From Chloroflexus aurantiacus J-10-fl (lineage in GTDB: Bacteria > Chloroflexota > Chloroflexia > Chloroflexales > Chloroflexaceae): a stretch of DNA of 64,000 nt. Location of the stretch: assembly GCF_000018865.1 (NCBI RefSeq), contig NC_010175.1, positions 3,658,001 to 3,722,000 of the forward strand, in the 5' to 3' direction. The position numbers and the translations under genes were made by a program. The notes under the pieces were generated by a model. It saw only the letters and a list, made by a program, of their open reading frames with translations, made no database searches and was not told the origin of the DNA. Below, one piece after another: positions 1-64,000 of this stretch (position 1 is its first letter; each line of letters starts with the position of its first letter).

Positions 1-890
1 GCGTGCCAGCCCGCCGTGGAGAGGCCTGGTAGTGGTTACATTCCACAGTCTGACCCCAAATCGTTCTCAACAATCTGCGTCGTTCAGGTGTGCCACCGGC
101 GGGTCGGTTGGTTGTCGGTGGTGCAGCAGTAGGGGCACGGCATGCCGTGCCCCTCTAGCGCTGGCATTTAGCGGTGCCTCGTCCAGGTGCAGTATCGGGG
201 TAAGAGTTGGCTGGTGTGGTGTGTCACGTTATGCTGCCATATTTGATGTGATGACGAGTTGTAGGGGCGACGCATGCGTCGCCCCTACTGATCGTGCCAG
301 CAAGCACAACCCGTGCCGCAGAGTTCGGCGTACAACAGCCATGCTGCCGCACAGCCATCGCTCAGAGGTGCGGCCACCCGCAGCACCCCCTGCCTCACCA
401 GTATGGAGTACAGCAGCCACCGCGCCTGTGCCAGATGCGTCTCGTACCGCAGCACGACCCGTGTCGCGAAGTTTGGAGTACAACAGCCATGCTGCCGCGC
501 AGCCATCGCTCGGAGATACGCGGCCACCCGCAGCGCTAACCCCTGCCTCACCGGTATGGAGTGCAGCATCCACCGCGCCCGTTGCCAGATGCGTCTCGTA
601 TCGCAGCACGACCCGTGTTGCGAAGTTTGGAGTGCGGCAGCCATGCTGCCGCGTAGCCATCGCTTGGAGATACGCGGCCACCCGCAGCGCCTACCCCTGC
701 CTCACCGGTATGGAGTACAGCTTCCACCGCGCCTGTTACCAGATACGTGTCGTAACACTATGCAAAACGAACTTCAATACGTTGAACCACGCTCGACGCT
801 GATCGCTCTGATCTACCAACCGCAAGTTGACTGCTGTGTCTTTTAGAATTATGATGAAGTATCGTTATAACCGCCTGCAGAGGATGGTCA
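1..890. repeat. Repeat field with three ~150-bp tandem copies and two palindromes
   Basis: No convincing gene here. From about 320 to 770 there are three diverged direct copies of a ~148-154 bp unit; the shared core (caacagccatgctgccgc and variants) falls at about 333, 481 and 635, followed each time by a Pro/Ala-looking GC-rich stretch and 'cctcaccggtatggagt'. Perfect palindromes occur at 131-154 and 261-288. Overlapping open frames on both strands follow the repeat, not codon constraint. A weak promoter-like TATAAC near 867 precedes the reductase gene. Confidence 0.75.
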
Positions 891-1631
891 ATGTTTGATC
901 TGCGAGGTCGCACTGCCATTGTCACCGGTGCCGGACGTGGTATTGGCTACGCAATTGCCACCGCATTTGTCGAACATGGGGCACAGGTTGCGTTGCTAGA
1001 TCGTGACGCGGCAGTGGTTCCTGCTGCTGAGCGACTCGGTGATCGGGTGCAGGGCGTCGTGGCCGATGTGGCCATTGCCGCAGAGGTAGATACCGCCGTC
1101 AATCACGTATTGCATCAGTGGGGGCGGATTGATATTCTGGTGAATAACGCTGCTGTGCTCAGTTCAGCGCCATTTCTTGATCTAACACCTGCTGAGTGGG
1201 AACGCACACTGGCAGTCAATCTTACCGCGATATATCACACGTGCCGGGCAGTCGTGCCGGCGATGATTGCGACCGGCTACGGTCGTTTAATCACCATTGC
1301 TTCAGTTGCCGGCAAGCGTGGCGGTGGGATTCTCGGCAGTGCTGCCTACAGCGCCGCCAAAGCGGGAGCCATTGGTCTTACCAAAGCGCTGGCCCGTGAG
1401 CTGGCACCACATGGGATCACGGCGAACACAATTTGTCCCGGCCCGGTCGAGACCACGCTGTTGTCGGTGATGACACCGGAATTACGGGAACGGGCGCAGC
1501 GCCTGATCCCATTGGGTCGTTTTGCCCTACCGGCAGAGGTGGCGGCAGCAGCGCTGTTTCTGGCCTCAACCGAAGCATCTTTCATCACCGGCGAGACGAT
1601 TGATGTTGATGGTGGCCTGACGATGGATTAG
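891..1631 (+). CDS. SDR-family oxidoreductase (FabG-like)
   Basis: A 246-residue classical short-chain dehydrogenase/reductase, the usual length for the family. Visible motifs are the NAD(P)-binding TGAGRGIG near residue 12, NNAAV near residue 87, the catalytic Ser in the ITIASVAG segment and YSAAK near residue 155, followed by the PG motif after the active site. The C-terminal ITGETIDVDGGL is typical of 3-oxoacyl-ACP reductase/FabG-like enzymes, but the substrate cannot be told from sequence; many paralogs act on sugars or secondary alcohols. The start has an AGAGGA ribosome site seven bases upstream. It stands alone, with the repeat field upstream and a STAS-domain gene 102 bases downstream. 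Confidence 0.9.
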   Translation: MFDLRGRTAIVTGAGRGIGYAIATAFVEHGAQVALLDRDAAVVPAAERLGDRVQGVVADVAIAAEVDTAVNHVLHQWGRIDILVNNAAVLSSAPFLDLTPAEWERTLAVNLTAIYHTCRAVVPAMIATGYGRLITIASVAGKRGGGILGSAAYSAAKAGAIGLTKALARELAPHGITANTICPGPVETTLLSVMTPELRERAQRLIPLGRFALPAEVAAAALFLASTEASFITGETIDVDGGLTMD

Positions 1632-1733
1632 GGGAAAAGCCCGACTGACATGCGTTTGTTAAGATATGGTAGGATGGCGTACTGAGCATTGCTGCAAACA
1701 ACGCAGATCGCATTCACGTGAGGAAGAGTTCAC

Positions 1734-2813
1734 ATGAGCGAATCAACCATTTCCATCCTTACCCTCGAACAGGTTCGCCAGCTCCGGCGCTTTTTTCTCT
1801 GGGTAGCCGGAATTGTCGGGATTGTCGCAATCGTTGCGACAGTGTCTGCGGCAATCTGGCGCACTCCCACCCTGATTGCGCTCATGATCCTGGATTGGGT
1901 ATTGGTGGTTGGCCTCTTACAGGCATGGGCACAGACGCGCAGCGGTCAGGTGCGCGTCGCGTTAATGACTTCGTTTATTGCCCTCGTTCTGTATGGGCTA
2001 TTCGGGGCGGTTATCTTGCCGAATGTGGCCTCGCTGATGGCATTTGCCCCTGTGCTGGCAATTGTCGCCATGCTGCCATTTCTGAGCGGAGTTGTGCTCA
2101 GGCGCTTGCTGATCGTGGCCTGGATTGCCGTTGTTGTCACGATAGTACTGGGTTCGCAAGTCCGTCTCTTTCCGCCTATTCCCGAGGTTCTGGAACTACC
2201 GTTTCAGTTTGCCGGTGTGTTGGGGATCAGCGCAATCCTGTTATTACAGCTCTGGCTCTTTCACGAGCGCCTGCTAGGAGTTATCACACAATTGCGGCAG
2301 ACCAACGCGGCGCTTGAGCAGGAGCGTACCGGCTTGCAGGAACGCGTTGCCCAACGGACGGCTGATTTGCAGCAGGCGTTAGCCGAAGTTGAGCGACAAA
2401 TGGCCGAACAATCGCGCCTACTGGCCGAAAATGAGCGTCAGCGCGAGCTGATCCGTGGTTTGAGTATGCCGGTGCTGCCGGTTTCTCAGGAAACCCTGGT
2501 AATGCCCCTGGTTGGTGAGCTTGATGCCGAACGGATCGCGGTGGCGCAGGCGACAGCGCTTCAAGCGATTGATCGGGCCGATGCCCGCCATCTGGTGCTT
2601 GACATTACCGGGATGCCGTTTGTTGACACAACGGTTGCTGCCGGTCTGATGCAACTGGTGCAGTCGGCCCGCTTGCTGGGGGCAACAGTGACCCTGGTTG
2701 GTGTGCGTCCAGAAGTTGCGCAGACGATTGTAGCGCTGGGGATCGACCTGTCTGAGGTAACGACCGCCGCCGACCTTGCCTCTGCGCTACGGCGTCAGCG
2801 AGTGACAGCGTAG
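1734..2813 (+). CDS. Membrane protein with coiled coil and C-terminal STAS domain (RsbR-like)
   Basis: 359 residues. About six hydrophobic segments fill residues 20-185, followed by a coiled coil (residues 190-245, rich in E/Q/R with heptad spacing) and a STAS domain (residues 250-355). The domain has the RsbR/RsbS-type core LVLDITGMPFVDTTVAAGL; a Thr is present where phosphorylated Ser/Thr lies in stressosome STAS domains. This suggests a membrane sensor feeding a partner-switching pathway with PP2C phosphatases, such as the RsbU-like protein at 11155. The ligand is unknown. Preceded by an AGGAAGAG-type ribosome site. No kinase gene is adjacent. Confidence 0.75.
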   Translation: MSESTISILTLEQVRQLRRFFLWVAGIVGIVAIVATVSAAIWRTPTLIALMILDWVLVVGLLQAWAQTRSGQVRVALMTSFIALVLYGLFGAVILPNVASLMAFAPVLAIVAMLPFLSGVVLRRLLIVAWIAVVVTIVLGSQVRLFPPIPEVLELPFQFAGVLGISAILLLQLWLFHERLLGVITQLRQTNAALEQERTGLQERVAQRTADLQQALAEVERQMAEQSRLLAENERQRELIRGLSMPVLPVSQETLVMPLVGELDAERIAVAQATALQAIDRADARHLVLDITGMPFVDTTVAAGLMQLVQSARLLGATVTLVGVRPEVAQTIVALGIDLSEVTTAADLASALRRQRVTA

Positions 2814-3203
2814 GCACCGGTTGAAAGCAACGCCCAAACGCTCATACTGCCTGCCCTGTCTCAGCCCCTATCAGAATTTCTCGACAGGTATGGATCGGTT
2901 GCCCCCGCATGCGATGGGTGATACCAGGTATCTATTCACACCCGGTATCGTCTTGTGTTATGCGTCGTTGATAGGTTTGATGTCAGTCTCCTGTACCATT
3001 GCGCGTATACATGCCCGTCACCAATCCGGTGCACGCCGTATGGTAAGAGAGTGCTGGCAGCTTGAAGCAAGGTAAAACCTCACCGTTATTAACCTGCAAT
3101 TACCTCTCTGATCGACAATCCCCCTGTCATCGTGTTTAGCGCACGAAAGATATGTACGGTGCAACATCTGACTGCTGCACCGTACATGATCATTGACAAC
3201 AGC
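2814..3203. other. Intergenic stretch without recognisable gene
   Basis: Between the STAS gene and a small convergent gene. An 84-codon plus-strand frame starts with TTG, lacks a ribosome site and shows no domain, so it is not called. The only clear structure is the hairpin listed separately at 3152-3187. Confidence 0.6.
3152..3187 (-). terminator. 12-bp perfect stem-loop, probable terminator
   Basis: Arms atgtacggtgca (3152-3163) and tgcaccgtacat (3176-3187) are perfectly complementary around a 12-base loop. It lies just downstream of the minus-strand small membrane gene; the bases that follow on that strand (atatcttt) are only moderately T-rich. Confidence 0.5.
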
Positions 3204-3395
3204 TTAACGGTACGACGAACGGCGTCGGCGCTGCCGATCCGCCAGCCAGCGGTCAAAGGCTTGCGAGAGTTCACGCCAGTTGAAGATCTTAACATCAGGC
3301 GCCACCTGATTTCGCCGAATAATGACCCACGACCACAGAATGGCCTGCCCAATAAAGACGAAGATGACGATACCGATCATAATCCAGAGATCCAT
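3204..3395 (-). CDS. Small single-span membrane protein
   Basis: A 63-residue protein with one strongly hydrophobic N-terminal helix (MIGIVIFVFIGQAILWSWVII, about residues 4-24) and a basic C-terminal tail ending in RRRRSSYR, so an N-out or N-in single-span peptide with a cytoplasmic-looking basic tail. The ATG at 3395 is chosen because CAGGAGGC lies seven bases before it; an 11-residue upstream extension has no such site. No family recognised. Candidate roles such as a small accessory subunit are guesses. Confidence 0.6.
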   Translation of the reverse strand: MDLWIMIGIVIFVFIGQAILWSWVIIRRNQVAPDVKIFNWRELSQAFDRWLADRQRRRRSSYR

Positions 3396-4010
3396 CGCTC
3401 GCCTCCTGTCTGGACATATATTTGACATATCATACCGCTATTATACACTAAATACAATCCGGTTGCTGATATATCTTGTGCGTGTATATACCGCATGGTA
3501 GCACTATTGGTAGCAGATAGGAAGCGGGTGGAACATTGTTCTTAACAATATATTTCTTGCCAGAGCCGGTCAGGCTTGATAGCCTGGACGTAATATCAAA
3601 TCTGGTTTAATAAAAATCACGACACGCTATTTACCGTCACCCTCGCGCTACGTCCGTGAGTTCTCCATAGTGGTGTAAAAGCTGTGCTCTCGTACTCCCA
3701 GATTGTCGCACAAGCACCTGAATGCTTGCCAATCACCAACGACAGCCTACCCGGCTCCTTGCCCGTTGGCAGAGCGCAGCTTCGGTCGCGCCATCACGCG
3801 CTGGATGGGTTGCCTTTCCCGCTCGTTATGCGTGTGTCGCAGGGTTTGGAGTGCGGCAGCCATGCTGCCGCAGCAGCCGTGCTCACGATCCGGCGCGTGG
3901 CACGCCGTTGACTCTCCTGGTCACGGGGATGCTGGATGTGCTCGTTATGACCATCGAGTCGGTTAGGAATGAGATAACTTCTGGTAGACGTTTTTTGAAA
4001 TAGACTCTAA

Positions 4011-4190
4011 GCACCGGCATCGCCTGGGAGCGTGCGCCTCGTGCGCACTCAGCAGGCACCGGCATCGCCTGGGAGCGCGCGCCTCCGGCGCGCTCAGCAG
4101 GCACCGGCATCGCCTGGGAGCGCGCCGGAGGCGCGCTGAGCAAGCGTCGGAGCAGTAGCTGGGATCGCGCGCCTCCGGCGCGCTCATCAC
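4011..4190. repeat. 45-bp tandem repeat, about four copies
   Basis: Copies begin at 4011, 4056 and 4101 with 'gcaccggcatcgcctgggag', a fourth, more diverged copy starts near 4146. Each carries a GC hairpin of the type gcgcgcctccggcgcgc. A fragment of the same GC hairpin recurs at about 37917-37942 beside the broken toxin gene. Confidence 0.8.
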
Positions 4191-4384
4191 CGGCACCAGC
4201 ACGCGCCAGCGGCATCCATCCGGCATGCCGGTTCCCGCCCCTAGCGGGGGCGGGTGAGGGTGGGGGTGTGTCGCGTACCACCATTTTGTGTGCCGCTGAC
4301 GAACCACTAGCAGCTCACTGGCAGCACGTCAGCAGTACGCCAGCACGGATCTGACAGCCCAAGTGATACACATCTATGCGCAAA

Positions 4385-4420
4385 CCAAAAACAAACAGGG
4401 GTGCACGTTCGTACACCCCT
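4385..4420 (-). terminator. Rho-independent terminator of groES-groEL
   Basis: Read on the minus strand: a ten-base stem (plus-strand arms aggggtgcac 4397-4406 and gtacacccct 4411-4420, one G-U type mismatch) with a four-base loop, followed by gtttgtttttgg. It lies 26 bases beyond the groEL stop. Confidence 0.8.
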
Positions 4421-4445
4421 GTCGTACTATCGTAGCGCTGGAACC

Positions 4446-6080
4446 TTAGAAGTCCATCCCGCCACCGGCGCCCGGAGTTGCCGCCGGCTTGTCCTCAGGA
4501 ATGTCGGTAATCAGCGCCTCGGTGGTCAGGATCATACCGGCAATCGAAACCGCGTTCTGTACAGCGCTGCGGGTGACCTTCACCGGGTCGATGATGCCCT
4601 GCTCGATCATGCTGCCATACTGACCGGTCAGCACGTTGTAACCGATGGTCTTGTCACCCTTCTCCTCTTGCAGGCGGCGGACATTGGCGATAATCACCGA
4701 ACCGTCCTCACCGGCGTTGCGGGCCAGGATGCGCAGCGGCTCCTCGAGCGCACGGCGCAGAATCTGGAGACCAACCTTCTCGTCTTCGTGAGCAACCTGC
4801 ACGTTGTCGAGCGCCGGAATAGCGTTGATCAGCGCGACACCACCACCGGGCACGATACCCTCTTCAACGGCAGCACGGGTTGCACTCAGGGCGTCCTCAA
4901 CGCGGTGCTTCTTCTCCTTCAGCTCAGGCTCGGTCGCAGCACCGACCTTGATCACGGCCACACCACCGGCCAGCTTGGCCAGCCGCTCTTGCAGCTTCTC
5001 GCGATCAAAGTCACTGGTGGTGGTTGCAATCTGGGCGCGGATCTGCTCGATGCGGGCGCGGATCGCCGCCTCATCGCCACGGCCCTCGATAATCGTCGTG
5101 TCATCCTTGGTTGCAATCACCTTGCGCGCGCGGCCCAGGTCCTCGATAGTGGCGCTATCGAGCTTGCGGCCAATCTCCTCGCTGATGACGGTGCCACCGG
5201 TGAGAATAGCAATGTCCTGCAGCATGGCCTTGCGGCGATCACCGAAGCCAGGCGCCTTGACGGCCAGGGCATTGATCGTGCCACGCAGCTTGTTGACCAC
5301 CAGCGTCGCCAGCGCTTCGCCATCAACGTCTTCAGCGATGATGACGAAGTTCTTCGTCACCTGCAACACCTTCTCGAGCACCGGCAGGATTTCCTGAATG
5401 CTGCTAATCTTCTTGTCAGTAATCAGGATGTACGGTTCATCAAGCTCGGCTTCCTGGCGTTCGACGTTGGTGACCATGTAACCCGAAATGTAGCCCCGGT
5501 CGAACTGCATACCTTCGGTGTATTCCTTCTCGAAGGTAACGCCCTTCGACTCTTCAACGGTGATCACACCGTCCTTGCCAACCTTCTCCATCACTTCGGC
5601 GATCAGCTCACCAATTTCGCTGTCAGCCGCCGAGTTGGTGGCAACGTGGGCAATGTCGGCGCGGTCGCGAACCGGTACGGCACTCGCCTTGATAGCGGCT
5701 ACCAGGGCCTCGGCACCGCGATCAAGACCACGCTTGAGCAGCATGGCGTTGGCGCCGGCGGCTACTACCTTCAGACCCTCGGTGACGATGGCCTGAGCCA
5801 GCACCGTCGCCGTGGTGGTACCGTCACCGGCCACATCGTTGGTCTTGGTCGCAGCCTCCTTGAGCAGTTGCGCACCCATGTTCTCGAAGGGATCCTTCAG
5901 CTCGATCTCCTTCGCGACCGTCACACCGTCGTGGGTTACCGTCGGCGAACCAAACTTCTTGTCAATTGCCACATTGCGACCGCGCGGGCCGAGCGTGGTC
6001 TTTACCGCATCAGCAACCAGGTCTACACCACGCTTCAGGGCACGGCGTGCCTCTTCGTTGAAATAAAGCTGCTTTGGCAT
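4446..6080 (-). CDS. groL: Chaperonin GroEL (60 kDa)
   Basis: 544 residues, the standard length. The ATP-dependent chaperonin ring subunit folds proteins inside the GroEL-GroES cage in the cytoplasm. Landmarks: [15 protein letters not shown] near residue 27, the nucleotide-binding [12 protein letters not shown] and [11 protein letters not shown] (around residue 86), the apical-domain RGYISGYMV, the conserved IVPGGGVAL near residue 410, and the GGM-type C terminus (GAGGGMDF). Start ATG has GGGAGGAT ribosome site upstream. It follows groES by 47 bases, and both share the CIRCE-controlled promoter upstream of groES. Confidence 0.99.
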
Positions 6081-6127
6081 AGGATCTATAATCCTCCCTT
6101 GAGAATAGCGCTACTTGCGCGACGTTG

Positions 6128-6430
6128 TTACTCCTGAACGATACCCAGAATGTCCTTCTCCGACAGGATCAGGTACTCGACATCATCGAGCTTGAATTCG
6201 GTGCCGCTGTACTTGGCGAAGATCACGCGGTCGCCAACTTTGACGTTCATCGGGATCAGCTTGCCATTGTCATCACGGCGACCCTCACCAACTGCCAGCA
6301 CCGTGCCTTCCATTGGGCGCTCTTTGCTGGCCGTATCAGGCAGGTAAATGCCGGTCTTGGTCTTCTCTTCACGCTCTACCGGCTTGACCACCACACGGTC
6401 GCCAAGGGGTCGGATGCGGAAATCCGCCAT
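6128..6430 (-). CDS. groS: Co-chaperonin GroES (10 kDa)
   Basis: 100 residues, typical for GroES. It forms the heptameric lid of the GroEL chamber. The sequence starts [17 protein letters not shown], has the mobile loop region [14 protein letters not shown] that contacts GroEL, and ends in the typical [14 protein letters not shown] strand. The ATG at 6430 is chosen because homologs begin there and a GGAGGAT site lies just upstream; an in-frame 34-residue upstream extension would run into the CIRCE operator and is rejected. First gene of the groES-groEL operon. Confidence 0.98.
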
Positions 6431-6486
6431 AGCTGCTATCCTCCGTTTGGTATTAGGTTTCTTCCAATGTGCGAAGGTTCCATGAA

Positions 6487-6513
6487 TTAGCACTGTCACG
6501 TCGAGAGTGCTAA
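6487..6513 (-). promoter_or_regulatory. CIRCE operator (proximal), HrcA-binding site
   Basis: TTAGCACTG-N9-GAGTGCTAA, one mismatch from the CIRCE consensus TTAGCACTC-N9-GAGTGCTAA. It sits between the -10 box and the groES start, where HrcA binding blocks transcription until heat stress titrates GroEL. HrcA itself is not in this window. Confidence 0.93.
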
Positions 6514-6523
6514 TCCGTTGGTA

Positions 6524-6551
6524 ATAGTACACAAGAACGGTCGGTTTGTCA
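6524..6551 (-). promoter_or_regulatory. Sigma-70-type promoter of groES-groEL
   Basis: On the minus strand TTGACA (6551-6546), 16-base spacer, TACTAT (6529-6524). It lies between the two CIRCE elements, so the start site should fall inside or next to the proximal operator. Confidence 0.8.
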
Positions 6552-6558
6552 AGTCAGT

Positions 6559-6585
6559 TTTAGCACTCGACGTTAGAGATTGCTA
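6559..6585 (-). promoter_or_regulatory. Second, imperfect CIRCE element upstream of the groES promoter
   Basis: TTAGCACTC-N9-GATTGCTAG: the left arm is a perfect consensus half, the right arm matches 7 of 9. Its centre is 72 bases from the centre of the proximal CIRCE, just upstream of the -35 box. Two operators flanking one promoter would allow cooperative or looping repression by HrcA. Confidence 0.7.
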
Positions 6586-7876
6586 GAAGCTCGTTCGCCA
6601 GGCAGATCCTACCAGTTGTCCTATCTGGCTTTCGCGCTGTAAAGCTGTGCACAGATTTGCCTCTCGCCATACGTGAGCGTTCAGTCTGTATCTGGCCGTG
6701 CGACCATATCGAAGCGGTAGGCAGGCGGTACGATTCACCTTCACCATTGTCACCAATCCTACCTCGTATGCTTACGCCCTGATGCAGTCTGGTATTAATG
6801 GTTGACGGTGCCGGTGCCATTTGGCTCGATTCAACGGATTCCGGTAAAGTGTGGCACTTGGGTTTTCCTGGAGCTTATTTCATAAAAGCTGTACGGTCGT
6901 GCCATTGCCCAGGCGCATGAACGCTTGCTAATCGTCAAGTATATCCTGCTTCCGCTCTGCCCGTATGACAGCGATGATAGCTGACTATCATCGCCAGCGT
7001 TGGATTGATTGCCTTACCCGCTCGTCATGCGCGTGTCGCGAAGTTTGGAGTGCGGCAGCCATGCTGCCGCACCAGCCGTGCTCACGATCCGGCGCGTGGC
7101 CTGCCGTTGACCCGGCTGGTCACGCGGATGCTGTGGGTGCTCGCCACGATCATGGGGTCGGTCGGCAATGAATGATATATATCCCAGAACTTATACAAGC
7201 TGTGCTGTCATGCATCCAGACTGTCGCACAGTGGACTGAACGCTTGCCAATTGCCAACGACAGCATATCCTGCTCCCATGCTGCCGATGTGAAAGCGAGG
7301 CGGGCTGACGACCATCGCCAACGTTGGATTGATTGCATTACCCACTCGTCGTGCGCGTGTCGCGAAGTTTGGAGTGCGGCAGCAAGGCTGCCGCACTAGC
7401 CGTGCTCACGATCCGGCGCGTGGCCTGCCGTTGACCCGGCTGGTCACGCGGATGCTGTGGGTGCTCGCCACGATCATGGGGTCGGTCGGCAATGAATGAG
7501 ATAATCTCTAGCAGATGTTTTTTGAAACAGGTTCTACAGTGATGCCGGATATAGCGATAGCGCAGCAGTGTGGGCAATACCAGTTTTTTTGGTTTCTGTT
7601 ATGATAATCCAAGTTGCCACCTATGCTGTGAGCGGAACAGAGGGGTTTACTACCAGGATGACCAGCACGACGTTGCACGCAACACTGTATGGCGTAACTG
7701 TACGAACGATATGGGGAGCAGCAAGTTCCTGTGGACGTGCTACGTCATATCTCACGGAAGCAACCCGAGTTATCCACATCCTCTGTGTCCTCCGTGTCTC
7801 TGTGGTGAACTAAGGTAGCAACTTGGGTTATGATAGAAGTATCCAGTTGTTGCGAGTAACTAACGATGGAGGGGAC
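6586..7876. repeat. Two adjacent copies of the ~330-bp dispersed repeat
   Basis: No gene recognised. About 6885-7180 and 7195-7540 are direct copies of one element. The stretch around 7002-7172 and 7323-7498 is nearly identical base for base, including core stem-loops at 7043-7070 and 7367-7394 and the run 'gtcacgcggatgctgtgggt'. Outer parts are less conserved. The downstream copy ends 'gttttttgaaacaggttct'. A different short repeat, cctctgtgtcctccgtgtct, lies at 7780-7799. Frames through the region are short, overlapping and repeat-driven. Confidence 0.75.
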
Positions 7877-8617
7877 ATGAACGATCTCTTCGCATTGCAT
7901 TGGAATGGGCCACCATTTGTACTCTTCAGTGGGCCACACCTGATTGCGCTGACATGTGTCGCCGTTGCCTGTGTCTGGATACTTGGCCCTGGCCGTCGGA
8001 TGTCGGCGGAGGCAGGGCGTTACTGGCGGTATGGATTGGCGTTTATTCTAGCGGTCAATGAGCTGGCGTACAACTGGTGGTTCTGGGTGCACGGTCTCTG
8101 GTCAATTCAGTATATGTTGCCGCTGCACCTCTGCACCATGTTTACATGGCTCTCTGTCATCATGCTCCTCACCCGTAGTTATCGCATCTTCGAGTTTGCG
8201 TATTTCATGGGGATTGGTGGTGCGGTGCAGGCATTGCTCACACCCGACATCGGCGTCTACGGCTTTCCCCACTTTCGGGCGTTTCAGAGTTTTATTTCGC
8301 ACGGGGGTATCGTGCTGGCCGCGTTAACGATGATCGCGCTGGAAGGATACCGCCCCACCTGGCGTTCGGTAGGGCGGGTGATCATCGGGGCGAATCTGTT
8401 GATGGCGGCGGTTGGCGTCGTGAACTGGTTGCTCGACAGTAATTATCTCTTCCTGGCCCGTAAACCGTACACGCCGAGTCTCCTCGATCTGCTCGGCCCG
8501 TGGCCGATTTACATCATCTGGATGGAGGTGATCGGCATTGCTACTATTCTGATTCTTTATCTCCCATTTGCCCTGGCCGATCTCCGTCAGAGATCACCGA
8601 TGACGGTGAGTAAATGA
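7877..8617 (+). CDS. YwaF/TIGR02206-like integral membrane protein
   Basis: 246 residues with about seven predicted transmembrane helices spread over its whole length. The N-terminal FALHWNGPPFVLFSGPHLIAL, the conserved NW/YNWWFW segment near residue 63 and PLHLCTMFTWLSVIML near residue 80 resemble the YwaF (TIGR02206) family of uncharacterised membrane proteins. The ATG at 7877 is preferred over an upstream in-frame start because GGAGGGG lies two to nine bases before it. The gene ends inside the 3' end of the convergent HD-like/CHAD gene (31-base overlap). Biochemical function unknown. Confidence 0.75.
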   Translation: MNDLFALHWNGPPFVLFSGPHLIALTCVAVACVWILGPGRRMSAEAGRYWRYGLAFILAVNELAYNWWFWVHGLWSIQYMLPLHLCTMFTWLSVIMLLTRSYRIFEFAYFMGIGGAVQALLTPDIGVYGFPHFRAFQSFISHGGIVLAALTMIALEGYRPTWRSVGRVIIGANLLMAAVGVVNWLLDSNYLFLARKPYTPSLLDLLGPWPIYIIWMEVIGIATILILYLPFALADLRQRSPMTVSK

Positions 8618-10074
8618 TTCCGGTAGGTGGAACTGGCCAGGACGTTCCAGCACTCCGGCAATTCCTGCCGAAGCACAGCCCATTCCGCTTCGCGTGCCGC
8701 CAGGTAGCCGGCAACCGCCGCCGGCGCATGGTCGGTATGGGGTGCCAGTAAGCCACGCGCTACACTGATATCGTTGAGAGCACCGAGATGATCCTGAAAA
8801 TCGATGAGAGGTTGCAAGAGATCACCCAATCGCTCGCCAACAATATCACTGACCAGCTCAAGTGCGTAGCGCAACCGCTTGCCGGCTATTCGCATCGCAT
8901 GCAGGCTCGCTTCATCTTCAGGCAACCCATCACGATCATAGGAGCGTAGTGCTTCGTAGTGAGCGTACAGCATACTGCCTGCGTGATCACGCACCCGCGG
9001 TCGGTTGTCCCATCCTTCATTGACGCATGCCAGTTGGGCTAATGCCCGCAGCTCACGCTCATATTGTTTGGCGGATAAATAATTCACCAGTTCAGCGTGC
9101 GCAGCCATTCGTTCGGCGCGTATTGCCTCTATCACCGGCTCCAGACCGCTCATATCACGACCGGTCATATCGTGGAGCAAGACATCTCGATCACGGGTGG
9201 CACCGGCTTGCCGGGCCAGTGTGCGGACGGCGACAGTTGCCTGTCGAGCAGTTTTGACCGGGGCGACCGGCGATAGAAGGCGTAACGCGGCCCGAATCCG
9301 TCGGGTGGCGACCCGTAGATCATGAACCGCTTCAATCGTTTCATCATCCCTGACCGCCCGTGCCGTTTGCTGGAGACGGCGAATCTGGCGTCGCAAGACG
9401 ATGCGCCCCAATTCGGCAAATGGAACCGCCCCTGATGCATACCAGTAGGGCAGTCTGTCAGCCGGCTCGTCTTCACCGGCCACTTCTTCAACGACCGTAC
9501 CCTCACTCTGCACCACAATTTCCGGGCGTGGCCCAATCACGCGCTCCCACAGATCGGCTTTGGCCAGTGCTCGTTCACTATCAACCGCGGCGTGTGGACC
9601 GGTAGCCACCAGGCTTAGACGACCATTTCTGCTCAGAACCTGAATTGTTGTGGTCTGGGTCTGACTATAATCGAAACCGTCGGCTACCCGCACAATTGCA
9701 GCCAGTTGCAGAGCCAGCTTTCGTGATCGTTTGTTCAGGCAGAGCACCGTTGGTTCAATTTGAAAGCGCGGCTTGCGTCGATGAAGCGCAACAATTGCCG
9801 CGATAATCAGGTGGTCGGTTGCATCGCCAGGGGCATGGCGCAGCACAATATCCCGACCGACCAGATGATGTTCAGGTGGATCGGTAGTCAGACCAACATT
9901 GTGTAACAATGCGCCAGCCTCAACCAGCACACGCGCATCGGATGACCGGTTTTGGTTTAACGCGTCAAACAATGTCAAAGCGTGATCGGCTACCTGACGG
10001 GCATGCGCTCGGTCAACCCGATATGCGGTGAGCAATGTCTCAACATAATCCGTTAAGTGTGTGGCTGATCCCAT
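8587..10074 (-). CDS. HD-like (Ppx/GppA C-terminal type) and CHAD domain protein
   Basis: 495 residues. Residues 1-200 resemble the HD-fold C-terminal part of Ppx/GppA exopolyphosphatases; the usual His-Asp pair reads HN (ALLHNVG), so metal-dependent hydrolysis is doubtful. Residues 215-490 form a CHAD domain, an all-helical module with conserved basic residues that binds polyphosphate; the signature VHDLRVATRRIRAALRLL is clear, with a second half around AMRIAGKRLRYALELV. A CYTH gene lies 28 bases upstream, so the two are probably co-transcribed and act on polyphosphate or inorganic triphosphate. The start has AGGAGCAGG upstream. Confidence 0.85.
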   Translation of the reverse strand: MGSATHLTDYVETLLTAYRVDRAHARQVADHALTLFDALNQNRSSDARVLVEAGALLHNVGLTTDPPEHHLVGRDIVLRHAPGDATDHLIIAAIVALHRRKPRFQIEPTVLCLNKRSRKLALQLAAIVRVADGFDYSQTQTTTIQVLSRNGRLSLVATGPHAAVDSERALAKADLWERVIGPRPEIVVQSEGTVVEEVAGEDEPADRLPYWYASGAVPFAELGRIVLRRQIRRLQQTARAVRDDETIEAVHDLRVATRRIRAALRLLSPVAPVKTARQATVAVRTLARQAGATRDRDVLLHDMTGRDMSGLEPVIEAIRAERMAAHAELVNYLSAKQYERELRALAQLACVNEGWDNRPRVRDHAGSMLYAHYEALRSYDRDGLPEDEASLHAMRIAGKRLRYALELVSDIVGERLGDLLQPLIDFQDHLGALNDISVARGLLAPHTDHAPAAVAGYLAAREAEWAVLRQELPECWNVLASSTYRNHLLTVIGDL

Positions 10075-10102
10075 CTGCCTGCTCCTCTCGGGTATATAAG
10101 AA

Positions 10103-10714
10103 TTACTTGCGCTGTAGTAAGGCCATGCCCCGTTCGAGCTTGCTCTGGCGTTCGGGCATAATGTTGACCAGTGCGCTGAGTGCAGCAGCCAGTTCAGTTA
10201 TATCATAGACCGATCCTGCTGGTAGCACTTCCAGTTCCAGCTCGCAAATTGGTGCCTGTTTCTTGCCGGCATAGATGGTACCCCGGTCGAGACTTAGCTC
10301 AACGCGATCCTGCCCATCACGATGGGCGTGAATAATCCGTCGATTGGTTTCGATGGTCAGTAGTGGGCGTACTGGCGCTCCCAGTAACAGCGCCTGCGCC
10401 AGATCACGGGCCGGTCCTTCTGGCCAATGAGCTGGATCGGGATCATCACCGGGAAACTCAAACTCTGCCCGATGATGAATACCCTGCCCATCAACGCGGG
10501 CCGGTCCTTTCAGCGTGATGATTGATCGCTTGCCGATCTGTCGAATCCGCAAACCGTAGCGTGCCTGAGCCAGCCTGCCATCAGCGCTATCGTAATAGGT
10601 GTTCCGTTGCTGTTCACTGGCCATCGTGCGTAACGTATATGGCCCAAGCGCACTCAGCGCTGCCAGTCGATCCATGTCGCTGGCGCTGATCTTGTACTTT
10701 GCCTCAATTTCCAT
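10103..10714 (-). CDS. CYTH domain protein (inorganic triphosphatase-like)
   Basis: 203 residues. It opens with the defining CYTH motif ExExK (MEIEAKYKI), followed by YYDSADGRL, basic strand residues RYGLRIRQIGKRSIITLKG and acidic strand ELELEVLP, which line the triphosphate tunnel in this fold. Family members hydrolyse inorganic triphosphate or thiamine triphosphate, or form cAMP (class IV cyclases); pairing with a CHAD protein favours tripolyphosphatase. The ATG is backed by a GGAG site. First gene of the pair with the CHAD gene. Confidence 0.88.
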   Translation of the reverse strand: MEIEAKYKISASDMDRLAALSALGPYTLRTMASEQQRNTYYDSADGRLAQARYGLRIRQIGKRSIITLKGPARVDGQGIHHRAEFEFPGDDPDPAHWPEGPARDLAQALLLGAPVRPLLTIETNRRIIHAHRDGQDRVELSLDRGTIYAGKKQAPICELELEVLPAGSVYDITELAAALSALVNIMPERQSKLERGMALLQRK

Positions 10715-10833
10715 AAGGAACTCCGCGAATAGGTTTGGTTATGCCTCATGTATTGTAATGGGTTTTGCGTATTACAGGGCGAGTATGCCGGCGCTGAAGG
10801 TCGATTTTCTGCAATATAAAAGTAAAGAAGTGG

Positions 10834-10839
10834 TATACT
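10834..10839 (+). promoter_or_regulatory. Extended -10 promoter element
   Basis: TGG-TATACT, an extended -10 box, about 48 bases before the NHLP-leader-like gene. No good -35 box is seen, as expected for the extended class. Confidence 0.5.
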
Positions 10840-10886
10840 TGCCTTTGTCAATGGTGTTCGGTCAATGAAAAGGAGGCCACGTTCGC

Positions 10887-11102
10887 ATGAGTGCTGACTT
10901 TGAGCGACTGATCGGTCGCGCAGTGCTTGATCCCGATTTTCGCAAACGCCTGCTCGCCGATCCGGATGCAGCAGCGAAGGAAGCTGGTTTGCAGCCCGAC
11001 CCGGAAGAGATGGATCGTCTGCGGAAAGCCCTTGCCGACCCAACGCAACGAAAACAGCTTGAAGATTTGGAGCGGCAGGCGGCTGCTCCGGTCTGGAGCT
11101 GA
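10887..11102 (+). CDS. Small NHLP-leader-like protein
   Basis: 71 residues, charged, without membrane segments. The pattern FERLIGRAVLDPDFRKRLLAD followed by PDAAAKEAGL resembles the nitrile-hydratase-alpha-like leader peptide (NHLP) clan, which includes RiPP precursor leaders and stand-alone proteins such as the Os1348 group. The C-terminal 25 residues (LADPTQRKQLEDLERQAAAPVWS) contain no Cys and one Ser, so an obvious modified core is lacking. No RiPP-modifying enzyme is adjacent. A strong AAGGAGG site precedes the ATG. The downstream RsbU-like phosphatase begins 52 bases later and may share its transcript. Function unknown. Confidence 0.65.
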   Translation: MSADFERLIGRAVLDPDFRKRLLADPDAAAKEAGLQPDPEEMDRLRKALADPTQRKQLEDLERQAAAPVWS

Positions 11103-11154
11103 TAATACAGTCTTCTCACATTGATTCTTTCTATGGAGAGCATTCGCAGGGTAT

Positions 11155-12507
11155 ATGAAATCACAGGACATTCAATCATTCAACGAGTTATTGAAACAGC
11201 TTGATATTGAAAACGACCAGGTACGCTTGCGTTTCACCTTGCGAATGCTCAATATTTTAGTGTTAACGCTGACCGTTATAGCGTTACTCATTATGCTTAT
11301 TCCACCCTTCTCGCTACCGGTAGCGTATATACTGGTTGCAGTTTCGATTGCAATAAATGGGATTATTGAATGGTTAATTCGCATAAACCGTGAAGTAGTA
11401 GGAGCAAGACTCTTTGTTGGTTGGACAAACATAGGGGTCGTTGTGTTCATGCTGATCAATACAGTCAGGCTTGACGATATTGGCATGACAATGTTTGCGG
11501 AAATCACCCCATTATTTGTAATTTTGAGCGGGCTGTTATTGGGATGGGGTCTTGCCGGTTTTGTTGCTATCGTCAATCTTGTTATTATCTTTCTCACCTA
11601 TGTCTGGTATTTTGCAAACAGTGGTACTACACGTGGTGTATTTGAAGAGGCGACCGGTTTGTTCATACCGGTCTTCCTCTATACCGCGTTGGTGTGGGCA
11701 GCAATTTCATTCTATCAGTATCAACTAACGACATCGCGTTACCGGCTCAATCAGGCCCGTTCGCGTCTCATTCAGGATAAGATATTGCACCATGATCTCG
11801 AAATTGCCCGCTCGCTTCAGCAACGTCTTTTCCCACCATCACCACCACTGTTCGGGAATATCCGTATTGTTGCGTATTCTGAACCTGCCCGCGAGACGAG
11901 TGGCGATTTTTATGATTTTGTCCAGTTGTCAGATGGGCGTTGGGCGATTGTTGTTGCTGATGTTACCGGTAAGAGTATTGCCGCTGCTATGGTCATGGTG
12001 ATGGCGCGCTCAATTCTACGCTCTTACATCACCACTGAACAATCACCGGCAGCGATACTGCGTGCCGCTAACAATGCACTCTACCGTGATGGCGTCGGCT
12101 CGCAATATGTCACTGTTTTCCTTGGCATCCTCGACTCATCCACTAATATGATTACATTTGCCACTGCCGGTCATCCCTTTCCTTATCTCCGCCGAAATGG
12201 CCAGATTCAAGAGATCGGTTATGGTAGCCTCCCCCTTGGTGCTCGTCTTGATCGGGAATATTGTGAGACGACGCTGCAATTCCAGACTGGCGATCAGCTC
12301 TTTCTTCTCACCGATGGGTTTTATGAGACGCGAAATGCGCAGCGCAAAATGTTTGGCTTCGAGCAGTTGATGATAGCGATCGACCAGTCCGATCCGGCTG
12401 ATCCGCAACGTGCACTCGATCATTTGTTGGCGGTCGTGAGCCAGTTTCGCGGCGATGCCGAGCAAGATGATGATATGACGGCGATTATTATCCAGGTACT
12501 GGCGTAA
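11155..12507 (+). CDS. Membrane-bound RsbU/SpoIIE-type PP2C phosphatase
   Basis: 450 residues. About six transmembrane helices occupy residues 25-200, then a short coiled coil (residues 205-235) with the linker DLEIARSLQQRLFP typical of RsbU-like phosphatases, and a PP2C-type SpoIIE domain (residues 240-448). Metal-binding acidic residues are present in SGDFYDF, VADVTGKS, LLTDGFYE and DDDMTAI, so it should be active. Such enzymes dephosphorylate STAS-domain anti-anti-sigma proteins. The gene is AT-richer than its neighbours. A possible isoprenoid-synthase-like gene follows after four bases. Confidence 0.88.
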   Translation: MKSQDIQSFNELLKQLDIENDQVRLRFTLRMLNILVLTLTVIALLIMLIPPFSLPVAYILVAVSIAINGIIEWLIRINREVVGARLFVGWTNIGVVVFMLINTVRLDDIGMTMFAEITPLFVILSGLLLGWGLAGFVAIVNLVIIFLTYVWYFANSGTTRGVFEEATGLFIPVFLYTALVWAAISFYQYQLTTSRYRLNQARSRLIQDKILHHDLEIARSLQQRLFPPSPPLFGNIRIVAYSEPARETSGDFYDFVQLSDGRWAIVVADVTGKSIAAAMVMVMARSILRSYITTEQSPAAILRAANNALYRDGVGSQYVTVFLGILDSSTNMITFATAGHPFPYLRRNGQIQEIGYGSLPLGARLDREYCETTLQFQTGDQLFLLTDGFYETRNAQRKMFGFEQLMIAIDQSDPADPQRALDHLLAVVSQFRGDAEQDDDMTAIIIQVLA

Positions 12508-12511
12508 ATGC

Positions 12512-13423
12512 ATGCTGAGCCTGCTCCCCTTTGAAGCAGCGTACTGGCAACGAGTCTATTCCCGCCTGATCGCTCTATGTGACCCACTCCCTTCCGTTAT
12601 CCGCTGTCCGCTGAATCAGGTCCTCGATAGCGAGATTCATCGCATCTTCATCCTCTGGCCGGTCTGGTTGTCACCATTGTTGCCATTGCCGTCGTCTATC
12701 ATCGAACGCCTGAGCCTGGCGACATTGTGTGGTGCCTGGGCTGCGGCCATCCGTGATGCGTGTCTTGATGGTGAACTGACACAGGCTGCCGCGCCGTTGA
12801 CCAGGGCTTTGTGGCGACGAAGCTGGCACTTGTTCGGTACGCTGGCCGTTCATTGCGAGTTGCTGGCAGACCTGGAACGACGCATGGTGGCGGCGTATCG
12901 CCGGGAACTCGCAGCTCGCACGCATACCGGTTCCTGGCAACCGGCCCAACTGCAATCATTGACGGCGCATTGGGTGTGTGCACGCGCAGCCGGGTGGCAC
13001 GTGGTGCAACGCGCTCATATCATGCTTGCCGGTCTGAAGCTCGACGATCCGTGTGCCATCGCTCTGAGTGCTGCACTCGATGCACTCATCCTTGCCCGTC
13101 AGCTTCGTGATGATGTACACGATCTGGCCGACGATGTTCGGGCCGGACGGGCAAGTTGGGGTGTCCGGCTGATTGCGGAGGCGATCTGGCGTGCAGAGGG
13201 AGGGCCGGCGCTAATCGATACGCAACGCATTGCCGGACGCTGGCTCATCGATCCTGCACTGCGCCAGGAGCTGGCTTCGGCTCACGCTACCTTGTGCCAA
13301 CAGGCGATGCACGCATTGATGCCCTACGCTGCGTATATTCCCCGCCTGATCGATCTGGTGATGATCGAATCCGAGGCTGGTCGGACAATTGCGACGATCA
13401 ATCTGCTACATCTGCCCGGCTAA
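12512..13423 (+). CDS. Hypothetical helical protein, possible isoprenoid-synthase fold
   Basis: 303 residues, mostly helical and rich in Ala, Leu and Trp. No confident family. The segment ARQLRDDVHDLADDVRAGRAS near residue 195 looks like the second Asp-rich motif of class I isoprenoid/terpenoid synthases (DDxxD with a following D), but the first DDxxD motif is not evident in the expected N-terminal half, so catalysis is uncertain. It starts four bases after the phosphatase stop and its 3' end overlaps the convergent COG0523 gene by 18 bases. An unrecognised regulator partner is equally possible. Confidence 0.5.
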   Translation: MLSLLPFEAAYWQRVYSRLIALCDPLPSVIRCPLNQVLDSEIHRIFILWPVWLSPLLPLPSSIIERLSLATLCGAWAAAIRDACLDGELTQAAAPLTRALWRRSWHLFGTLAVHCELLADLERRMVAAYRRELAARTHTGSWQPAQLQSLTAHWVCARAAGWHVVQRAHIMLAGLKLDDPCAIALSAALDALILARQLRDDVHDLADDVRAGRASWGVRLIAEAIWRAEGGPALIDTQRIAGRWLIDPALRQELASAHATLCQQAMHALMPYAAYIPRLIDLVMIESEAGRTIATINLLHLPG

Positions 13424-14368
13424 CCGCTGTTGCCATCGGGTAATCCGCTCGTCGCTATCGATGCAGGAGTCTAACGCATTGGCTGCCGGTTCCAGCGCTG
13501 CGGCGCGCCCGATCAGGGTGAGGCGACAGAGCGGTCGGGGTTGGGTAGAGAGGCGTAATGCGCTCAGAGTCAAGCGTTCGGCGACCAGATGGACTTCGTC
13601 TGCCCAGGGTGAGTCGGTGCAGTATACGATGCCCTTGGCCCGATAGATACCATCGGCTGCCAGTCTGCGCAGGGTCTGTTCGAGCGCAGTGCGTTGTAAT
13701 GGTAGATCGGTTTGCCAGCTCGTGACGGCAAATTCGTCGTGCAGGTGTGGACTTTCGGCAGGTAGTGTGCCATCGTAGCGTGGGCTGAAGATCAGCGTCG
13801 GTGGCACATCACCCTGGACGATTGGGACAAGCGGTGCCCGCCGGTTGATTGTGCGCAGTTGCTCACTGATCTGTGCAATGGTTTGCGCAGAAACCAGGTC
13901 GCTGTGGGTGATCAGGATCAAATCGGCGAGGTGTATCTGGCGCAGTGTGAGTGGCGAGGCCGTCATCGCCTGCTCGTAATCAACGGCTGAGACGAGGGTA
14001 ACCAGTGTATCGAGTGGAATATCGGCAGCGCGAAGCTGTCGGATCAATGCGCCCGGCTCGGCAAGACCACTCGTTTCAATTGCGATGGCTGACAGTGGCC
14101 CACTGGCGAACAGGGTTTCAAGCGCGAGGAGCAGGTCACTACCGGCGACGCAACAGACACAGCCACCGTTCAATTCGATCAGTGGCGCAGCGCCACTCTG
14201 TGCTAACAGTTCGCCGTCAATGCCCAACGTGCCGAATTCGTTGACGATCACTCCAATTCGCTGATCGCCACGACTCAGCAGGCGGCGCAACAGTGTCGTT
14301 TTGCCACTGCCGAGAAAACCGCTGATGATAGTGACCGGAATTGTTGGTATGTTATTGTCCATCAGCAT
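13406..14368 (-). CDS. COG0523/CobW-family GTPase, metal chaperone
   Basis: 320 residues. G3E GTPase with Walker A GFLGSGKTTLL near residue 19, the family metal-binding motif CVCC (in NGGCVCCVAG) near residue 71, and a Walker-B-like ETSGLAEPG near residue 99; the C-terminal CobW_C domain covers residues 210-315. Members insert or traffic zinc, cobalt or nickel-type metals (YeiR/ZNG1, CobW, nitrile hydratase activators); the target is not shown by context. It overlaps the upstream CrtC/AttH-like lipoprotein gene by 17 bases (coupled). An in-frame ATG two codons later is an alternative start. Confidence 0.85.
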   Translation of the reverse strand: MLMDNNIPTIPVTIISGFLGSGKTTLLRRLLSRGDQRIGVIVNEFGTLGIDGELLAQSGAAPLIELNGGCVCCVAGSDLLLALETLFASGPLSAIAIETSGLAEPGALIRQLRAADIPLDTLVTLVSAVDYEQAMTASPLTLRQIHLADLILITHSDLVSAQTIAQISEQLRTINRRAPLVPIVQGDVPPTLIFSPRYDGTLPAESPHLHDEFAVTSWQTDLPLQRTALEQTLRRLAADGIYRAKGIVYCTDSPWADEVHLVAERLTLSALRLSTQPRPLCRLTLIGRAAALEPAANALDSCIDSDERITRWQQRLAGQM

Positions 14369-15482
14369 AACCGGTTAACTCGACATAACCACGACCGCGC
14401 ATACTACCCTCTACATCCACCGCGCCCTCCCAATAGACGACCGCCGTGGGTAGCTCTTGATCTTGCAGTGCCGGTGTGATTACCAGATCAATCCCATAAC
14501 GGGGAATCCGCAGACGCCAGCCAGCCGGGTAGACCGCCCCACTCTTCGGACTTTGCCAGGTCGCGGTGACCTCCAGCTCGACATCACCGGGGCCGAGGAT
14601 GATCACCGTGTCGTCGGGGAGGAGCAGGCTACCCCCGACAAATGGCGACGGTTTGCCATCGGCTTCCCGGAGCTGATAGTACATCAGGTCGTGGCCGCTC
14701 TCAAGCTGTAAGGCAAACCAGTCCCAGCCGGTCATCCCTTCTTCCAATGCACTGGTGCCCCACTCGCGATCCATCCAGGTCAGGCCGCTCACCGTATAGG
14801 TCGCTGAGCCGATCTGGATAGTGCCGTTGCTGATCATGCGGGTGAGCGAATAGTAGGCCGATGCGTTACCCACCTGCGACCCTTTTTGGCTGACTCCGGC
14901 ATTCCCCTGTAACACCGGTGGTCGGCTATTAACGGCAACCAGGTCGAGGGCAACCTCATCCTGGGCAGCGCGGAGGCGCATCGTCATCCCTTGCGGACCA
15001 CTTCCTTCGACCGACCAGTCGTTGAGAAAGACCCGGAACGGATCGCCACTGGCGCCTGCCAGACCGAGCGCGGATCGACTGAAGCGCTCGAAGGCGTAGA
15101 AACGCCCACCATCAATATCGCTGATTGCAAAGTGTGCCATGTAGACATCATTAGTTGCCCAGGCCGACTCACGGGCCGGCGGATAGGGACTGAGCGCCCG
15201 CCGGAAGAAGGTGAGCTGGAAGCCGAAGCGCCGGCCATTGTCGGCGGTCAGGTTGCCGGTGTAGTACCACCACTCGGTCTGGAACGTTGGATGGGGGCCG
15301 TGGTCAGCCGGAAACACAAACGGACGTGGTTCGATCACCCGCTCAAAACCCTCAATATTATCGGCATTGACCGCTTCAATTGCGCCGATAGTGGCTTGAA
15401 CGGTAGGCCGGCTGGTAGTAGTGCAAGCGGCAAGGCCAACCGCAGTTATCACGATGAGAAAACATCTGAGCCAGACGTGCAT
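14352..15482 (-). CDS. CrtC/AttH-like lipocalin-fold lipoprotein
   Basis: 376 residues. A lipoprotein signal peptide ends in VGLAAC (residues 15-20), so the protein is probably anchored outside the membrane. The body matches the AttH/CrtC-like double-lipocalin family: FPADHGPHPTFQTEWWYYTG near residue 57, GFQLTFFRRALSP, GLTWMDREWGTSAL with the conserved MDREWG, and GWDWFALQLESG. Relatives include carotenoid 1,2-hydratase and uncharacterised secreted proteins; hydratase activity on carotenoids cannot be assumed. Followed in an overlapping arrangement by the COG0523 GTPase gene. Confidence 0.75.
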   Translation of the reverse strand: MHVWLRCFLIVITAVGLAACTTTSRPTVQATIGAIEAVNADNIEGFERVIEPRPFVFPADHGPHPTFQTEWWYYTGNLTADNGRRFGFQLTFFRRALSPYPPARESAWATNDVYMAHFAISDIDGGRFYAFERFSRSALGLAGASGDPFRVFLNDWSVEGSGPQGMTMRLRAAQDEVALDLVAVNSRPPVLQGNAGVSQKGSQVGNASAYYSLTRMISNGTIQIGSATYTVSGLTWMDREWGTSALEEGMTGWDWFALQLESGHDLMYYQLREADGKPSPFVGGSLLLPDDTVIILGPGDVELEVTATWQSPKSGAVYPAGWRLRIPRYGIDLVITPALQDQELPTAVVYWEGAVDVEGSMRGRGYVELTGYADGQ

Positions 15483-15617
15483 AACGTTTCGTCAATTCTA
15501 GCGGTTTATTATGTAGACACTCTACAAGTAGTGTACCACGGGTCGAGGTCGTTCAGAGGTCAGTGTGCACCTCACCGCAGAATTGGTGAGGTGGTGTAGT
15601 GCAATGAGGGTGTTGCT

Positions 15618-16082
15618 ATGATTGAGCCTGACAACGATGCACGGGTGCTGGTCGTTATCGTGCCACAACCGCACGATCTTGAACGGGTGTGTATTGCCGG
15701 CTGGTATCGGTTGCCACTGCGACATGCCCCGCCCCAACTGGCCGCCGATTATCTGGCGTTCTACCAGCCGGCGTCATTCGGGGCAGCGCGCTGGCAGGTG
15801 CAATACTATGCCCCTGTCCTGCGCTATCAACTGGTTCAGCGGCGTGACCTGCTCCCTGATGAACCCAACCATCCACGTGCCGGCGATCACTATTACCGGA
15901 TTGATGTTGGGCCGCTGTATGAACTGGAACGTCCCATACCGGCTGCCCGTCTCCGTCGGATAACGTTTATTGCAACGACCTTTGGCCGCTTGCGGCAGGC
16001 AATTGACATCACCGATCTGTTTATGCCACCGCCACCGCCCGACGTGTGGGGGGCCGGTTTGGCCGGTAAATCGATCACGTAG
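15618..16082 (+). CDS. Conserved hypothetical protein
   Basis: 154 residues, no signal peptide or membrane segment; mixed alpha/beta with an acidic-basic surface. The opening DNDARVLVVIVPQPHDLERV and the later YYRIDVGPLYELERPIPA strand look like a folded globular domain, possibly a nuclease or restriction-type core, but no motif supports this. It lies alone between two divergent/convergent genes, starting 135 bases from the lipoprotein gene on the other strand and ending at a hairpin facing pyrC. GTTGCTATG start with a weak site (GAGGGTG). Function not recognised. Confidence 0.6.
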   Translation: MIEPDNDARVLVVIVPQPHDLERVCIAGWYRLPLRHAPPQLAADYLAFYQPASFGAARWQVQYYAPVLRYQLVQRRDLLPDEPNHPRAGDHYYRIDVGPLYELERPIPAARLRRITFIATTFGRLRQAIDITDLFMPPPPPDVWGAGLAGKSIT

Positions 16083-16115
16083 CCGATTGTCACTCCGTCG
16101 TTGGGATATTGTGCA

Positions 16116-16182
16116 GAGGGCCGGGCTGCCTGTAGCAGCGATTGCCACCTGTTCACCCAGGTTGACGAGGCAGCCGGCCCTC
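16116..16182. terminator. Bidirectional hairpin between convergent genes
   Basis: Inverted repeat gagggccgggctgcct (16116-16131) and aggcagccggccctc (16168-16182) with a 36-base loop, between a plus-strand stop at 16082 and the pyrC stop at 16221. No T-tract. Confidence 0.5.
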
Positions 16183-16220
16183 GTCGGTGTCCATTGTGGT
16201 GAGAAACAGCTTGCTACACT

Positions 16221-17216
16221 CTACTCAGCAACCACCTGCCAGCGTAGCGTCTGGCCGGCGGCGAACGGAACGACATCGCCATAACGCATCGGTACCTGCC
16301 AGGGGTCTTCGACCAATCGCACGGTGCGGGGCGGCGGGTTCAGGCCGTGAATCCGCCGGGCATTCCCACTCACGAAGTCGGGCAGGCGGTCGAGGGCGTT
16401 GTGACGCTCGAACAATTCGACCAGCATCGGCAGCAACACCGGCGCTGAGAAGACACCGGCAGCGCAGAACGCGGCTTCTTTGCGATCTATCGGATGCGGT
16501 GCCGAGTCGCTGCCAAACATCAGTTTGGGATGGCCGGCTAATGCCGCAGCCAGCAGTGCATCACGGTCAGTCGGACGTTTGGCAATCGGCTTACAGAAGA
16601 GATGCGGCTGCAACAGACCACCGGCCACATCGTCGAGAGTGATCAAGAGGTGGTGCAGGGTGACGGTGGCAAACAAATTCGGATAACGATCCAGCAGGTC
16701 GAGGGCGGCAGCCGTTGTGATATGCTCCATTACAATCCGCAGGCGTGGGAACGTGCGGGCCCAACGCTCATACACCGGCAAAAACTCGGCTTCACGATCC
16801 AGCACAAACCCGTGACTCTCGCCGTGTACCAGGAGCGGAATACCCAACTCTTCCATCATTGCCAGCGTTGGCTCAATCGCCGTCAGGTCGCTGACCCCAC
16901 CGGCGCTATTGGTCGTTACGCCTTCCGGGTAGAGCTTAATCGCGAAGATATGCTCACGCAATGCCTGCAAGGTTTGGGCATCGTAGGGGCGAAAAAACAG
17001 GGTCATCAGCGGGAGAAACGGGTACGGGTCAACCGCAGCCCGAATCTCCTCGTGATAGCGGGCAAGGCGGTCGGCGTTATCCACCGGTGGTACGAGATTC
17101 GGCATGATCACGGCACCAGCGAACTGCGCAGCAGAGAATGGCGCGACGAGGCGCAACATGGCGCCTTCGCGCAGGTGCAGATGCATGTCAAGTGGGGCAA
17201 ATAATGTAACTGTCAT
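16221..17216 (-). CDS. pyrC: Dihydroorotase (class II, PyrC type)
   Basis: 331 residues, the usual size for the E. coli-type enzyme. It closes N-carbamoyl-aspartate to dihydroorotate, third step of pyrimidine synthesis, with a binuclear zinc site. Visible ligands: MHLHLREG (residues 12-19), the presumed carbamylated Lys in [14 protein letters not shown] near residue 94, VHGESHG near residue 133, MEHITT near residue 171 and FGSDSAPHP near residue 244. Start ATG overlaps the TerB-like stop by four bases (ATGA), implying coupling. Confidence 0.95.
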
Positions 17217-18145
17217 AGACGCTTTCCTGGTTGGCGTGGCAGGCGCAGTCGCGCCGCCACAAAACTGTCGTGAGGCAAATTAATCGCAGCAGTGATCCGA
17301 CTGATTTCGGCACTTTCGGCGCCGGAAAGTTCACCATCGGCGAGGGCAACCGCGAAGAGCGCGTCGAGAAAGCGTTGCCGACGCTCCACAGTGGTTGCGT
17401 CGGCGAAGGCTTTGGTCAGGCGAAAGAAATCGAGGCTGGCCGCACTCTCGTCGAGAGCTACCTCAGCAACCAGCGCTGCCTGCGTATCATCGAGCTGCCA
17501 CCACTCTTTGAGAATGGCCACGATGCGGTCGTGTTCGGCAGGTGTCACCTGCTTATCGACATAGGCAACTCTTGCCAGTAAACCCCCGGCTAGGGTCAAC
17601 ACGTGCAGCTCATCACGATCAAGTCCAAATTCGTCGATATGTTGACCCAGCCGTATCTGCAAAGCATAGTAAATACGATTACGCATAAATTCCGGCAGAA
17701 GGTCTTCGCGGTTGGGGCCGCCGGCCCGTATGCCTAGTGCTAAGCGAAAGGCGCGTCCGATTTGAAACAGCAGACTCTGGCTATCCTGCGTTAGGGCACG
17801 TTGAATCTCCTGCGCCACCTCGCGCTCAACCGGCGTGAGCACGCGGTCGGCGATCAGCAGTCGTTCGATTGCCTGCAAGACGAGCTGCTGCTGTCCTGGT
17901 GTGATAATTAAATCGCGGAGATCGGCGATCAGGCGAGCGCGTTCGGCAGCTTCCACCGGTGAATAGAGATAAATCTCCAGCTCCGCCCAATCGTCGGCAG
18001 TCAAGGCAAACTGACCGCCGGTCTGACCAAGTTCGGCCAGCAGTCGTTTAAGGTCGTTGACTTCGTCAAGTGATAGTTCTCCATCGGCCCATGCAGCCGC
18101 GATAATCACTTTGGCCAGGGCCATCACTAACGGATGTTTCGCCAT
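17213..18145 (-). CDS. TerB-like (tellurite resistance B family) protein
   Basis: 310 residues, soluble and helical. Two TerB-like repeats: residues 5-115 open with [21 protein letters not shown], and residues 170-300 contain [21 protein letters not shown] and [15 protein letters not shown]; the DGELS/DKQVT loops are the acidic metal-binding-type loops seen in TerB. Function in this lineage is unknown; TerB domains occur in stress and phage-response modules as well as housekeeping scaffolds. First gene of a pair with pyrC, linked by a four-base overlap. Confidence 0.75.
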
Positions 18146-18541
18146 GACAATTCCTAACCCGTTCCAGAGAGTAGTTTGTCGCTATGATATACCATAGTAA
18201 AGCCTGACAACCGTATACGTTGTATGGAGGGCAGCGGCCCCATCATGCACTTTGCCGGATGTATATGTTGACGTGCTAGTCGCTGCTGGTATGTGATTGT
18301 CAGGTAAGCACCCCGATCAATACAGGCAGGTCGCTCATTAGTTACTGCGTGTGACCAATGTCTGCGAGATGTGTACGTACATCCTGGGGAGTGCCTTTTT
18401 CGTTAAGATCACTCTATACAGAATGATGAGAATATTGTACAATAGCTAAGAACGAATTATCTACCGGTAAAGAGGCCGGACAAAGCAATGCCGCTCTACC
18501 CATAAGGGGGAGCGGCGTGTCGTTTTTAAGGAGAAGACGAT
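18146..18541 (+). promoter_or_regulatory. Long upstream region with a structured leader
   Basis: A TACAAT -10-like box at 18438-18443 could start transcription near 18450. The leader then has two stem-loops: ccgg-N9-ccgg at about 18462-18478, and gccgctc...gagcggc (about 18492-18517, with an inner ccc/ggg extension), joined by acaaagcaat. The second stem is followed by gtgtcgttttt and then the aaggag site of the next gene, so it looks like an attenuator or riboswitch expression platform. It does not match a riboswitch consensus I can recall with confidence. The rest (18146-18430) shows nothing identifiable. Confidence 0.45.
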
Positions 18542-18772
18542 ATGCACACCCATCTGACATGTCCACATTGTGGTCAGGCGCTCACCACTGAAGGTACCTA
18601 CCTGCGTTGCGTGACCCACGGCCTCTTCTTTCGCTACGGCCCCCGCCGTTTGTTAGCTGCGCCGATGCCGGTTGAGCGCCACGAACATCTATTGCCCTGG
18701 CAGACATTGAGTGACGAAACACCCGTGGCGTTATCATTACCAGCCACCGCCGCCACCGCGTCCACCAAATGA
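18542..18772 (+). CDS. Zinc-ribbon miniprotein
   Basis: 76 residues. The N-terminal half is a single zinc-ribbon half-site, CPHCGQAL at residues 8-15 paired with RCVTHGLFFRY around residues 22-32 (Cys plus His as likely third and fourth ligands). The C-terminal half is Ala/Pro-rich and without domain; its last 12 codons overlap the convergent TPM gene. ATG has a clear AAGGAG site nine bases upstream. Preceded by the structured leader. Probably a small metal-binding or nucleic-acid-binding factor; no known family assigned. Confidence 0.7.
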   Translation: MHTHLTCPHCGQALTTEGTYLRCVTHGLFFRYGPRRLLAAPMPVERHEHLLPWQTLSDETPVALSLPATAATASTK

Positions 18773-21487
18773 GCCACCACCGCCGCCGCGGCCAAACGAG
18801 CCGCCGCCACCGCCTCGACTACTCCACCCACTGGAGCGGGGGCTGCTCCACGAGCTGCGGCGGCTTGACGAAGAACTCCACGAACGGCTATGTCCCCAGC
18901 CCCCGGACATCCGTCCAAGGGTAGACGCGATGCTGTCAGTTGCCAGGGTTGATGGCATCGGTGGCTGAAGGGTCCTCAGGAGATCGGTCGCCGCAGCATC
19001 AATCGCCTGCGCCTCACGCAATGCGGCCTGCAGAGCCGCTTCACCGTTAATCGGCAACCGAATCTGGTTAAACCGTTGTTGGAGAGCGGCAAATGTACCG
19101 CTTGCTGCACTCGATGCACGCAGTGCCGATTGGAACTGGCTAATCCGGTTGAGCTTCTCGCGCACTTGCTGGAGCGTCTGATTGAGTGTAGCTCGCACTT
19201 GCTCAAGACGCTGTACCTCGGCGTAGGCACGCTGGTAGGTCTCGGTTGCTGCCTGAATAAGCGACTGATAGTGGTCAATCGCAGTTGCCAATGCCTGACG
19301 CCGCGCTGCATCCTCACTTTCCTCGGCCTGCCGTAGTAGCGCATACGCTTGCTGAAGCTGTTGGCGCACCTGTTCGATCTGCTGGTGAGTAGCCGGCGAG
19401 AGATCGGCGTCGTGAACAGTAACGTAATGTACGAGTTTTTGCACCTCGTTCCTTGCCAGTTGCTGCGCCTGGTGCGCTCGCTCGCGCAGACGGTTGACCT
19501 GCTCGACCTCATCACGGGCACCGGCGAGTGCTTCATCAGCCAGGCGGTCGGCCTCTTGCGCTGCACGGGTCAGTTGTAGCCAGTCAGGTTTTTCTTTGGC
19601 AGCTTCGGCCTGCGCCGCTTGCAACAGCGAGCTGGCCTGGACCAGTAGCGTATCGGCCTGGGGGCTAACGTCGGTATCGTGTTGGGCGACAAATGTGCGG
19701 CCCGCCTGAATGGATCGTTCCGCTTCGGCTAATATATCGCGGGCGATAGCCCGTGCCTCTTCCAGGGCACGCAGGCGGTCGGTAATGGCGGTTATCAGGC
19801 GCTCAACGTGATCGAGTTCCTGCTCGGCGGCGTCAAGATAGTCACGGGCGGTCAGGAAGTCCTGGGCTTCCATCGTGTTAGCGGCACGAGCCTGCTCCCA
19901 GTGCTCAAAAGCCCGTTCGGCGGCAGCCTCCGCTTCACTGCCGTTCCCGCGAATATCAGCCCAGGTGCTCTCGGCAAATTCATCAACCAGATCGAACGCT
20001 TCACGGCCTGCCTCGATCAGATCGTTGATCTGCGGCCCACGCTCGGCGAGAGCGGCAATGCGGCGTTCATTGTCAGCCCGAATTGTTGGCAGGTCGAAGC
20101 CTTCGCGCCGTGCCTTTTCAAGGGCTGCTTCAGCTTCAGCAATCGCAGTGACTGCTGCATTCAACGCTCCCTGTTGCAGCAAACCGGCCAGCCGGTCAAG
20201 CGCCGCCCGTGCCGTATCCAGTGCGGCGTGGCATGTATCCATGCGATAGCCTTCAGCAGCCAGTTGTTCGGCGGTGCGCCGACCCTGCACAATGGCCTGC
20301 CGTGCGGTTGCATATCGCTCAAGCACACCAAGTAACGTTTGCTGGATAACCGACGCCTCTTGCGCTGCGGCGATTGCCGCATCAGCTTCCAAACGCTCCA
20401 GTGCGGCTTCGGCACGGCTGATAGCCTGCTGAAGCGGCTCCAGAACGGCAGCGTGGTTGGATAGCTCATTGCCAAACTGCGGCAAGCGCTCAGAGACGTC
20501 GGTCAATCCTTTTTTTGCCTGTGCAACATCCTCCTGTGCCTGACGGATCAACGCATCGAGTTGGGCACGGCGCTGTTCAAGGGCATCCAACCGTTCGGCG
20601 ACGGCGGCAGCCTGCGGTTGCAACTGCTCGTAAGCAACGGCGGCTTGCTCTAGTCGTTCTAAGGTTGGTTTGGCCTCGCGTTCCAGTTGCTCACCGATGG
20701 CGTCAAAGGCTATTTTGAGATCGGTAAATGCTCTTCGTGCCGCCTCGCTCATCTGGGCTAGCTCGGCAACGGCAGCGGGTGGATACGAAACGTGGTCAAA
20801 CGCAGCTTTTTCGGTGGCAGTGTTGAAGCGCTGCCCAAGCTGGACGATCAGCGTACCCATTTGCTCTCGCGCATCACGAAGCCGACGTTCGGCAGCCTGG
20901 CGCGTCTTGCGGCGGCGTTGAACCTGATAAACCCCCGCACCGGCTGCTGCGGCACCGGCCAGGCTAAGTCCACCAATCACCACCGGTGTTAAATCTGTGT
21001 TGATGGTAATCCCCCCGCCGGGACGTGGTGGATTGACAATCGCCTCTTCGATTGCGGTTAATGCACTGGTGACCCCACGGGTAAAATCACCGTCGGCCAG
21101 ACCGGGATTAAGGCGGTCGGTGCGGATCAATTCATAGTTGTCATTGACAGCCAGCGCATCACTCCACTCGTCACCGAACCAGATGGCGCTGTAGCGATTA
21201 TTCACGGCAACGTAAATGGCGATGAGCGTCGAACGCACGCTGCCGTCGCTACGGGCCAGGCCATCGGCGATCAGGCGTCGTTCAAAATCACTTTCACCAC
21301 CATTATCCACCACGTACACTGCCACCTCTGCACCACGGCGTAGCAGTGGGCCGGCGGCAGCCTGAATTGCCGATTCGTTTAATCGATTGCCGGGATCGAC
21401 CAGCACCAGGCGTCCCTGGGCCAACACTGGTGCCAGCAATAGGACGCCGAGTACAATACCGATGAACCAACGCAATGAGGCGCGCAT
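18737..21487 (-). CDS. TPM-domain membrane protein with long coiled coil and Gly-rich tail
   Basis: 916 residues. A signal peptide (residues 1-24, ALLLAP...LAQG) leads into a TPM-like domain (residues 25-150; RLVLVDPGNRLNE, IYVAVNNRYSAIWFGDEW). A transmembrane helix follows (DLTPVVIGGLSLAGAAAAGA, about residues 170-195), then a coiled coil of some 600 residues rich in A/E/Q/R, and a C-terminal tail of Ser/Arg then Gly repeats ending GGRGGGGGW, as in YgcG-type TPM proteins. The ATG at 21487 is favoured over an upstream in-frame ATG since the signal peptide starts there and GGGGG lies before it. Likely envelope-associated; role unknown. Confidence 0.8.
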   Translation of the reverse strand: MRASLRWFIGIVLGVLLLAPVLAQGRLVLVDPGNRLNESAIQAAAGPLLRRGAEVAVYVVDNGGESDFERRLIADGLARSDGSVRSTLIAIYVAVNNRYSAIWFGDEWSDALAVNDNYELIRTDRLNPGLADGDFTRGVTSALTAIEEAIVNPPRPGGGITINTDLTPVVIGGLSLAGAAAAGAGVYQVQRRRKTRQAAERRLRDAREQMGTLIVQLGQRFNTATEKAAFDHVSYPPAAVAELAQMSEAARRAFTDLKIAFDAIGEQLEREAKPTLERLEQAAVAYEQLQPQAAAVAERLDALEQRRAQLDALIRQAQEDVAQAKKGLTDVSERLPQFGNELSNHAAVLEPLQQAISRAEAALERLEADAAIAAAQEASVIQQTLLGVLERYATARQAIVQGRRTAEQLAAEGYRMDTCHAALDTARAALDRLAGLLQQGALNAAVTAIAEAEAALEKARREGFDLPTIRADNERRIAALAERGPQINDLIEAGREAFDLVDEFAESTWADIRGNGSEAEAAAERAFEHWEQARAANTMEAQDFLTARDYLDAAEQELDHVERLITAITDRLRALEEARAIARDILAEAERSIQAGRTFVAQHDTDVSPQADTLLVQASSLLQAAQAEAAKEKPDWLQLTRAAQEADRLADEALAGARDEVEQVNRLRERAHQAQQLARNEVQKLVHYVTVHDADLSPATHQQIEQVRQQLQQAYALLRQAEESEDAARRQALATAIDHYQSLIQAATETYQRAYAEVQRLEQVRATLNQTLQQVREKLNRISQFQSALRASSAASGTFAALQQRFNQIRLPINGEAALQAALREAQAIDAAATDLLRTLQPPMPSTLATDSIASTLGRMSGGWGHSRSWSSSSSRRSSWSSPRSSGWSSRGGGGGSFGRGGGGGSFGGRGGGGGW

Positions 21488-21608
21488 GAAATTTCCCCCT
21501 GCCTGGATGCAGTCACTACCTGTCTGTAGGTTGTCGTGTTGATGCAGGCGATCTATGTGTTTCCTACTTATACAATACGACGCAATGTGGTCGTGCGTTG
21601 CAGTCTTT

Positions 21609-22520
21609 TTACGGCGTACCGCTTCCAGGCGTGGGCAGGTCGCGTGCATCAGCAGGTGGGGTCAGGCGAATATCCTCATTAATATCGCTCAATTGCACAT
21701 CAAGCGCAAACGAGAATGGTTGCGCCTGGCCCTGGGCATCGGTTGCCGTACCACTAAAGGTTACAGTCAATTGCCGTAGATAGCCATCCTCACACACCCA
21801 AATCTGGGCAGCGGCATCGGTAACGGTGCTATCAGGTAACTGGGTTGGTAGACCGATGGCGCCAAGACTGGCAAAGAGGGCTGTTGTCGCCTCACGGTCG
21901 CCGACATACTCCTGACACTGCACACCATCACGTTCAGCGGTCGTACCAATCGTAAAACGACTGAAATCGGCACCCGCTCTGTTCACCGCACTGAGTGTCG
22001 TATCAACCTGGGTTGGTGGGGTAGCAATCACACTCTGCTCAGGCGTCAGGCGATACCAGACATCATCAGGCGCCCCAAGGAAGGTGAGCGGGCCGCGTAC
22101 ATAGCTGACACCACCGACCGTCATCGCCTGTAGACCACGGGTGACATCGGCGCCGAGGAATGCGGCCAGGAAACCGCGCAGGGTAAACGAGACATCAGCG
22201 CCGGCGAACTGACCATCAAGTGAGAGCAGGTCGGTTGTGGTATTGCCTAGATTAAAGCCACCGACCAGACCACTGCCGCGGAGCGACAATTGCATCCGAT
22301 ACGTCTCGATATTTGCCGTCTGGCGAATCGCTGCCGGGATAGCCGTTCCTGCCGGTTCGGCAGCCGGCGTTGGTGTTGGTACCGGTGTGGGTGTGGCGGT
22401 CGGGGTTGGGATGGGGGTAGGAGTTGCAGTTGCTGTTGGTGGTGGGGTTGGGGTTGGCGGCATCGGTGTTGTACAACCGGCGAGGAGGATTGTCATTAGC
22501 ATAAGTGCAAGCAGACGCAC
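21609..22520 (-). CDS. LppX/LprG-like lipoprotein with Pro-Thr linker
   Basis: 303 residues starting at a GTG backed by GGAAGG. The signal peptide MRLLALMLMTILLAGC (valine start) ends in a lipobox, followed by a P/T stalk of about 40 residues, then a beta-rich domain (residues 75-300) containing YVRGPLTFLGAPDDVWYRL and QCQEYVGDREATTALF. This layout resembles LppX/LprAFG mycobacterial-type lipoproteins, which bind lipids, but the similarity is by fold pattern only. The protein is likely anchored at the outer face of the cytoplasmic membrane. Cotranscription with the downstream TPM gene is plausible (121-base gap). Confidence 0.65.
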   Translation of the reverse strand: MRLLALMLMTILLAGCTTPMPPTPTPPPTATATPTPIPTPTATPTPVPTPTPAAEPAGTAIPAAIRQTANIETYRMQLSLRGSGLVGGFNLGNTTTDLLSLDGQFAGADVSFTLRGFLAAFLGADVTRGLQAMTVGGVSYVRGPLTFLGAPDDVWYRLTPEQSVIATPPTQVDTTLSAVNRAGADFSRFTIGTTAERDGVQCQEYVGDREATTALFASLGAIGLPTQLPDSTVTDAAAQIWVCEDGYLRQLTVTFSGTATDAQGQAQPFSFALDVQLSDINEDIRLTPPADARDLPTPGSGTP

Positions 22521-22743
22521 GCAGAACCTTCCTTTCCACTCTAACGCATGACCAGAAAAACACGACAAGTCATGCGCATGCTGATTATAGCAGCGATGTA
22601 TACCGGCCAACAAGATAAAACTGTTTCACCAACGACGCACGCGATCTTGCGGTGCGCCGGACAATGACACGGATACCGGTGACTTCAGATGAACACTGCG
22701 CTCATGCGGGAACAGGTTTGATCTTTACATCAGCGCAGGGGAC

Positions 22744-23532
22744 TCACTTCTTCAGAATCTCTTGCACCGTTTGGGCAATAGACTGATCGCTTGTAAACCA
22801 GATGGTCGTTACCGGCACACCAAACACTTGTTCAATAGCGGCAATTGTTTGTTGACGGCGCCGCTCAACACGTGCTGGATTGGCGTAGAAATCGGCCAGA
22901 TTTTCGCTGGCACCGAAGTCGTCAACAATAATAACGTGACTGATTGATGTGCGAATACCTGATTGTACCCGCTGCCAGAAGACCGGATCGGCTTTGGCAG
23001 TACCAAGATCGGCGGAATTGGCAATGAAGGCCAGGTCTGGATAAGCTGTTGCACGGACACGCCAGCGTCTGACCTGCCCGTGGTGCCAGCGTAATGCCCT
23101 GGCCGTCCATTGCAGATTTGCCAGTTGATCGGCGATCTGTACTGTGGCCTCGGCGTAATGATCGGTGGCAATCAGAGGGATTGCCCGGCGTTCAGTGCGC
23201 AGCGTAGCGAACAGTGGTTGCCAGGCGGGATCGATGATCGATGCAGCCATATATGCCCGCGTAAAGCGGCTGGCAGCACGCATAGCGACGCTAGGTGAAA
23301 TGCCAGACTTCTGAAGCTGGCGAGCCAATAATCGTTGCAGCCCGATACGGGTCGTGCTGCCTTCATTCCAGGTGGGAATAACCAGATCATTCCAGTAGCG
23401 AGTAGCATCGACCCCCAGCCTGGACAAGCCCGATTGTTGTAGTGCGCTTGTCAGTCGGTCTGGTGCGCCAAACCGTACTGCTTCCAGACTGAGGGTACCG
23501 GAAAAGTCAAGTACAAGGAGTGGTGTTGTCAT
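22744..23532 (-). CDS. HAD-like hydrolase fold protein (atypical catalytic loop)
   Basis: 262 residues, soluble. Motif I reads LVLDFSGTLS: the first Asp nucleophile is present, the general-acid Asp two residues on is replaced by Ser, as in some phosphatase-inactive or phosphonatase-like HAD members. Motif III lysine occurs in GTAKADPVFW and motif IV acids in IIVDDFGASEN, near residue 205. The long helical insert (residues 25-115) is a cap domain. Substrate unknown. No close neighbours on this strand; the lipoprotein gene lies 223 bases downstream. ATG start with GCAGGG nearby. Confidence 0.7.
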   Translation of the reverse strand: MTTPLLVLDFSGTLSLEAVRFGAPDRLTSALQQSGLSRLGVDATRYWNDLVIPTWNEGSTTRIGLQRLLARQLQKSGISPSVAMRAASRFTRAYMAASIIDPAWQPLFATLRTERRAIPLIATDHYAEATVQIADQLANLQWTARALRWHHGQVRRWRVRATAYPDLAFIANSADLGTAKADPVFWQRVQSGIRTSISHVIIVDDFGASENLADFYANPARVERRRQQTIAAIEQVFGVPVTTIWFTSDQSIAQTVQEILKK

Positions 23533-23761
23533 GGTCGGCCCTGCTGTTTAATCGACAGTCGTGGCAGAAGGGTAGCATATTTTATCGCTGGCCGGGCAAT
23601 CGGTGGTGAATAGTCGGCAGGTGGTATTCCGGCAGGTGGGAGTAGCTGTGGGCAGGTTGGAAACTCGCCTTTCAGGTGTGTTATAGTCGACGCGACCTAT
23701 CCTGGAGGAGCAACCCGACTCGACAAATGCAACAAATTGTGTATAATACAGGGCACAGTAG

Positions 23762-23837
23762 GCGGGAGTGGCTCAGCTGGTAGAGCGACACCTTGCCAAG
23801 GTGTAGGTCGCGGGTTCGAACCCCGTCTCCCGCTCCA
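23762..23837 (+). tRNA. tRNA-Gly (anticodon GCC)
   Basis: 76 bases including an encoded CCA. Acceptor arms gcgggag and ctcccgc pair perfectly, the D-loop has agctggtagagc, the anticodon loop ttGCCaa gives glycine, and the T-arm cgggttcgaaccccg is canonical. A hairpin and T-tract follow directly. Confidence 0.98.
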
Positions 23838-23844
23838 GTATTAC

Positions 23845-23881
23845 GACCGACTCACAATTTGTGAGTCGGTCATGTTTTTTT
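23845..23881 (+). terminator. Rho-independent terminator after tRNA-Gly
   Basis: Stem gaccgactcaca/tgtgagtcggtc around a short loop (23845-23871), then a run of T (23874-23881). Confidence 0.92.
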
Positions 23882-23966
23882 CACAAAACCGTATATAATA
23901 GGCGCAATATACGTCTTCGATCTACGTTTAAGATAGAGCAACATCAACTAAACCTGAGAGGCCGCT

Positions 23967-25952
23967 GTGTATCTGCCACGTAGCAATCTGCATCGCATCT
24001 TTGCCCTTACTCTGCCAGGTGGGATTGCACTTGGGCTGCTGCTGTATGCTCTGCTTGATATTGTGACACGCTGGGGTAATGGCGAAACGGCGCTGACGTT
24101 TGGCGTTGCGCTTATCCTTGGCGGTATCATTGGCCTGGTCTTGTCACTTGTGGCATGGCTTAGCCTCCGCTATGCCTTGCATGAGGCGCGGCAACACGCA
24201 GTACGGGCATTGAATGCAGACCTTCCACCACTGACCGATACCGATCCACTGGTTGCATTACGTCAGACCGTTGCCGATGCAGTTGCGGCAGTGCCACGCT
24301 CTTCAACGCTGGTAACACTGGCTCAGCGGCTCTGTATGGCCTCTGATCGCGAGGCCATGCTGGCAGCGGTTGCCGAGACCCTATCTGAACATCTGCCGGT
24401 ACGCGGTGTTGTGTTGCTCTTGCACGATGTCGAGCGAGCACTTTTGTTTCCGTCGGCAGCCTGGGGGATCGGTGTTGCCCGGCGAACAACCACATTTGAC
24501 ATCAACAGTAGTGCCGTTGGTCGGGCGTTGCGTGAACGACGCTCTGTTCATCTTTCAAGTGTACAGATGCGGGAATTGTTGAATACCGCTTCGCCTCAGA
24601 CCTTGACGGTCGTGAGCTGGCCGTTATGGGTGCAACAAACGCCTATCGGATCGCTTTGTTTGATATTAGCCGGTACCGATCTGCGCTTGAATGAAGAACA
24701 ACAACAGTTGGTTGAGCACAGTACTACGCTCTTTACAGCTTATCTGCAGACAACGATCTACCGGCAATGGCTGGAACGAGAACAGAATCGCCTGGCGATA
24801 TTCGAGCGGATTGCCGGCAGTGTGGCCGAACAACCTGATCTTGGGCGAGCGCTGGTACAACTCTTGCAAATTGCTGCTGAGCTGACCGAGTCAAGTCACG
24901 GCACCTTCTTATTGATCGACGCCGAGACGTTGACCATTCGTACCCGGATTACGCTCAGCGGTGGCGATGTATTACCGCTTAACCTGGCATCAGCGCCGAT
25001 TCTCAGGCATGGGCTGGCCGGTTGGGTGCTCCGTGCCCAACGTGGGGTCATCATCGATGATATTGAACGTGATACACGCTGGATTCCGACTCCTGGCCTG
25101 GAGTTGATGCGTTCCGCGCTCTCGGTGCCGCTGTTCCACGGCGAACGACCAATCGGTGTGTTGACGCTGGCCAGCCTTAACCCCTATCATTATAGCCAGC
25201 GTTCACTGGCACTGGTATCGGTGCTGGCAGCGTATGCGATTACCGTCATGGTGCGCTACGGCTACGAAGGGATTGTTGAGCCAGAGCACCTGTTTCACGC
25301 CCGGCGGTTGCTGAGTAGATATTTACCACCGACCACGGTACGTGAATTGATGGGTCAGCAAGCGAAGTTAATGCAGGCGCTACAGCCGCAGGCGGTCTCT
25401 GGGGTGTTCGTTTACGCCTGCTTGCGCGGGATCGAGCGTCTGACCGATCTGACCGCTCAACAGTTGTTTGAACGTGTTGCAGCTCCGTTCCATAACGTGT
25501 GTCGGTCGGTAGTTCATCAACAGCGCGGGGTCTACATCGCAATCGACGAGCGAAGTTTCAGCGCAGTCTTTGGCTTTCCACAGCCACAATCTGATGATGC
25601 AGTACGGGCATTGGAGACGGCACGCAAAGTTCAGGCTGTACTTGGCGATGTACGGTTGCAATGGCGACAACAGTTTGGGGTTGATCTCGCGCTGGCCGGT
25701 GGTATTACTACCGGGCAAGTGGTTATTGGCGTGATTGGTCAGGCCGACAATGCAACAATGGCCTGGTCTGGCGCTGCGGTGCGGGAAGCGCAACGATTGT
25801 GTCAATTAGCGCGTAATGATGAGATAGTGGTAGCTGAGAGTGTCTTGAAGACTGTGCCATCCGGTCAATTTGTTCTTGAGCCGTTGACGCCGGTTAGTTT
25901 ACATAATGGAAACGAACCGGCTTCGGTGTATCGATTGGCCGGCCATTTGTGA
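23967..25952 (+). CDS. Two-helix membrane protein with GAF domains and degenerate nucleotidyl cyclase domain
   Basis: 661 residues from a GTG with GAGAGG upstream. Two transmembrane helices (residues 12-30 and 42-68), then GAF-like domains at about 110-265 and 275-430, and a class III adenylyl/guanylyl cyclase homology domain at 445-655. In active cyclases the first metal Asp sits in F-x-D-I-R-x-F; here the segment reads VYACLRGIERLT, with Cys at that place, and the usual GD pair of the second metal strand is not visible before SAVFGFP. So the domain is likely catalytically dead and regulatory. The next gene starts at once after the stop and shares its reading direction and GAF content. Confidence 0.75.
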   Translation: MYLPRSNLHRIFALTLPGGIALGLLLYALLDIVTRWGNGETALTFGVALILGGIIGLVLSLVAWLSLRYALHEARQHAVRALNADLPPLTDTDPLVALRQTVADAVAAVPRSSTLVTLAQRLCMASDREAMLAAVAETLSEHLPVRGVVLLLHDVERALLFPSAAWGIGVARRTTTFDINSSAVGRALRERRSVHLSSVQMRELLNTASPQTLTVVSWPLWVQQTPIGSLCLILAGTDLRLNEEQQQLVEHSTTLFTAYLQTTIYRQWLEREQNRLAIFERIAGSVAEQPDLGRALVQLLQIAAELTESSHGTFLLIDAETLTIRTRITLSGGDVLPLNLASAPILRHGLAGWVLRAQRGVIIDDIERDTRWIPTPGLELMRSALSVPLFHGERPIGVLTLASLNPYHYSQRSLALVSVLAAYAITVMVRYGYEGIVEPEHLFHARRLLSRYLPPTTVRELMGQQAKLMQALQPQAVSGVFVYACLRGIERLTDLTAQQLFERVAAPFHNVCRSVVHQQRGVYIAIDERSFSAVFGFPQPQSDDAVRALETARKVQAVLGDVRLQWRQQFGVDLALAGGITTGQVVIGVIGQADNATMAWSGAAVREAQRLCQLARNDEIVVAESVLKTVPSGQFVLEPLTPVSLHNGNEPASVYRLAGHL

Positions 25953-25961
25953 GTGGGTGTG

Positions 25962-27404
25962 ATGAAGAATGAACCATTGTCGATAAAACGATCAGAGTTA
26001 CATCCTGAGAGTCTATTACGGATTGCAACTGCGATAGAAACGGCAGCAACCCTCGATGAACTCCTCTTGCTGGCGCTGAATGAATTTGTTCAGGGGTTGG
26101 ATGTCTCGATGTGTGGTGTGCTGCTTCTCGATCCGACGGGTGAAACGATCTCGCTGGTCAGTACATTTCCGCCACGGGTTTCGTTACCGCCGCCCCTCCC
26201 GCTACGCGATTTCCCTCTCGTGCGCCAGTCGTTGCAACAGCGACAGGCGCATCAGATATCGGATGTCACCACTCTTTCGGGGCAGAGTAACCGCTCGGCA
26301 GAAACGATGTATCTGCTAAGAATGCTCTCCGAAGCCCGTATCCGTTCACTCTTGATCATCCCACTGGTTGCGCAAGATCAGGTGATTGGTGCATTAGCCT
26401 TTGCAACTATCGATCAGGTGCGTCAGTTTGACGAGAAAGAGGTCTATGTTGCCCGCCTGATGGCCAGTCAATTGGCGGCTGCCATCACCTCATTTCGGAT
26501 GATCGAAGAAGCGGCACGCCGTGAAGCAGAGCTGGCAACCTTGAACGATATTGCTGCGGCAGTCACCTCATCCCTGGACCCGCGAGAGATTTACCATCTG
26601 GTGATGGAAAAGATTAACCAGTTCTTCCACGTCGATGCCGGTTCGCTGCTTATGCTCGATGAAGAGACGGGTGAACTGGTCTTTGTGATGACCCTGGAGG
26701 AAGGGCAGGAAAAGCTGGTCGGCTTGCGTGTGCCACCTGGCCTGGGGATTGTTGGTGATGTGGCACGCACGCAGCAATATGCGATTGTGCATGACCCGGA
26801 ACAAGATGCACGCTTCTACCGTCAGGTCAGTGAAGGGATTGGCTACAATGTTCAGTCTATCCTCTGTGTGCCAATCGTGGTGAAAGGGCGCACAATTGGG
26901 GTGATCGAGCTACTGAACAAGCGTACCGGCCACTTTACTGAAGAGGAAGCGATTCGGCTCACCCGGATGGCGGCGACGATTGGGATTGCGCTAGAGAATG
27001 CCCATCTGTTTCAACAGGTCAGCACAGTCCGTGATCGCTTCGAGGCCATTGTTAATTCAACCAGCGATGGGATTCTCATGGCCGATATGCGCGGGGTCGT
27101 CGTTACCGGAAATCCGGCTGCTGCCCGTATCTTCCATCGTTCACGTGAGGCGCTAATCGGGTGTCGGCTTGCAGAGTTGATCGAAGAATTGATGAACAAA
27201 GCGCTGGTGGTAGAGGAGCCGCCGTGGTTGAATGAAGGCGCACCACATCGTGTGATTGAGATGGAATTAAGCGAGGGAGCTGTCCGTTATCTTCGCCATA
27301 CCATTTTACCGGTGCGCGATACTGCGGGGATGCAGATCGGCAGTCTGGCTCTGTTTGAAGACATTGCGAAAGAGCGAGAGCTGGCGCGTTTGCGTGATGA
27401 TTAA
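25962..27404 (+). CDS. GAF-GAF-PAS sensor half of a histidine kinase (frame-split)
   Basis: 480 residues with no kinase domain. GAF at about residues 25-185 (SLLIIPLVAQDQVIGALAF), GAF at 200-350 (VQSILCVPIVVKGRTIGVIE), PAS at 355-470 (FEAIVNSTSDGILMADMRG). The sequence stops just after ELARLRDD, which is where the kinase HisKA helix should continue. The continuation, from MINTGMLIHDLRVPLTAI, lies one base out of frame and starts 7 bases before this stop. ATG 25962 is preferred over a GTG three codons earlier; neither has a strong ribosome site. See the kinase half next. Confidence 0.8.
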   Translation: MKNEPLSIKRSELHPESLLRIATAIETAATLDELLLLALNEFVQGLDVSMCGVLLLDPTGETISLVSTFPPRVSLPPPLPLRDFPLVRQSLQQRQAHQISDVTTLSGQSNRSAETMYLLRMLSEARIRSLLIIPLVAQDQVIGALAFATIDQVRQFDEKEVYVARLMASQLAAAITSFRMIEEAARREAELATLNDIAAAVTSSLDPREIYHLVMEKINQFFHVDAGSLLMLDEETGELVFVMTLEEGQEKLVGLRVPPGLGIVGDVARTQQYAIVHDPEQDARFYRQVSEGIGYNVQSILCVPIVVKGRTIGVIELLNKRTGHFTEEEAIRLTRMAATIGIALENAHLFQQVSTVRDRFEAIVNSTSDGILMADMRGVVVTGNPAAARIFHRSREALIGCRLAELIEELMNKALVVEEPPWLNEGAPHRVIEMELSEGAVRYLRHTILPVRDTAGMQIGSLALFEDIAKERELARLRDD

Positions 27405-28143
27405 CACCGGGATGCTGATCCACGATCTGCGGGTGCCACTGACCGCGATCATGAACGGCATTATGATGGTGCAGCGGGGATTGGGAGGCTCAATCTCTCC
27501 TCAGCAGCAAGAGTTATTGAGCATTGCCTATCAGGGTAGCGAAACGATGCTGGCGATGGTCAATACCCTGCTTGACATCAGCAAGCTGGAGCAGGGGCGG
27601 ATGACGCTGAACTATGAACAGCTCTCACCGTATGATCTGGTCGAGGATGCTGTTGAGCGGCTTCAGGTAGCAGCTCAGCAACGGCAGATTACGCTGGCTC
27701 GTGACCTGCCCGCTGGATTGCCACAGATTGAGGTTGATCGGGATAAGATTGTTCGTGTTTTGCAAAATCTGATCGATAACGCGGTTAAATTCTCTCCCGA
27801 CAGGGGGGCCGTGACGATAGGTGCGCGCTATCTATCATTGCCAACCGATGCAACCGGCGGTGAACATCCGGCTCTCTCCTTTACCATCCCGGCATTGCTC
27901 GCCGGCGAGTGGCTGGTCTACTGGGTACGGGATGAAGGGCCTGGGATTCCTCCCCAATACCACGCTCGTATCTTCGAGAAGTTTGGGCAGGTACAACAGC
28001 AGAAGTCGCGTGGGACAGGGCTAGGGCTTACCTTCTGCAAGCTGGCTGTCGAAGCGCACCACGGTCAAATCTGGTTGCAAAGCCGTGAAGGATTGGGTAG
28101 TACGTTTGCGTTTGCGCTGCCGGTGAAACGCTGCGACTCCTGA
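27397..28143 (+). CDS. Histidine kinase core half (HisKA-HATPase), frame-split from GAF-GAF-PAS gene
   Basis: 248 residues. H-box MLIHDLRVPLTAI gives the phosphorylated His near residue 9, N-box NLIDNAVKFSP, G1 DEGPGIPP, F-box FEKFGQVQ and G2 GTGLGLTFCK are all intact, so the catalytic part is complete, but there is no input domain of its own. It begins at ATG 27397, eight bases inside the end of the preceding gene (ATGATTAA). A one-base insertion in RDD-TAA would join the two into one 730-residue GAF-GAF-PAS-kinase. Either a frameshift/assembly error, programmed frameshift, or genuine split genes by stop-start coupling. Confidence 0.8.
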   Translation: MINTGMLIHDLRVPLTAIMNGIMMVQRGLGGSISPQQQELLSIAYQGSETMLAMVNTLLDISKLEQGRMTLNYEQLSPYDLVEDAVERLQVAAQQRQITLARDLPAGLPQIEVDRDKIVRVLQNLIDNAVKFSPDRGAVTIGARYLSLPTDATGGEHPALSFTIPALLAGEWLVYWVRDEGPGIPPQYHARIFEKFGQVQQQKSRGTGLGLTFCKLAVEAHHGQIWLQSREGLGSTFAFALPVKRCDS

Positions 28144-28266
28144 AGGGCGTGTTACCAGATTACGAAACTGTTACCAATCCCCTCTGTTCTATCATTGTGT
28201 CATCGGCTATACTGGCTATGAGTCGTCGCCGCACATATATGAATGTATATACACCGGGGGAACGCC

Positions 28267-31005
28267 GTGCGGCAGGTCATCACTGTTTTACGTTCGCGTA
28301 TTCTGTTTACGATCATCCTGCCTTACCTGCTCCTGATGATCATGGTGATGCTCGTCGGTTCGGGTATTGCGATGACGCTGGTAGCGGGAAGCTGGCAGGA
28401 ACGATTCAATAATCAACTCGGGCAGGTTGCACGCAACTTTGCCGAAACCCTGGCTTTGCGCGAGATTAGCAATATTGCCTACCTCGGACAAATCGTGTTT
28501 ACCGCAGCCAATGCCGATAGCGGTGCACCAGCGGTGGTCGACGCTATTGCCCGCCGTGATGAAGATGGGCTGGCAATTGCACTGCGCGGTTTGTGGACAC
28601 TGGGTCAGAGTAACGAGAATATTTCCCCAGATCGGCTGATAGTCTTCGATTCCTCCGGCATGGCGTTGCTCGACTGGGAACGCGCGCCGGTTGGGGATGA
28701 GCCAACCCGGTATGTTGGGACAAACCTTGCCGGCTTGCCGTTGATCGAACAGGTCTTGCAAGGTGTACAGACACCGGTTGGCTCTGACGAAATTCTGGGT
28801 GATAAGTATAGTGGGTTGATTGCTTTCCAACAGGCTGATGGCAGTCAGGTTTTGCACTTCTTTACGGTAGCTCCCGTCTATGCCCGTGCCGATGATGCTG
28901 ACGTGCCACAATTGCTGGGTGGTGTGCTGGTTGCGCAACGGCTCGACCGGACGCTGAACTTTTTGCAGGAGCGTAGCCAGGCTGCCTTGACCGTGTGGTT
29001 AGACAGCAATGGCGATCTCCTGGCTGCTACTGTACCAGAGAGTTTTCGCCCTCTGTTTCGTCTGAATGCGGATCAGATCGAGATGTTGGTGCGCATGAAT
29101 GCGCTCGGTACCTGTCTCGACATTGGCAATCTAACCGGACGGTTGGTAACCCCTATCGAGCCGGTGCGTCTGCCGACCTGTTCGTTGTCGACCACGATCA
29201 GCGCCGGCGACTACGAATATCAACTGGTGTACGCGCCATTGTTGATAAGAGGCTCCCAAAGCGGCTATTTCGCTGTTGGACTGTCACGTGATTTTATCCT
29301 GAGCGCCTGGGCCAGCAGTCGCAACGCAGTTATCGGCGTTACTGCCGGCCTGGCATTAGCGGCGGTGATTGTTGGCTACTGGGTTGCCCGTCAAATTACC
29401 CGTCCACTCGACGAACTAGTCGCAGTAGCCGATGCGGTTAGTGCCGGCGATCTCGACCGGCGCAGTACAGTGCAGGCGGAAAATGAGTTGGGGCGGCTGG
29501 CATTCGCCTTTAACCAGATGACGGCGCATCTGTTGCATTTGTATCAGACCAGCCGTCAGCTTAACCGTGAATTGCAGATTGATGCCATTTTGCAGATTGC
29601 CACCAACAGTGCTACCGATCTCCAACCCCAAACAGAAGCTATTGCCATCGTTCCCGATACCGATGGCTGGCGCTTTCGGGTGCGCACGAATGCACCACTG
29701 AATTATGCGACGCTAACCGAACATGCGCTGACTACACTGCCGGTAAATGGTGAAACGCAACTGGTGCCCTACACCGATCCGTTGCTGGCTGCCGGTGGGG
29801 TGCAAAGTGCTCTGGTGGTGCCATTGCTTCGTGAGCAGCAGACAATTGGTGCGCTTATCTTTGCCCATCCAGAGCGAAATGCCTTTTCATCTGCCGTGCT
29901 GCCGCATTTACAGGCGATTGCCAACATGACAGTAGTGGCTTTGGTGAATGCACTGCTGTATGAAGCTGCGCAACGCGATGCCGAACAGCGCCGTGCTATT
30001 CTGGCCTCAATCAGTGATGGTGTGATTGTCAGTGACGCGCGAGGACGGATTGTATTGCTGAATCCGGCAGCCCGGCAGTTGCTGCAACCGGTGCTGCCGG
30101 CACATGCCGATCTTTCGATCCACGACCTGCCATTAACCGGTAAAGAGGCGCGTTCCGAGCTGTTTGGCCGACCAGAAGAAGTTGTTACGATTGGTCATCG
30201 CTTTCTGACCGTAGGACGAGCACCGGTATGTATGACTGATGGTACCCGGCTCGGTGAGGTGATCGTGTTGCACGATGTTACATCAGCGATCCAGATTGAT
30301 CGGGCCAAGACCGATTTTATCGCCACGATTTCGCACGAGTTGCGCACACCGCTGACGATTGTTCGCGGCTACCTCGAACTGATCCTGCGGCAATCGGCAT
30401 CAGCGCTCGACGCCGAGCAACGTGACATGCTGGAAGAGGTGCGCCAGAGTGCTATCCAGATGACCCATCTGGTCAATAATGCGATTATGGTCGCCAATCT
30501 CGATGCCGGCCAGATTGAGGTGCAGATCCAGCCGGTAGCACTGGCGCCGGTCATCGAAGAGGCACTGCGTCCTTATCGGGCTGTGTTGAGTGAGCGTGAC
30601 ATTCAGGTACTGCTCGTTCTCCCGGACGATCTGCCTCCAGTTCTGGCTGACCGTGAGTTGTTGAAGCAGGCATTGAGTCAGTTGTTCGATAATGCCCGTC
30701 GTTACGTACACCAGGGCCAGATATTGGTGAGCGCAGGGGTCGATAGTGATACACTCTGGCTGGCGATCAGTGATACCGGCCCTGGTATTCCGACCGAGAT
30801 TATGGGGCGTTTGTTTACCCGCTTCCAACGGGTTGACGGGAATAATTCTGCTCAGCGTGGCGGTGGATTAGGTCTGGCAATCACACGTCAGTTGTTGGAG
30901 TTGCAGGGTGGTTCGATAACCGTGACCAGCACGCCCGGTCAGGGAAGCACCTTCACGATCCGGTTACGTTATCCGAAGGAGCGGGGACGTGTCGTCGGCG
31001 GGTAA
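28267..31005 (+). CDS. Sensor histidine kinase with extracellular sensor, HAMP, GAF and PAS
   Basis: 912 residues from GTG 28267 (GGGGGAAC upstream); an in-frame ATG eight codons earlier lacks a site. Transmembrane helix near residues 10-35, an extracellular domain (residues 40-350), second helix [20 protein letters not shown] near 360, HAMP ([20 protein letters not shown]), GAF-like at 460-590, PAS at 595-690, HisKA with [18 protein letters not shown], and HATPase with [17 protein letters not shown] and [12 protein letters not shown]. Both ATP-lid glycine boxes and the H-box are intact. No response regulator is adjacent. It is followed at once, overlapping 17 bases, by the Calx-beta gene. 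Confidence 0.93.
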
Positions 31006-33052
31006 GACACAGACAAATACCGGCCCTGACTATTTGCGCTGGCTGGTAGGAGGAGCGCTTTTGCTGGCGATCCTACCGGTATTCTGTGTCACCCAGGTGA
31101 TCTTCTGGTGGCTGACCCCATACAATCAGCCGTTTATCAGTGTTAGCGCTGCACGCCTGTTGCGAGCGTATGAACCATTTCCGGCCGATCTGAGCTTCGC
31201 GCCACCGGCTGCAGATCTGCCAAATCTGGCAGCGACTGAAGTGGCACGGCGAACTCAAACCCCGACCCAGGCCGCGGCTTTCCCTTCACCGGCACCAATA
31301 ATTGCTGTGCCACCGCCACCTACTCGCATCGATCCACCAACGCCAACGATTACACCAACACCGACCGCAACAGCCACCTCTAGTCCGGCTGGTGGTGGAG
31401 CACCCACATTCACGCCTACTGTCGGCAGTGGTGTGGTTCTGCCGGGGCCAACGGCCACGCCGATAGTCGTGAGCACGCCAACACCAACCCGTTCAACGAC
31501 ACCAACTGTTAGCTCGCCTGTGGTTGCCACTGAAACGGCGACTCCAACCACACCACCAACTGCCCGCCCAACTAATACACCGACGGCAACTGATGTACCG
31601 TTGCCAACAGCAACACCGACACAGCAACCGTTCACTCCGACAGTAACGCCAACACCGGTACCAACCGCCACAACGACACCGACGCGCCAGCCGCCACCGG
31701 TGCCAACAGCTACCTTTACGTCTACACCGACACTAACCATAACGCCCACGCCAGAACCGACTGCCACGGCAACACCGGAGCCAACCGTCACGGCAACGCC
31801 GACCACTACCCTGTCGCCAACGGTCGTGCCACGGCCAACGAATACGCCGACGGCGACGTTCACGCCGGAGCCGACGGCGACGCCCACGCCAGAACCGACT
31901 GCCACGGCAACACCGGAGCCAACCGTCACGGCAACGCCGACCACTACCCTGTCGCCAACGGTCGTGCCACGGCCAACGAATACGCCGACGGCGACGTTCA
32001 CGCCGGAGCCGACCGCAACACCGACGTTCATTGCGACGCCAGTGCCGACCTCGACACCGGAGCCAACCGCAACACCAACGGAGACCCCTGTGCCTGCTGT
32101 ACAGGTGCGTGTCCGGCCAATCGATCCGGTCAATGAAGGTAATCCGCCTGCGGTAACACGCCGTGATGTAGTCATCGAGCTGCTGACAGATGCTGCACTT
32201 GATGTGGAGGTGACGTACCGGGTTGAATCCGGCGGAACATACCCGGCGGGTAATCGAGATTATGGTGTTCCAGGTGGATCATCCGGTACCTTGCGGTTTG
32301 CAGCCGGATCACGGGCGGGCACAACTGCAACTGTTACCATTGAGGTGTATGGTGATGACATTGTTGAAGAGGATGAGACGATTCGTTTTCAACTCACCGG
32401 TATTACCAATGGCGAGCTGATTGATGCCGTGCAGATGTTGACGATCCGTGATGATGATACGGTCGTCGTGAGTGTTGGGCCAGCCGCCGTAGATGAAGGT
32501 AATTCGGGAGCGACAACGCAATTAGAGTTTCCGTTATCGCTCAGTACCACCAATCGTGAGCGCGATGTGCGGGTGCGTTATCGGATTGAACCAATTTCGG
32601 CGACACCCGGTCAGGACTATCAGGCGACAACACCGGCCGAACTGGTCATTCCACGCGATGATCAGAAGCCATCAATTATCGTTGTCGTTATCGGCGATGA
32701 CATCCCTGAGCCGAACGAAACGCTTGAGGTGTTTTTAGAGGCAGTGAGTGGTGGTTCTGTTGGCGCAGCATCAGCCGTTGGCACGATAATTGATGATGAC
32801 ACCCAGAATAGTGTCTTCAAGAGTCAGTGGCCATCGTATACTCAGCGAGTGGCGTATCGCGCTGGCACATTCGTGACGCTGATACCATCGGCAGGCAGAA
32901 TCGCATATTACCCGGAACGTGCTGGTGATCAATCGCTATCGTTGGGGGTGTCGGATTGGCGGGGAAAGAGAAACCAGAGACCGAATTCGAGCGCGATGGG
33001 AATGAAAGCCAGCGCAATCAGCGGTGGCCAGATGGGGCTGAGCGCAAAGTAG
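30989..33052 (+). CDS. Membrane-anchored Pro-Thr-rich Calx-beta protein
   Basis: 687 residues. GTG start inside the end of the kinase gene, with GGAGCGGGG upstream. One membrane span (residues 16-37), a Pro/Thr repeat stalk of about 280 residues, then two Calx-beta domains (about 370-480 and 485-590) with typical [15 protein letters not shown] and [17 protein letters not shown] strands and DDDT turns that bind calcium in this family. The last ~40 codons (after about 32930) run antisense through the convergent membrane gene and look non-native, suggesting a lost stop. Probably an exposed adhesion or sensor-associated protein. The stalk contains a tandem duplication listed separately. Confidence 0.8.
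31742..32013 (+). repeat. 138-bp in-frame tandem duplication in the Pro-Thr stalk
   Basis: Copy 1 31742-31879, copy 2 31880-32013, identical over 134 bases and then diverging. It adds 46 residues to the stalk. Smaller P-T repeats lie around it. Confidence 0.9.
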
Positions 33053-33354
33053 AGGGCAAGGGGTGGAATTGCCAGAATAAGTGCAAAGACGGTCATCGCC
33101 AGGTTTCCCCACCCAACCGCAGCCACGACCCCGAAGACGGTTAGAACGACGATCACGGCATCGCTACAGGTTGCCAGGGCCGGACGGTTGTAGCAACTGT
33201 TGAGTGCTGAGGGCACCGCAATGTCAAACATGACCCCCTGTAGCTCAAAAAAGGTAGGGAGGAAGATGCGGCGCAGCCAGAAGAGCAGTGCGCCGAGCGC
33301 AATGACAAGATAGGCGCGAACGACGCGGTGAGTCAGGATTGGTGGCAGATTCAT
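32929..33354 (-). CDS. Small polytopic membrane protein
   Basis: 141 residues with about four transmembrane helices: around residues 12-32 ([19 protein letters not shown]), 65-90 ([18 protein letters not shown]), 90-110, and 110-130 ([19 protein letters not shown]). Two Cys ([14 protein letters not shown]) sit in the loop between helices and could form a disulfide in the extracytoplasmic face. No family recognised. It overlaps the convergent Calx-beta gene by 124 bases, which makes the real extent of one of the two doubtful; this one is more protein-like in the overlap. The start has only a weak GGAT site. Confidence 0.6.
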
Positions 33355-33410
33355 ATCCAGATCAGGGAGAGCCGTTGCCGGGCAGCGGCTCTCCTCCTCT
33401 ATCCTGCAAC

Positions 33411-36400
33411 CTATGCGCCAACGACGATATTTACCAGGCGCCGGGGTACAACGATCACGTTTTGGATCGGCTTGCTGTTAATAAACTGCTGTACCCGTTC
33501 GTTATTTAGTGCCAGCTCACGGAGTTGCGCTTCATCGAGATCGACCGGTACGGTCAATTTTCCACGCACTTTGCCGTTCACCTGCACCACAATCTCGACC
33601 TCTTCCTCGGCGGCGACTGCCGGATCGGCAACCGGCCAGCGTTGCTGGTGGATACTGTAGGGTTTGCCGAGGCGTGCCCACAGCTCCTCGCTGATATGCG
33701 GTGTGATCGGTGCCATCAGCAGCAGCAACGTCTCAATCGCCTCTTGCCATGCCGGTGTTCCGGACAGACCGGCATCACGGGCGCGATAGAGGGTATTGGT
33801 GAATTCCATCAGCGCCGCGACCATCGTATTGAACTTAAAGTTCAGAATATCGTTTTCCACGCGCTGAATGGTCTGATGGGTCACCCGCCGCAGTTGCCGT
33901 TCGTTCATGACCGCACTGGTTTGACCACGTTCAGCCGTTGGGGAGAGCACAATGCGCCAGACCCGGTCGAGCCACCGTTTTACGCCGGGTACACCATCGG
34001 TACTCCAGGGCACCGAAAGCTCGAAGTCTGAAATGAAGGCTTCGTAGCCGCGCAGGGCATCGGCACCGTGTTCGGCAACCACCTCATCGGGTGTAATTAC
34101 GTTGCCCTTCGACTTCGACATCTTTTCGATCACGATCTCGCCGTTCACCTCACGTGGTGGGGCCAGGATCAGACCTTGATTGCGCAGGCGGGTGAATGGC
34201 TCAAAGAAATTCACCACACCGAGATCGTAGAGCACCTTCGTCCAGAAGCGGGCGTAAAGCAGGTGCATGACAGCGTGTTCAGCACCGCCGACGTACATAT
34301 CAACCGGCAACCAGTAATTGAGCGCTTCCGGGCTGGCCAGGGCCTGATCGTTGTGGTTGTCGGCGAAGCGCAGGAAGTACCACGACGAACAGGCAAACGT
34401 ACCCATTGTATCCGTCTCCCGACGACCGCGGCTGCCATCGGGGAGAGTGACGTTGACCCATTCGTCGATTAGCGCCAGTGGTGACTCGCCGGTAGCGGTT
34501 GGCTCGTAGCTCTCGACGTTCGGCAGCGTGAGCGGCAAATCCTGATCATCCAGCGCAATTTCAAGCCCATCTTCACGGTGAATGATCGGGATGGGTGTAC
34601 CCCAGTAGCGCTGGCGGCTGATCAGCCAGTCCCGCATCTTGTAGTTGGTACGACCTTTGCCGATGCGTTGCTGTTCGAGGTAGGCAATGGCCTGCTCTAC
34701 CGCCTGATCTGCCGGTACGCCGTTGATCGGGCCAGAGTGGATCGGTACGCCATACTCGTCGTGATACACGAGATCGCGGTAGGCGGCGATACTATGCAGA
34801 TAGGCCATCGCCGTTGGCAGATGGGGATTACCGGTTCCCTCGCGCAACCGTGCTGTAATGCGCTCATCGGCGGCTATTGACTCAAGAGCGATGACTTCAT
34901 CGGGGAAGATGAAAAGCCAGCCCGATCCAACCACCTCGGTCCAGCCTGAACGCAAGCGAGGCTGGATCAACGCGGCATACTCAGCAACGCGATCAGCGGT
35001 CAATTCGACCAGCAGATCGCCATTGTCTTGCGGGGTGACGGTAAAGCCCGCGGCCTGCAATGCCGCTGCCGTATCATCAGTCACAGTACCGGCGCGCACC
35101 AGAGAACGTGCCGCCTGATCAGAACGGGCAATAACCGGAATAATCGGCAGCCCATACGTGATCGCAAAGGCGAAGTCGCGCTCGTCGTGGGCCGGTACCG
35201 CCATAATGGCACCGGTGCCGTACCCCATTAATACGTAATCGGCGATCCAGATCGGAATGCGGACCCCATTTACCGGATTGATCGCGTAGCTACCAGTCCA
35301 GACACCGGTTTTTTCCTTCTCTTCTGCAACTGCCGTTGTTGTGGGGCGATTACGAGCCTGCGCAATATACGCTTCGACCTGTTCACGCTGCGCATCCGTC
35401 GTCAGCTTCGCGACCAGCGGATGTTCGGGCGAGAGCACCATGAAGGTGGCACCCCACAGCGTGTCAGGACGAGTCGTGAACACGATGATGGGATCGCCGG
35501 CTTCGGTGTGGAAGACGACCTCGGCACCACGCGAGCGCCCGATCCAGTTGCGCTGCATGGTGACGATCTTCGCCGGCCAGTCGACTGTGTCCAGATCGCG
35601 ATCCAGACGGTCGGCGTAAGCCGTAATGCGGAAAAACCATTGTTTGAGCACCTTGCGCTCAACTTTGGCGCCGCTCCGCCATGCCGTTCCGTCGGGCAAG
35701 ACCTCTTCATTGGCCAGCACGGTCTTATCCACCGGGTCCCAGTTAACAACGGCTTCGCTGCGGTAGGCCAGCCGAAAACGGCGCAGAATCTCTTGCCGTT
35801 GCAAGGGCGTGGCCTGGCGCCATTCTTCCGCTGTGACCTGGGGTTCGGTGAGTGGCAGATCAAGACGGCTGGTGCCATATTCGGCCAGTTCAGCTTCCAG
35901 CTCGTGAATGGGACGCGCCTTATCAACCCGTCGGTCGTACCAGGAGTGGTAGAGGCGCAGGAAAATCCACTGTGTCCAGTGATAGTAATCGGGTTCGGAA
36001 GACGTAATTTCACGGTCCCAGTCGTAACTGAGGCCGAGCATATTCATCTGTCGTTTGTAGTTGGCGCTGTAGCGGCGGGTCAATACCGCCGGATTGGTTT
36101 TGGTCTTAATCGCGGCATTTTCGGTTGGCAGGCCAAAGGCATCCCACCCCATCGGATGCAAGACGTTGTAGCCGCGCATGCGGTAGTAGCGTGCGACGAC
36201 ATCGGTTGGGACGTAATTACGGCAGTGCCCGACGCTCAGACCATCGCCACTGGGATAGGGGTAGAAATCAAGCACATAATATTTTGGTTTGGCGGGATCA
36301 ATTGGTGGTGTGCGGTACAGTTGGTCGGCAGCCCAACGGTTCTGCCATTTGGTCTCAATTGCGGCAGGATCGTAGCGTTCAATCGGAGTTTTTTCTACTT

Positions 36401-36413
36401 TGACGTCGCTCAT
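33411..36413 (-). CDS. leuS: Leucyl-tRNA synthetase
   Basis: 1000 residues, longer than the usual 820-870 of bacterial enzymes; the extra length lies in the middle (editing region around residues 220-530) and near 480-560. It charges tRNA-Leu in the cytoplasm. HIGH-type motif occurs in PYPSGDGLSVGHCRNY near residue 45, KMSKSKGNV near residue 745, and the tRNA-binding C-terminal part ends with NGKVRGKLTVP. Start ATG 36413 is chosen by homology with MSDVKVEKTPIERYDP and a GGAGG site 11 bases upstream; a GTG 33 codons earlier would translate the leader and is rejected. The leader carries a leucine-rich small ORF and an inverted repeat. Confidence 0.96.
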   Translation of the reverse strand: MSDVKVEKTPIERYDPAAIETKWQNRWAADQLYRTPPIDPAKPKYYVLDFYPYPSGDGLSVGHCRNYVPTDVVARYYRMRGYNVLHPMGWDAFGLPTENAAIKTKTNPAVLTRRYSANYKRQMNMLGLSYDWDREITSSEPDYYHWTQWIFLRLYHSWYDRRVDKARPIHELEAELAEYGTSRLDLPLTEPQVTAEEWRQATPLQRQEILRRFRLAYRSEAVVNWDPVDKTVLANEEVLPDGTAWRSGAKVERKVLKQWFFRITAYADRLDRDLDTVDWPAKIVTMQRNWIGRSRGAEVVFHTEAGDPIIVFTTRPDTLWGATFMVLSPEHPLVAKLTTDAQREQVEAYIAQARNRPTTTAVAEEKEKTGVWTGSYAINPVNGVRIPIWIADYVLMGYGTGAIMAVPAHDERDFAFAITYGLPIIPVIARSDQAARSLVRAGTVTDDTAAALQAAGFTVTPQDNGDLLVELTADRVAEYAALIQPRLRSGWTEVVGSGWLFIFPDEVIALESIAADERITARLREGTGNPHLPTAMAYLHSIAAYRDLVYHDEYGVPIHSGPINGVPADQAVEQAIAYLEQQRIGKGRTNYKMRDWLISRQRYWGTPIPIIHREDGLEIALDDQDLPLTLPNVESYEPTATGESPLALIDEWVNVTLPDGSRGRRETDTMGTFACSSWYFLRFADNHNDQALASPEALNYWLPVDMYVGGAEHAVMHLLYARFWTKVLYDLGVVNFFEPFTRLRNQGLILAPPREVNGEIVIEKMSKSKGNVITPDEVVAEHGADALRGYEAFISDFELSVPWSTDGVPGVKRWLDRVWRIVLSPTAERGQTSAVMNERQLRRVTHQTIQRVENDILNFKFNTMVAALMEFTNTLYRARDAGLSGTPAWQEAIETLLLLMAPITPHISEELWARLGKPYSIHQQRWPVADPAVAAEEEVEIVVQVNGKVRGKLTVPVDLDEAQLRELALNNERVQQFINSKPIQNVIVVPRRLVNIVVGA

Positions 36414-36504
36414 ACGGTGTGATACCTCCAGAGGTGAGCAAATGAAGACGGAACAAACACAAATGCTGATGGCAACAAAGGTCATCAAGGCTGGGGTCTG
36501 CCAT
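36379..36504 (-). CDS. Leucine-rich upstream ORF in the leuS leader (putative leader peptide)
   Basis: 41 codons, not in the leuS frame (the two frames differ by one base). AAGGAGG (36518-36512) lies seven bases before ATG 36504, a better ribosome site than that of leuS. Residues 6-23 read LDDLCCHQHLCLFRLHLL; seven of the first 23 residues are Leu, of which five fall in positions 15-23. The ORF runs 35 bases into leuS and ends at a TGA inside it. It would couple leuS expression to leucyl-tRNA supply if translated. Translation is inferred only from the sequence. Confidence 0.55.
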   Translation of the reverse strand: MADPSLDDLCCHQHLCLFRLHLLTSGGITPYERRQSRKNSD

Positions 36505-36514
36505 ATGCTCACCT
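36432..36514 (-). promoter_or_regulatory. Inverted repeat around the leuS uORF start and leuS ribosome site
   Basis: In RNA, 5' AGGTGAGCATATG (36514-36502, contains part of the uORF Shine-Dalgarno and its ATG) can pair with CATTTGCTCACCT (36444-36432) over 12 of 13 positions, with a 57-base loop. The 3' arm lies directly before leuS's own site (CTCTGGAGG). CACCT could alternatively pair with that GGAGGT, so the arm may switch between two partners. Confidence 0.55.
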
Positions 36515-36561
36515 CCTTCCGCTACAAGTTTCGATCATTAGAGCGTGCAGATATTGGTTGC

Positions 36562-36591
36562 ATTATAGCATCATCTGAAGATTTGGCGCAA
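36562..36591 (-). promoter_or_regulatory. leuS: leuS promoter
   Basis: Minus-strand TATAAT (36567-36562) with a TGC extended -10 just upstream, and TTGCGC (36591-36586) 18 bases before. It would give a leader of about 140 bases. Confidence 0.65.
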
Positions 36592-37509
36592 AAAAGTGAT
36601 TGCCGGGAGGGGGCACTACAGGGGCACAGAGGGTGGTATCGTATCACATCTGGTGTCATAGCGTTCATGACCTGTGATCCGACGATCATCCTGCACCATC
36701 CCTGAGTGCGGAAGTGCCGAACCAGTGTTCCTGCTCCGCACGCAGTGGGATCGCGTTTCGGAGACAATACTGTTGCCAGCCAGAGGCACCCGCGTCGCAC
36801 GCCAAACTATGCGTTGTGGGTCATCCGGTTGGGAAACTATATCCATTGCGTACATTACATGGGTTCTGGTCGTTCACGCCCAGAAGAGTACGCTACGTAT
36901 TCCGTTATGCCACTACTGTCGCACACCGGCGGCGTTCACCGTTCGATGCCCTTCACCCACTACCATAGCGCAGCCAGAACATCAACATACACGTACAGCC
37001 GACGATCACCTCCACCGTATCCCTAACGGCGCGAACAGAGTCAACCGTGCCGGGTTTTCGACAGCTAAAACGCAGGTCTGCCGGGGTCTGGGTTGAGATA
37101 GTGGTGGAGATATAGATGTACTCTCGGAGCCCGACAGGCGCCTATCGCATTAGGGTGATGTTTGTTGCAGAGTATAACGCTTTTCCGATACGGATGGAAG
37201 CGTGTTTCAGGCGGATGGTGGCGTACATCCAGGCGAGGGTTTAGGATGATGTTTGCAAGATCGCCTCTTGACGATGAGAGCAGTAGCGTGATATGTTGAA
37301 GCAGGAAACGCAAGGGATATGGTTGGCACTGGTATTCTCTACGTCGCTTAACCGGTGGCATGATACAGAACCATGCTGCACAATACAACCATATGGATGT
37401 CCTGGTGTAATCTGGCCAGGTATCCTGGTCGGCATACCAGATGGAAGCCGCCTAAATCATAGTCAGCGAGTGTAACGTGTCCACCAAACGGCTCAAAGGA
37501 GAAAGGTGC
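36592..37509. other. Intergenic stretch without recognisable gene
   Basis: About 900 bases between the leuS promoter and the antitoxin gene. Open frames on both strands are short, overlap each other in three frames and have no domain or ribosome site. No tRNA, CRISPR or long repeat seen. Confidence 0.6.
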
Positions 37510-37734
37510 ATGCTGACTAAACAAATAGATGTAAAGGAAGTCCAGACGCGATTACAAGAGTTGCTTGCTCAGATCGCCTTAGGGGAAGAGTGGATCCTCA
37601 CTGATGGAAACAAACCCATTGCCCGCCTTGTGCCTATAGCTTCTCGGGTGGCGGGTTTACACGCAGGAGCTACGTGGACGAGTTTCGACTTCGATGACCC
37701 CTTGGCTGACGAGTTCTGGATGGGCAGCGCATGA
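37510..37734 (+). CDS. Phd/YefM-type antitoxin
   Basis: 74 residues. The N-terminal MLTKQIDVKEVQTRLQELLA is the DNA-binding fold of the prevent-host-death family, followed by the typical WILTDGNKPIARLVPI strand and a C-terminal acidic tail (FDFDDPLADEFW) that normally wraps the toxin. ATG 37510 is preferred over the in-frame upstream start since AAAGGAGAAAGG lies just before it. It overlaps the VapC fragment gene by four bases, the usual layout of vapBC/phd-doc operons. The toxin partner is broken, so this antitoxin is orphaned unless another toxin uses it. Confidence 0.85.
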   Translation: MLTKQIDVKEVQTRLQELLAQIALGEEWILTDGNKPIARLVPIASRVAGLHAGATWTSFDFDDPLADEFWMGSA

Positions 37735-37817
37735 AGTTGCTTTTGGACACGCATACGTTTATCTGGTGGGATAGCGCACCTGCCAAACTTTCGCCCCAGG
37801 CTTTGACACTTTGTGTA
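37731..37817 (+). pseudogene. Truncated VapC-type PIN toxin (fragment)
   Basis: The first 29 codons are a good PIN-domain start (MKLLLDTHTFIWWDS, with the first metal Asp, then KLSPQALTLC), overlapping the antitoxin stop by four bases. After that the frame runs through GC-rich repeat DNA unlike the PIN fold; the second and later acidic residues and the C-terminal helices are missing. The frame stays open to 38120, but that stretch is repeat-derived. Likely broken by deletion or by expansion of repeat DNA. Confidence 0.85.
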
Positions 37818-38129
37818 AACGTTGTGTTCGATCATCTGTCCTGGCCGTCCGTGAATGCTGCCAGGGGCGGGAGCTTGCTCTTGGCTCCTCCCTTCAGCAC
37901 TGGTACCGGCACCATGCGCGCCGGAGGCGCGCGCTCCCAGCTCCCGGCTGGGGAGCACGCCCGTCATCACGCCCCCGACCCGCTCCGGCACGCGGACAAT
38001 GCAGTATTCGAGTTATGGGTAATGCATAGCCCAGCGGGGGCGGGTGGCGGAAGCTGGCGCTCCAACGCGAGCCGGAGGCTCGCGCTGCCAGGATGGAGGC
38101 AGGATTTCTATACCATTTGATTTGGTGTC
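37818..38129. repeat. GC-rich repeat DNA replacing the toxin body
   Basis: About 37915-37945 holds ggaggcgcgcgctcccag-type hairpin sequence as in the 4011-4190 array, and 38055-38100 'ctggcgctcc...gagccggaggctcgcg'. No gene. Confidence 0.5.
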
Positions 38130-38135
38130 ATTGAT

Positions 38136-38170
38136 ATAAAGAAGCAGGCGAAGGCATTGCCTTCACCTGC
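38136..38170 (-). terminator. Probable terminator of the hydrogenase operon
   Basis: Minus-strand gcaggtgaaggc-aat-gccttcgcctgc (38170-38144) followed by ttctttatat, 37 bases beyond the hypE stop. Confidence 0.75.
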
Positions 38171-38206
38171 CCCATCCGGCGATCTTCTGTATCGCAGCCA
38201 ATGCGC

Positions 38207-39268
38207 TCAACAAATGCGTGGCAGTTGCTCGCCGATCAAGGTGTCAACGACGCGCGTGCCACCAATGCCGGTGCGGGCAACCACGACGCCGGGATGATCG
38301 GCGGTTGCATAGCCGATCAGGGCAGCCTCGCGCCCCAATGGATGTGATCGCATGACGCTCAGCAGGTGTTCGGCATCACTGCGTTCGACGAAGGTAATCA
38401 GTTTGCCTTCGTTGGCAATGTGTAATGGATCCATACCGAGTAACTCGCAGGCGGCCTGGACTGCGGGTGGAATGGGAATGTCACGTTCGACAATCTCAAC
38501 TCCGATCCCGGCGGTTTGGGCAATTTCGTTGAGTGCTGCCGCAACGCCACCCCGTGTCGGATCGCGGAGTGTGTGAATGCGTGCGCCACTGGCAATCATT
38601 GTGCGTACCAGATCGTGCAGGGCAGCCGTGTCGGAGACGACCGGGGCGCCGAATTCAATCCCTTCGCGCACGCTCAGGATGGCGACACCGTGCACGCCAA
38701 TGGCTCCGCTGACAATGATCGCATCACCGGGACGGGCCTGTTCCGGGCCAATCGTTACGCCTGCCGGAATGAGGCCGAAACCGGTTGTCGTGATGTAGAC
38801 TCCATCACCGTGACCACGGTCAACAACTTTGGTGTCGCCGGCAATCAGGGTGACGCCGGCCTGACGGGCGGCACGTCCCATGCTCTCGGCAATTACGCCG
38901 AGTTGCGACAGTGGCATGCCCTCTTCCAGAATGAAGCTAGCGGTCAGCGCCAGGGGCTGCGCTCCCATCATGGCAATGTCGTTGATCGTGCCGTTGACGG
39001 CCAGTTCGCCGATGTTGCCCCCTGGAAAGAAAAGCGGTCGCACGACGAAGCTGTCGGTGGAGATGGCCAGACGGCTATTGCCAATCTCGGTGATGGCCGC
39101 GTCGGCCAGTGGGCGAGCAGGTTGACCAAAGGCCGGCAGGAAGAGATGATTGATCAGTTCGGCGGAGAGCTTACCGCCGGCACCGTGGCCCATCACAACT
39201 GTCGGGTAGTCGCGCAGTGGTGCCGGGCATGTCCAGCCGCTGAAGTCGAGTGGTTCGTGCATAGGCAT
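38207..39268 (-). CDS. hypE: Hydrogenase maturation protein HypE
   Basis: 353 residues. HypE dehydrates the carbamoyl group, placed on its C-terminal Cys by HypF, into the thiocyanate that donates CN to the active-site iron. The C terminus QLPRIC carries that Cys. Earlier motifs fit the PurM/AIRS fold: GHGAGGKLSAELI near residue 27, the ATP-binding TDSFVVRPLFFPGGNIGELAV near 72, and the GDTKVVDRG loop near 145. It is the last gene of the hydrogenase operon, 56 bases after hypD. Confidence 0.97.
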   Translation of the reverse strand: MPMHEPLDFSGWTCPAPLRDYPTVVMGHGAGGKLSAELINHLFLPAFGQPARPLADAAITEIGNSRLAISTDSFVVRPLFFPGGNIGELAVNGTINDIAMMGAQPLALTASFILEEGMPLSQLGVIAESMGRAARQAGVTLIAGDTKVVDRGHGDGVYITTTGFGLIPAGVTIGPEQARPGDAIIVSGAIGVHGVAILSVREGIEFGAPVVSDTAALHDLVRTMIASGARIHTLRDPTRGGVAAALNEIAQTAGIGVEIVERDIPIPPAVQAACELLGMDPLHIANEGKLITFVERSDAEHLLSVMRSHPLGREAALIGYATADHPGVVVARTGIGGTRVVDTLIGEQLPRIC

Positions 39269-39324
39269 TGTCCGCTATGGTTTCTGTGTACTATGGCGAT
39301 CAGCGTATCGTGATGCCGGTAGCG

Positions 39325-40440
39325 TTAGCCGGTCACGCCAACCTGGTTAACCGGAATGAAGCGTCCGTACTGGTAGTACGCCGCGCAGGCGCCTTCACTT
39401 GAGACCATGGTCGCGCCGAGCGGGGTGCGGGGCGTACACTCCTTGCCAAATGCCGGGCACTGGTTGGGTTTCAGGCGTCCCTGCAATACCTCACCACTCC
39501 GGCATAGTGCCGACTCGGTGGTCTGGATGTCGCTGACATCGAAGCGCTGTTCAGCATCGAAAGCGGCGTACCGCTCGCTCAACTTCCAGCCACTGCGGGG
39601 AATAACCCCGATCCCGCGCCATGCCCGGTCGGTGACGGTGAAAACGTCGGCCAGCATCTGTTTGGCGGCCACGTTGCCTTCTGGGCGCACGGCCCGCTCA
39701 TAGGCATTGTCAAGCTCTGCTTTGCCCTGTTCGAGCTGAAGAATGACGCGGCGAATACCCTCTAACACATCGAGTGGCTCGAAGCCGGTGACCACAATCG
39801 GTACGCGGTACTGTTCGACGAGTGGGCGGTACTCATCCGTTCCCATCACACTACAGACATGACCGGCGGCCAGAAATCCCTGGACGCGGTTAGAAGGCGA
39901 TTCCATAATCGCCCGGATCGCCGGTGGCACCAGCACGTGAGATACCAGCAGCGAGAAGTTCTTCAGGCCGAGGCGGGCCGCCTGGTAGACGGCCATCGCA
40001 TTGGCGGGGGCAGTTGTCTCGAAGCCGATGGCAAAAAAGACGACTTCACGGTCGGGGTTTTGTTGGGCCAGTTTGACGGCATCGAGCGGCGAGTAGACAA
40101 CACGCACATCGCCACCTTCGCTCTTGACCCGAAAGAGGTCTTTGCGACTACCGGGCACGCGCAGCATGTCGCCGAATGAACAGAAGATGACACCGGGCCG
40201 TGCTGCAATCGCTAACGCCTTATCGATAATCTCCAGCGGTGTGACGCAGACCGGGCAGCCGGGGCCGTGGATCAGTTCAATCTCTGGCGGCAAGAGCTGG
40301 TCGATGCCGTTGCGAATGATTGAGTGCGTTTGACCGCCGCAAACCTCCATAATCGCCCAGGGGCGGGTGGTGATGCGTCGAATCTGATCGAACATGCGGC
40401 GGGCCAGTTCAGGATCACGAAATTCATCAAGATACTTCAT
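39325..40440 (-). CDS. hypD: Hydrogenase maturation protein HypD
   Basis: 371 residues. HypD, with a [4Fe-4S] cluster, assembles the Fe(CN)2CO unit together with HypC and HypE. Signatures: [16 protein letters not shown] near residue 33, [11 protein letters not shown] near residue 59 (cluster and redox Cys), [13 protein letters not shown] near 95, and Cys-rich end with [11 protein letters not shown] and [15 protein letters not shown]. Length is usual. The start overlaps the hypC stop by 14 bases, so expression is coupled. Confidence 0.97.
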
Positions 40441-40699
40441 GCTGATCCTCCGCTGTCGGATTTAGCTCCTCTTCGAGCACACCGAGCGATTGGAAGAGGG
40501 CCAGCGTTTCGCGGGCTGACTCCTCGTCGAGACGGGTGATGGCAAATCCAACATGCACAATGGTGTAATCGCCGACCTGCAATTCGGGCAGGTAGGCCAG
40601 GCAGACCTCTTTGACGATGCCGTTGAAGTCGACTTTGCCCATCCGGGTGAGGCCGTTGTCGTAAATCTCGATGATTCGACCGGGTATGCCAAGACACAT
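40427..40699 (-). CDS. hypC: Hydrogenase maturation chaperone HypC
   Basis: 90 residues, a typical HypC size. N-terminal MCLGIPGRI holds the conserved Cys2 that carries the iron fragment with HypD; later [13 protein letters not shown] is the family's beta-barrel end. It chaperones the large-subunit precursor and delivers the Fe group. AAAGGAATG site before the ATG. Overlaps hypD by 14 bases; NHL gene ends 93 bases upstream. Confidence 0.97.
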
Positions 40700-40792
40700 A
40701 CGATCATTCCTTTCACATATCGTCAGACAGGAGTCGTGCGATTTTTGCTATTCACAACCTTCTCCTGGGGTGGCCGAAGGTATTGCCTTTGC

Positions 40793-41905
40793 CTACCCAT
40801 CCGCCCATTGCCCGATGATGATTCGATTATTCCCCGAATCGGCGATGGCCAGCCACTGCTGGTGCGCACACAGGCCGTAGGGCCAGCAGAGGGTGTCGGG
40901 AGCGATGGCTTGCCAGCGGTTTTCCCCACTACCGGCAAAGTCGGCCTGGCCGAAGACGGCCTGGGCCGGAAGCCCGGCCCCGTGACGCGGGAGAGGTTGC
41001 CAGACCAGGAGCCGATTGTTTGCCGTATCGGCTACGCATAGTCGATCCGCAGTACAGGCAACTGCGTAGGGAAAGCGGAGGCGATGCGCTCCCTGGGGTA
41101 CGTGTGGTTGTTCAAACGCGCTTTGCATATCGGTTTGCCCCAAGACCAGATCGGCCGGTCGGTCATCGGTTGGTGGTGGTGTCCAGGCTAAAACGCGGTG
41201 ATTCCCGGCATCGGCAACGTAGAGCGTGGTGCCATCGCCGGCCAGGGCGTGCGGCCAGCGAAAGCTGTGCGCCGTCGGCGGGCCACCACGATTTTCCGCA
41301 TTGCTCCATCCATCCGGTTGCCCCAGAATCAGATCGGGCGGTTGAGTGGGTTCTGGTAATCCGCGCCATCCCAACACCCGGCGATTGCCGGTATCTGCAA
41401 TATAAAACCAGCCCGCGATCCATGCTACTCCATACGGCCAGTACAGTGTCGTAGGCCCAACTGCGCCACCACGGTTTGGCTCAATCTCAAGCAGGTTAGC
41501 CTGGCCGATGACACTGTCGGGTGGTGTGTCGGATCGTTCGGGAAATCGATGCCAACATAATACACGATGATGCCAGGCATCGGCAAGGTAGAGTCGCCCT
41601 TCAGCTACCGTGACTCCGGTTGGCACGTGAAATCCGTTGGCCGGGCCACGTCCGGCTGCACGCGGCCCTTCGTGCGTGAAGTCGGGCTGCCCAAGCACGA
41701 GATCGGCGGGTTGATGATCGCGCACCGGGAGCTGTTGCCAGATCAATACCCGATGATTGCCGGTGTCAACGGCGATCAGGCGCTGCTGGTCGAGATAGAC
41801 ACCACGTGGCGCATAGAGATTTGTCGGCGCGGCGTCTGCTGCCGGTAACGCCAGTCCGCCTGGTGCCGGTGCTCCCAGCCAGCGCATCGTTTGCAGCGTG
41901 ATCAT
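40793..41905 (-). CDS. NHL-repeat beta-propeller protein of the hydrogenase cluster
   Basis: 370 residues built of about six repeats of a propeller blade, each with YAPRGVYLDQQRLIAVDTGNHRVL-like pattern; D-x-x-N-H/N-R-V/L-L is repeated (DTGNHRVLIWQ, DAWHHRVLCW, DTGNRRVLGW, DAGNHRVLAW, DTANNRLLVW, DSGNNRIIIG). No signal peptide. NHL propellers bind proteins or ligands; in group 2a hydrogenase clusters such a gene recurs and may scaffold the enzyme or bind a redox partner. Start ATG 41905 is chosen because it overlaps the NifU-Rieske stop as ATGA; a 26-residue upstream extension is antisense-like. Confidence 0.8.
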   Translation of the reverse strand: MITLQTMRWLGAPAPGGLALPAADAAPTNLYAPRGVYLDQQRLIAVDTGNHRVLIWQQLPVRDHQPADLVLGQPDFTHEGPRAAGRGPANGFHVPTGVTVAEGRLYLADAWHHRVLCWHRFPERSDTPPDSVIGQANLLEIEPNRGGAVGPTTLYWPYGVAWIAGWFYIADTGNRRVLGWRGLPEPTQPPDLILGQPDGWSNAENRGGPPTAHSFRWPHALAGDGTTLYVADAGNHRVLAWTPPPTDDRPADLVLGQTDMQSAFEQPHVPQGAHRLRFPYAVACTADRLCVADTANNRLLVWQPLPRHGAGLPAQAVFGQADFAGSGENRWQAIAPDTLCWPYGLCAHQQWLAIADSGNNRIIIGQWADG

Positions 41906-42759
41906 AATGGTCGTACCCAGATCATCCCATCCACCACCCGCAACGGAAACGGTTCGAGTTGGGCCTGGGGCGCAGTCAGACATTCACCACTGGTCACGTC
42001 GAAGCAAAAGCCGTGCCATGGGCAGGTGAGGGTGCCGTTGGCGGGATCGAGGACACCGCCGTCGAGCGGGCGACCCTGATGAGCGCATGCGTTGCGGTAA
42101 GCGCTTAAACGATTCTCCAGATTGACAATCAGCACGCTGGTCTGGTCGGTGGTGAAACTGATCATTTGCCCTGGTGGAACGGCAGTGACTGCCGGTCCCT
42201 GCACCCATCCTTTTGCCGGATCGGGATGGGTTTGGGCTTCAGCGCGTAACATAGCCGGTGCTGGCTGATCGTTTACCACTTCGAGACGAGTGATCTCCGG
42301 CACTTCGCGCAAGAGTACCTCTTCGACGTGTTTGCGCAGGGTAAATGCCGACAGCGAGCAGCCATTGCACGAACCATGCAGGCGCAGGTAGGCCACCCCA
42401 TCGCGAACATCAATCAGCTCGGCATCACCGCCGTGTGACTGCATATAGGGGCGGGCGCTATCGAGCACGCGGCGGGCGCGGGTGATGGGATCGGCGCGCA
42501 CGATACCGTGCATCAGCAGCATGGCGTACACGGCGGGATCGGCAACCAGTTCGAGCAGCAACTCTTTGCCGCGTGGATCGTGCTTCAGATGGCGAACCAT
42601 CGTCGTGAGCGCCAGTTTGTGAAATGCCTCGATGGCCTGTTTTAGCTCAAGCGCAACGGTCTGAGCCGCAGGTTCCAGACCGGCTACAGCCGCGACTGCG
42701 GCATCAACCCGCGCTGCGATCTGTTCAAGGTCATCAGTAGCAGGAAGTTGTTGGGTCAT
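41902..42759 (-). CDS. NifU-domain and Rieske [2Fe-2S] fusion protein (HucE-like)
   Basis: 285 residues. N-terminal helical region (residues 1-80), NifU C-terminal-type domain (about 80-165) with HGSCNGCSLSAFTLRKHVEE giving the CxxC pair, and a Rieske ferredoxin domain (190-280) with CAHQGRPLDGG and CPWHGFCFDV, the C-H/C-H ligand set. No membrane segment. A Rieske-type protein is a conserved partner of group 2a (Huc) hydrogenases and a proposed electron exit toward the quinone pool; here it is fused to the NifU domain. The start at 42759 leaves 14 bases after the preceding gene; a 10-residue earlier ATG is possible. Confidence 0.88.
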   Translation of the reverse strand: MTQQLPATDDLEQIAARVDAAVAAVAGLEPAAQTVALELKQAIEAFHKLALTTMVRHLKHDPRGKELLLELVADPAVYAMLLMHGIVRADPITRARRVLDSARPYMQSHGGDAELIDVRDGVAYLRLHGSCNGCSLSAFTLRKHVEEVLLREVPEITRLEVVNDQPAPAMLRAEAQTHPDPAKGWVQGPAVTAVPPGQMISFTTDQTSVLIVNLENRLSAYRNACAHQGRPLDGGVLDPANGTLTCPWHGFCFDVTSGECLTAPQAQLEPFPLRVVDGMIWVRPL

Positions 42760-42772
42760 ACCCGTCTCATCT

Positions 42773-43135
42773 CTAGCCGGCATAGCCAATCATCTGTTCG
42801 AGCACTTCTTCGCTACGCATGGCCAGCAATTCGGCGAACGCCTGTCTGGCCATCGTTTGCAATATTGAGTCGATTGTTCCGGCGGGCGGTGGGGTAATTG
42901 TGCGCTGAGCCAATCCTTGCAGCACGAAACACGCGCCGGCAACGTTGTCGAGCAAAAAGTCTTGAAAGATCGCAGCCACAAACCGGTCGAGCCAGATGCC
43001 TTCCCCCTGGGGATCGCTGCGTAAGCGCATAAGGGCATTTTCTGCGCCGGCACACCGCTGCACAATGCGTTCGACGAAGTGATCGACCGCCGTCATCAAG
43101 AGAAGATCAAACTGTTGGCGTTGATAGGCTTCCAT
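42773..43135 (-). CDS. Hypothetical hydrogenase-cluster protein
   Basis: 120 residues, alpha-helical and acidic, no membrane segment. It begins MEAYQRQQFDLLLMTAVDHF and ends EELLAMRSEEVLEQMIGYAG. No known domain. Start ATG 43135 has AGGGA six bases upstream; the frame upstream of it is antisense to the TPR gene. It overlaps the TPR gene 3' end by 29 bases and is 13 bases before the Rieske gene. By position it could be a linker analogous to the small HucM-type subunits of other group 2a clusters, but there is no sequence evidence for that here. Confidence 0.6.
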   Translation of the reverse strand: MEAYQRQQFDLLLMTAVDHFVERIVQRCAGAENALMRLRSDPQGEGIWLDRFVAAIFQDFLLDNVAGACFVLQGLAQRTITPPPAGTIDSILQTMARQAFAELLAMRSEEVLEQMIGYAG

Positions 43136-44357
43136 AATTTCCCTGAGCTTCACAGATGGCGATGTTGGCCAGTAGTTCACGCACCGTCGCCAGGGCCGTC
43201 TCGTCGCCGAGTTGATCGAATAGTGCTGCGGCTGCGTTGAGTCGCTCGCGGGCTTCGGCAAAGACGCCGAGGTGAGCAAGGGCATTGCCCAGATTGGCCA
43301 GAATACGGGCATACCCACCCGGATCGGTCGCCGGATCGCGCCGACGAAGCAGGTCTTCGTAAATGGCAACGGCTTCGAGCAGGTGATCGGCAGGGCGGGC
43401 GGAGTGGACATATTGCAGCGCATTCGCCAGATTCAGGCGGGCGCTCGTCCATTCCTGGGGATGTTGATCGGGATCGTAGATGCTCAGCGCGGCGCGTAGC
43501 GCCTGGACAGCAATCGCTCCCCGGAGCCGGTCTCCGGCATCGGTCATCGGCATCGCCAGGTACGCCAGGGCCAGATTGTTCTGGATGAATGCAAACTCAA
43601 GCGGATGGGTCTCGCGCTGGAAGAAGCGGAGTGCCTCTTGATAACAACGGACTGCGGCCTGGAGGGGGCCGCGTTGCCCGCCGGCGTACTCTTGCAGGAT
43701 TTGCCCCAATTGCAGCGCGGCACGGGCGCGCATATCGGAACCGCCTTCAGCCGGAATCAGGTCGAGCGCCTGTTGCAGCCAGCGCGTGATCAGCGATACG
43801 TCACCACCGGTTTGCATCGCCAGTTCAGCCCGGTTGAGGTAAATCTGTCCCGCCAGCGTCGGTGAGACCGGCGTAGCCGCAGCAATGGCGTCGGCAAAGT
43901 AATGGTCGGCAGCAGTCGGTTCGCCGCGCTCAATCGCTGCCGCTGCGTGGGCAATCAGACAGAGCGCCCGAATTTCGCCGGTGGCCTGATCGAGTGGTGG
44001 CGGTTCCTGGCGCTGACCCATGGTAAACGCTGCGACATCGTGCAAACAGGCCAGTTCGCCGTCGAGCATGATGTGCAGCGCCAGATGATCGATGTGGGAA
44101 CCGGTCAAGACATAGCGATTGTAGATGGCAAGTGGCTCTGGCGACGACGGTAAGGTTTCGAGGGCTGCCGTGATATTTCCGTCCAGCGCGTGGGCGTAGA
44201 ATTGCCAGGCTTGCGGCCATTCAGTGGGAGTGGTACCACGGAGCAGAGCTGCCAGGGCGGTTGTCGCGCATGGTTCGTCGGTTGGCGGCAGGACGAGGTA
44301 GCCGGCCGGTAAGGCAAAAATACCGAGTGGTTGGGGCCGAATGGCAAGCTGGTTCAT
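43107..44357 (-). CDS. TPR protein of the hydrogenase cluster
   Basis: 416 residues, soluble. The N-terminal ~100 residues form a distinct domain (QPLGIFALPAGYLVLPPTDEP), then helix pairs typical of tetratricopeptide repeats from about residue 140 to the end, e.g. LAGQIYLNRAELAMQTGGD, RAALQLGQILQEYAGG, LEFAFIQNNLALAYLAMP and YARILANLGNALAHLGVF. Such TPR proteins recur in group 2a hydrogenase loci and likely act as assembly or membrane-docking scaffolds. Start ATG 44357 has GAGGAGACCG upstream and overlaps the preceding stop as ATGA. Confidence 0.75.
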   Translation of the reverse strand: MNQLAIRPQPLGIFALPAGYLVLPPTDEPCATTALAALLRGTTPTEWPQAWQFYAHALDGNITAALETLPSSPEPLAIYNRYVLTGSHIDHLALHIMLDGELACLHDVAAFTMGQRQEPPPLDQATGEIRALCLIAHAAAAIERGEPTAADHYFADAIAAATPVSPTLAGQIYLNRAELAMQTGGDVSLITRWLQQALDLIPAEGGSDMRARAALQLGQILQEYAGGQRGPLQAAVRCYQEALRFFQRETHPLEFAFIQNNLALAYLAMPMTDAGDRLRGAIAVQALRAALSIYDPDQHPQEWTSARLNLANALQYVHSARPADHLLEAVAIYEDLLRRRDPATDPGGYARILANLGNALAHLGVFAEARERLNAAAALFDQLGDETALATVRELLANIAICEAQGNYGSLSTPTV

Positions 44358-44677
44358 ACGGTCTCCTCGGCTACTGGTTGCAACGACATCCGCAAGACCC
44401 CGTTGGTAGCATCCCAAACGGCAGACCGGTAACCGGGTGGTGTTGCCGGGGGCAATGCTTCCCAGATCAGCACACTGCGATCACCACGGGCGTTGCGTTG
44501 TTTGAGCAGCAAGCCACCCGCAGCCGGACCCCGTAACGGCACCAACCAGATTTCGTCGGCCTGGGGAAGGACAACCAGCAAATCGGTCGGAAAGTAGCGT
44601 TGGGCCAGGGCTGCGGGTAGATGCAGATAGCCCTGCGCGGTTAATTCAAGCTGCCAGGTCTCCATTGTGTTGTTCAT
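44354..44677 (-). CDS. Small hypothetical hydrogenase-cluster protein
   Basis: 107 residues. It has a compact beta-rich look: ETWQLELTAQGYLHLPAAL, DLLVVLPQADEIWLVPLRG and RSVLIWEALPPATPPGYRSA, somewhat like AbrB-type or SH3-like folds but without a diagnostic motif. Start uncertain: ATG 44677 or the in-frame ATG 44665, neither with a ribosome site, both inside the endopeptidase gene (overlap ~30 bases). It overlaps the next gene by ATGA. Possibly a hydrogenase maturation or docking factor. Confidence 0.6.
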   Translation of the reverse strand: MNNTMETWQLELTAQGYLHLPAALAQRYFPTDLLVVLPQADEIWLVPLRGPAAGGLLLKQRNARGDRSVLIWEALPPATPPGYRSAVWDATNGVLRMSLQPVAEETV

Positions 44678-45161
44678 CAATTGCGTGTCCAGGGTACGGC
44701 TGCCACGGGTTGTGGCTGAGATGACGGGCCAGGTCTTCCATGCGGGCTGCCACAGCCGGACTGAGCGGAGCGCCAATTGTGAAATCGGCCCCTTCGATCA
44801 AATAGACCTGCACCGAACGGGGATACTCGTCTTTGAGTAACCAGCGCCCGAACGCCAGTGCATGATCCCAGCGAAAGGCGTGCAGATTGATCCCGCTGAG
44901 AGGTGGCAGGTGTTCAACGACAGACCCCGGTACGTAATAGATCGTGCCGGGGTCGGCGCCGGTGCGGGCAGCGTCAACCAGAATGATTGTCTCGACGCCG
45001 CGCATACGGAAGGCAACATCCATCCCGCTGGTACCGGCATCGGCGACACCGACGCCGGGTGGTAACCCCAGTTCCAGCACTCGCCGCACCAGCACCGGCC
45101 CGACGGCATCATCGCCGCGCAGCAGATTGCCACACCCGATTATCAGCAACTGTTCAGCCAT
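44646..45161 (-). CDS. Hydrogenase maturation endopeptidase (HyaD/HybD family)
   Basis: 171 residues, the usual size. It removes the C-terminal extension of the large subunit once nickel is inserted. Motifs: LLIIGCGNLLRGDDAVGP near residue 4 (with GN-L-x-x-DD; Asp that binds Ni in HybD) and VADAGTSGMDV and VDAARTGADPG, and a conserved His in FRWDHALAFG. Gap of 106 bases from the large-subunit gene. Its 3' end overlaps the next small gene by about 30 bases. The target is the large subunit just upstream in the operon. Confidence 0.93.
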   Translation of the reverse strand: MAEQLLIIGCGNLLRGDDAVGPVLVRRVLELGLPPGVGVADAGTSGMDVAFRMRGVETIILVDAARTGADPGTIYYVPGSVVEHLPPLSGINLHAFRWDHALAFGRWLLKDEYPRSVQVYLIEGADFTIGAPLSPAVAARMEDLARHLSHNPWQPYPGHAIDEQHNGDLAA

Positions 45162-45267
45162 ACCGTGATCGTACCTGTTCAGATATTGCCAGCACGAACA
45201 ATGCGAGTTCGTCTGCACCGGCATGGTGACCAGTACCGGTGCAGACGTTCCTGCGCGCTTGCCCCTG

Positions 45268-46905
45268 CTACGCGCCTTCACCAATGCGGAACCGTGCCAA
45301 CTCCTTGCCGGTCTTCTCGTCGTAGGCGTGTACCGTACAGACCAGGCATGAGTCGTAGCTCCGCGCCACATGACCAAGTTCGACCGGATCGTTGGGGTCG
45401 GCAATGGGAGCGCCGAGGAACGCCTGTTCCATCGGCCCATTGACCTCGCGGCTATCACGCGGGCCGATGTTCCACGCCGTCGGTGTAATCACCTGATAAT
45501 TCTCGATCTTACCGTCCTTCAAAACGATCCAGTCGGAGAGGCTGCCACGAGCAGCTTCAGTTGAGCCAAAACCACGCCCTTCCGGTAGTTCTTTTGGCTT
45601 GATGTAGAACTTCTCGTGCAGGTTGATCTGATCGAGCCATTTGCGCACCAGCTTGTAGTATTTCGGTGCTTCGTGCATCCGAGCCATCACCCGCACCAAC
45701 ACACTCGGCCCGACGGTGGTTACGGCATCGAGGAAGAGCGGATCGTAGTCCTGCCAGTCGGCAGCGCCTGGACGACCGGCAATCACCTGGCGCGCCAGCG
45801 GGCCGGCCTCCAGCGGATGGCTCCCTACGCCGGGGATGAGATAGCGGGGAGCTTTGGCCCAGGTGTACTTGCCCTGTCGCCGGCCAACTTCCGGGTCAAT
45901 TGGTTCGGTACGCCCCTCAAATGGGTGCAAGACATGGTTCCCCTCGTAGAAGGAGTGGCTGACATCTTCGCGGACCTGAGCCTGATCGAAGTCGTAGAAC
46001 TGACCGTTCACGTAGACGCCGGAACGGGCAATCAGGGCAGCGTTGCGCCCTTCGATGGTGGGGCGAGCGTACAGTTCGGGGTGGAAGTAGGTACCGGTGG
46101 CAAGATAGTTATTCCACCCGGCGCCATATTTGTCGAGACCGGCGGCCATCGCGAAGCGCAGGAAGAAGCCGCAGTCGGAATTGTAATGGCGCTCGTTCTC
46201 GTGCATCCATTCCATCACATCGGCCCAGCTCTTGTTTTGCAGCCAGCGATCAACCGAACAGCCGAGCCACTTCTTCTCCAGCCATTCGTCTTTCCAGTAC
46301 TCAAGAATGGCGATGGCGCGGGTCACATCGGCCAGCGTTGGCGCACACATGACACCGCCGGGGATCATGAAACTGGAGTGAGGCCACTGGCCGCCGAAGA
46401 TAGCGTAAATCTCTACCGGCTTATTCGAGAGGGTCACCCCGTGCTCGTAACTGGTGCCGACGAAGGGTGCGAAGCGGCGCACCGCTTCATCGTATTCGGG
46501 CAGATGGGCGTACTTCTTGTTCGTCAAATCGATGGCGAAGAGAGCGTAGAACCAGCGCGGAATGCTCTGCAAGGTCTCGCACGCCTGGGCGATGTTGCGG
46601 ATCAGGGTGGCATTGGGTGGCAGCTCGGTCTGCCATGCGGTGTCCAGCGCATACACGGCTTTGGTCAGATGGCTACCGCCGCAAATACCACAGATGCGAG
46701 GGGTGACAATCAACCCGGCCTGCGGGTCTTTGCCCTTCAGAATAATCTCGAAGCCGCGAAACATTGAGGCTTCGGTCCACGCACTGGTGACAACGCCGTC
46801 GCGGATGGTCACCCGCAGATCGAGGTCACCTTCGACACGGCCAAGTGGGCTGATGCGCAAGTCACGACCGGTAAGTGTTGCCGGATTCTCGATGATATTA
46901 ACCAT
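45268..46905 (-). CDS. [NiFe]-hydrogenase large subunit (group 2a-like, HucL type)
   Basis: 545 residues. The catalytic subunit oxidises H2 at a Ni-Fe(CN)2CO site. N-terminal nickel motif RICGICGGSH near residue 70 and C-terminal DSCLVCTVH near residue 518 give the four Cys ligands; the usual DPC is here DSC. Nineteen residues follow the His, the extension to be removed by the endopeptidase. The surroundings (NifU-Rieske, NHL, TPR, no Tat signal) fit group 2a, as reported for Chloroflexus aggregans and linked to atmospheric H2 uptake; group 1h is the main alternative. It is 18 bases after the small-subunit gene. Confidence 0.95.
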   Translation of the reverse strand: MVNIIENPATLTGRDLRISPLGRVEGDLDLRVTIRDGVVTSAWTEASMFRGFEIILKGKDPQAGLIVTPRICGICGGSHLTKAVYALDTAWQTELPPNATLIRNIAQACETLQSIPRWFYALFAIDLTNKKYAHLPEYDEAVRRFAPFVGTSYEHGVTLSNKPVEIYAIFGGQWPHSSFMIPGGVMCAPTLADVTRAIAILEYWKDEWLEKKWLGCSVDRWLQNKSWADVMEWMHENERHYNSDCGFFLRFAMAAGLDKYGAGWNNYLATGTYFHPELYARPTIEGRNAALIARSGVYVNGQFYDFDQAQVREDVSHSFYEGNHVLHPFEGRTEPIDPEVGRRQGKYTWAKAPRYLIPGVGSHPLEAGPLARQVIAGRPGAADWQDYDPLFLDAVTTVGPSVLVRVMARMHEAPKYYKLVRKWLDQINLHEKFYIKPKELPEGRGFGSTEAARGSLSDWIVLKDGKIENYQVITPTAWNIGPRDSREVNGPMEQAFLGAPIADPNDPVELGHVARSYDSCLVCTVHAYDEKTGKELARFRIGEGA

Positions 46906-46923
46906 TGCCAGCTTCTCCCCTTA

Positions 46924-47895
46924 CTACACAACGAACATATCTTCTTTGGCCCACTTGGGCGCAGCAACACGAGCGGCTGCGGCCAGTGCCATATAGCTGA
47001 TCGGATCGGTTCCGGTTGGCACCTCTTTCGGGATCGCCCCGCTGATCTTCTGGGTTTTGAAGACGGTGCCGGGCGCGAGATCGAAGAAGGGAAACTCCGG
47101 TTCGGTACAACCCGTACAGGGCATACCGGCGCGGGTCTTCGATGACTGGCGGTTCCAGAGAATGCGATTGCAGGGTGAGCGAGTCATCGGGCCACGACAA
47201 CCAAACTCGTAGAAGAGACAGCCGGTGCGCGTGCCCTGCCCAAATTCGAGCGTTGATTGTTTGTACTCGAAAAATTGTACCCGTGTACAGCCGGTTTGGG
47301 TGAAGCTGGTAAAGAAGGTCTGCGGACGTTGCAGATCGTCGAGGGCGATGTCGGCGGCGCGACCACTGGCAACCGCGACCAGAATCTGGGTCACCCAGTC
47401 GGGGTGAGCCGGACAGCCGGGAATGTTAATCACCGGCAGACCGGCCTTCGAGCGCCAGTTGGGGCCGAGGAAACCGCCCAGCTCGCGCTTGTGAAACTGA
47501 AGACCGGTGGACTGACTGGGATTAGGGGCCATGGCCGGGATGCCGCCCCAGCAGGCGCAATCACCGATGGCGACCACAATGCTGGCCTGCGCAGCCAGTT
47601 CGCGCACCCACTCTTGCATTGGGCGGTCGGCAAACATGTTGTAGCGGCCAGTGCCGTTCGGGGCCTGGATCACCGTACCCTCGAAGACAAAGATGTCAAG
47701 CGGGCGGGCGCCACTGGCACAGTCGTGAAAGATACGTTTGGCGTTCTCACCCAGCTCCATGCCGAGCGACGGGTGCCACAGAATCTCAATTCCAAAATCG
47801 GTGACCAGATCACACGCACTTGGTTCCTCGGCATTGAGGAATGACATCGTGTTGCCGCTACAGGCGCCACCCTGTAACCAGAGCAATGTTGCCAT
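46924..47895 (-). CDS. [NiFe]-hydrogenase small subunit (group 2a-like, HucS type)
   Basis: 323 residues. Electron-transfer subunit with three Fe-S clusters. It starts MATLLWLQGGACSGNTMSF with no Tat signal peptide, so the enzyme should be cytoplasmic or on the inner face of the membrane. Cluster Cys include those of GGACSGN, IGDCACWGG, GCPAHPDW, TGCTRVQFF, GCLFYEFGCRGP, and MPCTGCTEPEFPFF. Start 47895 is clear: GAAGGAGGCGGTTCA precedes ATG; an upstream in-frame ATG 40 codons earlier lies in the duplicated hypB fragment and is rejected. First structural gene; hypB lies upstream beyond that duplicated segment. Confidence 0.95.
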   Translation of the reverse strand: MATLLWLQGGACSGNTMSFLNAEEPSACDLVTDFGIEILWHPSLGMELGENAKRIFHDCASGARPLDIFVFEGTVIQAPNGTGRYNMFADRPMQEWVRELAAQASIVVAIGDCACWGGIPAMAPNPSQSTGLQFHKRELGGFLGPNWRSKAGLPVINIPGCPAHPDWVTQILVAVASGRAADIALDDLQRPQTFFTSFTQTGCTRVQFFEYKQSTLEFGQGTRTGCLFYEFGCRGPMTRSPCNRILWNRQSSKTRAGMPCTGCTEPEFPFFDLAPGTVFKTQKISGAIPKEVPTGTDPISYMALAAAARVAAPKWAKEDMFVV

Positions 47896-47922
47896 TGAAC
47901 CGCCTCCTTCACCTCTCAAGAT

Positions 47923-48124
47923 GCTAGACTTCCCTATCAAAAACAGCGCTACGCCGATGGTGTTTTTGAATTTGATGATCGTGTTCGCATCTGGTCTCGT
48001 ACCCGGTTTAGTCACTCTTGCAGGCCGGCCTCGCTACGGGCAGAGGTGGCAATGATCGAGGCGAGAGGATTAACAGCGCGAATATGAGTCTCGGCACTCA
48101 CCCGATCAAACCCTACCGGTTCTG
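47923..48124 (-). pseudogene. Duplicated 3' fragment of hypB
   Basis: About 200 bases nearly identical, with point changes and a 5-base size difference, to the 3' end of hypB (48137-48339), offset 214 bases. Read on the minus strand it would encode a second IIATSARSEAGLQE-type segment and end, but with a stop after GLQE. It has no start. It separates hypB from the small-subunit gene. Confidence 0.85.
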
Positions 48125-48162
48125 TCCAACTCCTTCACGACGCCAGACTTCCCTAAACAGCG

Positions 48163-48858
48163 CTACGCTGATGGGGTTTTTGCGTTTGATGATCGTGTTC
48201 GCATCTGATCTCGCAGCCAGTTTAGCCACTCTTGCAGGCCGGCCTCGCTACGGGCAGAGGTGGCAATGATCGGGGCGAGAGGATTAACAGCGCGAATATT
48301 AGTCTCGGCGCTCACCCGATCAAACCCCACCGGTTCTGCCAGGTCCATCTTGGTCAGGATGACCGCATCGGCGGTGGCAAAGGTCGCCGGATACTTCAAC
48401 GGTTTGTCTTCACCTTCAGTCGTAGAGAGTAGGACCACGCGCACCGCTTCGCCGAGATCGTAGCCGGCGGGACACACCAGATTCCCAACGTTCTCGATAA
48501 AGAGGAGATCGATCTGGTTGAGGTCCCAATCGGCGAGATGGCGGGCAACGATGTCGGCTTCGAGATGACACATATCGCCGGTCTGTATCTGCCGTACCAG
48601 CCCACCACTGCGTGCCAGCCGACGGGCATCGTTGTCGGTAGCCAGATCGCCGACCAGGGCCGCGACCCGGCACTCGGCCAGCATCATGCGCATCGTCGCT
48701 TCGAGCAGGCTGGTTTTGCCGGCGCCCGGACTGGACAGCAGATTGACAACCGTCACGCCGGCGGCGTGAAAGCGGTGTCGTAACGCGGCAGCGAGTTGAT
48801 CGTTCTTGTTCAACACGCCCTGGCGAATTTCGATCAGCCGTTTTGTCTCGTAGGTCAT
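48163..48858 (-). CDS. hypB: Hydrogenase nickel incorporation GTPase HypB
   Basis: 231 residues. GTPase that with HypA places nickel into the large subunit. Walker A SSPGAGKTSLLE near residue 44, NVGNLVCPAGYDLGE near residue 128 and the base motif ILTKMDL near residue 178. The N-terminal His-rich nickel stretch found in some HypB proteins is absent; Cys in LIFIENVGNLVCPA remain as metal-site ligands. Start overlaps hypA stop as ATGA. The 3' end was duplicated beyond the stop (see 47923-48124). Confidence 0.96.
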   Translation of the reverse strand: MTYETKRLIEIRQGVLNKNDQLAAALRHRFHAAGVTVVNLLSSPGAGKTSLLEATMRMMLAECRVAALVGDLATDNDARRLARSGGLVRQIQTGDMCHLEADIVARHLADWDLNQIDLLFIENVGNLVCPAGYDLGEAVRVVLLSTTEGEDKPLKYPATFATADAVILTKMDLAEPVGFDRVSAETNIRAVNPLAPIIATSARSEAGLQEWLNWLRDQMRTRSSNAKTPSA

Positions 48859-49199
48859 GGTGTCTCCAGTGCAACCAGTTCTAACTCACGTCCATGAACG
48901 ATCTGACCGCAGGGGCGATCACACCGTGGACAGCGGAACAGCCGTGGGTTCGTCAGCGTCACTTCGGCGTTGCAATCCGGGCAAAAGACGACCACCGGCA
49001 CCTCTTCGATAATCAGTTCAGCCCCGGCCAGCGGTGTGCCTTCGGCGGCGATGGCGAAGCTGAAGCGAAGCGCATCGGCGACCACCCCAGCGAGGGCGCC
49101 GATCCGCAGGTGAACGGCGCTGATCCGATCCACTCCTGCTTCTGCCGCAGCATCGCTGGCAATCGTCACGATGTTGTGCGCAATCGATAATTCGTGCAT
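48855..49199 (-). CDS. hypA: Hydrogenase nickel chaperone HypA
   Basis: 114 residues. Nickel-binding partner of HypB. MHELSIAHNIV at the start supplies the N-terminal nickel site with His2; the zinc-binding pairs CPDC and CPRC lie near residues 73 and 89. Followed by hypB with a four-base overlap; DUF1641 gene upstream ends 5 bases before. Confidence 0.97.
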   Translation of the reverse strand: MHELSIAHNIVTIASDAAAEAGVDRISAVHLRIGALAGVVADALRFSFAIAAEGTPLAGAELIIEEVPVVVFCPDCNAEVTLTNPRLFRCPRCDRPCGQIVHGRELELVALETP

Positions 49200-49203
49200 C
49201 AGC

Positions 49204-50073
49204 CTATTTCAGCGAACGACCAAAGCGGCGACCGAATTCAACAATCAGCCCGGCAGCGCGTTGCACATCGGGATCGCGTAACGCCCGGAGCAGACCAAAC
49301 AGACCAATCGGTTTTGGCTCCTGGCGCAACGCCTCGCGACTGGCGACAAAGGCATTACCCGCTTCCCCAACCAGCTGTACCGTATCGGGATGGAACACAC
49401 CCGAATCGAGCAGTGCGTCGAACTCTGCCGAGGCGATAAATGGCTCGATTCGCTCGATCACCTCGATGAAGTTGGGAGCGACGGCAACCAGGCGGGGGAA
49501 GTAGGGTAGGAACGCGATGAAGGCATCGATCAGCTTATCAGCCGTGATCGTGCGGTCATTCATTGTTGTGCGCAGCTCTTCGACCGCCAGGCGGATATTT
49601 TCGGTCAGCTCATCACCGCGCGCCAGCAGGTGATCGAGCGCACTGACCAGGAAGGCGAGTAGTTCGCTCTGCGCCAGCAGACGATCAAGCGCGGCCAGCG
49701 TGTCGGGTTTGCTTAAGGTTGCGAGCAGGCGCTGAAATGCCGGCTGGGCCGTCAATGTTGCCAACTGCTCAACAGTCGTAGTCAGTTGCGGGAGCGTCCG
49801 CGACAGTCGCATTAGTTGGGCAGCCAGAGCGCCACCATCGTCGGGGAGAGCGGCACGCAATTCGTGAACGCTAGCAGCGACGTTGTCGGCGATAACGTCA
49901 CCCCGTTGTAAGAGGCTATCCACTGCGCCGACCGAAAAAGCCAGCAGTTCGGCGTGGTCGAGCAGCCGGTGCAAGGCGGCAGCCGTCTGCGGTTCGTTTA
50001 GTCGTTCGAGCAACGCATGCGCGTTTAACGGACGGTCGGCATGAGCCGTGGTTGTAGCGCCATTGCTGGTCAT
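49204..50073 (-). CDS. DUF1641-type helical protein
   Basis: 289 residues, alpha-helical, no membrane span. Two related repeats: LLDHAELLAFSVGAVDSLLQRGDVIADNV near residue 37 and LLAQSELLAFLVSALDHLLARGDELTENI near residue 130, then a DUF1641-like C-terminal part (FLPYFPRLVAVAPNFIEVIERIEPF and GLFGLLRALRDPDVQRAAGLI). DUF1641 proteins often lie next to formate dehydrogenases or hydrogenases. As first gene of this operon it is a likely assembly or quinone-side accessory, but this is context only. Confidence 0.7.
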   Translation of the reverse strand: MTSNGATTTAHADRPLNAHALLERLNEPQTAAALHRLLDHAELLAFSVGAVDSLLQRGDVIADNVAASVHELRAALPDDGGALAAQLMRLSRTLPQLTTTVEQLATLTAQPAFQRLLATLSKPDTLAALDRLLAQSELLAFLVSALDHLLARGDELTENIRLAVEELRTTMNDRTITADKLIDAFIAFLPYFPRLVAVAPNFIEVIERIEPFIASAEFDALLDSGVFHPDTVQLVGEAGNAFVASREALRQEPKPIGLFGLLRALRDPDVQRAAGLIVEFGRRFGRSLK

Positions 50074-50278
50074 TGCGCCCCTCGCTCAATAGTGATAGCG
50101 AACGCGAATCGTGGCGATCCAAACGAAAAAAGTGATTGCTTGAACGAAGTATAAGAATTACTGATGCATAACGCAAGTTGTAACTTCACAACCGTCGGTT
50201 GTCGTTAGTCGTTCTGCGGGTTGGATTGTGCTACAGTAGTACCAGCAGTCGGTAGCACGAAGATGATGGGCATTACTC

Positions 50279-52594
50279 ATGACAGGCGAAGTGAACAATC
50301 CTCAGCAGCGGCGCTGGCGGATCAGTGTGCGCGGTATTGTGCAGGGGGTCGGCTTTCGGCCATTTGTGTTTGGTCTGGCCGACCGCTGGCGTTTAGCCGG
50401 TTTTGTGCGCAACGATAGCAACGGGGTTACGATAGAAGTCGAGGGCGACGAGCATGCCCTGCATGCGTTCGTGCATGCCCTGCGCGCAGAGGCACCACCG
50501 CTGGCCCGGATCGATCAGGTGAGTGTTGAGCCGCTGGCACTGGTTGGTGAGCGCAGCTTTGTGATTGCTACCAGCCAGGCTCAACCGCAGCGACGCACCC
50601 TGATCGCTCCTGATACCGCCACCTGTGCCGATTGTTTGCGCGAGATCAACGATCCTGCCGACCGCCGCTATCGGTATGCGTTCACCAACTGCACGAATTG
50701 CGGCCCGCGCTTTACGATAGTGCTCGATGTACCCTACGACCGCGTCAATACCACGATGCGAACCTTCCCCCTCTGCGCCCAGTGCCGGGCAGAGTACGAA
50801 GACCCGCGTAACCGGCGGTTTCACGCTCAACCAACGGCATGCCCGGCGTGCGGGCCGCACCTGCGCTGGTCGGTTGACACCACCGATCCGCTGATCGCGG
50901 CAGCCACAGCCCTGGCAAACGGCGACATCGTGGCCGTGAAGGGATTGGGTGGTTACCATCTGGCCTGTGCTGCTGATGATGAAACGGCGGTAAGCCGTCT
51001 TCGCCAACGCAAGCAGCGCGAAGCACGGCCACTGGCGCTGATGGTGCGCGATGAAGCAGTCGCCGCCCACCTTTGCTTCATCGATCCGGTAGCGCATACC
51101 ATCCTGACCAGCCCGGCGCGTCCGATTGTGCTGTTACCCCGCCGGCCAGACGCACCGGTTGCCCCTTCGGTAGCGCCGGGGATGCAGACGCTGGGGATTA
51201 TGCTCCCGTACACGCCGCTGCACCATCTGCTGCTGGCCGAATACGCCAGGGTGGTTGGCCCGACCCGCCCGGCGGCAATCGTGTTGACCAGCGGTAACCT
51301 GAGTGATGAACCGATTGCGTATGAAGACGACGATGCTGTGCAACGCTTAAGCCCAATTGCTGATGCGATGCTGAGTCACAATCGCCCGATCCATATGCGT
51401 TGTGACGACAGCGTCGTGCGGGTGGCTGCCGGTGGGCCATTGCTGATCCGGCGTTCACGGGGCTATGCCCCGGCACCGATCACCCTGGCGACTGCACTCC
51501 CCTGCCCGATCCTCGCCTGCGGTGGTCACCTCAAAAACACCTTCGCCCTCGGTCGTGGACGGGAGGTCTTCCTGAGCCATCACATCGGCGATCTGGAGAA
51601 TCTCCCGACCCTGCGTTCATTCCACGAAGGCATTGCCCACTTTCAGCGCCTGTTCGACATCCAGCCGGAGGTGGTTGCTTACGATCTCCATCCCGGCTAC
51701 CTGGCCACGCAGGCTGCCCTGGCGATGGCGATCCCGCACAAGATCGGCGTGCAGCATCACCACGCACATATTGCTGCGGTATTGGCCGAATATGGCATTG
51801 ATGGGCCGGTGATTGGTCTGGCGGCGGATGGTAGCGGGTACGGGCCTGATAGCACGGTCTGGGGTGGTGAGATATTCATCGCGACCTGCGCCGATTACAG
51901 GCGGGTCGGGCATCTGGCGCATCTGCTACTGCCCGGCGGCGAACAGGCGGTACGCCAGCCGTGGCGGGTGGCCGCGGCTGCACTATCAACGATCTACGGC
52001 ACCGACTTCTGGCAGCTTTCATTACCACTCGTCCAACAGCTTGATCGTTCAGCCTGGACAGTGCTGGCCCGCATGATAGAACGCTCGCTCAACACGCCAC
52101 GGACATCGAGCCTGGGGCGCTTATTCGATGCAGCGGCGGTGCTGGTAGGGATCGGGCAAACAGCGCGCTACGAAGGGGAGCTGGCCATTCTCCTGGAACA
52201 GATTGCCGATCACGACCAGCCGCCCTACCCGCTGCCGCTCCGTGAAGCGGCGTCCGCTCAGGAGCCGTTTAGGCTGGATGGTCTCGCCCTGCTGGCGGCA
52301 CTGGTTGATGACATGCAACGAGGGGTAGCGCCGGCGGCCATCGCCGGGCGCGTACACCAGGGAGTAGCCCGTGGTTTATTGATGGCCTGCCGGCGCGTGC
52401 GTGATGAGCATGGCCTCACAACCGTCGCGGTAAGTGGGGGTGTCTTCCAGAACGTGTTCCTGCTGGAAACCCTCACCGCACTGCTCACCGCCGACGGCTT
52501 CACCGTCCTGATCCCCCGCCTGGCGCCACCAAACGACGGCGGCCTGGCGCTTGGTCAGGTCGTGGTTGCCGGTGCAGTAATGGCTATGAGGTAG
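50279..52594 (+). CDS. hypF: Hydrogenase maturation carbamoyltransferase HypF
   Basis: 771 residues, full length. Transfers carbamoyl from carbamoyl phosphate to HypE's Cys using ATP. Order: acylphosphatase domain (RGIVQGVGFRPFVFGLA near residue 18), two zinc fingers (CADCLREIN with NCTNCGPRF, and CAQCRAEYED with ACPACGP, residues 115-200), YrdC-like (VAVKGLGGYHLACAADDE near 215), and a Kae1-like domain with HHHAHIAAVLAEYG near residue 493. It is divergent from the rest of the operon; the 206-base gap holds both promoters, including TTGGAT-TACAGT for this strand. Confidence 0.97.
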   Translation: MTGEVNNPQQRRWRISVRGIVQGVGFRPFVFGLADRWRLAGFVRNDSNGVTIEVEGDEHALHAFVHALRAEAPPLARIDQVSVEPLALVGERSFVIATSQAQPQRRTLIAPDTATCADCLREINDPADRRYRYAFTNCTNCGPRFTIVLDVPYDRVNTTMRTFPLCAQCRAEYEDPRNRRFHAQPTACPACGPHLRWSVDTTDPLIAAATALANGDIVAVKGLGGYHLACAADDETAVSRLRQRKQREARPLALMVRDEAVAAHLCFIDPVAHTILTSPARPIVLLPRRPDAPVAPSVAPGMQTLGIMLPYTPLHHLLLAEYARVVGPTRPAAIVLTSGNLSDEPIAYEDDDAVQRLSPIADAMLSHNRPIHMRCDDSVVRVAAGGPLLIRRSRGYAPAPITLATALPCPILACGGHLKNTFALGRGREVFLSHHIGDLENLPTLRSFHEGIAHFQRLFDIQPEVVAYDLHPGYLATQAALAMAIPHKIGVQHHHAHIAAVLAEYGIDGPVIGLAADGSGYGPDSTVWGGEIFIATCADYRRVGHLAHLLLPGGEQAVRQPWRVAAAALSTIYGTDFWQLSLPLVQQLDRSAWTVLARMIERSLNTPRTSSLGRLFDAAAVLVGIGQTARYEGELAILLEQIADHDQPPYPLPLREAASAQEPFRLDGLALLAALVDDMQRGVAPAAIAGRVHQGVARGLLMACRRVRDEHGLTTVAVSGGVFQNVFLLETLTALLTADGFTVLIPRLAPPNDGGLALGQVVVAGAVMAMR

Positions 52595-52605
52595 TCGCCC
52601 TCGGC

Positions 52606-52628
52606 CCCGCTTGTGCGGGCGAGGGGGA
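52606..52628 (+). other. Hairpin after hypF
   Basis: ccctcg-cccgc-ttgt-gcggg-cgaggg stem-loop with no T-tract, 12 bases after the hypF stop. Could slow or stop transcription. Confidence 0.4.
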
Positions 52629-52637
52629 ACGCCCTGC

Positions 52638-52851
52638 TATTCCTCCCCCCAGCGGGGATACACCCTACAATTCCTCCCCCCAGCGGGGATACACCCTGCT
52701 ATTCCTCCCCCCAGCGGGGATACACCCTACAATTCCTCCCCCCAGCGGGGATACACCCTACAATTCCTCCCCCCAGCGGGGATACACCCTACAATTCCTC
52801 CCCCCAGCGGGGATACACCCTACAATTCCTCCCCCCAGCGGCTATGCATTA
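52638..52851. repeat. 31-bp tandem repeat, about 7 copies
   Basis: Unit attcctccccccagcggggat plus acaccctaca, repeated nearly without change except for 'tgct' for 'taca' in one copy. No unique spacers, so not CRISPR. The unit holds a small gc-rich inverted segment. Confidence 0.95.
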
Positions 52852-53930
52852 CCCACATGTCACGCTGCGTTAGGTCGGGCTGCAAGCGCTCCCTGTGGCG
52901 CAGACTGCCAGCCTGCGTGCATTCCATCCCCGTCACTGCCGTCGGGTGATGGCCGTGGCCGATGAGATGGTGCGCAGGGTGAACGTCTGTCCGACAGGCT
53001 GATACACCGGCTACCGCTGCTGCTCCCATCCACTTCCCGTTCATGACGTAAGACCCACCTTACAGCAATGCAACGCGAATAGTGCCCAGGATTGCACCCG
53101 ATGCGGTAGAGGCTGCGAGTGAGCGAAGAAGTTGACAAAATAGTTATGGATAAGGTATAGCCGCTGGGGGGAGGTGGAACAAGGGCCAAACGCCAGGGGG
53201 CACGGCATGCCGTGCCCCTACGGGTGTCCAGCGGTGCATCATTCCGTAGGGGCGACGCATGCGTCGCCCCTACGCATATGTCGCCCAAGGTCGCTCCCTG
53301 GAGTTGGCTATGCATTACCCACATGTCACGCTGCGTCAGGCCGGACTGCACGCGCTCCCCGTGGCGCTGGCTGGAAGCCAGCGTGTAGGCATCCCCGCCA
53401 CCATTGTCAGATGCTGGTCGTAGCTGCTGGTGCGCAGGCACGAACCTGGTACAACCAAACGTCTACGCGCAGTAGCGCATTCATGCCTGACCGACCTGAT
53501 GATCGTCACGAACACATCCAGCATCCCTGTGACCAGGAGGGGGAACGGCGTCCCACGCGCCGGATCGTGAGCACGGCTGGCGCGGCAGCATGGCTGCCGC
53601 ACTCCAAACTACGCGACACGCGTATGACGAGCGGGTAAGGCAATCCATCCAGCACGTGCTGGCTCGGCTGGAACGGTGCATTGCCACCGAGCCAGTCGCC
53701 CAAAACGATATCCATGGCGATCACACCTGCTGATACACACGTGGTTGATACCAGTTATGGGTAATGATAGCCAGCGGGGGGAGGTCAGGAGGGGGGCCGG
53801 GATTAAGGTGAACGAGAATCATTATGGAGCACGCCCGTCTCCACTCCCCACTCCCTGCTACCAAAACCCTCGAACATCCGTATAATACACCGTAAAGAAC
53901 TCGCCAACCTGCCGTCCCAACGACACACCT
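52852..53930. repeat. Repeat field with palindromes and one inverted dispersed repeat
   Basis: No gene recognised. Palindrome ggggcacggcatgccgtgcccc at 53197-53218 and a 30-base palindrome at 53245-53274, the same two motifs as at 131 and 261. About 53490-53690 is an inverted copy of the ~330-bp repeat, core at 53582-53609. Two short copies of 'gctatgcattacccacatgtca' lie near 52842 and 53304. Confidence 0.75.
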
Positions 53931-54443
53931 ATGCTGAAACGAACCATAGCCTTGCTCCTGATAACCGGTGCAGCGGTGATAGCGCTGGTGGCGTTGCACA
54001 CCGTGACTGCCCAGACCCCGCTGCCGCCGACACCATCGGCTGCAACGCCTGTGCCAACGCCTGCGGTGACGCCGACGGCCACGTTGCCCACCTCCGAACC
54101 GACACCGACACTGCAGGAAGTTCTTATCTGTATCATAGGCTTCTTCAGTGGAGAATGCTCGATTGAAAAACTGTGGTCGTTGATTACGCAGTATCCACCG
54201 TTGCAGGTTGTCGGCCTGTTCATCATCGCCGCGCTTATCTTTGGCGCGGTTACCATTGTCAAACGCTTGTACGAGAGTCTACTTCGCTGGATTTACCACA
54301 TCATCGGTGGTCTAAAGAGCGATGCTGGGGAAGAAGCCAGACTCGAGCGGGAGAAGGAGCGTCAAAGGCAGCGGCTAGAACAATGGGAGCGCCAGAAACA
54401 TGCGTCCTCAGCTCGCGAACGCTACCTGTTCAGACTGGAGTAG
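53931..54443 (+). CDS. Membrane protein upstream of NACHT gene
   Basis: 170 residues. Signal-like helix at residues 4-26 (TIALLLITGAAVIALVAL), a Pro/Thr linker (residues 28-60), a short region with two Cys (CIIGFFSGECS), a second helix (LQVVGLFIIAALIFGAVTIV, about 92-112), and a highly charged basic C-terminal coiled coil (EEARLEREKERQRQRLEQWERQ). The topology gives an outside stalk and cytoplasmic coil. The NACHT gene starts 12 bases after its stop, so they form a two-gene unit; it may anchor or be guarded by the NACHT protein. No known family. Confidence 0.65.
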   Translation: MLKRTIALLLITGAAVIALVALHTVTAQTPLPPTPSAATPVPTPAVTPTATLPTSEPTPTLQEVLICIIGFFSGECSIEKLWSLITQYPPLQVVGLFIIAALIFGAVTIVKRLYESLLRWIYHIIGGLKSDAGEEARLEREKERQRQRLEQWERQKHASSARERYLFRLE

Positions 54444-54455
54444 GAGATGCGGCGT

Positions 54456-57128
54456 ATGGCCAAAATCCCTGCCCTGGGTCGTGAACAGCCCGAACTGAAC
54501 CTGGAGCAGGTCTACGTGCCGCTGTACGTGGTCGAGCGCGAGCAGATGGAGCGTTTCGACACCTATCTGCTCGGTAAGCTGGACGGGCAGGCTGATCCGC
54601 GCCGTGATGCCTACAAGGCGGTTGAGACCAGCCGACCGGTGTTTCGCCTGTTGAGTGAACCTTCAGCTATACCCCGCGATAGACAACAAAAGAGAAAGGG
54701 CACTAACGTAAACCGCGATGAACGTCCTGAACCAACTACCACCCGCCTGCTGCTGGTCGGGCGTGCCGGTAGCGGTAAGACGACCACCCTGCACTACGGG
54801 GCGCTGATGCTGGCGCGGGCGTTTCGTAAAAAACGGGCGTTTCGTACAGGCGATGTCGCTATCCTGCGTGATCGGTTGCAGCTCTTCGTCACACGCTGCC
54901 CGTTCCCGATCTACGCCCGCCTGACCGAGCTGATGACCTATGTGCGTGGGCGATACACCAGTGCCGATCTGGTCGGTGTACCGGCAACGGTGGTGCTCGA
55001 TGCGCTCGACGAGCTGCTGCGGCGGGATGTGCCCGATCTACCGGCGGGGATGGTCAGGGACTGGGTACAAAACCGTGACACACCCTGTCTGCTGATGTTT
55101 GACGGCCTGGACGAGACCGGTGATGCCGATGAGCGCGGTCATACCATCGATCTGATCAACAGCCTGGTACGGGCCTACCCGCAGCATCGCTATCTGCTGG
55201 CCAGTCGCCCCTTTGAGGGGCTGAGTGACCGTTTGGCGGGGTTCACCGAACGCCATCTGCGTCCGTTGGATGCCGATGACATCAAACGTCTGCTCAACAA
55301 GTTCTTCCTGGCCCTTCGTCTGAAAGACAGTGTAGCTGATGCGTCACTCAACCCGGAGGGACTGGTACCAGAGGCGGCTGAATTATGGCGTAGCCTCGAA
55401 CGGAACCCGCGCCTGTTTGATATGGCGACGAATCCGCTCTTGCTGACCAGTATGGCCGTGCTGGTTGAGGGACGCGAACCGCTGCCGGTCGAGCGGGCGA
55501 AAATCTACGAAAAGCTGGTGCGGTTGACCATTGAGGCATGGCGCAAAGCGCAATTGAGCCGTGACCGGCCAGGGGTGACGGTCAAGCTGTTTGAGGAGAG
55601 CGATGACAGTGTGCGCTTGCGGTTGCAGTTGTTGGCTGCCCACATGCTGGAGCAGGAACAGCGTGAAGTGACCCTGGCCCAGGTGCGCGAACTGCTACGT
55701 CCGATCTATCGTGCATACTATCCCGACTGGCACGATGAGCGTTGTGATACCTACATCCGCGATCTGTTTGCCCAGCTCGCCCTCCACAGTGGGCTTGTGC
55801 AGGCCCGCGACATTGACACCCTCTTCAGTTTTGCCCACTTTACCCTGCAGGAGTATCTGGCTGCCCGCCACTATACCGAACAGGGCCGCGATAAGGAAGC
55901 AAAGGTTAACGCCCTGATCGACCGCTGGGCAGAGCGACGCTGGCGAGAGACGATCCTGCTCGCGATTGGTCACGAAGCCACTATTGGCTCGCGCGAGATG
56001 GCGCAGATGATGATTGATCGGTTGCGCGAAACCGGCGATCCGGAGGCCATATTGCTGGCCGGTGAGGCACTGGATGAAGCCAATGCCCGCACGGTGGGCG
56101 AGCTGACCAGGCAACGGCTGGCGGTTGCCGACCGCCTGCGTGCCCTGGCTGCCCTGACCGCCGACTGGCGCACGGCGATGCATCCCGATCCGGTGGTGCG
56201 CAATCGGGCTGCAATCATGCTCGACCGGCTCGAGGCTGATCACGACCGCCCCGGCCTGGATCTGACACAGCCCGACTACTGGGCGGCCCGCATCGAGTCC
56301 GGGGCGTTCAGTATGGGTGATGACAACGGGAAATCTGATGACGAGAAGCCTCAATTCGTTTATCACATCCGCCAGCCCTACGCCCTGGCCCGCTTTCCGG
56401 TCACCAACCGCCAGTACCTGCGCTTCCTCGACGCGCTGGCAGGGCGCGGCGGTCGGGAAGAGGTGGCGGCTGCGGAAGAGGTACGCCACCTGCTCCGGCA
56501 GCATGGCCTCTCTCCTGATCAGATGCGCCCACGATTACGATTCTGGCCTGGTACACGCTATCGAACGGGTGAAGGCAACTGTCCGGTGGTCGCTATATCC
56601 TGGTACGCGGCCACTGCCTTTGCCCACTGGGTAGACATCTGGCTGCACAGGATCGGGGTACTGCACGACGGGGAAACGGTACGGTTGCCGACCGAAGCCG
56701 AGTGGGAGCGGGCCGCTGCCTATCCGGTGGTGATACCGGCCACTGACCCCCGTGCTGGACGGCGGGAATACCCGTGGGGAGAGTGGGATGAGGTGCCCTG
56801 CCTGCGGGCAAATACTCACGAAAGCGGGATCGGTCAGCTCTCTGTCGTCGGTGTCTTTCCCCACGGCGCGGTGGCCTGTGGTGCCGAAGACATGGCGGGC
56901 AACGTCTGGGAATGGTGCAGCACCCCGTATCTGAGGTATCCGCTGAGCGGTGATGTGGTTGCTGAGAACCTGCAAAAACGAACCAAAGATGCTAGATACG
57001 TGCTGCGCGGCGGCTCGTGGATCAGCGATCGTGGCGGCGCCCGTTGCGCCTCTCGCGGCGGCCTCAATCCCGTTAACGTCTACGCCGATTGGGGTGTGCG
57101 TCTTGCCCGTACATTCTCCTTGTCTTAA
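54456..57128 (+). CDS. NACHT NTPase fused to FGE-sulfatase/C-lectin-like domain
   Basis: 890 residues. Start 54456 preferred (AGGAG nine bases upstream) over ATG 54447. Regions: N-terminal VYVPLYVVERE segment; NACHT NTPase with Walker A LLVGRAGSGKTT near residue 105 and Walker B LLMFDGLDETGDAD near residue 212; helical middle (residues 260-600) with ATNPLLLTSMAVLV; and from residue 605 an FGE-sulfatase-like domain (IESGAFSMG, RFPVTNRQYLRFLDAL, LPTEAEWERAAAYP, MAGNVWEWC, LRGGSW). The Cys pair of true formylglycine enzymes is not present. A 23-codon NNY run (57021-57089) sits between RGGSW and GVR. STAND-type NTPases with such sensors act in defence; a diversity-generating-retroelement target is a possibility. 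Confidence 0.85.
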   Translation: MAKIPALGREQPELNLEQVYVPLYVVEREQMERFDTYLLGKLDGQADPRRDAYKAVETSRPVFRLLSEPSAIPRDRQQKRKGTNVNRDERPEPTTTRLLLVGRAGSGKTTTLHYGALMLARAFRKKRAFRTGDVAILRDRLQLFVTRCPFPIYARLTELMTYVRGRYTSADLVGVPATVVLDALDELLRRDVPDLPAGMVRDWVQNRDTPCLLMFDGLDETGDADERGHTIDLINSLVRAYPQHRYLLASRPFEGLSDRLAGFTERHLRPLDADDIKRLLNKFFLALRLKDSVADASLNPEGLVPEAAELWRSLERNPRLFDMATNPLLLTSMAVLVEGREPLPVERAKIYEKLVRLTIEAWRKAQLSRDRPGVTVKLFEESDDSVRLRLQLLAAHMLEQEQREVTLAQVRELLRPIYRAYYPDWHDERCDTYIRDLFAQLALHSGLVQARDIDTLFSFAHFTLQEYLAARHYTEQGRDKEAKVNALIDRWAERRWRETILLAIGHEATIGSREMAQMMIDRLRETGDPEAILLAGEALDEANARTVGELTRQRLAVADRLRALAALTADWRTAMHPDPVVRNRAAIMLDRLEADHDRPGLDLTQPDYWAARIESGAFSMGDDNGKSDDEKPQFVYHIRQPYALARFPVTNRQYLRFLDALAGRGGREEVAAAEEVRHLLRQHGLSPDQMRPRLRFWPGTRYRTGEGNCPVVAISWYAATAFAHWVDIWLHRIGVLHDGETVRLPTEAEWERAAAYPVVIPATDPRAGRREYPWGEWDEVPCLRANTHESGIGQLSVVGVFPHGAVACGAEDMAGNVWEWCSTPYLRYPLSGDVVAENLQKRTKDARYVLRGGSWISDRGGARCASRGGLNPVNVYADWGVRLARTFSLS

Positions 57129-57244
57129 TGTCTTTTTGACTTTTTGGTGTTGATCGGGTGGGCAACAACGAGCTGCCCATCTTTCTCGTCACGCTCTCTG
57201 ACTGATTATCAGCACCACCAACACCTATCCCGCCACAACCACCA

Positions 57245-57790
57245 CTACCCCACACTGAGACCGGTCTGCTGCTGGACAATCGCGCACACGGTGTTGAATT
57301 GTTCAGGGCCACATACCAGCAGAAAGGGTGCTCCTCTTTTGCGGTATAGCGTCAACACCCGCTGTTGCCGGTCAACCTCGACTCGTTCAACATCCTGCCA
57401 GCGGATGTGGTCGCTGGTACGCATGACCAGGCCGGATCCCATGGCGGTGACCTGACCGCTTAGCAGCGATGCAATCCGAACTGTCCGAAAGAACAGCTTT
57501 GTGCGCCCGCTGAGGGTTGATCTGACACCGGTGGTATCAAGGACAAACTGCTGTTCGTAGCCGATCAGGGCCAGCAACCCGACCACGATCACGAGCAGCC
57601 CGGCGATGATGCCGGTGGTGATGCCCATGACCTGCAATGTGATGAGCCAGCGATTCTCTTCGCTAATGAGGAAGATCAGCAGGCCGAGGGCCAGGATTGC
57701 TATCCCAAACACCAGTAGCGTCTGTTTGAAGATCAGGCGATTGCGCAACAGTGAGAGGCGGGCTGTCCAGGTAAGTGTTGATAGTTCCAT
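57245..57790 (-). CDS. Small membrane protein with PH-like C-terminal part
   Basis: 181 residues. ATG 57790 is chosen because GGAGACGCACG lies before it; the in-frame 70 residues upstream are repeat-derived. Two transmembrane helices: LLVFGIAILALGLLIFLIS (about residues 24-42) and TLQVMGITTGIIAGLLVIVV (about 52-72). The C-terminal 100 residues are beta-rich (RSTLSGRTKLFFRTVRIASLL, HIRWQDVERVEVDRQQRVL), reminiscent of bacterial PH-like domains. Convergent to the NACHT gene. Function unknown. Confidence 0.65.
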   Translation of the reverse strand: MELSTLTWTARLSLLRNRLIFKQTLLVFGIAILALGLLIFLISEENRWLITLQVMGITTGIIAGLLVIVVGLLALIGYEQQFVLDTTGVRSTLSGRTKLFFRTVRIASLLSGQVTAMGSGLVMRTSDHIRWQDVERVEVDRQQRVLTLYRKRGAPFLLVCGPEQFNTVCAIVQQQTGLSVG

Positions 57791-57920
57791 CGTGCGTCTC
57801 CTGCATACCGGCCAGTGCATTGAGTACAGCATGGCGCACGGTGGCTTGCAGGACAAGCGTAGATTGAGCAATTCGGGGTAATTGGCAGACAATCTTCCGG
57901 GTCTCGGTGGTGATAGTTGC

Positions 57921-58022
57921 ACCACAGAGGCACAGAGGGCGCAGAGGGTTAACATAAACATCCTCTGTGTCCTCCGTGTCCCTGTGGTTAATTGCACCAC
58001 AGAGATACAGAGGGCACAGAGG
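57921..58022. repeat. Three-arm 27-bp repeat, alternating orientation
   Basis: Arms at 57921-57947, 57962-57988 (inverted) and 57996-58022 (direct), of the accacagag...cagagg type. The first and second form a long imperfect hairpin. The same motif as cctctgtgtcctccgtgtctctgtggt at 7780-7806. Dispersed repeats of this kind occur in many bacterial genomes. Confidence 0.85.
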
Positions 58023-58274
58023 GGGCGAACTCACACCGGTTGTTCTCCCTTTCCTGACAACTTATTCACCTGCCATCTGACAAAACTGTCATCAAACTAT
58101 AGCCATTTTTCGGACAACCCTTAACGTGCCGTTCAAGATTTTCACCTATCATAGGCGATGCCTGATGACTCAACCATTGCTTTGCGGCTCTCCTGCACTT
58201 CACCCTCGCCTGCCCTCCGCATGGCCGGTTTACCGGTGGATGTCGCTTGTTTGGAATTGTATGAGGTGAATGTT

Positions 58275-61200
58275 ATGCGTTGGATTGCAGGTTGGACGCG
58301 CCACTGGATGTATCTCGCGCTGGTGGTTGCCCTGATTGCGGTGCAGGCCGGTGTATCAACACCGGTGGCACGCGCAGTCAGTGCCGATCTGGTGATCAGC
58401 CAGGTCTATGGAGGCGGTGGCAACAGTGGCGCACCGTATACCAACGATTTTGTCGAGATTTTTAATCGCGGTACGACAACGGTTAGCCTGAGCGGTCTAT
58501 CGATTCAGTACGCCAGTGCAACCGGGACGGGCAATTTTGGCAGTAACCCAATTGTGTTGCTCAGTGGATCGCTGGCTCCTGGCCAGTATTATCTGGTGCA
58601 ACTGTCCGGCGGGGCGACCGGTAGCCCGCTACCGACACCGGACGCAACCGGTTCAATCAATGCCAGTGCCTCAGCCGGGAAATTTGCGCTCGTGAACAGC
58701 ACGAGTGGTCTGGCATGCAACGGCGGCTCGACCCCCTGTTCGCCGGCGCAACTGGCCCTGATCATTGATCTGGTCGGTTATGGGAGTGCCAATTTCTTCG
58801 AGGGCGCGCCGGCACCGACGTTGAGTAATACAACGGCAGCCCTGCGTAATACGAACGGTTGTGTCGATACTGACAACAACGCAAGCGATTTCAGCGCCGG
58901 ATCGCCCAATCCGCGCAACACGAGCAGTCCTGCCAATCCATGTAGCAGTCCACCGCCACCCCCGCCGATGATGGGCAATTGTCCTGATGTGCCGAATGTA
59001 ACCCTCATTCACCAGATACAAGGCACAACCGACACCTCACCCTGTGCCGGTGAAGAGGTGCTGGTAGCAGGTGTGGTCGTGGGTGATTTTGAAGGCCCTT
59101 CACCCAACCTGCGCGGCTTCTACGTGCAGGAAGAGGCAACCGATGCCGACAGCGATCCGCTGACGTCCGAAGGCATCTTTGTCTTCAACGGCAACAACAA
59201 CAACGTGGCTCTGGGTAATCTGGTTCAGGTGCGTGGCACGGTCAGTGAATTTCAAGGCCAAACCCAGATTAGTGCAACCCAAATCACGGTTGTCGGCAGT
59301 GGTACCATCGACCCGACTGACGTAGCCATGCCCTTCCCCGCAGCCGACTATCTCGAACGGTTTGAAGGCATGCTGGTGCGTTTCCCGATGAAACTGGTAG
59401 TGACCGAACACTTCCAGCTCGGTCGCTTCGGTCAGGTGGTGATGTCGGCAGCGGAACGCCTCTACCAGCCGACCAGCCTCTTCCCGCCAGGGCCGCTGGC
59501 CAGTGCGTTACAGGCTGCGAATGACCTCAATCGTATCATTGTCGACGACAACTTGCAGAATCAAAATCCCGACCCGATCCTGTTTGGGCGTGGTGGCAAT
59601 CCGTTGAGTGCAGCCAATACCCTGCGCGGTGGCGATAGCGTGACCGGACTGGTTGGGGTGATGACCTACACCTGGGCCGGTAATGCGGCGAGCGGGAATG
59701 CGTATCGGGTACGGCCGGTGGGTGATTTGAGCGATTTGACGCCGGGTGGCGGCGTCCCGGTCTTCGTCGCCGAGAACCCACGTCCGACGACACCGCCGGC
59801 GGTTGGCGGCAGCATCACCGTGGTCGGGATGAATTTGCTGAACTATTTCAACACCTTCAGCGGCTGTACCAATGGTCTTACCGGTGGGCCGACCGATTGC
59901 CGTGGGGCCGAGAATGCGACCGAATTTACCCGCCAGACCGCCAAGACGGTAGCGACGATTGTTGCGCTCAACCCGGCCGTCCTGGGCCTCATGGAGGTTG
60001 AGAACGACGGCTATGGCCCGGCCAGTGCGATTGCCGATCTGGTTAATCGGCTGAACAGTGCGACAGCGCCGGGAACCTATGCCTTCATCGATGTTGATGC
60101 CGCGACCGGTCAGGTTGATGCGCTCGGCAACGATGCGATCAAGGTGGGGATTATCTATCAGCCGGCTCTGGTCACACCGGTCGGTCAGACGGCGGCGCTC
60201 AATACACCCGCCTTCATCACCGGCGGTGATAGCGCACCGCGCAATCGGGCAGCGCTGGCCCAGGCATTTGAGGTGAATGCGAGCGGTGCCCGCTTCGTGG
60301 TCAGTGTCAACCATTTCAAGAGCAAAGGCAGCCCCTGTGATGCGCCGGATGCCGGTGACGGCCAGGGCAACTGCAACATCGTGCGCACCAATGCCGCCAA
60401 TACGCTGGCGGCCTGGCTGGCGAGTGATCCGACCGGAATCAACGATCCTGACGTGCTGATCATCGGTGACTTGAACAGCTACGCTAAAGAGGACCCCATC
60501 CGTGCCCTTGAGACGCAGGGGTACGAGAACCTGGTTGAGCGCTTTGGGGGCGCGAATGCTTACTCGTATGTCTTCAACGGTCAGTGGGGCTATCTCGATT
60601 ATGCGCTGGCAAATGCGAGCCTCAGTCCCCAGATCGCCGGCATAGCCGAGTGGCACATCAATGCTGATGAACCGTCGGTCCTCGACTACAACACCAATTT
60701 CAAGTCGGCGGGTCAGATCAGTAGCCTGTACGCCCCCGATTTCTACCGCACCTCAGATCACGATCCAATCGTGGTTGGTCTCGACCTGGACGGAGTACCG
60801 CCAACGACCACGGCGACGGTCAGCGGGCCGAATAACCCGCTCTGTCCGGCTGATTGCTATGCGGGCAGCGCCACCGTGACGCTCACCGCAACCGATGATC
60901 GGTCGGGCGTTGTCGAGATCGCGTATCAGATCAACGGCGGCGGCTTCCAGCCCTACACCGGGCCGTTCACCTTCAGTAGTGACGGCACGTATACCGTCGA
61001 GTTCTTTGCCCGCGATGGTGCCGGCAATGTTGAACCAACCCAGACCCTGGTGGTCAAGGTGAGTTCCTTTCCGGCTCTATCTCCCCTCGATACATTCAAC
61101 CGCGCCCCAGGCCGCCTGGGGCGAGACTGGGGTGGGGCAACCCAGAGTGATCAATACCGCATCGAGAATAATGCAGTGACGGTAGAGAAGGGTGGTCTGG

Positions 61201-61631
61201 CCTGGTGGCGGCCAACCGTCTTTGGGCCAGATCAGGAAGCCTATCTGCGCCTGACGAACATCAATCCGGCGGGACAGCATCACACGCTGGCCTTGAAAGT
61301 GAACGGCAATCAGGGGCAAAACGGTGCCATTCTGGTCAGCTACGATGCGCTCAATCAGCAAGTGGTGGTTGAGGCGTTGGTACGCGGGCAGGGCTTCCTG
61401 ACCATCGCCACCTTCCCGGCGGTGCTCCAACCCGGTGACACCCTCGGTGCCCGTGCGCACGCCGACGGTACTGTTGAAGTCTTCGTGCGCTGCGAATCAA
61501 TTGGTCTGGCCGACACGCGACCGGTAGCCAGCAACCGCTACGTCGGTACCGGCGGCCGGATCGGGGTCTGGTTCCTCGACACTGTCGGTGCTGCCTTCGA
61601 TGATTTCGGTGGCGGTAATCTCACGCCGTAG
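58275..61631 (+). CDS. Secreted ExeM/NucH-like endonuclease/exonuclease/phosphatase-fold nuclease
   Basis: 1118 residues. Start ATG 58275 with GAGGTG upstream leads into a signal peptide (residues 1-37, ending VARAVSA). Then a lamin-tail-like domain (40-190; VYGGGGNSGAPYTNDFVEIFN), an OB-like region (230-330, CPDVPNVTLIHQIQG), the endonuclease/exonuclease/phosphatase core (about 500-830: VVGMNLLNYFNTF, MEVENDGYG, VNHFKSKGSPC, IIGDLNSYAKEDPI, YRTSDHDPIVVGLDL), a Bacterial-Ig-like/OmpL47-type domain (840-920), and a lectin-like C-terminal part. Catalytic Asn, Glu, His and the SDH end motif are visible. It should degrade extracellular DNA. Confidence 0.92.
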   Translation: MRWIAGWTRHWMYLALVVALIAVQAGVSTPVARAVSADLVISQVYGGGGNSGAPYTNDFVEIFNRGTTTVSLSGLSIQYASATGTGNFGSNPIVLLSGSLAPGQYYLVQLSGGATGSPLPTPDATGSINASASAGKFALVNSTSGLACNGGSTPCSPAQLALIIDLVGYGSANFFEGAPAPTLSNTTAALRNTNGCVDTDNNASDFSAGSPNPRNTSSPANPCSSPPPPPPMMGNCPDVPNVTLIHQIQGTTDTSPCAGEEVLVAGVVVGDFEGPSPNLRGFYVQEEATDADSDPLTSEGIFVFNGNNNNVALGNLVQVRGTVSEFQGQTQISATQITVVGSGTIDPTDVAMPFPAADYLERFEGMLVRFPMKLVVTEHFQLGRFGQVVMSAAERLYQPTSLFPPGPLASALQAANDLNRIIVDDNLQNQNPDPILFGRGGNPLSAANTLRGGDSVTGLVGVMTYTWAGNAASGNAYRVRPVGDLSDLTPGGGVPVFVAENPRPTTPPAVGGSITVVGMNLLNYFNTFSGCTNGLTGGPTDCRGAENATEFTRQTAKTVATIVALNPAVLGLMEVENDGYGPASAIADLVNRLNSATAPGTYAFIDVDAATGQVDALGNDAIKVGIIYQPALVTPVGQTAALNTPAFITGGDSAPRNRAALAQAFEVNASGARFVVSVNHFKSKGSPCDAPDAGDGQGNCNIVRTNAANTLAAWLASDPTGINDPDVLIIGDLNSYAKEDPIRALETQGYENLVERFGGANAYSYVFNGQWGYLDYALANASLSPQIAGIAEWHINADEPSVLDYNTNFKSAGQISSLYAPDFYRTSDHDPIVVGLDLDGVPPTTTATVSGPNNPLCPADCYAGSATVTLTATDDRSGVVEIAYQINGGGFQPYTGPFTFSSDGTYTVEFFARDGAGNVEPTQTLVVKVSSFPALSPLDTFNRAPGRLGRDWGGATQSDQYRIENNAVTVEKGGLAWWRPTVFGPDQEAYLRLTNINPAGQHHTLALKVNGNQGQNGAILVSYDALNQQVVVEALVRGQGFLTIATFPAVLQPGDTLGARAHADGTVEVFVRCESIGLADTRPVASNRYVGTGGRIGVWFLDTVGAAFDDFGGGNLTP

Positions 61632-61641
61632 GCTCAACAAT

Positions 61642-61684
61642 CACCCCCGCCGACCGGATAATGGTTGGCGGGGGTGGTTTTTTT
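61642..61684 (+). terminator. Rho-independent terminator of the nuclease gene
   Basis: cacccccgccgacc (61642-61655) pairs with ggttggcgggggtg (61663-61676), followed by a T-run to 61684, 10 bases after the stop. Confidence 0.93.
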
Positions 61685-61724
61685 GTCCGGGAAGTGCTCG
61701 CAAATGATTGTTCGCAGCAGATTC

Positions 61725-63782
61725 TCACCGCCTTGCCTTTGTCGCAAACCAGACTGCCAGCAATACTGCCAGCCCTAACACAGCAACCAGCCAATATGGG
61801 GGCTGAGCCGGCGGAGTTGCTTCGGTTTCAGCGTCAGGGCTAGATGCGAACGTTGTAGCAGTGGGAACTGTTGGATTGACGACAGTGAGGGTAGGAGCTG
61901 CGGTACTGGTGGGGAGCGGAGTTGGTGTAAGCGTTGGTAGTTGTGGGGTTGGCTGTGGTTGATAGACGGCGTCAATGTCAGCAGGTTCAGGTTGAACGAT
62001 CTCACCCGGCGCAAATACATCTAACAGCCCATTTGCAATGACAAACCCGTTATTCGTTCCCAGGGTTCGTTCGGCAAATCGTAAATCCAACACAAAGATA
62101 CCATTCTCACCAAGGACACGCGCACCTTCTGCATGAACTTCAAGCGCAGTATTAGCATTGAGCGCAATCGCCAGTTGATCCGGGTGATTATAAGCCAGCG
62201 AGAAGAGCCGTCCAAAACGTTTATCTGCCAATACCTGTGGTTGCAGGGTAACAGGTAGCAAATTCAGACCTTCTTTAATCTCAGTCTTCCCTTGCACGAA
62301 GGATCGCTGTACTGCAATCTCTTCTTGTTCTGCATCGCCTGTCGGCGTTGGCCCGTGGGCGGCGTAGAAGCTGCCGAGGAGAGTTGCCGCAGCATTATCG
62401 GCAAGAACAGGCGTCCCGGTCAGCCAGGCCGAACGCAACCATGCAGGGGGAGTCATGTTAGACGCATCCCGTCCAACAAACACAATGCCGTCAATATTAT
62501 CAGGCACCGCTTCCCCGTCGCCTACAGTTACCTGAGCTCCGAGAGCACTCAGAGCATTGGCATAGCGTTGAGCGGTGCGCTGGTTCGCTGCTGGGGAAGC
62601 ACCTCCATCGGCAACCACGAGAATACTGGCATTTGCCTTGCCTGTAATATCAAGAAACCGGCGCAGAATACCATTGTTGTTTAAGGTGTCGGAAATATCT
62701 CCGGCGAGAATAAGGGTACCTGCGCCTGAAGGAATACGTAATGAATCGAACGTGCGCTCTAGTATTGGTGGAGGTTCATAGGCAGTTTGACCGAAATAGG
62801 GCACCCGAGTCTGTAGATTGTATGAAAAATCACCCGGTGACAGCACAGTAAGCAAGACATTTCTTACACTAATGAGGGGAGGCTGCCCGTCGGCAATCGT
62901 TACATAGCGCACAGAATCGGCGGCATGGTAAGTTTCGGCATCTAACACAGTAACCGTATACAATCCAAACACATCGCGAATCCAGTTTCCGTCGGCCACA
63001 ACACCGGTATAGGCATCAACACCTATCCCAACATGAGGTAGATCGGGTTGCGTAATGACGCTGATCAGTCGCCCCATACGCGCTCGTTGCTGAAAATGTT
63101 GGTCGACGATTGCGTCCTGAATCCCGAAAGGTAACCCTCGACGTTCATCGGTATTCCATACCTCGACCGCACCGAAGAATAGTGCATTTTCGGGTGCGAA
63201 ATTTGGACGGTAGGCTGCGAGCATTGTTCTGGATTGCACAGCGCCGCCGGCACTGGTTCCGCCAATAATGGTACCGTTTGCATACAGTTCAGTAAGCCGT
63301 TGCTCAGCAGGTGTATCTATCAAAGCCTGCATTGCCACAGCCTGATCGCCACCCAGAATATAGATAGCGGCAACATCATGGCTGAACAGCTCAAGAATCG
63401 CCGGATCGGAAGCATCAGAACGAGTAAATAGAGGGACTAATACCACCTCGCAAGACGTATCAGCCGGTACATTGCGCAGACACGCCCCCTCGATTTGCAG
63501 GCGCCGCTCCTCGGCATCTTTCAAGTTCTGATTTCGTTCAGCCTGGGTAATGGTTTCGGCATTAGTTGCATACGGTACCGGCAGCACCAGAATCTTCACC
63601 AACCCGTTGCGTGCATTCGCGATGGCGTATTGCATAAAACCGTTATACGTATCGGTATATCCACCGCCGATGATCAAAAGTAATCCTGGTGTTGATTGTG
63701 CCTGCACCGATATGATAAAAAAGAAAGCGAGAAGTAACGCGAGAAGATTCCTGGTCAGCAAAGAACGAAAGACCTGCATCAT
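61725..63782 (-). CDS. Cyanophycinase-like S51 peptidase, membrane-anchored
   Basis: 685 residues. Signal peptide (residues 1-29, LLALLLAFFFIISVQAQS), then a peptidase S51/cyanophycinase-like domain (30-330): GGGYTDTYNG, GGDQAVAMQALI, and the nucleophile Ser in GGTSAGGAV near residue 175. A second, related domain follows (350-490) with VFVGRDASNMTPP, perhaps a degenerate repeat. C-terminal Pro/Thr stalk (about 595-650) ends in a helix VAVLGLAVLLAVWFATKARR. It lies 10 bases after the permease fragment, so it may be cotranscribed with a peptide transporter and act on peptides at the surface. Confidence 0.88.
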   Translation of the reverse strand: MMQVFRSLLTRNLLALLLAFFFIISVQAQSTPGLLLIIGGGYTDTYNGFMQYAIANARNGLVKILVLPVPYATNAETITQAERNQNLKDAEERRLQIEGACLRNVPADTSCEVVLVPLFTRSDASDPAILELFSHDVAAIYILGGDQAVAMQALIDTPAEQRLTELYANGTIIGGTSAGGAVQSRTMLAAYRPNFAPENALFFGAVEVWNTDERRGLPFGIQDAIVDQHFQQRARMGRLISVITQPDLPHVGIGVDAYTGVVADGNWIRDVFGLYTVTVLDAETYHAADSVRYVTIADGQPPLISVRNVLLTVLSPGDFSYNLQTRVPYFGQTAYEPPPILERTFDSLRIPSGAGTLILAGDISDTLNNNGILRRFLDITGKANASILVVADGGASPAANQRTAQRYANALSALGAQVTVGDGEAVPDNIDGIVFVGRDASNMTPPAWLRSAWLTGTPVLADNAAATLLGSFYAAHGPTPTGDAEQEEIAVQRSFVQGKTEIKEGLNLLPVTLQPQVLADKRFGRLFSLAYNHPDQLAIALNANTALEVHAEGARVLGENGIFVLDLRFAERTLGTNNGFVIANGLLDVFAPGEIVQPEPADIDAVYQPQPTPQLPTLTPTPLPTSTAAPTLTVVNPTVPTATTFASSPDAETEATPPAQPPYWLVAVLGLAVLLAVWFATKARR

Positions 63783-63792
63783 ACGTTATTTC

Positions 63793-64000
63793 CTAGCGTG
63801 AATGGTGGCGCGGATCGAGTGCATCACGCAAACCATCACCAATATAATTAATTGAAATAACTACCAGGAAGATCATGAAACCGGGAAAAATGGCCGCCCA
63901 GGGTGCTGTTGTAATCTGACTTTGGGTATTAGAGAGCATATTCCCCCAGGTAGGTGTGGGAAGCTGTACGCCAAAGCCAAGATAAGAAAGACCACTCTCA
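63793..64000 (-). CDS. DppC/OppC-type peptide ABC transporter permease, C-terminal end (partial)
   Basis: Incomplete: 69 codons visible before the stop at 63793, 5' part beyond the window. Reads LSYLGFGVQLPTPTWGNML, SQITTAPWAAIFPGFMIFLV and GDGLRDALDPR, the hallmark C-terminal end of BPD-type inner membrane permeases for di/oligopeptides (loop followed by a last helix). Its stop is 10 bases before the peptidase gene's start. Confidence 0.93.
   Translation of the reverse strand, partial: ESGLSYLGFGVQLPTPTWGNMLSNTQSQITTAPWAAIFPGFMIFLVVISINYIGDGLRDALDPRHHSR

Follow-up and report, generated by a model that had tools for sequence, protein, structure and literature searches.

Chloroflexus aurantiacus J-10-fl is a hot-spring bacterium, and the window analysed here is a 64,000-nt stretch of its genome (contig NC_010175.1, positions 3,658,001 to 3,722,000). 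Two overlapping open reading frames, ORF A and ORF B, encode a sensor half and a kinase half, respectively, and are flanked on both sides by intact genes (Table 1). Two GAF domains and a PAS domain (PAS_4/PAS) were identified in ORF A by Pfam search, and its translation reads ...KERELARLRDD at the C-terminal end, directly followed by the stop codon. The translation of the downstream frame begins MINTGMLIHDLRVPL and continues to the TGA codon, and the Pfam domains found above the cut-off in ORF B are HisKA (profile positions 9-66 of 66) and HATPase_c (89 bits). A preliminary description of this DNA had reported a histidine kinase interrupted at ATGATTAA by a one-base frame change; both the coordinates and the frames were confirmed by translation and Pfam search.

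Table 1. Features of the split kinase locus and its flanks (positions refer to the window).
Feature	Position	Strand	Description
Upstream neighbour	23967..25952	+	GAF-GAF-adenylate/guanylate cyclase-like protein, intact (Pfam)
ORF A, sensor half	25962..27404	+	GAF-GAF-PAS, 480 aa; ATG 25962, TAA 27402-27404 (translation)
ORF B, kinase half	27397..28143	+	248 aa if ATG 27397 is the start; TGA 28141-28143
ATGATTAA, 8-nt overlap of ORF B start and ORF A stop	27397..27404	+	ATG 27397-27399 overlapping TAA 27402-27404
Extra-base site	27402..27405	+	TAAC, against the Tyr codon TAC/TAT in relatives (comparison with fused relatives)
H-box HDLRVPL	27421..27441	+	Val at His+4; Ala there in every relative
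Downstream neighbour	28243..31005	+	HAMP-GAF-PAS-HisKA-HATPase_c kinase, intact (Pfam)

Alignment showed that the catalytic motifs NLIDN, DEGPGIP and GTGLGL of ORF B, corresponding to the N, G1 and G2 motifs, are unbroken. Likewise, the HDLR H-box that marks the DHp domain of the HisKA/HATPase_c kinase family is present, the phospho-acceptor His being residue 9 of ORF B. Among the 51 HisKA matches over the cut-off in the genome, ORF B is the shortest open frame, and its match is the only one to start at profile position 9. Further downstream, the neighbouring kinase gene is overlapped at its end by a Thr/Pro-rich low-complexity ORF (30989-33052), which has a Calx-beta domain at its C-terminus and an N-terminal region for which matches across species are patchy.

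A DNA search of seven other Chloroflexus genomes recovered the locus in six, with one incomplete genome giving no match, and all of the species having the locus (6/6) carry one open frame through the site. The same holds for every full-length Chloroflexales ortholog that was read, amounting to 35 distinct fused proteins, and in most of 60 wider relatives the best match is fused, its open frame spanning roughly 617-799 residues; a few fragmented or more distant genomes among the 60 yielded only partial or paralogous best matches. ORF A is 75-82% identical to the N-terminal part of the fused Chloroflexus orthologs and ORF B 76-80% identical to their C-terminal part. Since the two frames each match one part of what is, in all relatives, a contiguous protein, their adjacency is not a matter of chance; sensor and kinase form a single polypeptide in all of these relatives, but not in the reading frame of J-10-fl. 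This search for a conserved fused frame had been proposed as a check in the preliminary description, and its outcome supports the ancestral single GAF-GAF-PAS-HisKA-HATPase kinase of ~730 aa postulated there. Judged from the sequences, the gene encodes a soluble sensor histidine kinase of ordinary type (GAF-GAF-PAS-HisKA-HATPase_c), kept as a single protein throughout Chloroflexales.

Both neighbours are conserved in order within the genus; the cyclase-like gene is also kept at several other Chloroflexales loci, and the downstream kinase gene at most Chloroflexales loci with enough flanking sequence. One contig filed as 'Candidatus Gracilibacteria' (JAAUTF010000148.1, locus L027) is probably misbinned, since the ortholog on it is clearly a Chloroflexales one and its neighbours are conserved.

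At the junction, the relatives share the consensus R(E/D)DY(T/A)xML(I/V)HDLRAPL, and they mostly read CGN GAR/GAY GAY TAY ACN GGN ATG where J-10-fl reads CGT GAT GAT TAAC ACC GGG ATG. Comparison with the fused relatives thus places the extra A shortly before the H-box, in a Tyr codon that is invariant elsewhere. The kinase frame is offset by +1 from that of the sensor half, so J-10-fl carries one base too many compared with its relatives. The suggestion that one inserted base restores the frame was consequently correct with regard to a one-base change and incorrect with regard to its direction. The ATG at 27397, five bases 5' of the ORF A stop, is created by a GAA-to-GAT (Glu-to-Asp) difference that no other Chloroflexus shows; three more distant relatives have an out-of-frame ATG at the same place through codon choice, in genes that are fused. 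A second copy of the junction was found neither with an exact 31-base pattern nor in a protein scan of viral contigs or in the plasmid collection. The lesion is private to one genome, with intact and conserved orthologs, which is the pattern of a frameshift mutation (recent pseudogene). In combination, it is almost certain that this is one conserved kinase, in which a single extra A in the Tyr codon gives a TAA stop and a one-base shift in J-10-fl.

The background frequency of frame breaks was estimated from 1.2 Mb of J-10-fl and 1.2 Mb of a sister genome, using 319 sister-species ORFs with a match of at least 60% identity. Within this sample, frame breaks in J-10-fl were observed in 3/319 shared genes, the split kinase included, while the reverse comparison under the same loose criteria gave eight candidate frame breaks in the sister genome. 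Such frame breaks are not rare, at about 1% of the sampled genes, and against this baseline the kinase split is therefore unexceptional. Two frame-broken ORFs on the minus strand of J-10-fl were recorded individually. A transporter-like membrane ORF (locus L088, G000:C1:3578019), 411 aa in the sister species and resembling an MFS transporter by eye, is broken at about residue 303, and a membrane transporter ORF (locus L181, G000:C1:4250877), 358 aa in the sister species and likened to PucC/MFS proteins by eye only, shifts frame near residue 228, where a CTTCCTTCCT stretch lies.

Between J-10-fl and other Chloroflexus, dN is about 0.11-0.16 for both halves, with dS near or beyond 1.5 (saturation), and purifying selection on both ORF A and ORF B is, on these comparisons, strong. 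No second frame lesion was found in either ORF by comparison within the genus. Strong constraint combined with the lack of a second lesion indicates that the event is either recent or a Sanger-assembly error, and we infer, as a rough figure, that any loss of constraint would have lasted at most a few percent of the interval since divergence from the sister species. Genome-unique substitutions number 15 in J-10-fl versus 6 in the sister species for ORF A, and 13 versus 10 for ORF B. At columns of ORF B that are at least 93% conserved, J-10-fl has six changes, one of them at His+4, where Val replaces an Ala that is otherwise invariant, as compared with 0-3 in other species. These genome-specific substitutions and the mild excess at conserved kinase columns weakly suggest relaxed constraint. 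Branch lengths in the tree for J-10-fl versus the sister species are 0.150 versus 0.090 for ORF A and 0.185 versus 0.145 for ORF B, as compared with 0.226 versus 0.211 for the cyclase neighbour and 0.106 versus 0.177 for the kinase neighbour; the two ORFs do not appear strongly out of line with the neighbouring genes, and no clear signal is seen. As far as sequence comparison reaches, the selection data do not separate a recent mutation from a sequencing error.

The position of the break was further studied in structure models. In the model of the fused sister-species protein (mean pLDDT 79, pTM 0.39, with uncertain domain placement), residues 462-497 form one helix, which leads from the PAS domain past the phospho-acceptor His 480. 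The break falls at about residue 474 of the fused homolog, ~12 residues into this helix. When modelled alone, ORF B gives a DHp hairpin (helices 4-26 and 35-65) and an ATP-binding CA domain with a mean pLDDT of 80.9. Its residue 7 aligns with chain position 27 of the solved histidine kinase 2c2a, and it follows from this alignment that ORF B lacks about 20 residues of the first helix. Since a single signalling helix spans the break, the kinase would no longer be coupled to sensing, and the likely outcome of the split, as modelled, is a kinase core severed from its sensors.

The most serious competitor to a genuine mutation is a base-calling or assembly error, whereby the cell would have an intact fused kinase and the extra A would exist only in the deposited consensus. 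The J-10-fl genome was assembled from Sanger reads with phrap at about 11-fold coverage; the reported error rate is <1 in 100,000 and zero pseudogenes are listed (PMC3150298), and the stated rate still allows up to about 50 errors genome-wide. The full constraint on both halves and the lack of a second lesion fit a gene that is intact in the cell equally, and two more J-10-fl frame breaks are present among the 319 shared genes. Conversely, the assembly was finished, the site GATTAACACC is not a homopolymer and the RNA fold downstream of it is ordinary (z -0.43), while two nearby J-10-fl-specific protein changes and the mild excess at conserved kinase columns speak weakly against an error. Weighing these observations, an error is credited with somewhat less than an even chance. 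A genuine recent mutation in J-10-fl is slightly likelier than an assembly error, with a chance barely better than even; the ATG-creating Glu-to-Asp and the His+4 Ala-to-Val replacements, both unique to J-10-fl within the genus, are weak hints in the sequence that the lesion is real.

Two further possibilities raised in the preliminary description, programmed frameshifting and a conserved two-protein organisation, were not borne out. Programmed +1 ribosomal frameshifting would have the TAA C stop bypassed so that a fused kinase is made at a regulated rate. The two frames do join precisely, and there is a loose resemblance to prfB in that the shift point has a stop codon with C as the next base. 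However, a +1 shift of the P-site GAU gives AUU, with which the Asp anticodon cannot re-pair according to established decoding rules, and neither a slippery codon nor a Shine-Dalgarno-like stimulator is found just 5' of the site. The same ordinary fold counts against a stimulatory structure, and with all relatives fused the out-of-frame arrangement occurs in none of them, so that there is no conserved frameshift signal. On the grounds of codon pairing, lacking conservation and the downstream fold, frameshifting was rejected as highly improbable. A selected split, fixed as useful separate subunits with the overlap tuned for coupled translation, would accord with the conservation of both halves, with an ATG that itself arose through a J-10-fl-specific change and with the -8 nt overlap, a class associated with coupling (PMC10666635). 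It is nevertheless shared by no relative, the three more distant relatives with the same out-of-frame ATG are fused, and the cut lies inside one continuous helix rather than at a domain boundary. Such an organisation is hardly to be believed as a selected trait, and as a conserved one it was rejected because all relatives are fused.

For the preferred recent frameshift mutation, the following sequence of events is proposed. The extra A before the H-box would create an in-frame TAA and shift the remainder by one base, and the mRNA would then yield a sensor-only protein A that ends within the signalling helix. Termination-reinitiation at the overlapping ATG could in addition supply B, a kinase core without sensors, at a lower level; B is predicted to retain the DHp hairpin as well as the His, N, G1 and G2 boxes, but no GAF/PAS input. 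Lacking this input, the output of B would be unregulated or lost. We infer the presence of the extra base in the organism, the occurrence of reinitiation and the activities of the products.

Reinitiation at the overlap, which had been suggested earlier, is supported by the 8-nt stop/start overlap, the spacing of which is that of a termination-reinitiation gene pair. A study of E. coli and Haloferax took overlaps between -8 and +10 nt as predictors of termination-reinitiation (PMC10666635), and 8 nt is among its short-overlap classes. This makes some production of B plausible, although no Shine-Dalgarno-like motif was found in the sequence upstream of ATG 27397. The J-10-fl overlap differs from those pairs in that it arose inside one ancestral gene, and its reinitiation is putative. 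It is quite unlikely, if less so than the two rejected schemes, that the base is both real and fixed in C. aurantiacus, with both products made via coupled translation and B acting as a constitutive or trans-controlled kinase; if true, a GAF/PAS kinase would here be naturally divided into two subunits within its signalling helix.

A related situation is the rcsD frameshift of Yersinia pestis, where a frameshift in a phosphorelay similarly parts C-terminal phosphotransfer from the sensor and a small separate product is possible (PMC10191623). In that case the products and their effects were shown experimentally and full-length protein is also made (PMC10191623); that protein belongs to another family with other domains, and the J-10-fl products are predicted ones. 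No paper on a frameshift in a Chloroflexus histidine kinase was found in the literature search. In comparison with the fused HisKA-type GAF/PAS orthologs of Chloroflexus, Oscillochloris and Roseiflexus, J-10-fl shows the same GAF-GAF-PAS-HisKA-HATPase_c order and the same His, N, G1 and G2 motifs, and differs in that sensor and kinase are parted by one extra base and that His+4 is Val rather than Ala. At His+4, Thr or Asn is usual among HisKA kinases that show phosphatase activity. Given Ala (Val in J-10-fl) instead of Thr or Asn at this position, the GAF-GAF-PAS kinase family of this locus may be without phosphatase activity.

Thus, the split reflects either a recent mutation of an ordinary kind or an error in base calling and involves no special mechanism, and in either case there is no evidence for recoding. 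The correct reading for this model green non-sulfur phototroph is one conserved kinase, split only in this reference genome. If the extra base is an error, the reference genome needs one correction; if the lesion is real, the sequenced strain would be without a normally coupled copy of a kinase that all its relatives retain.
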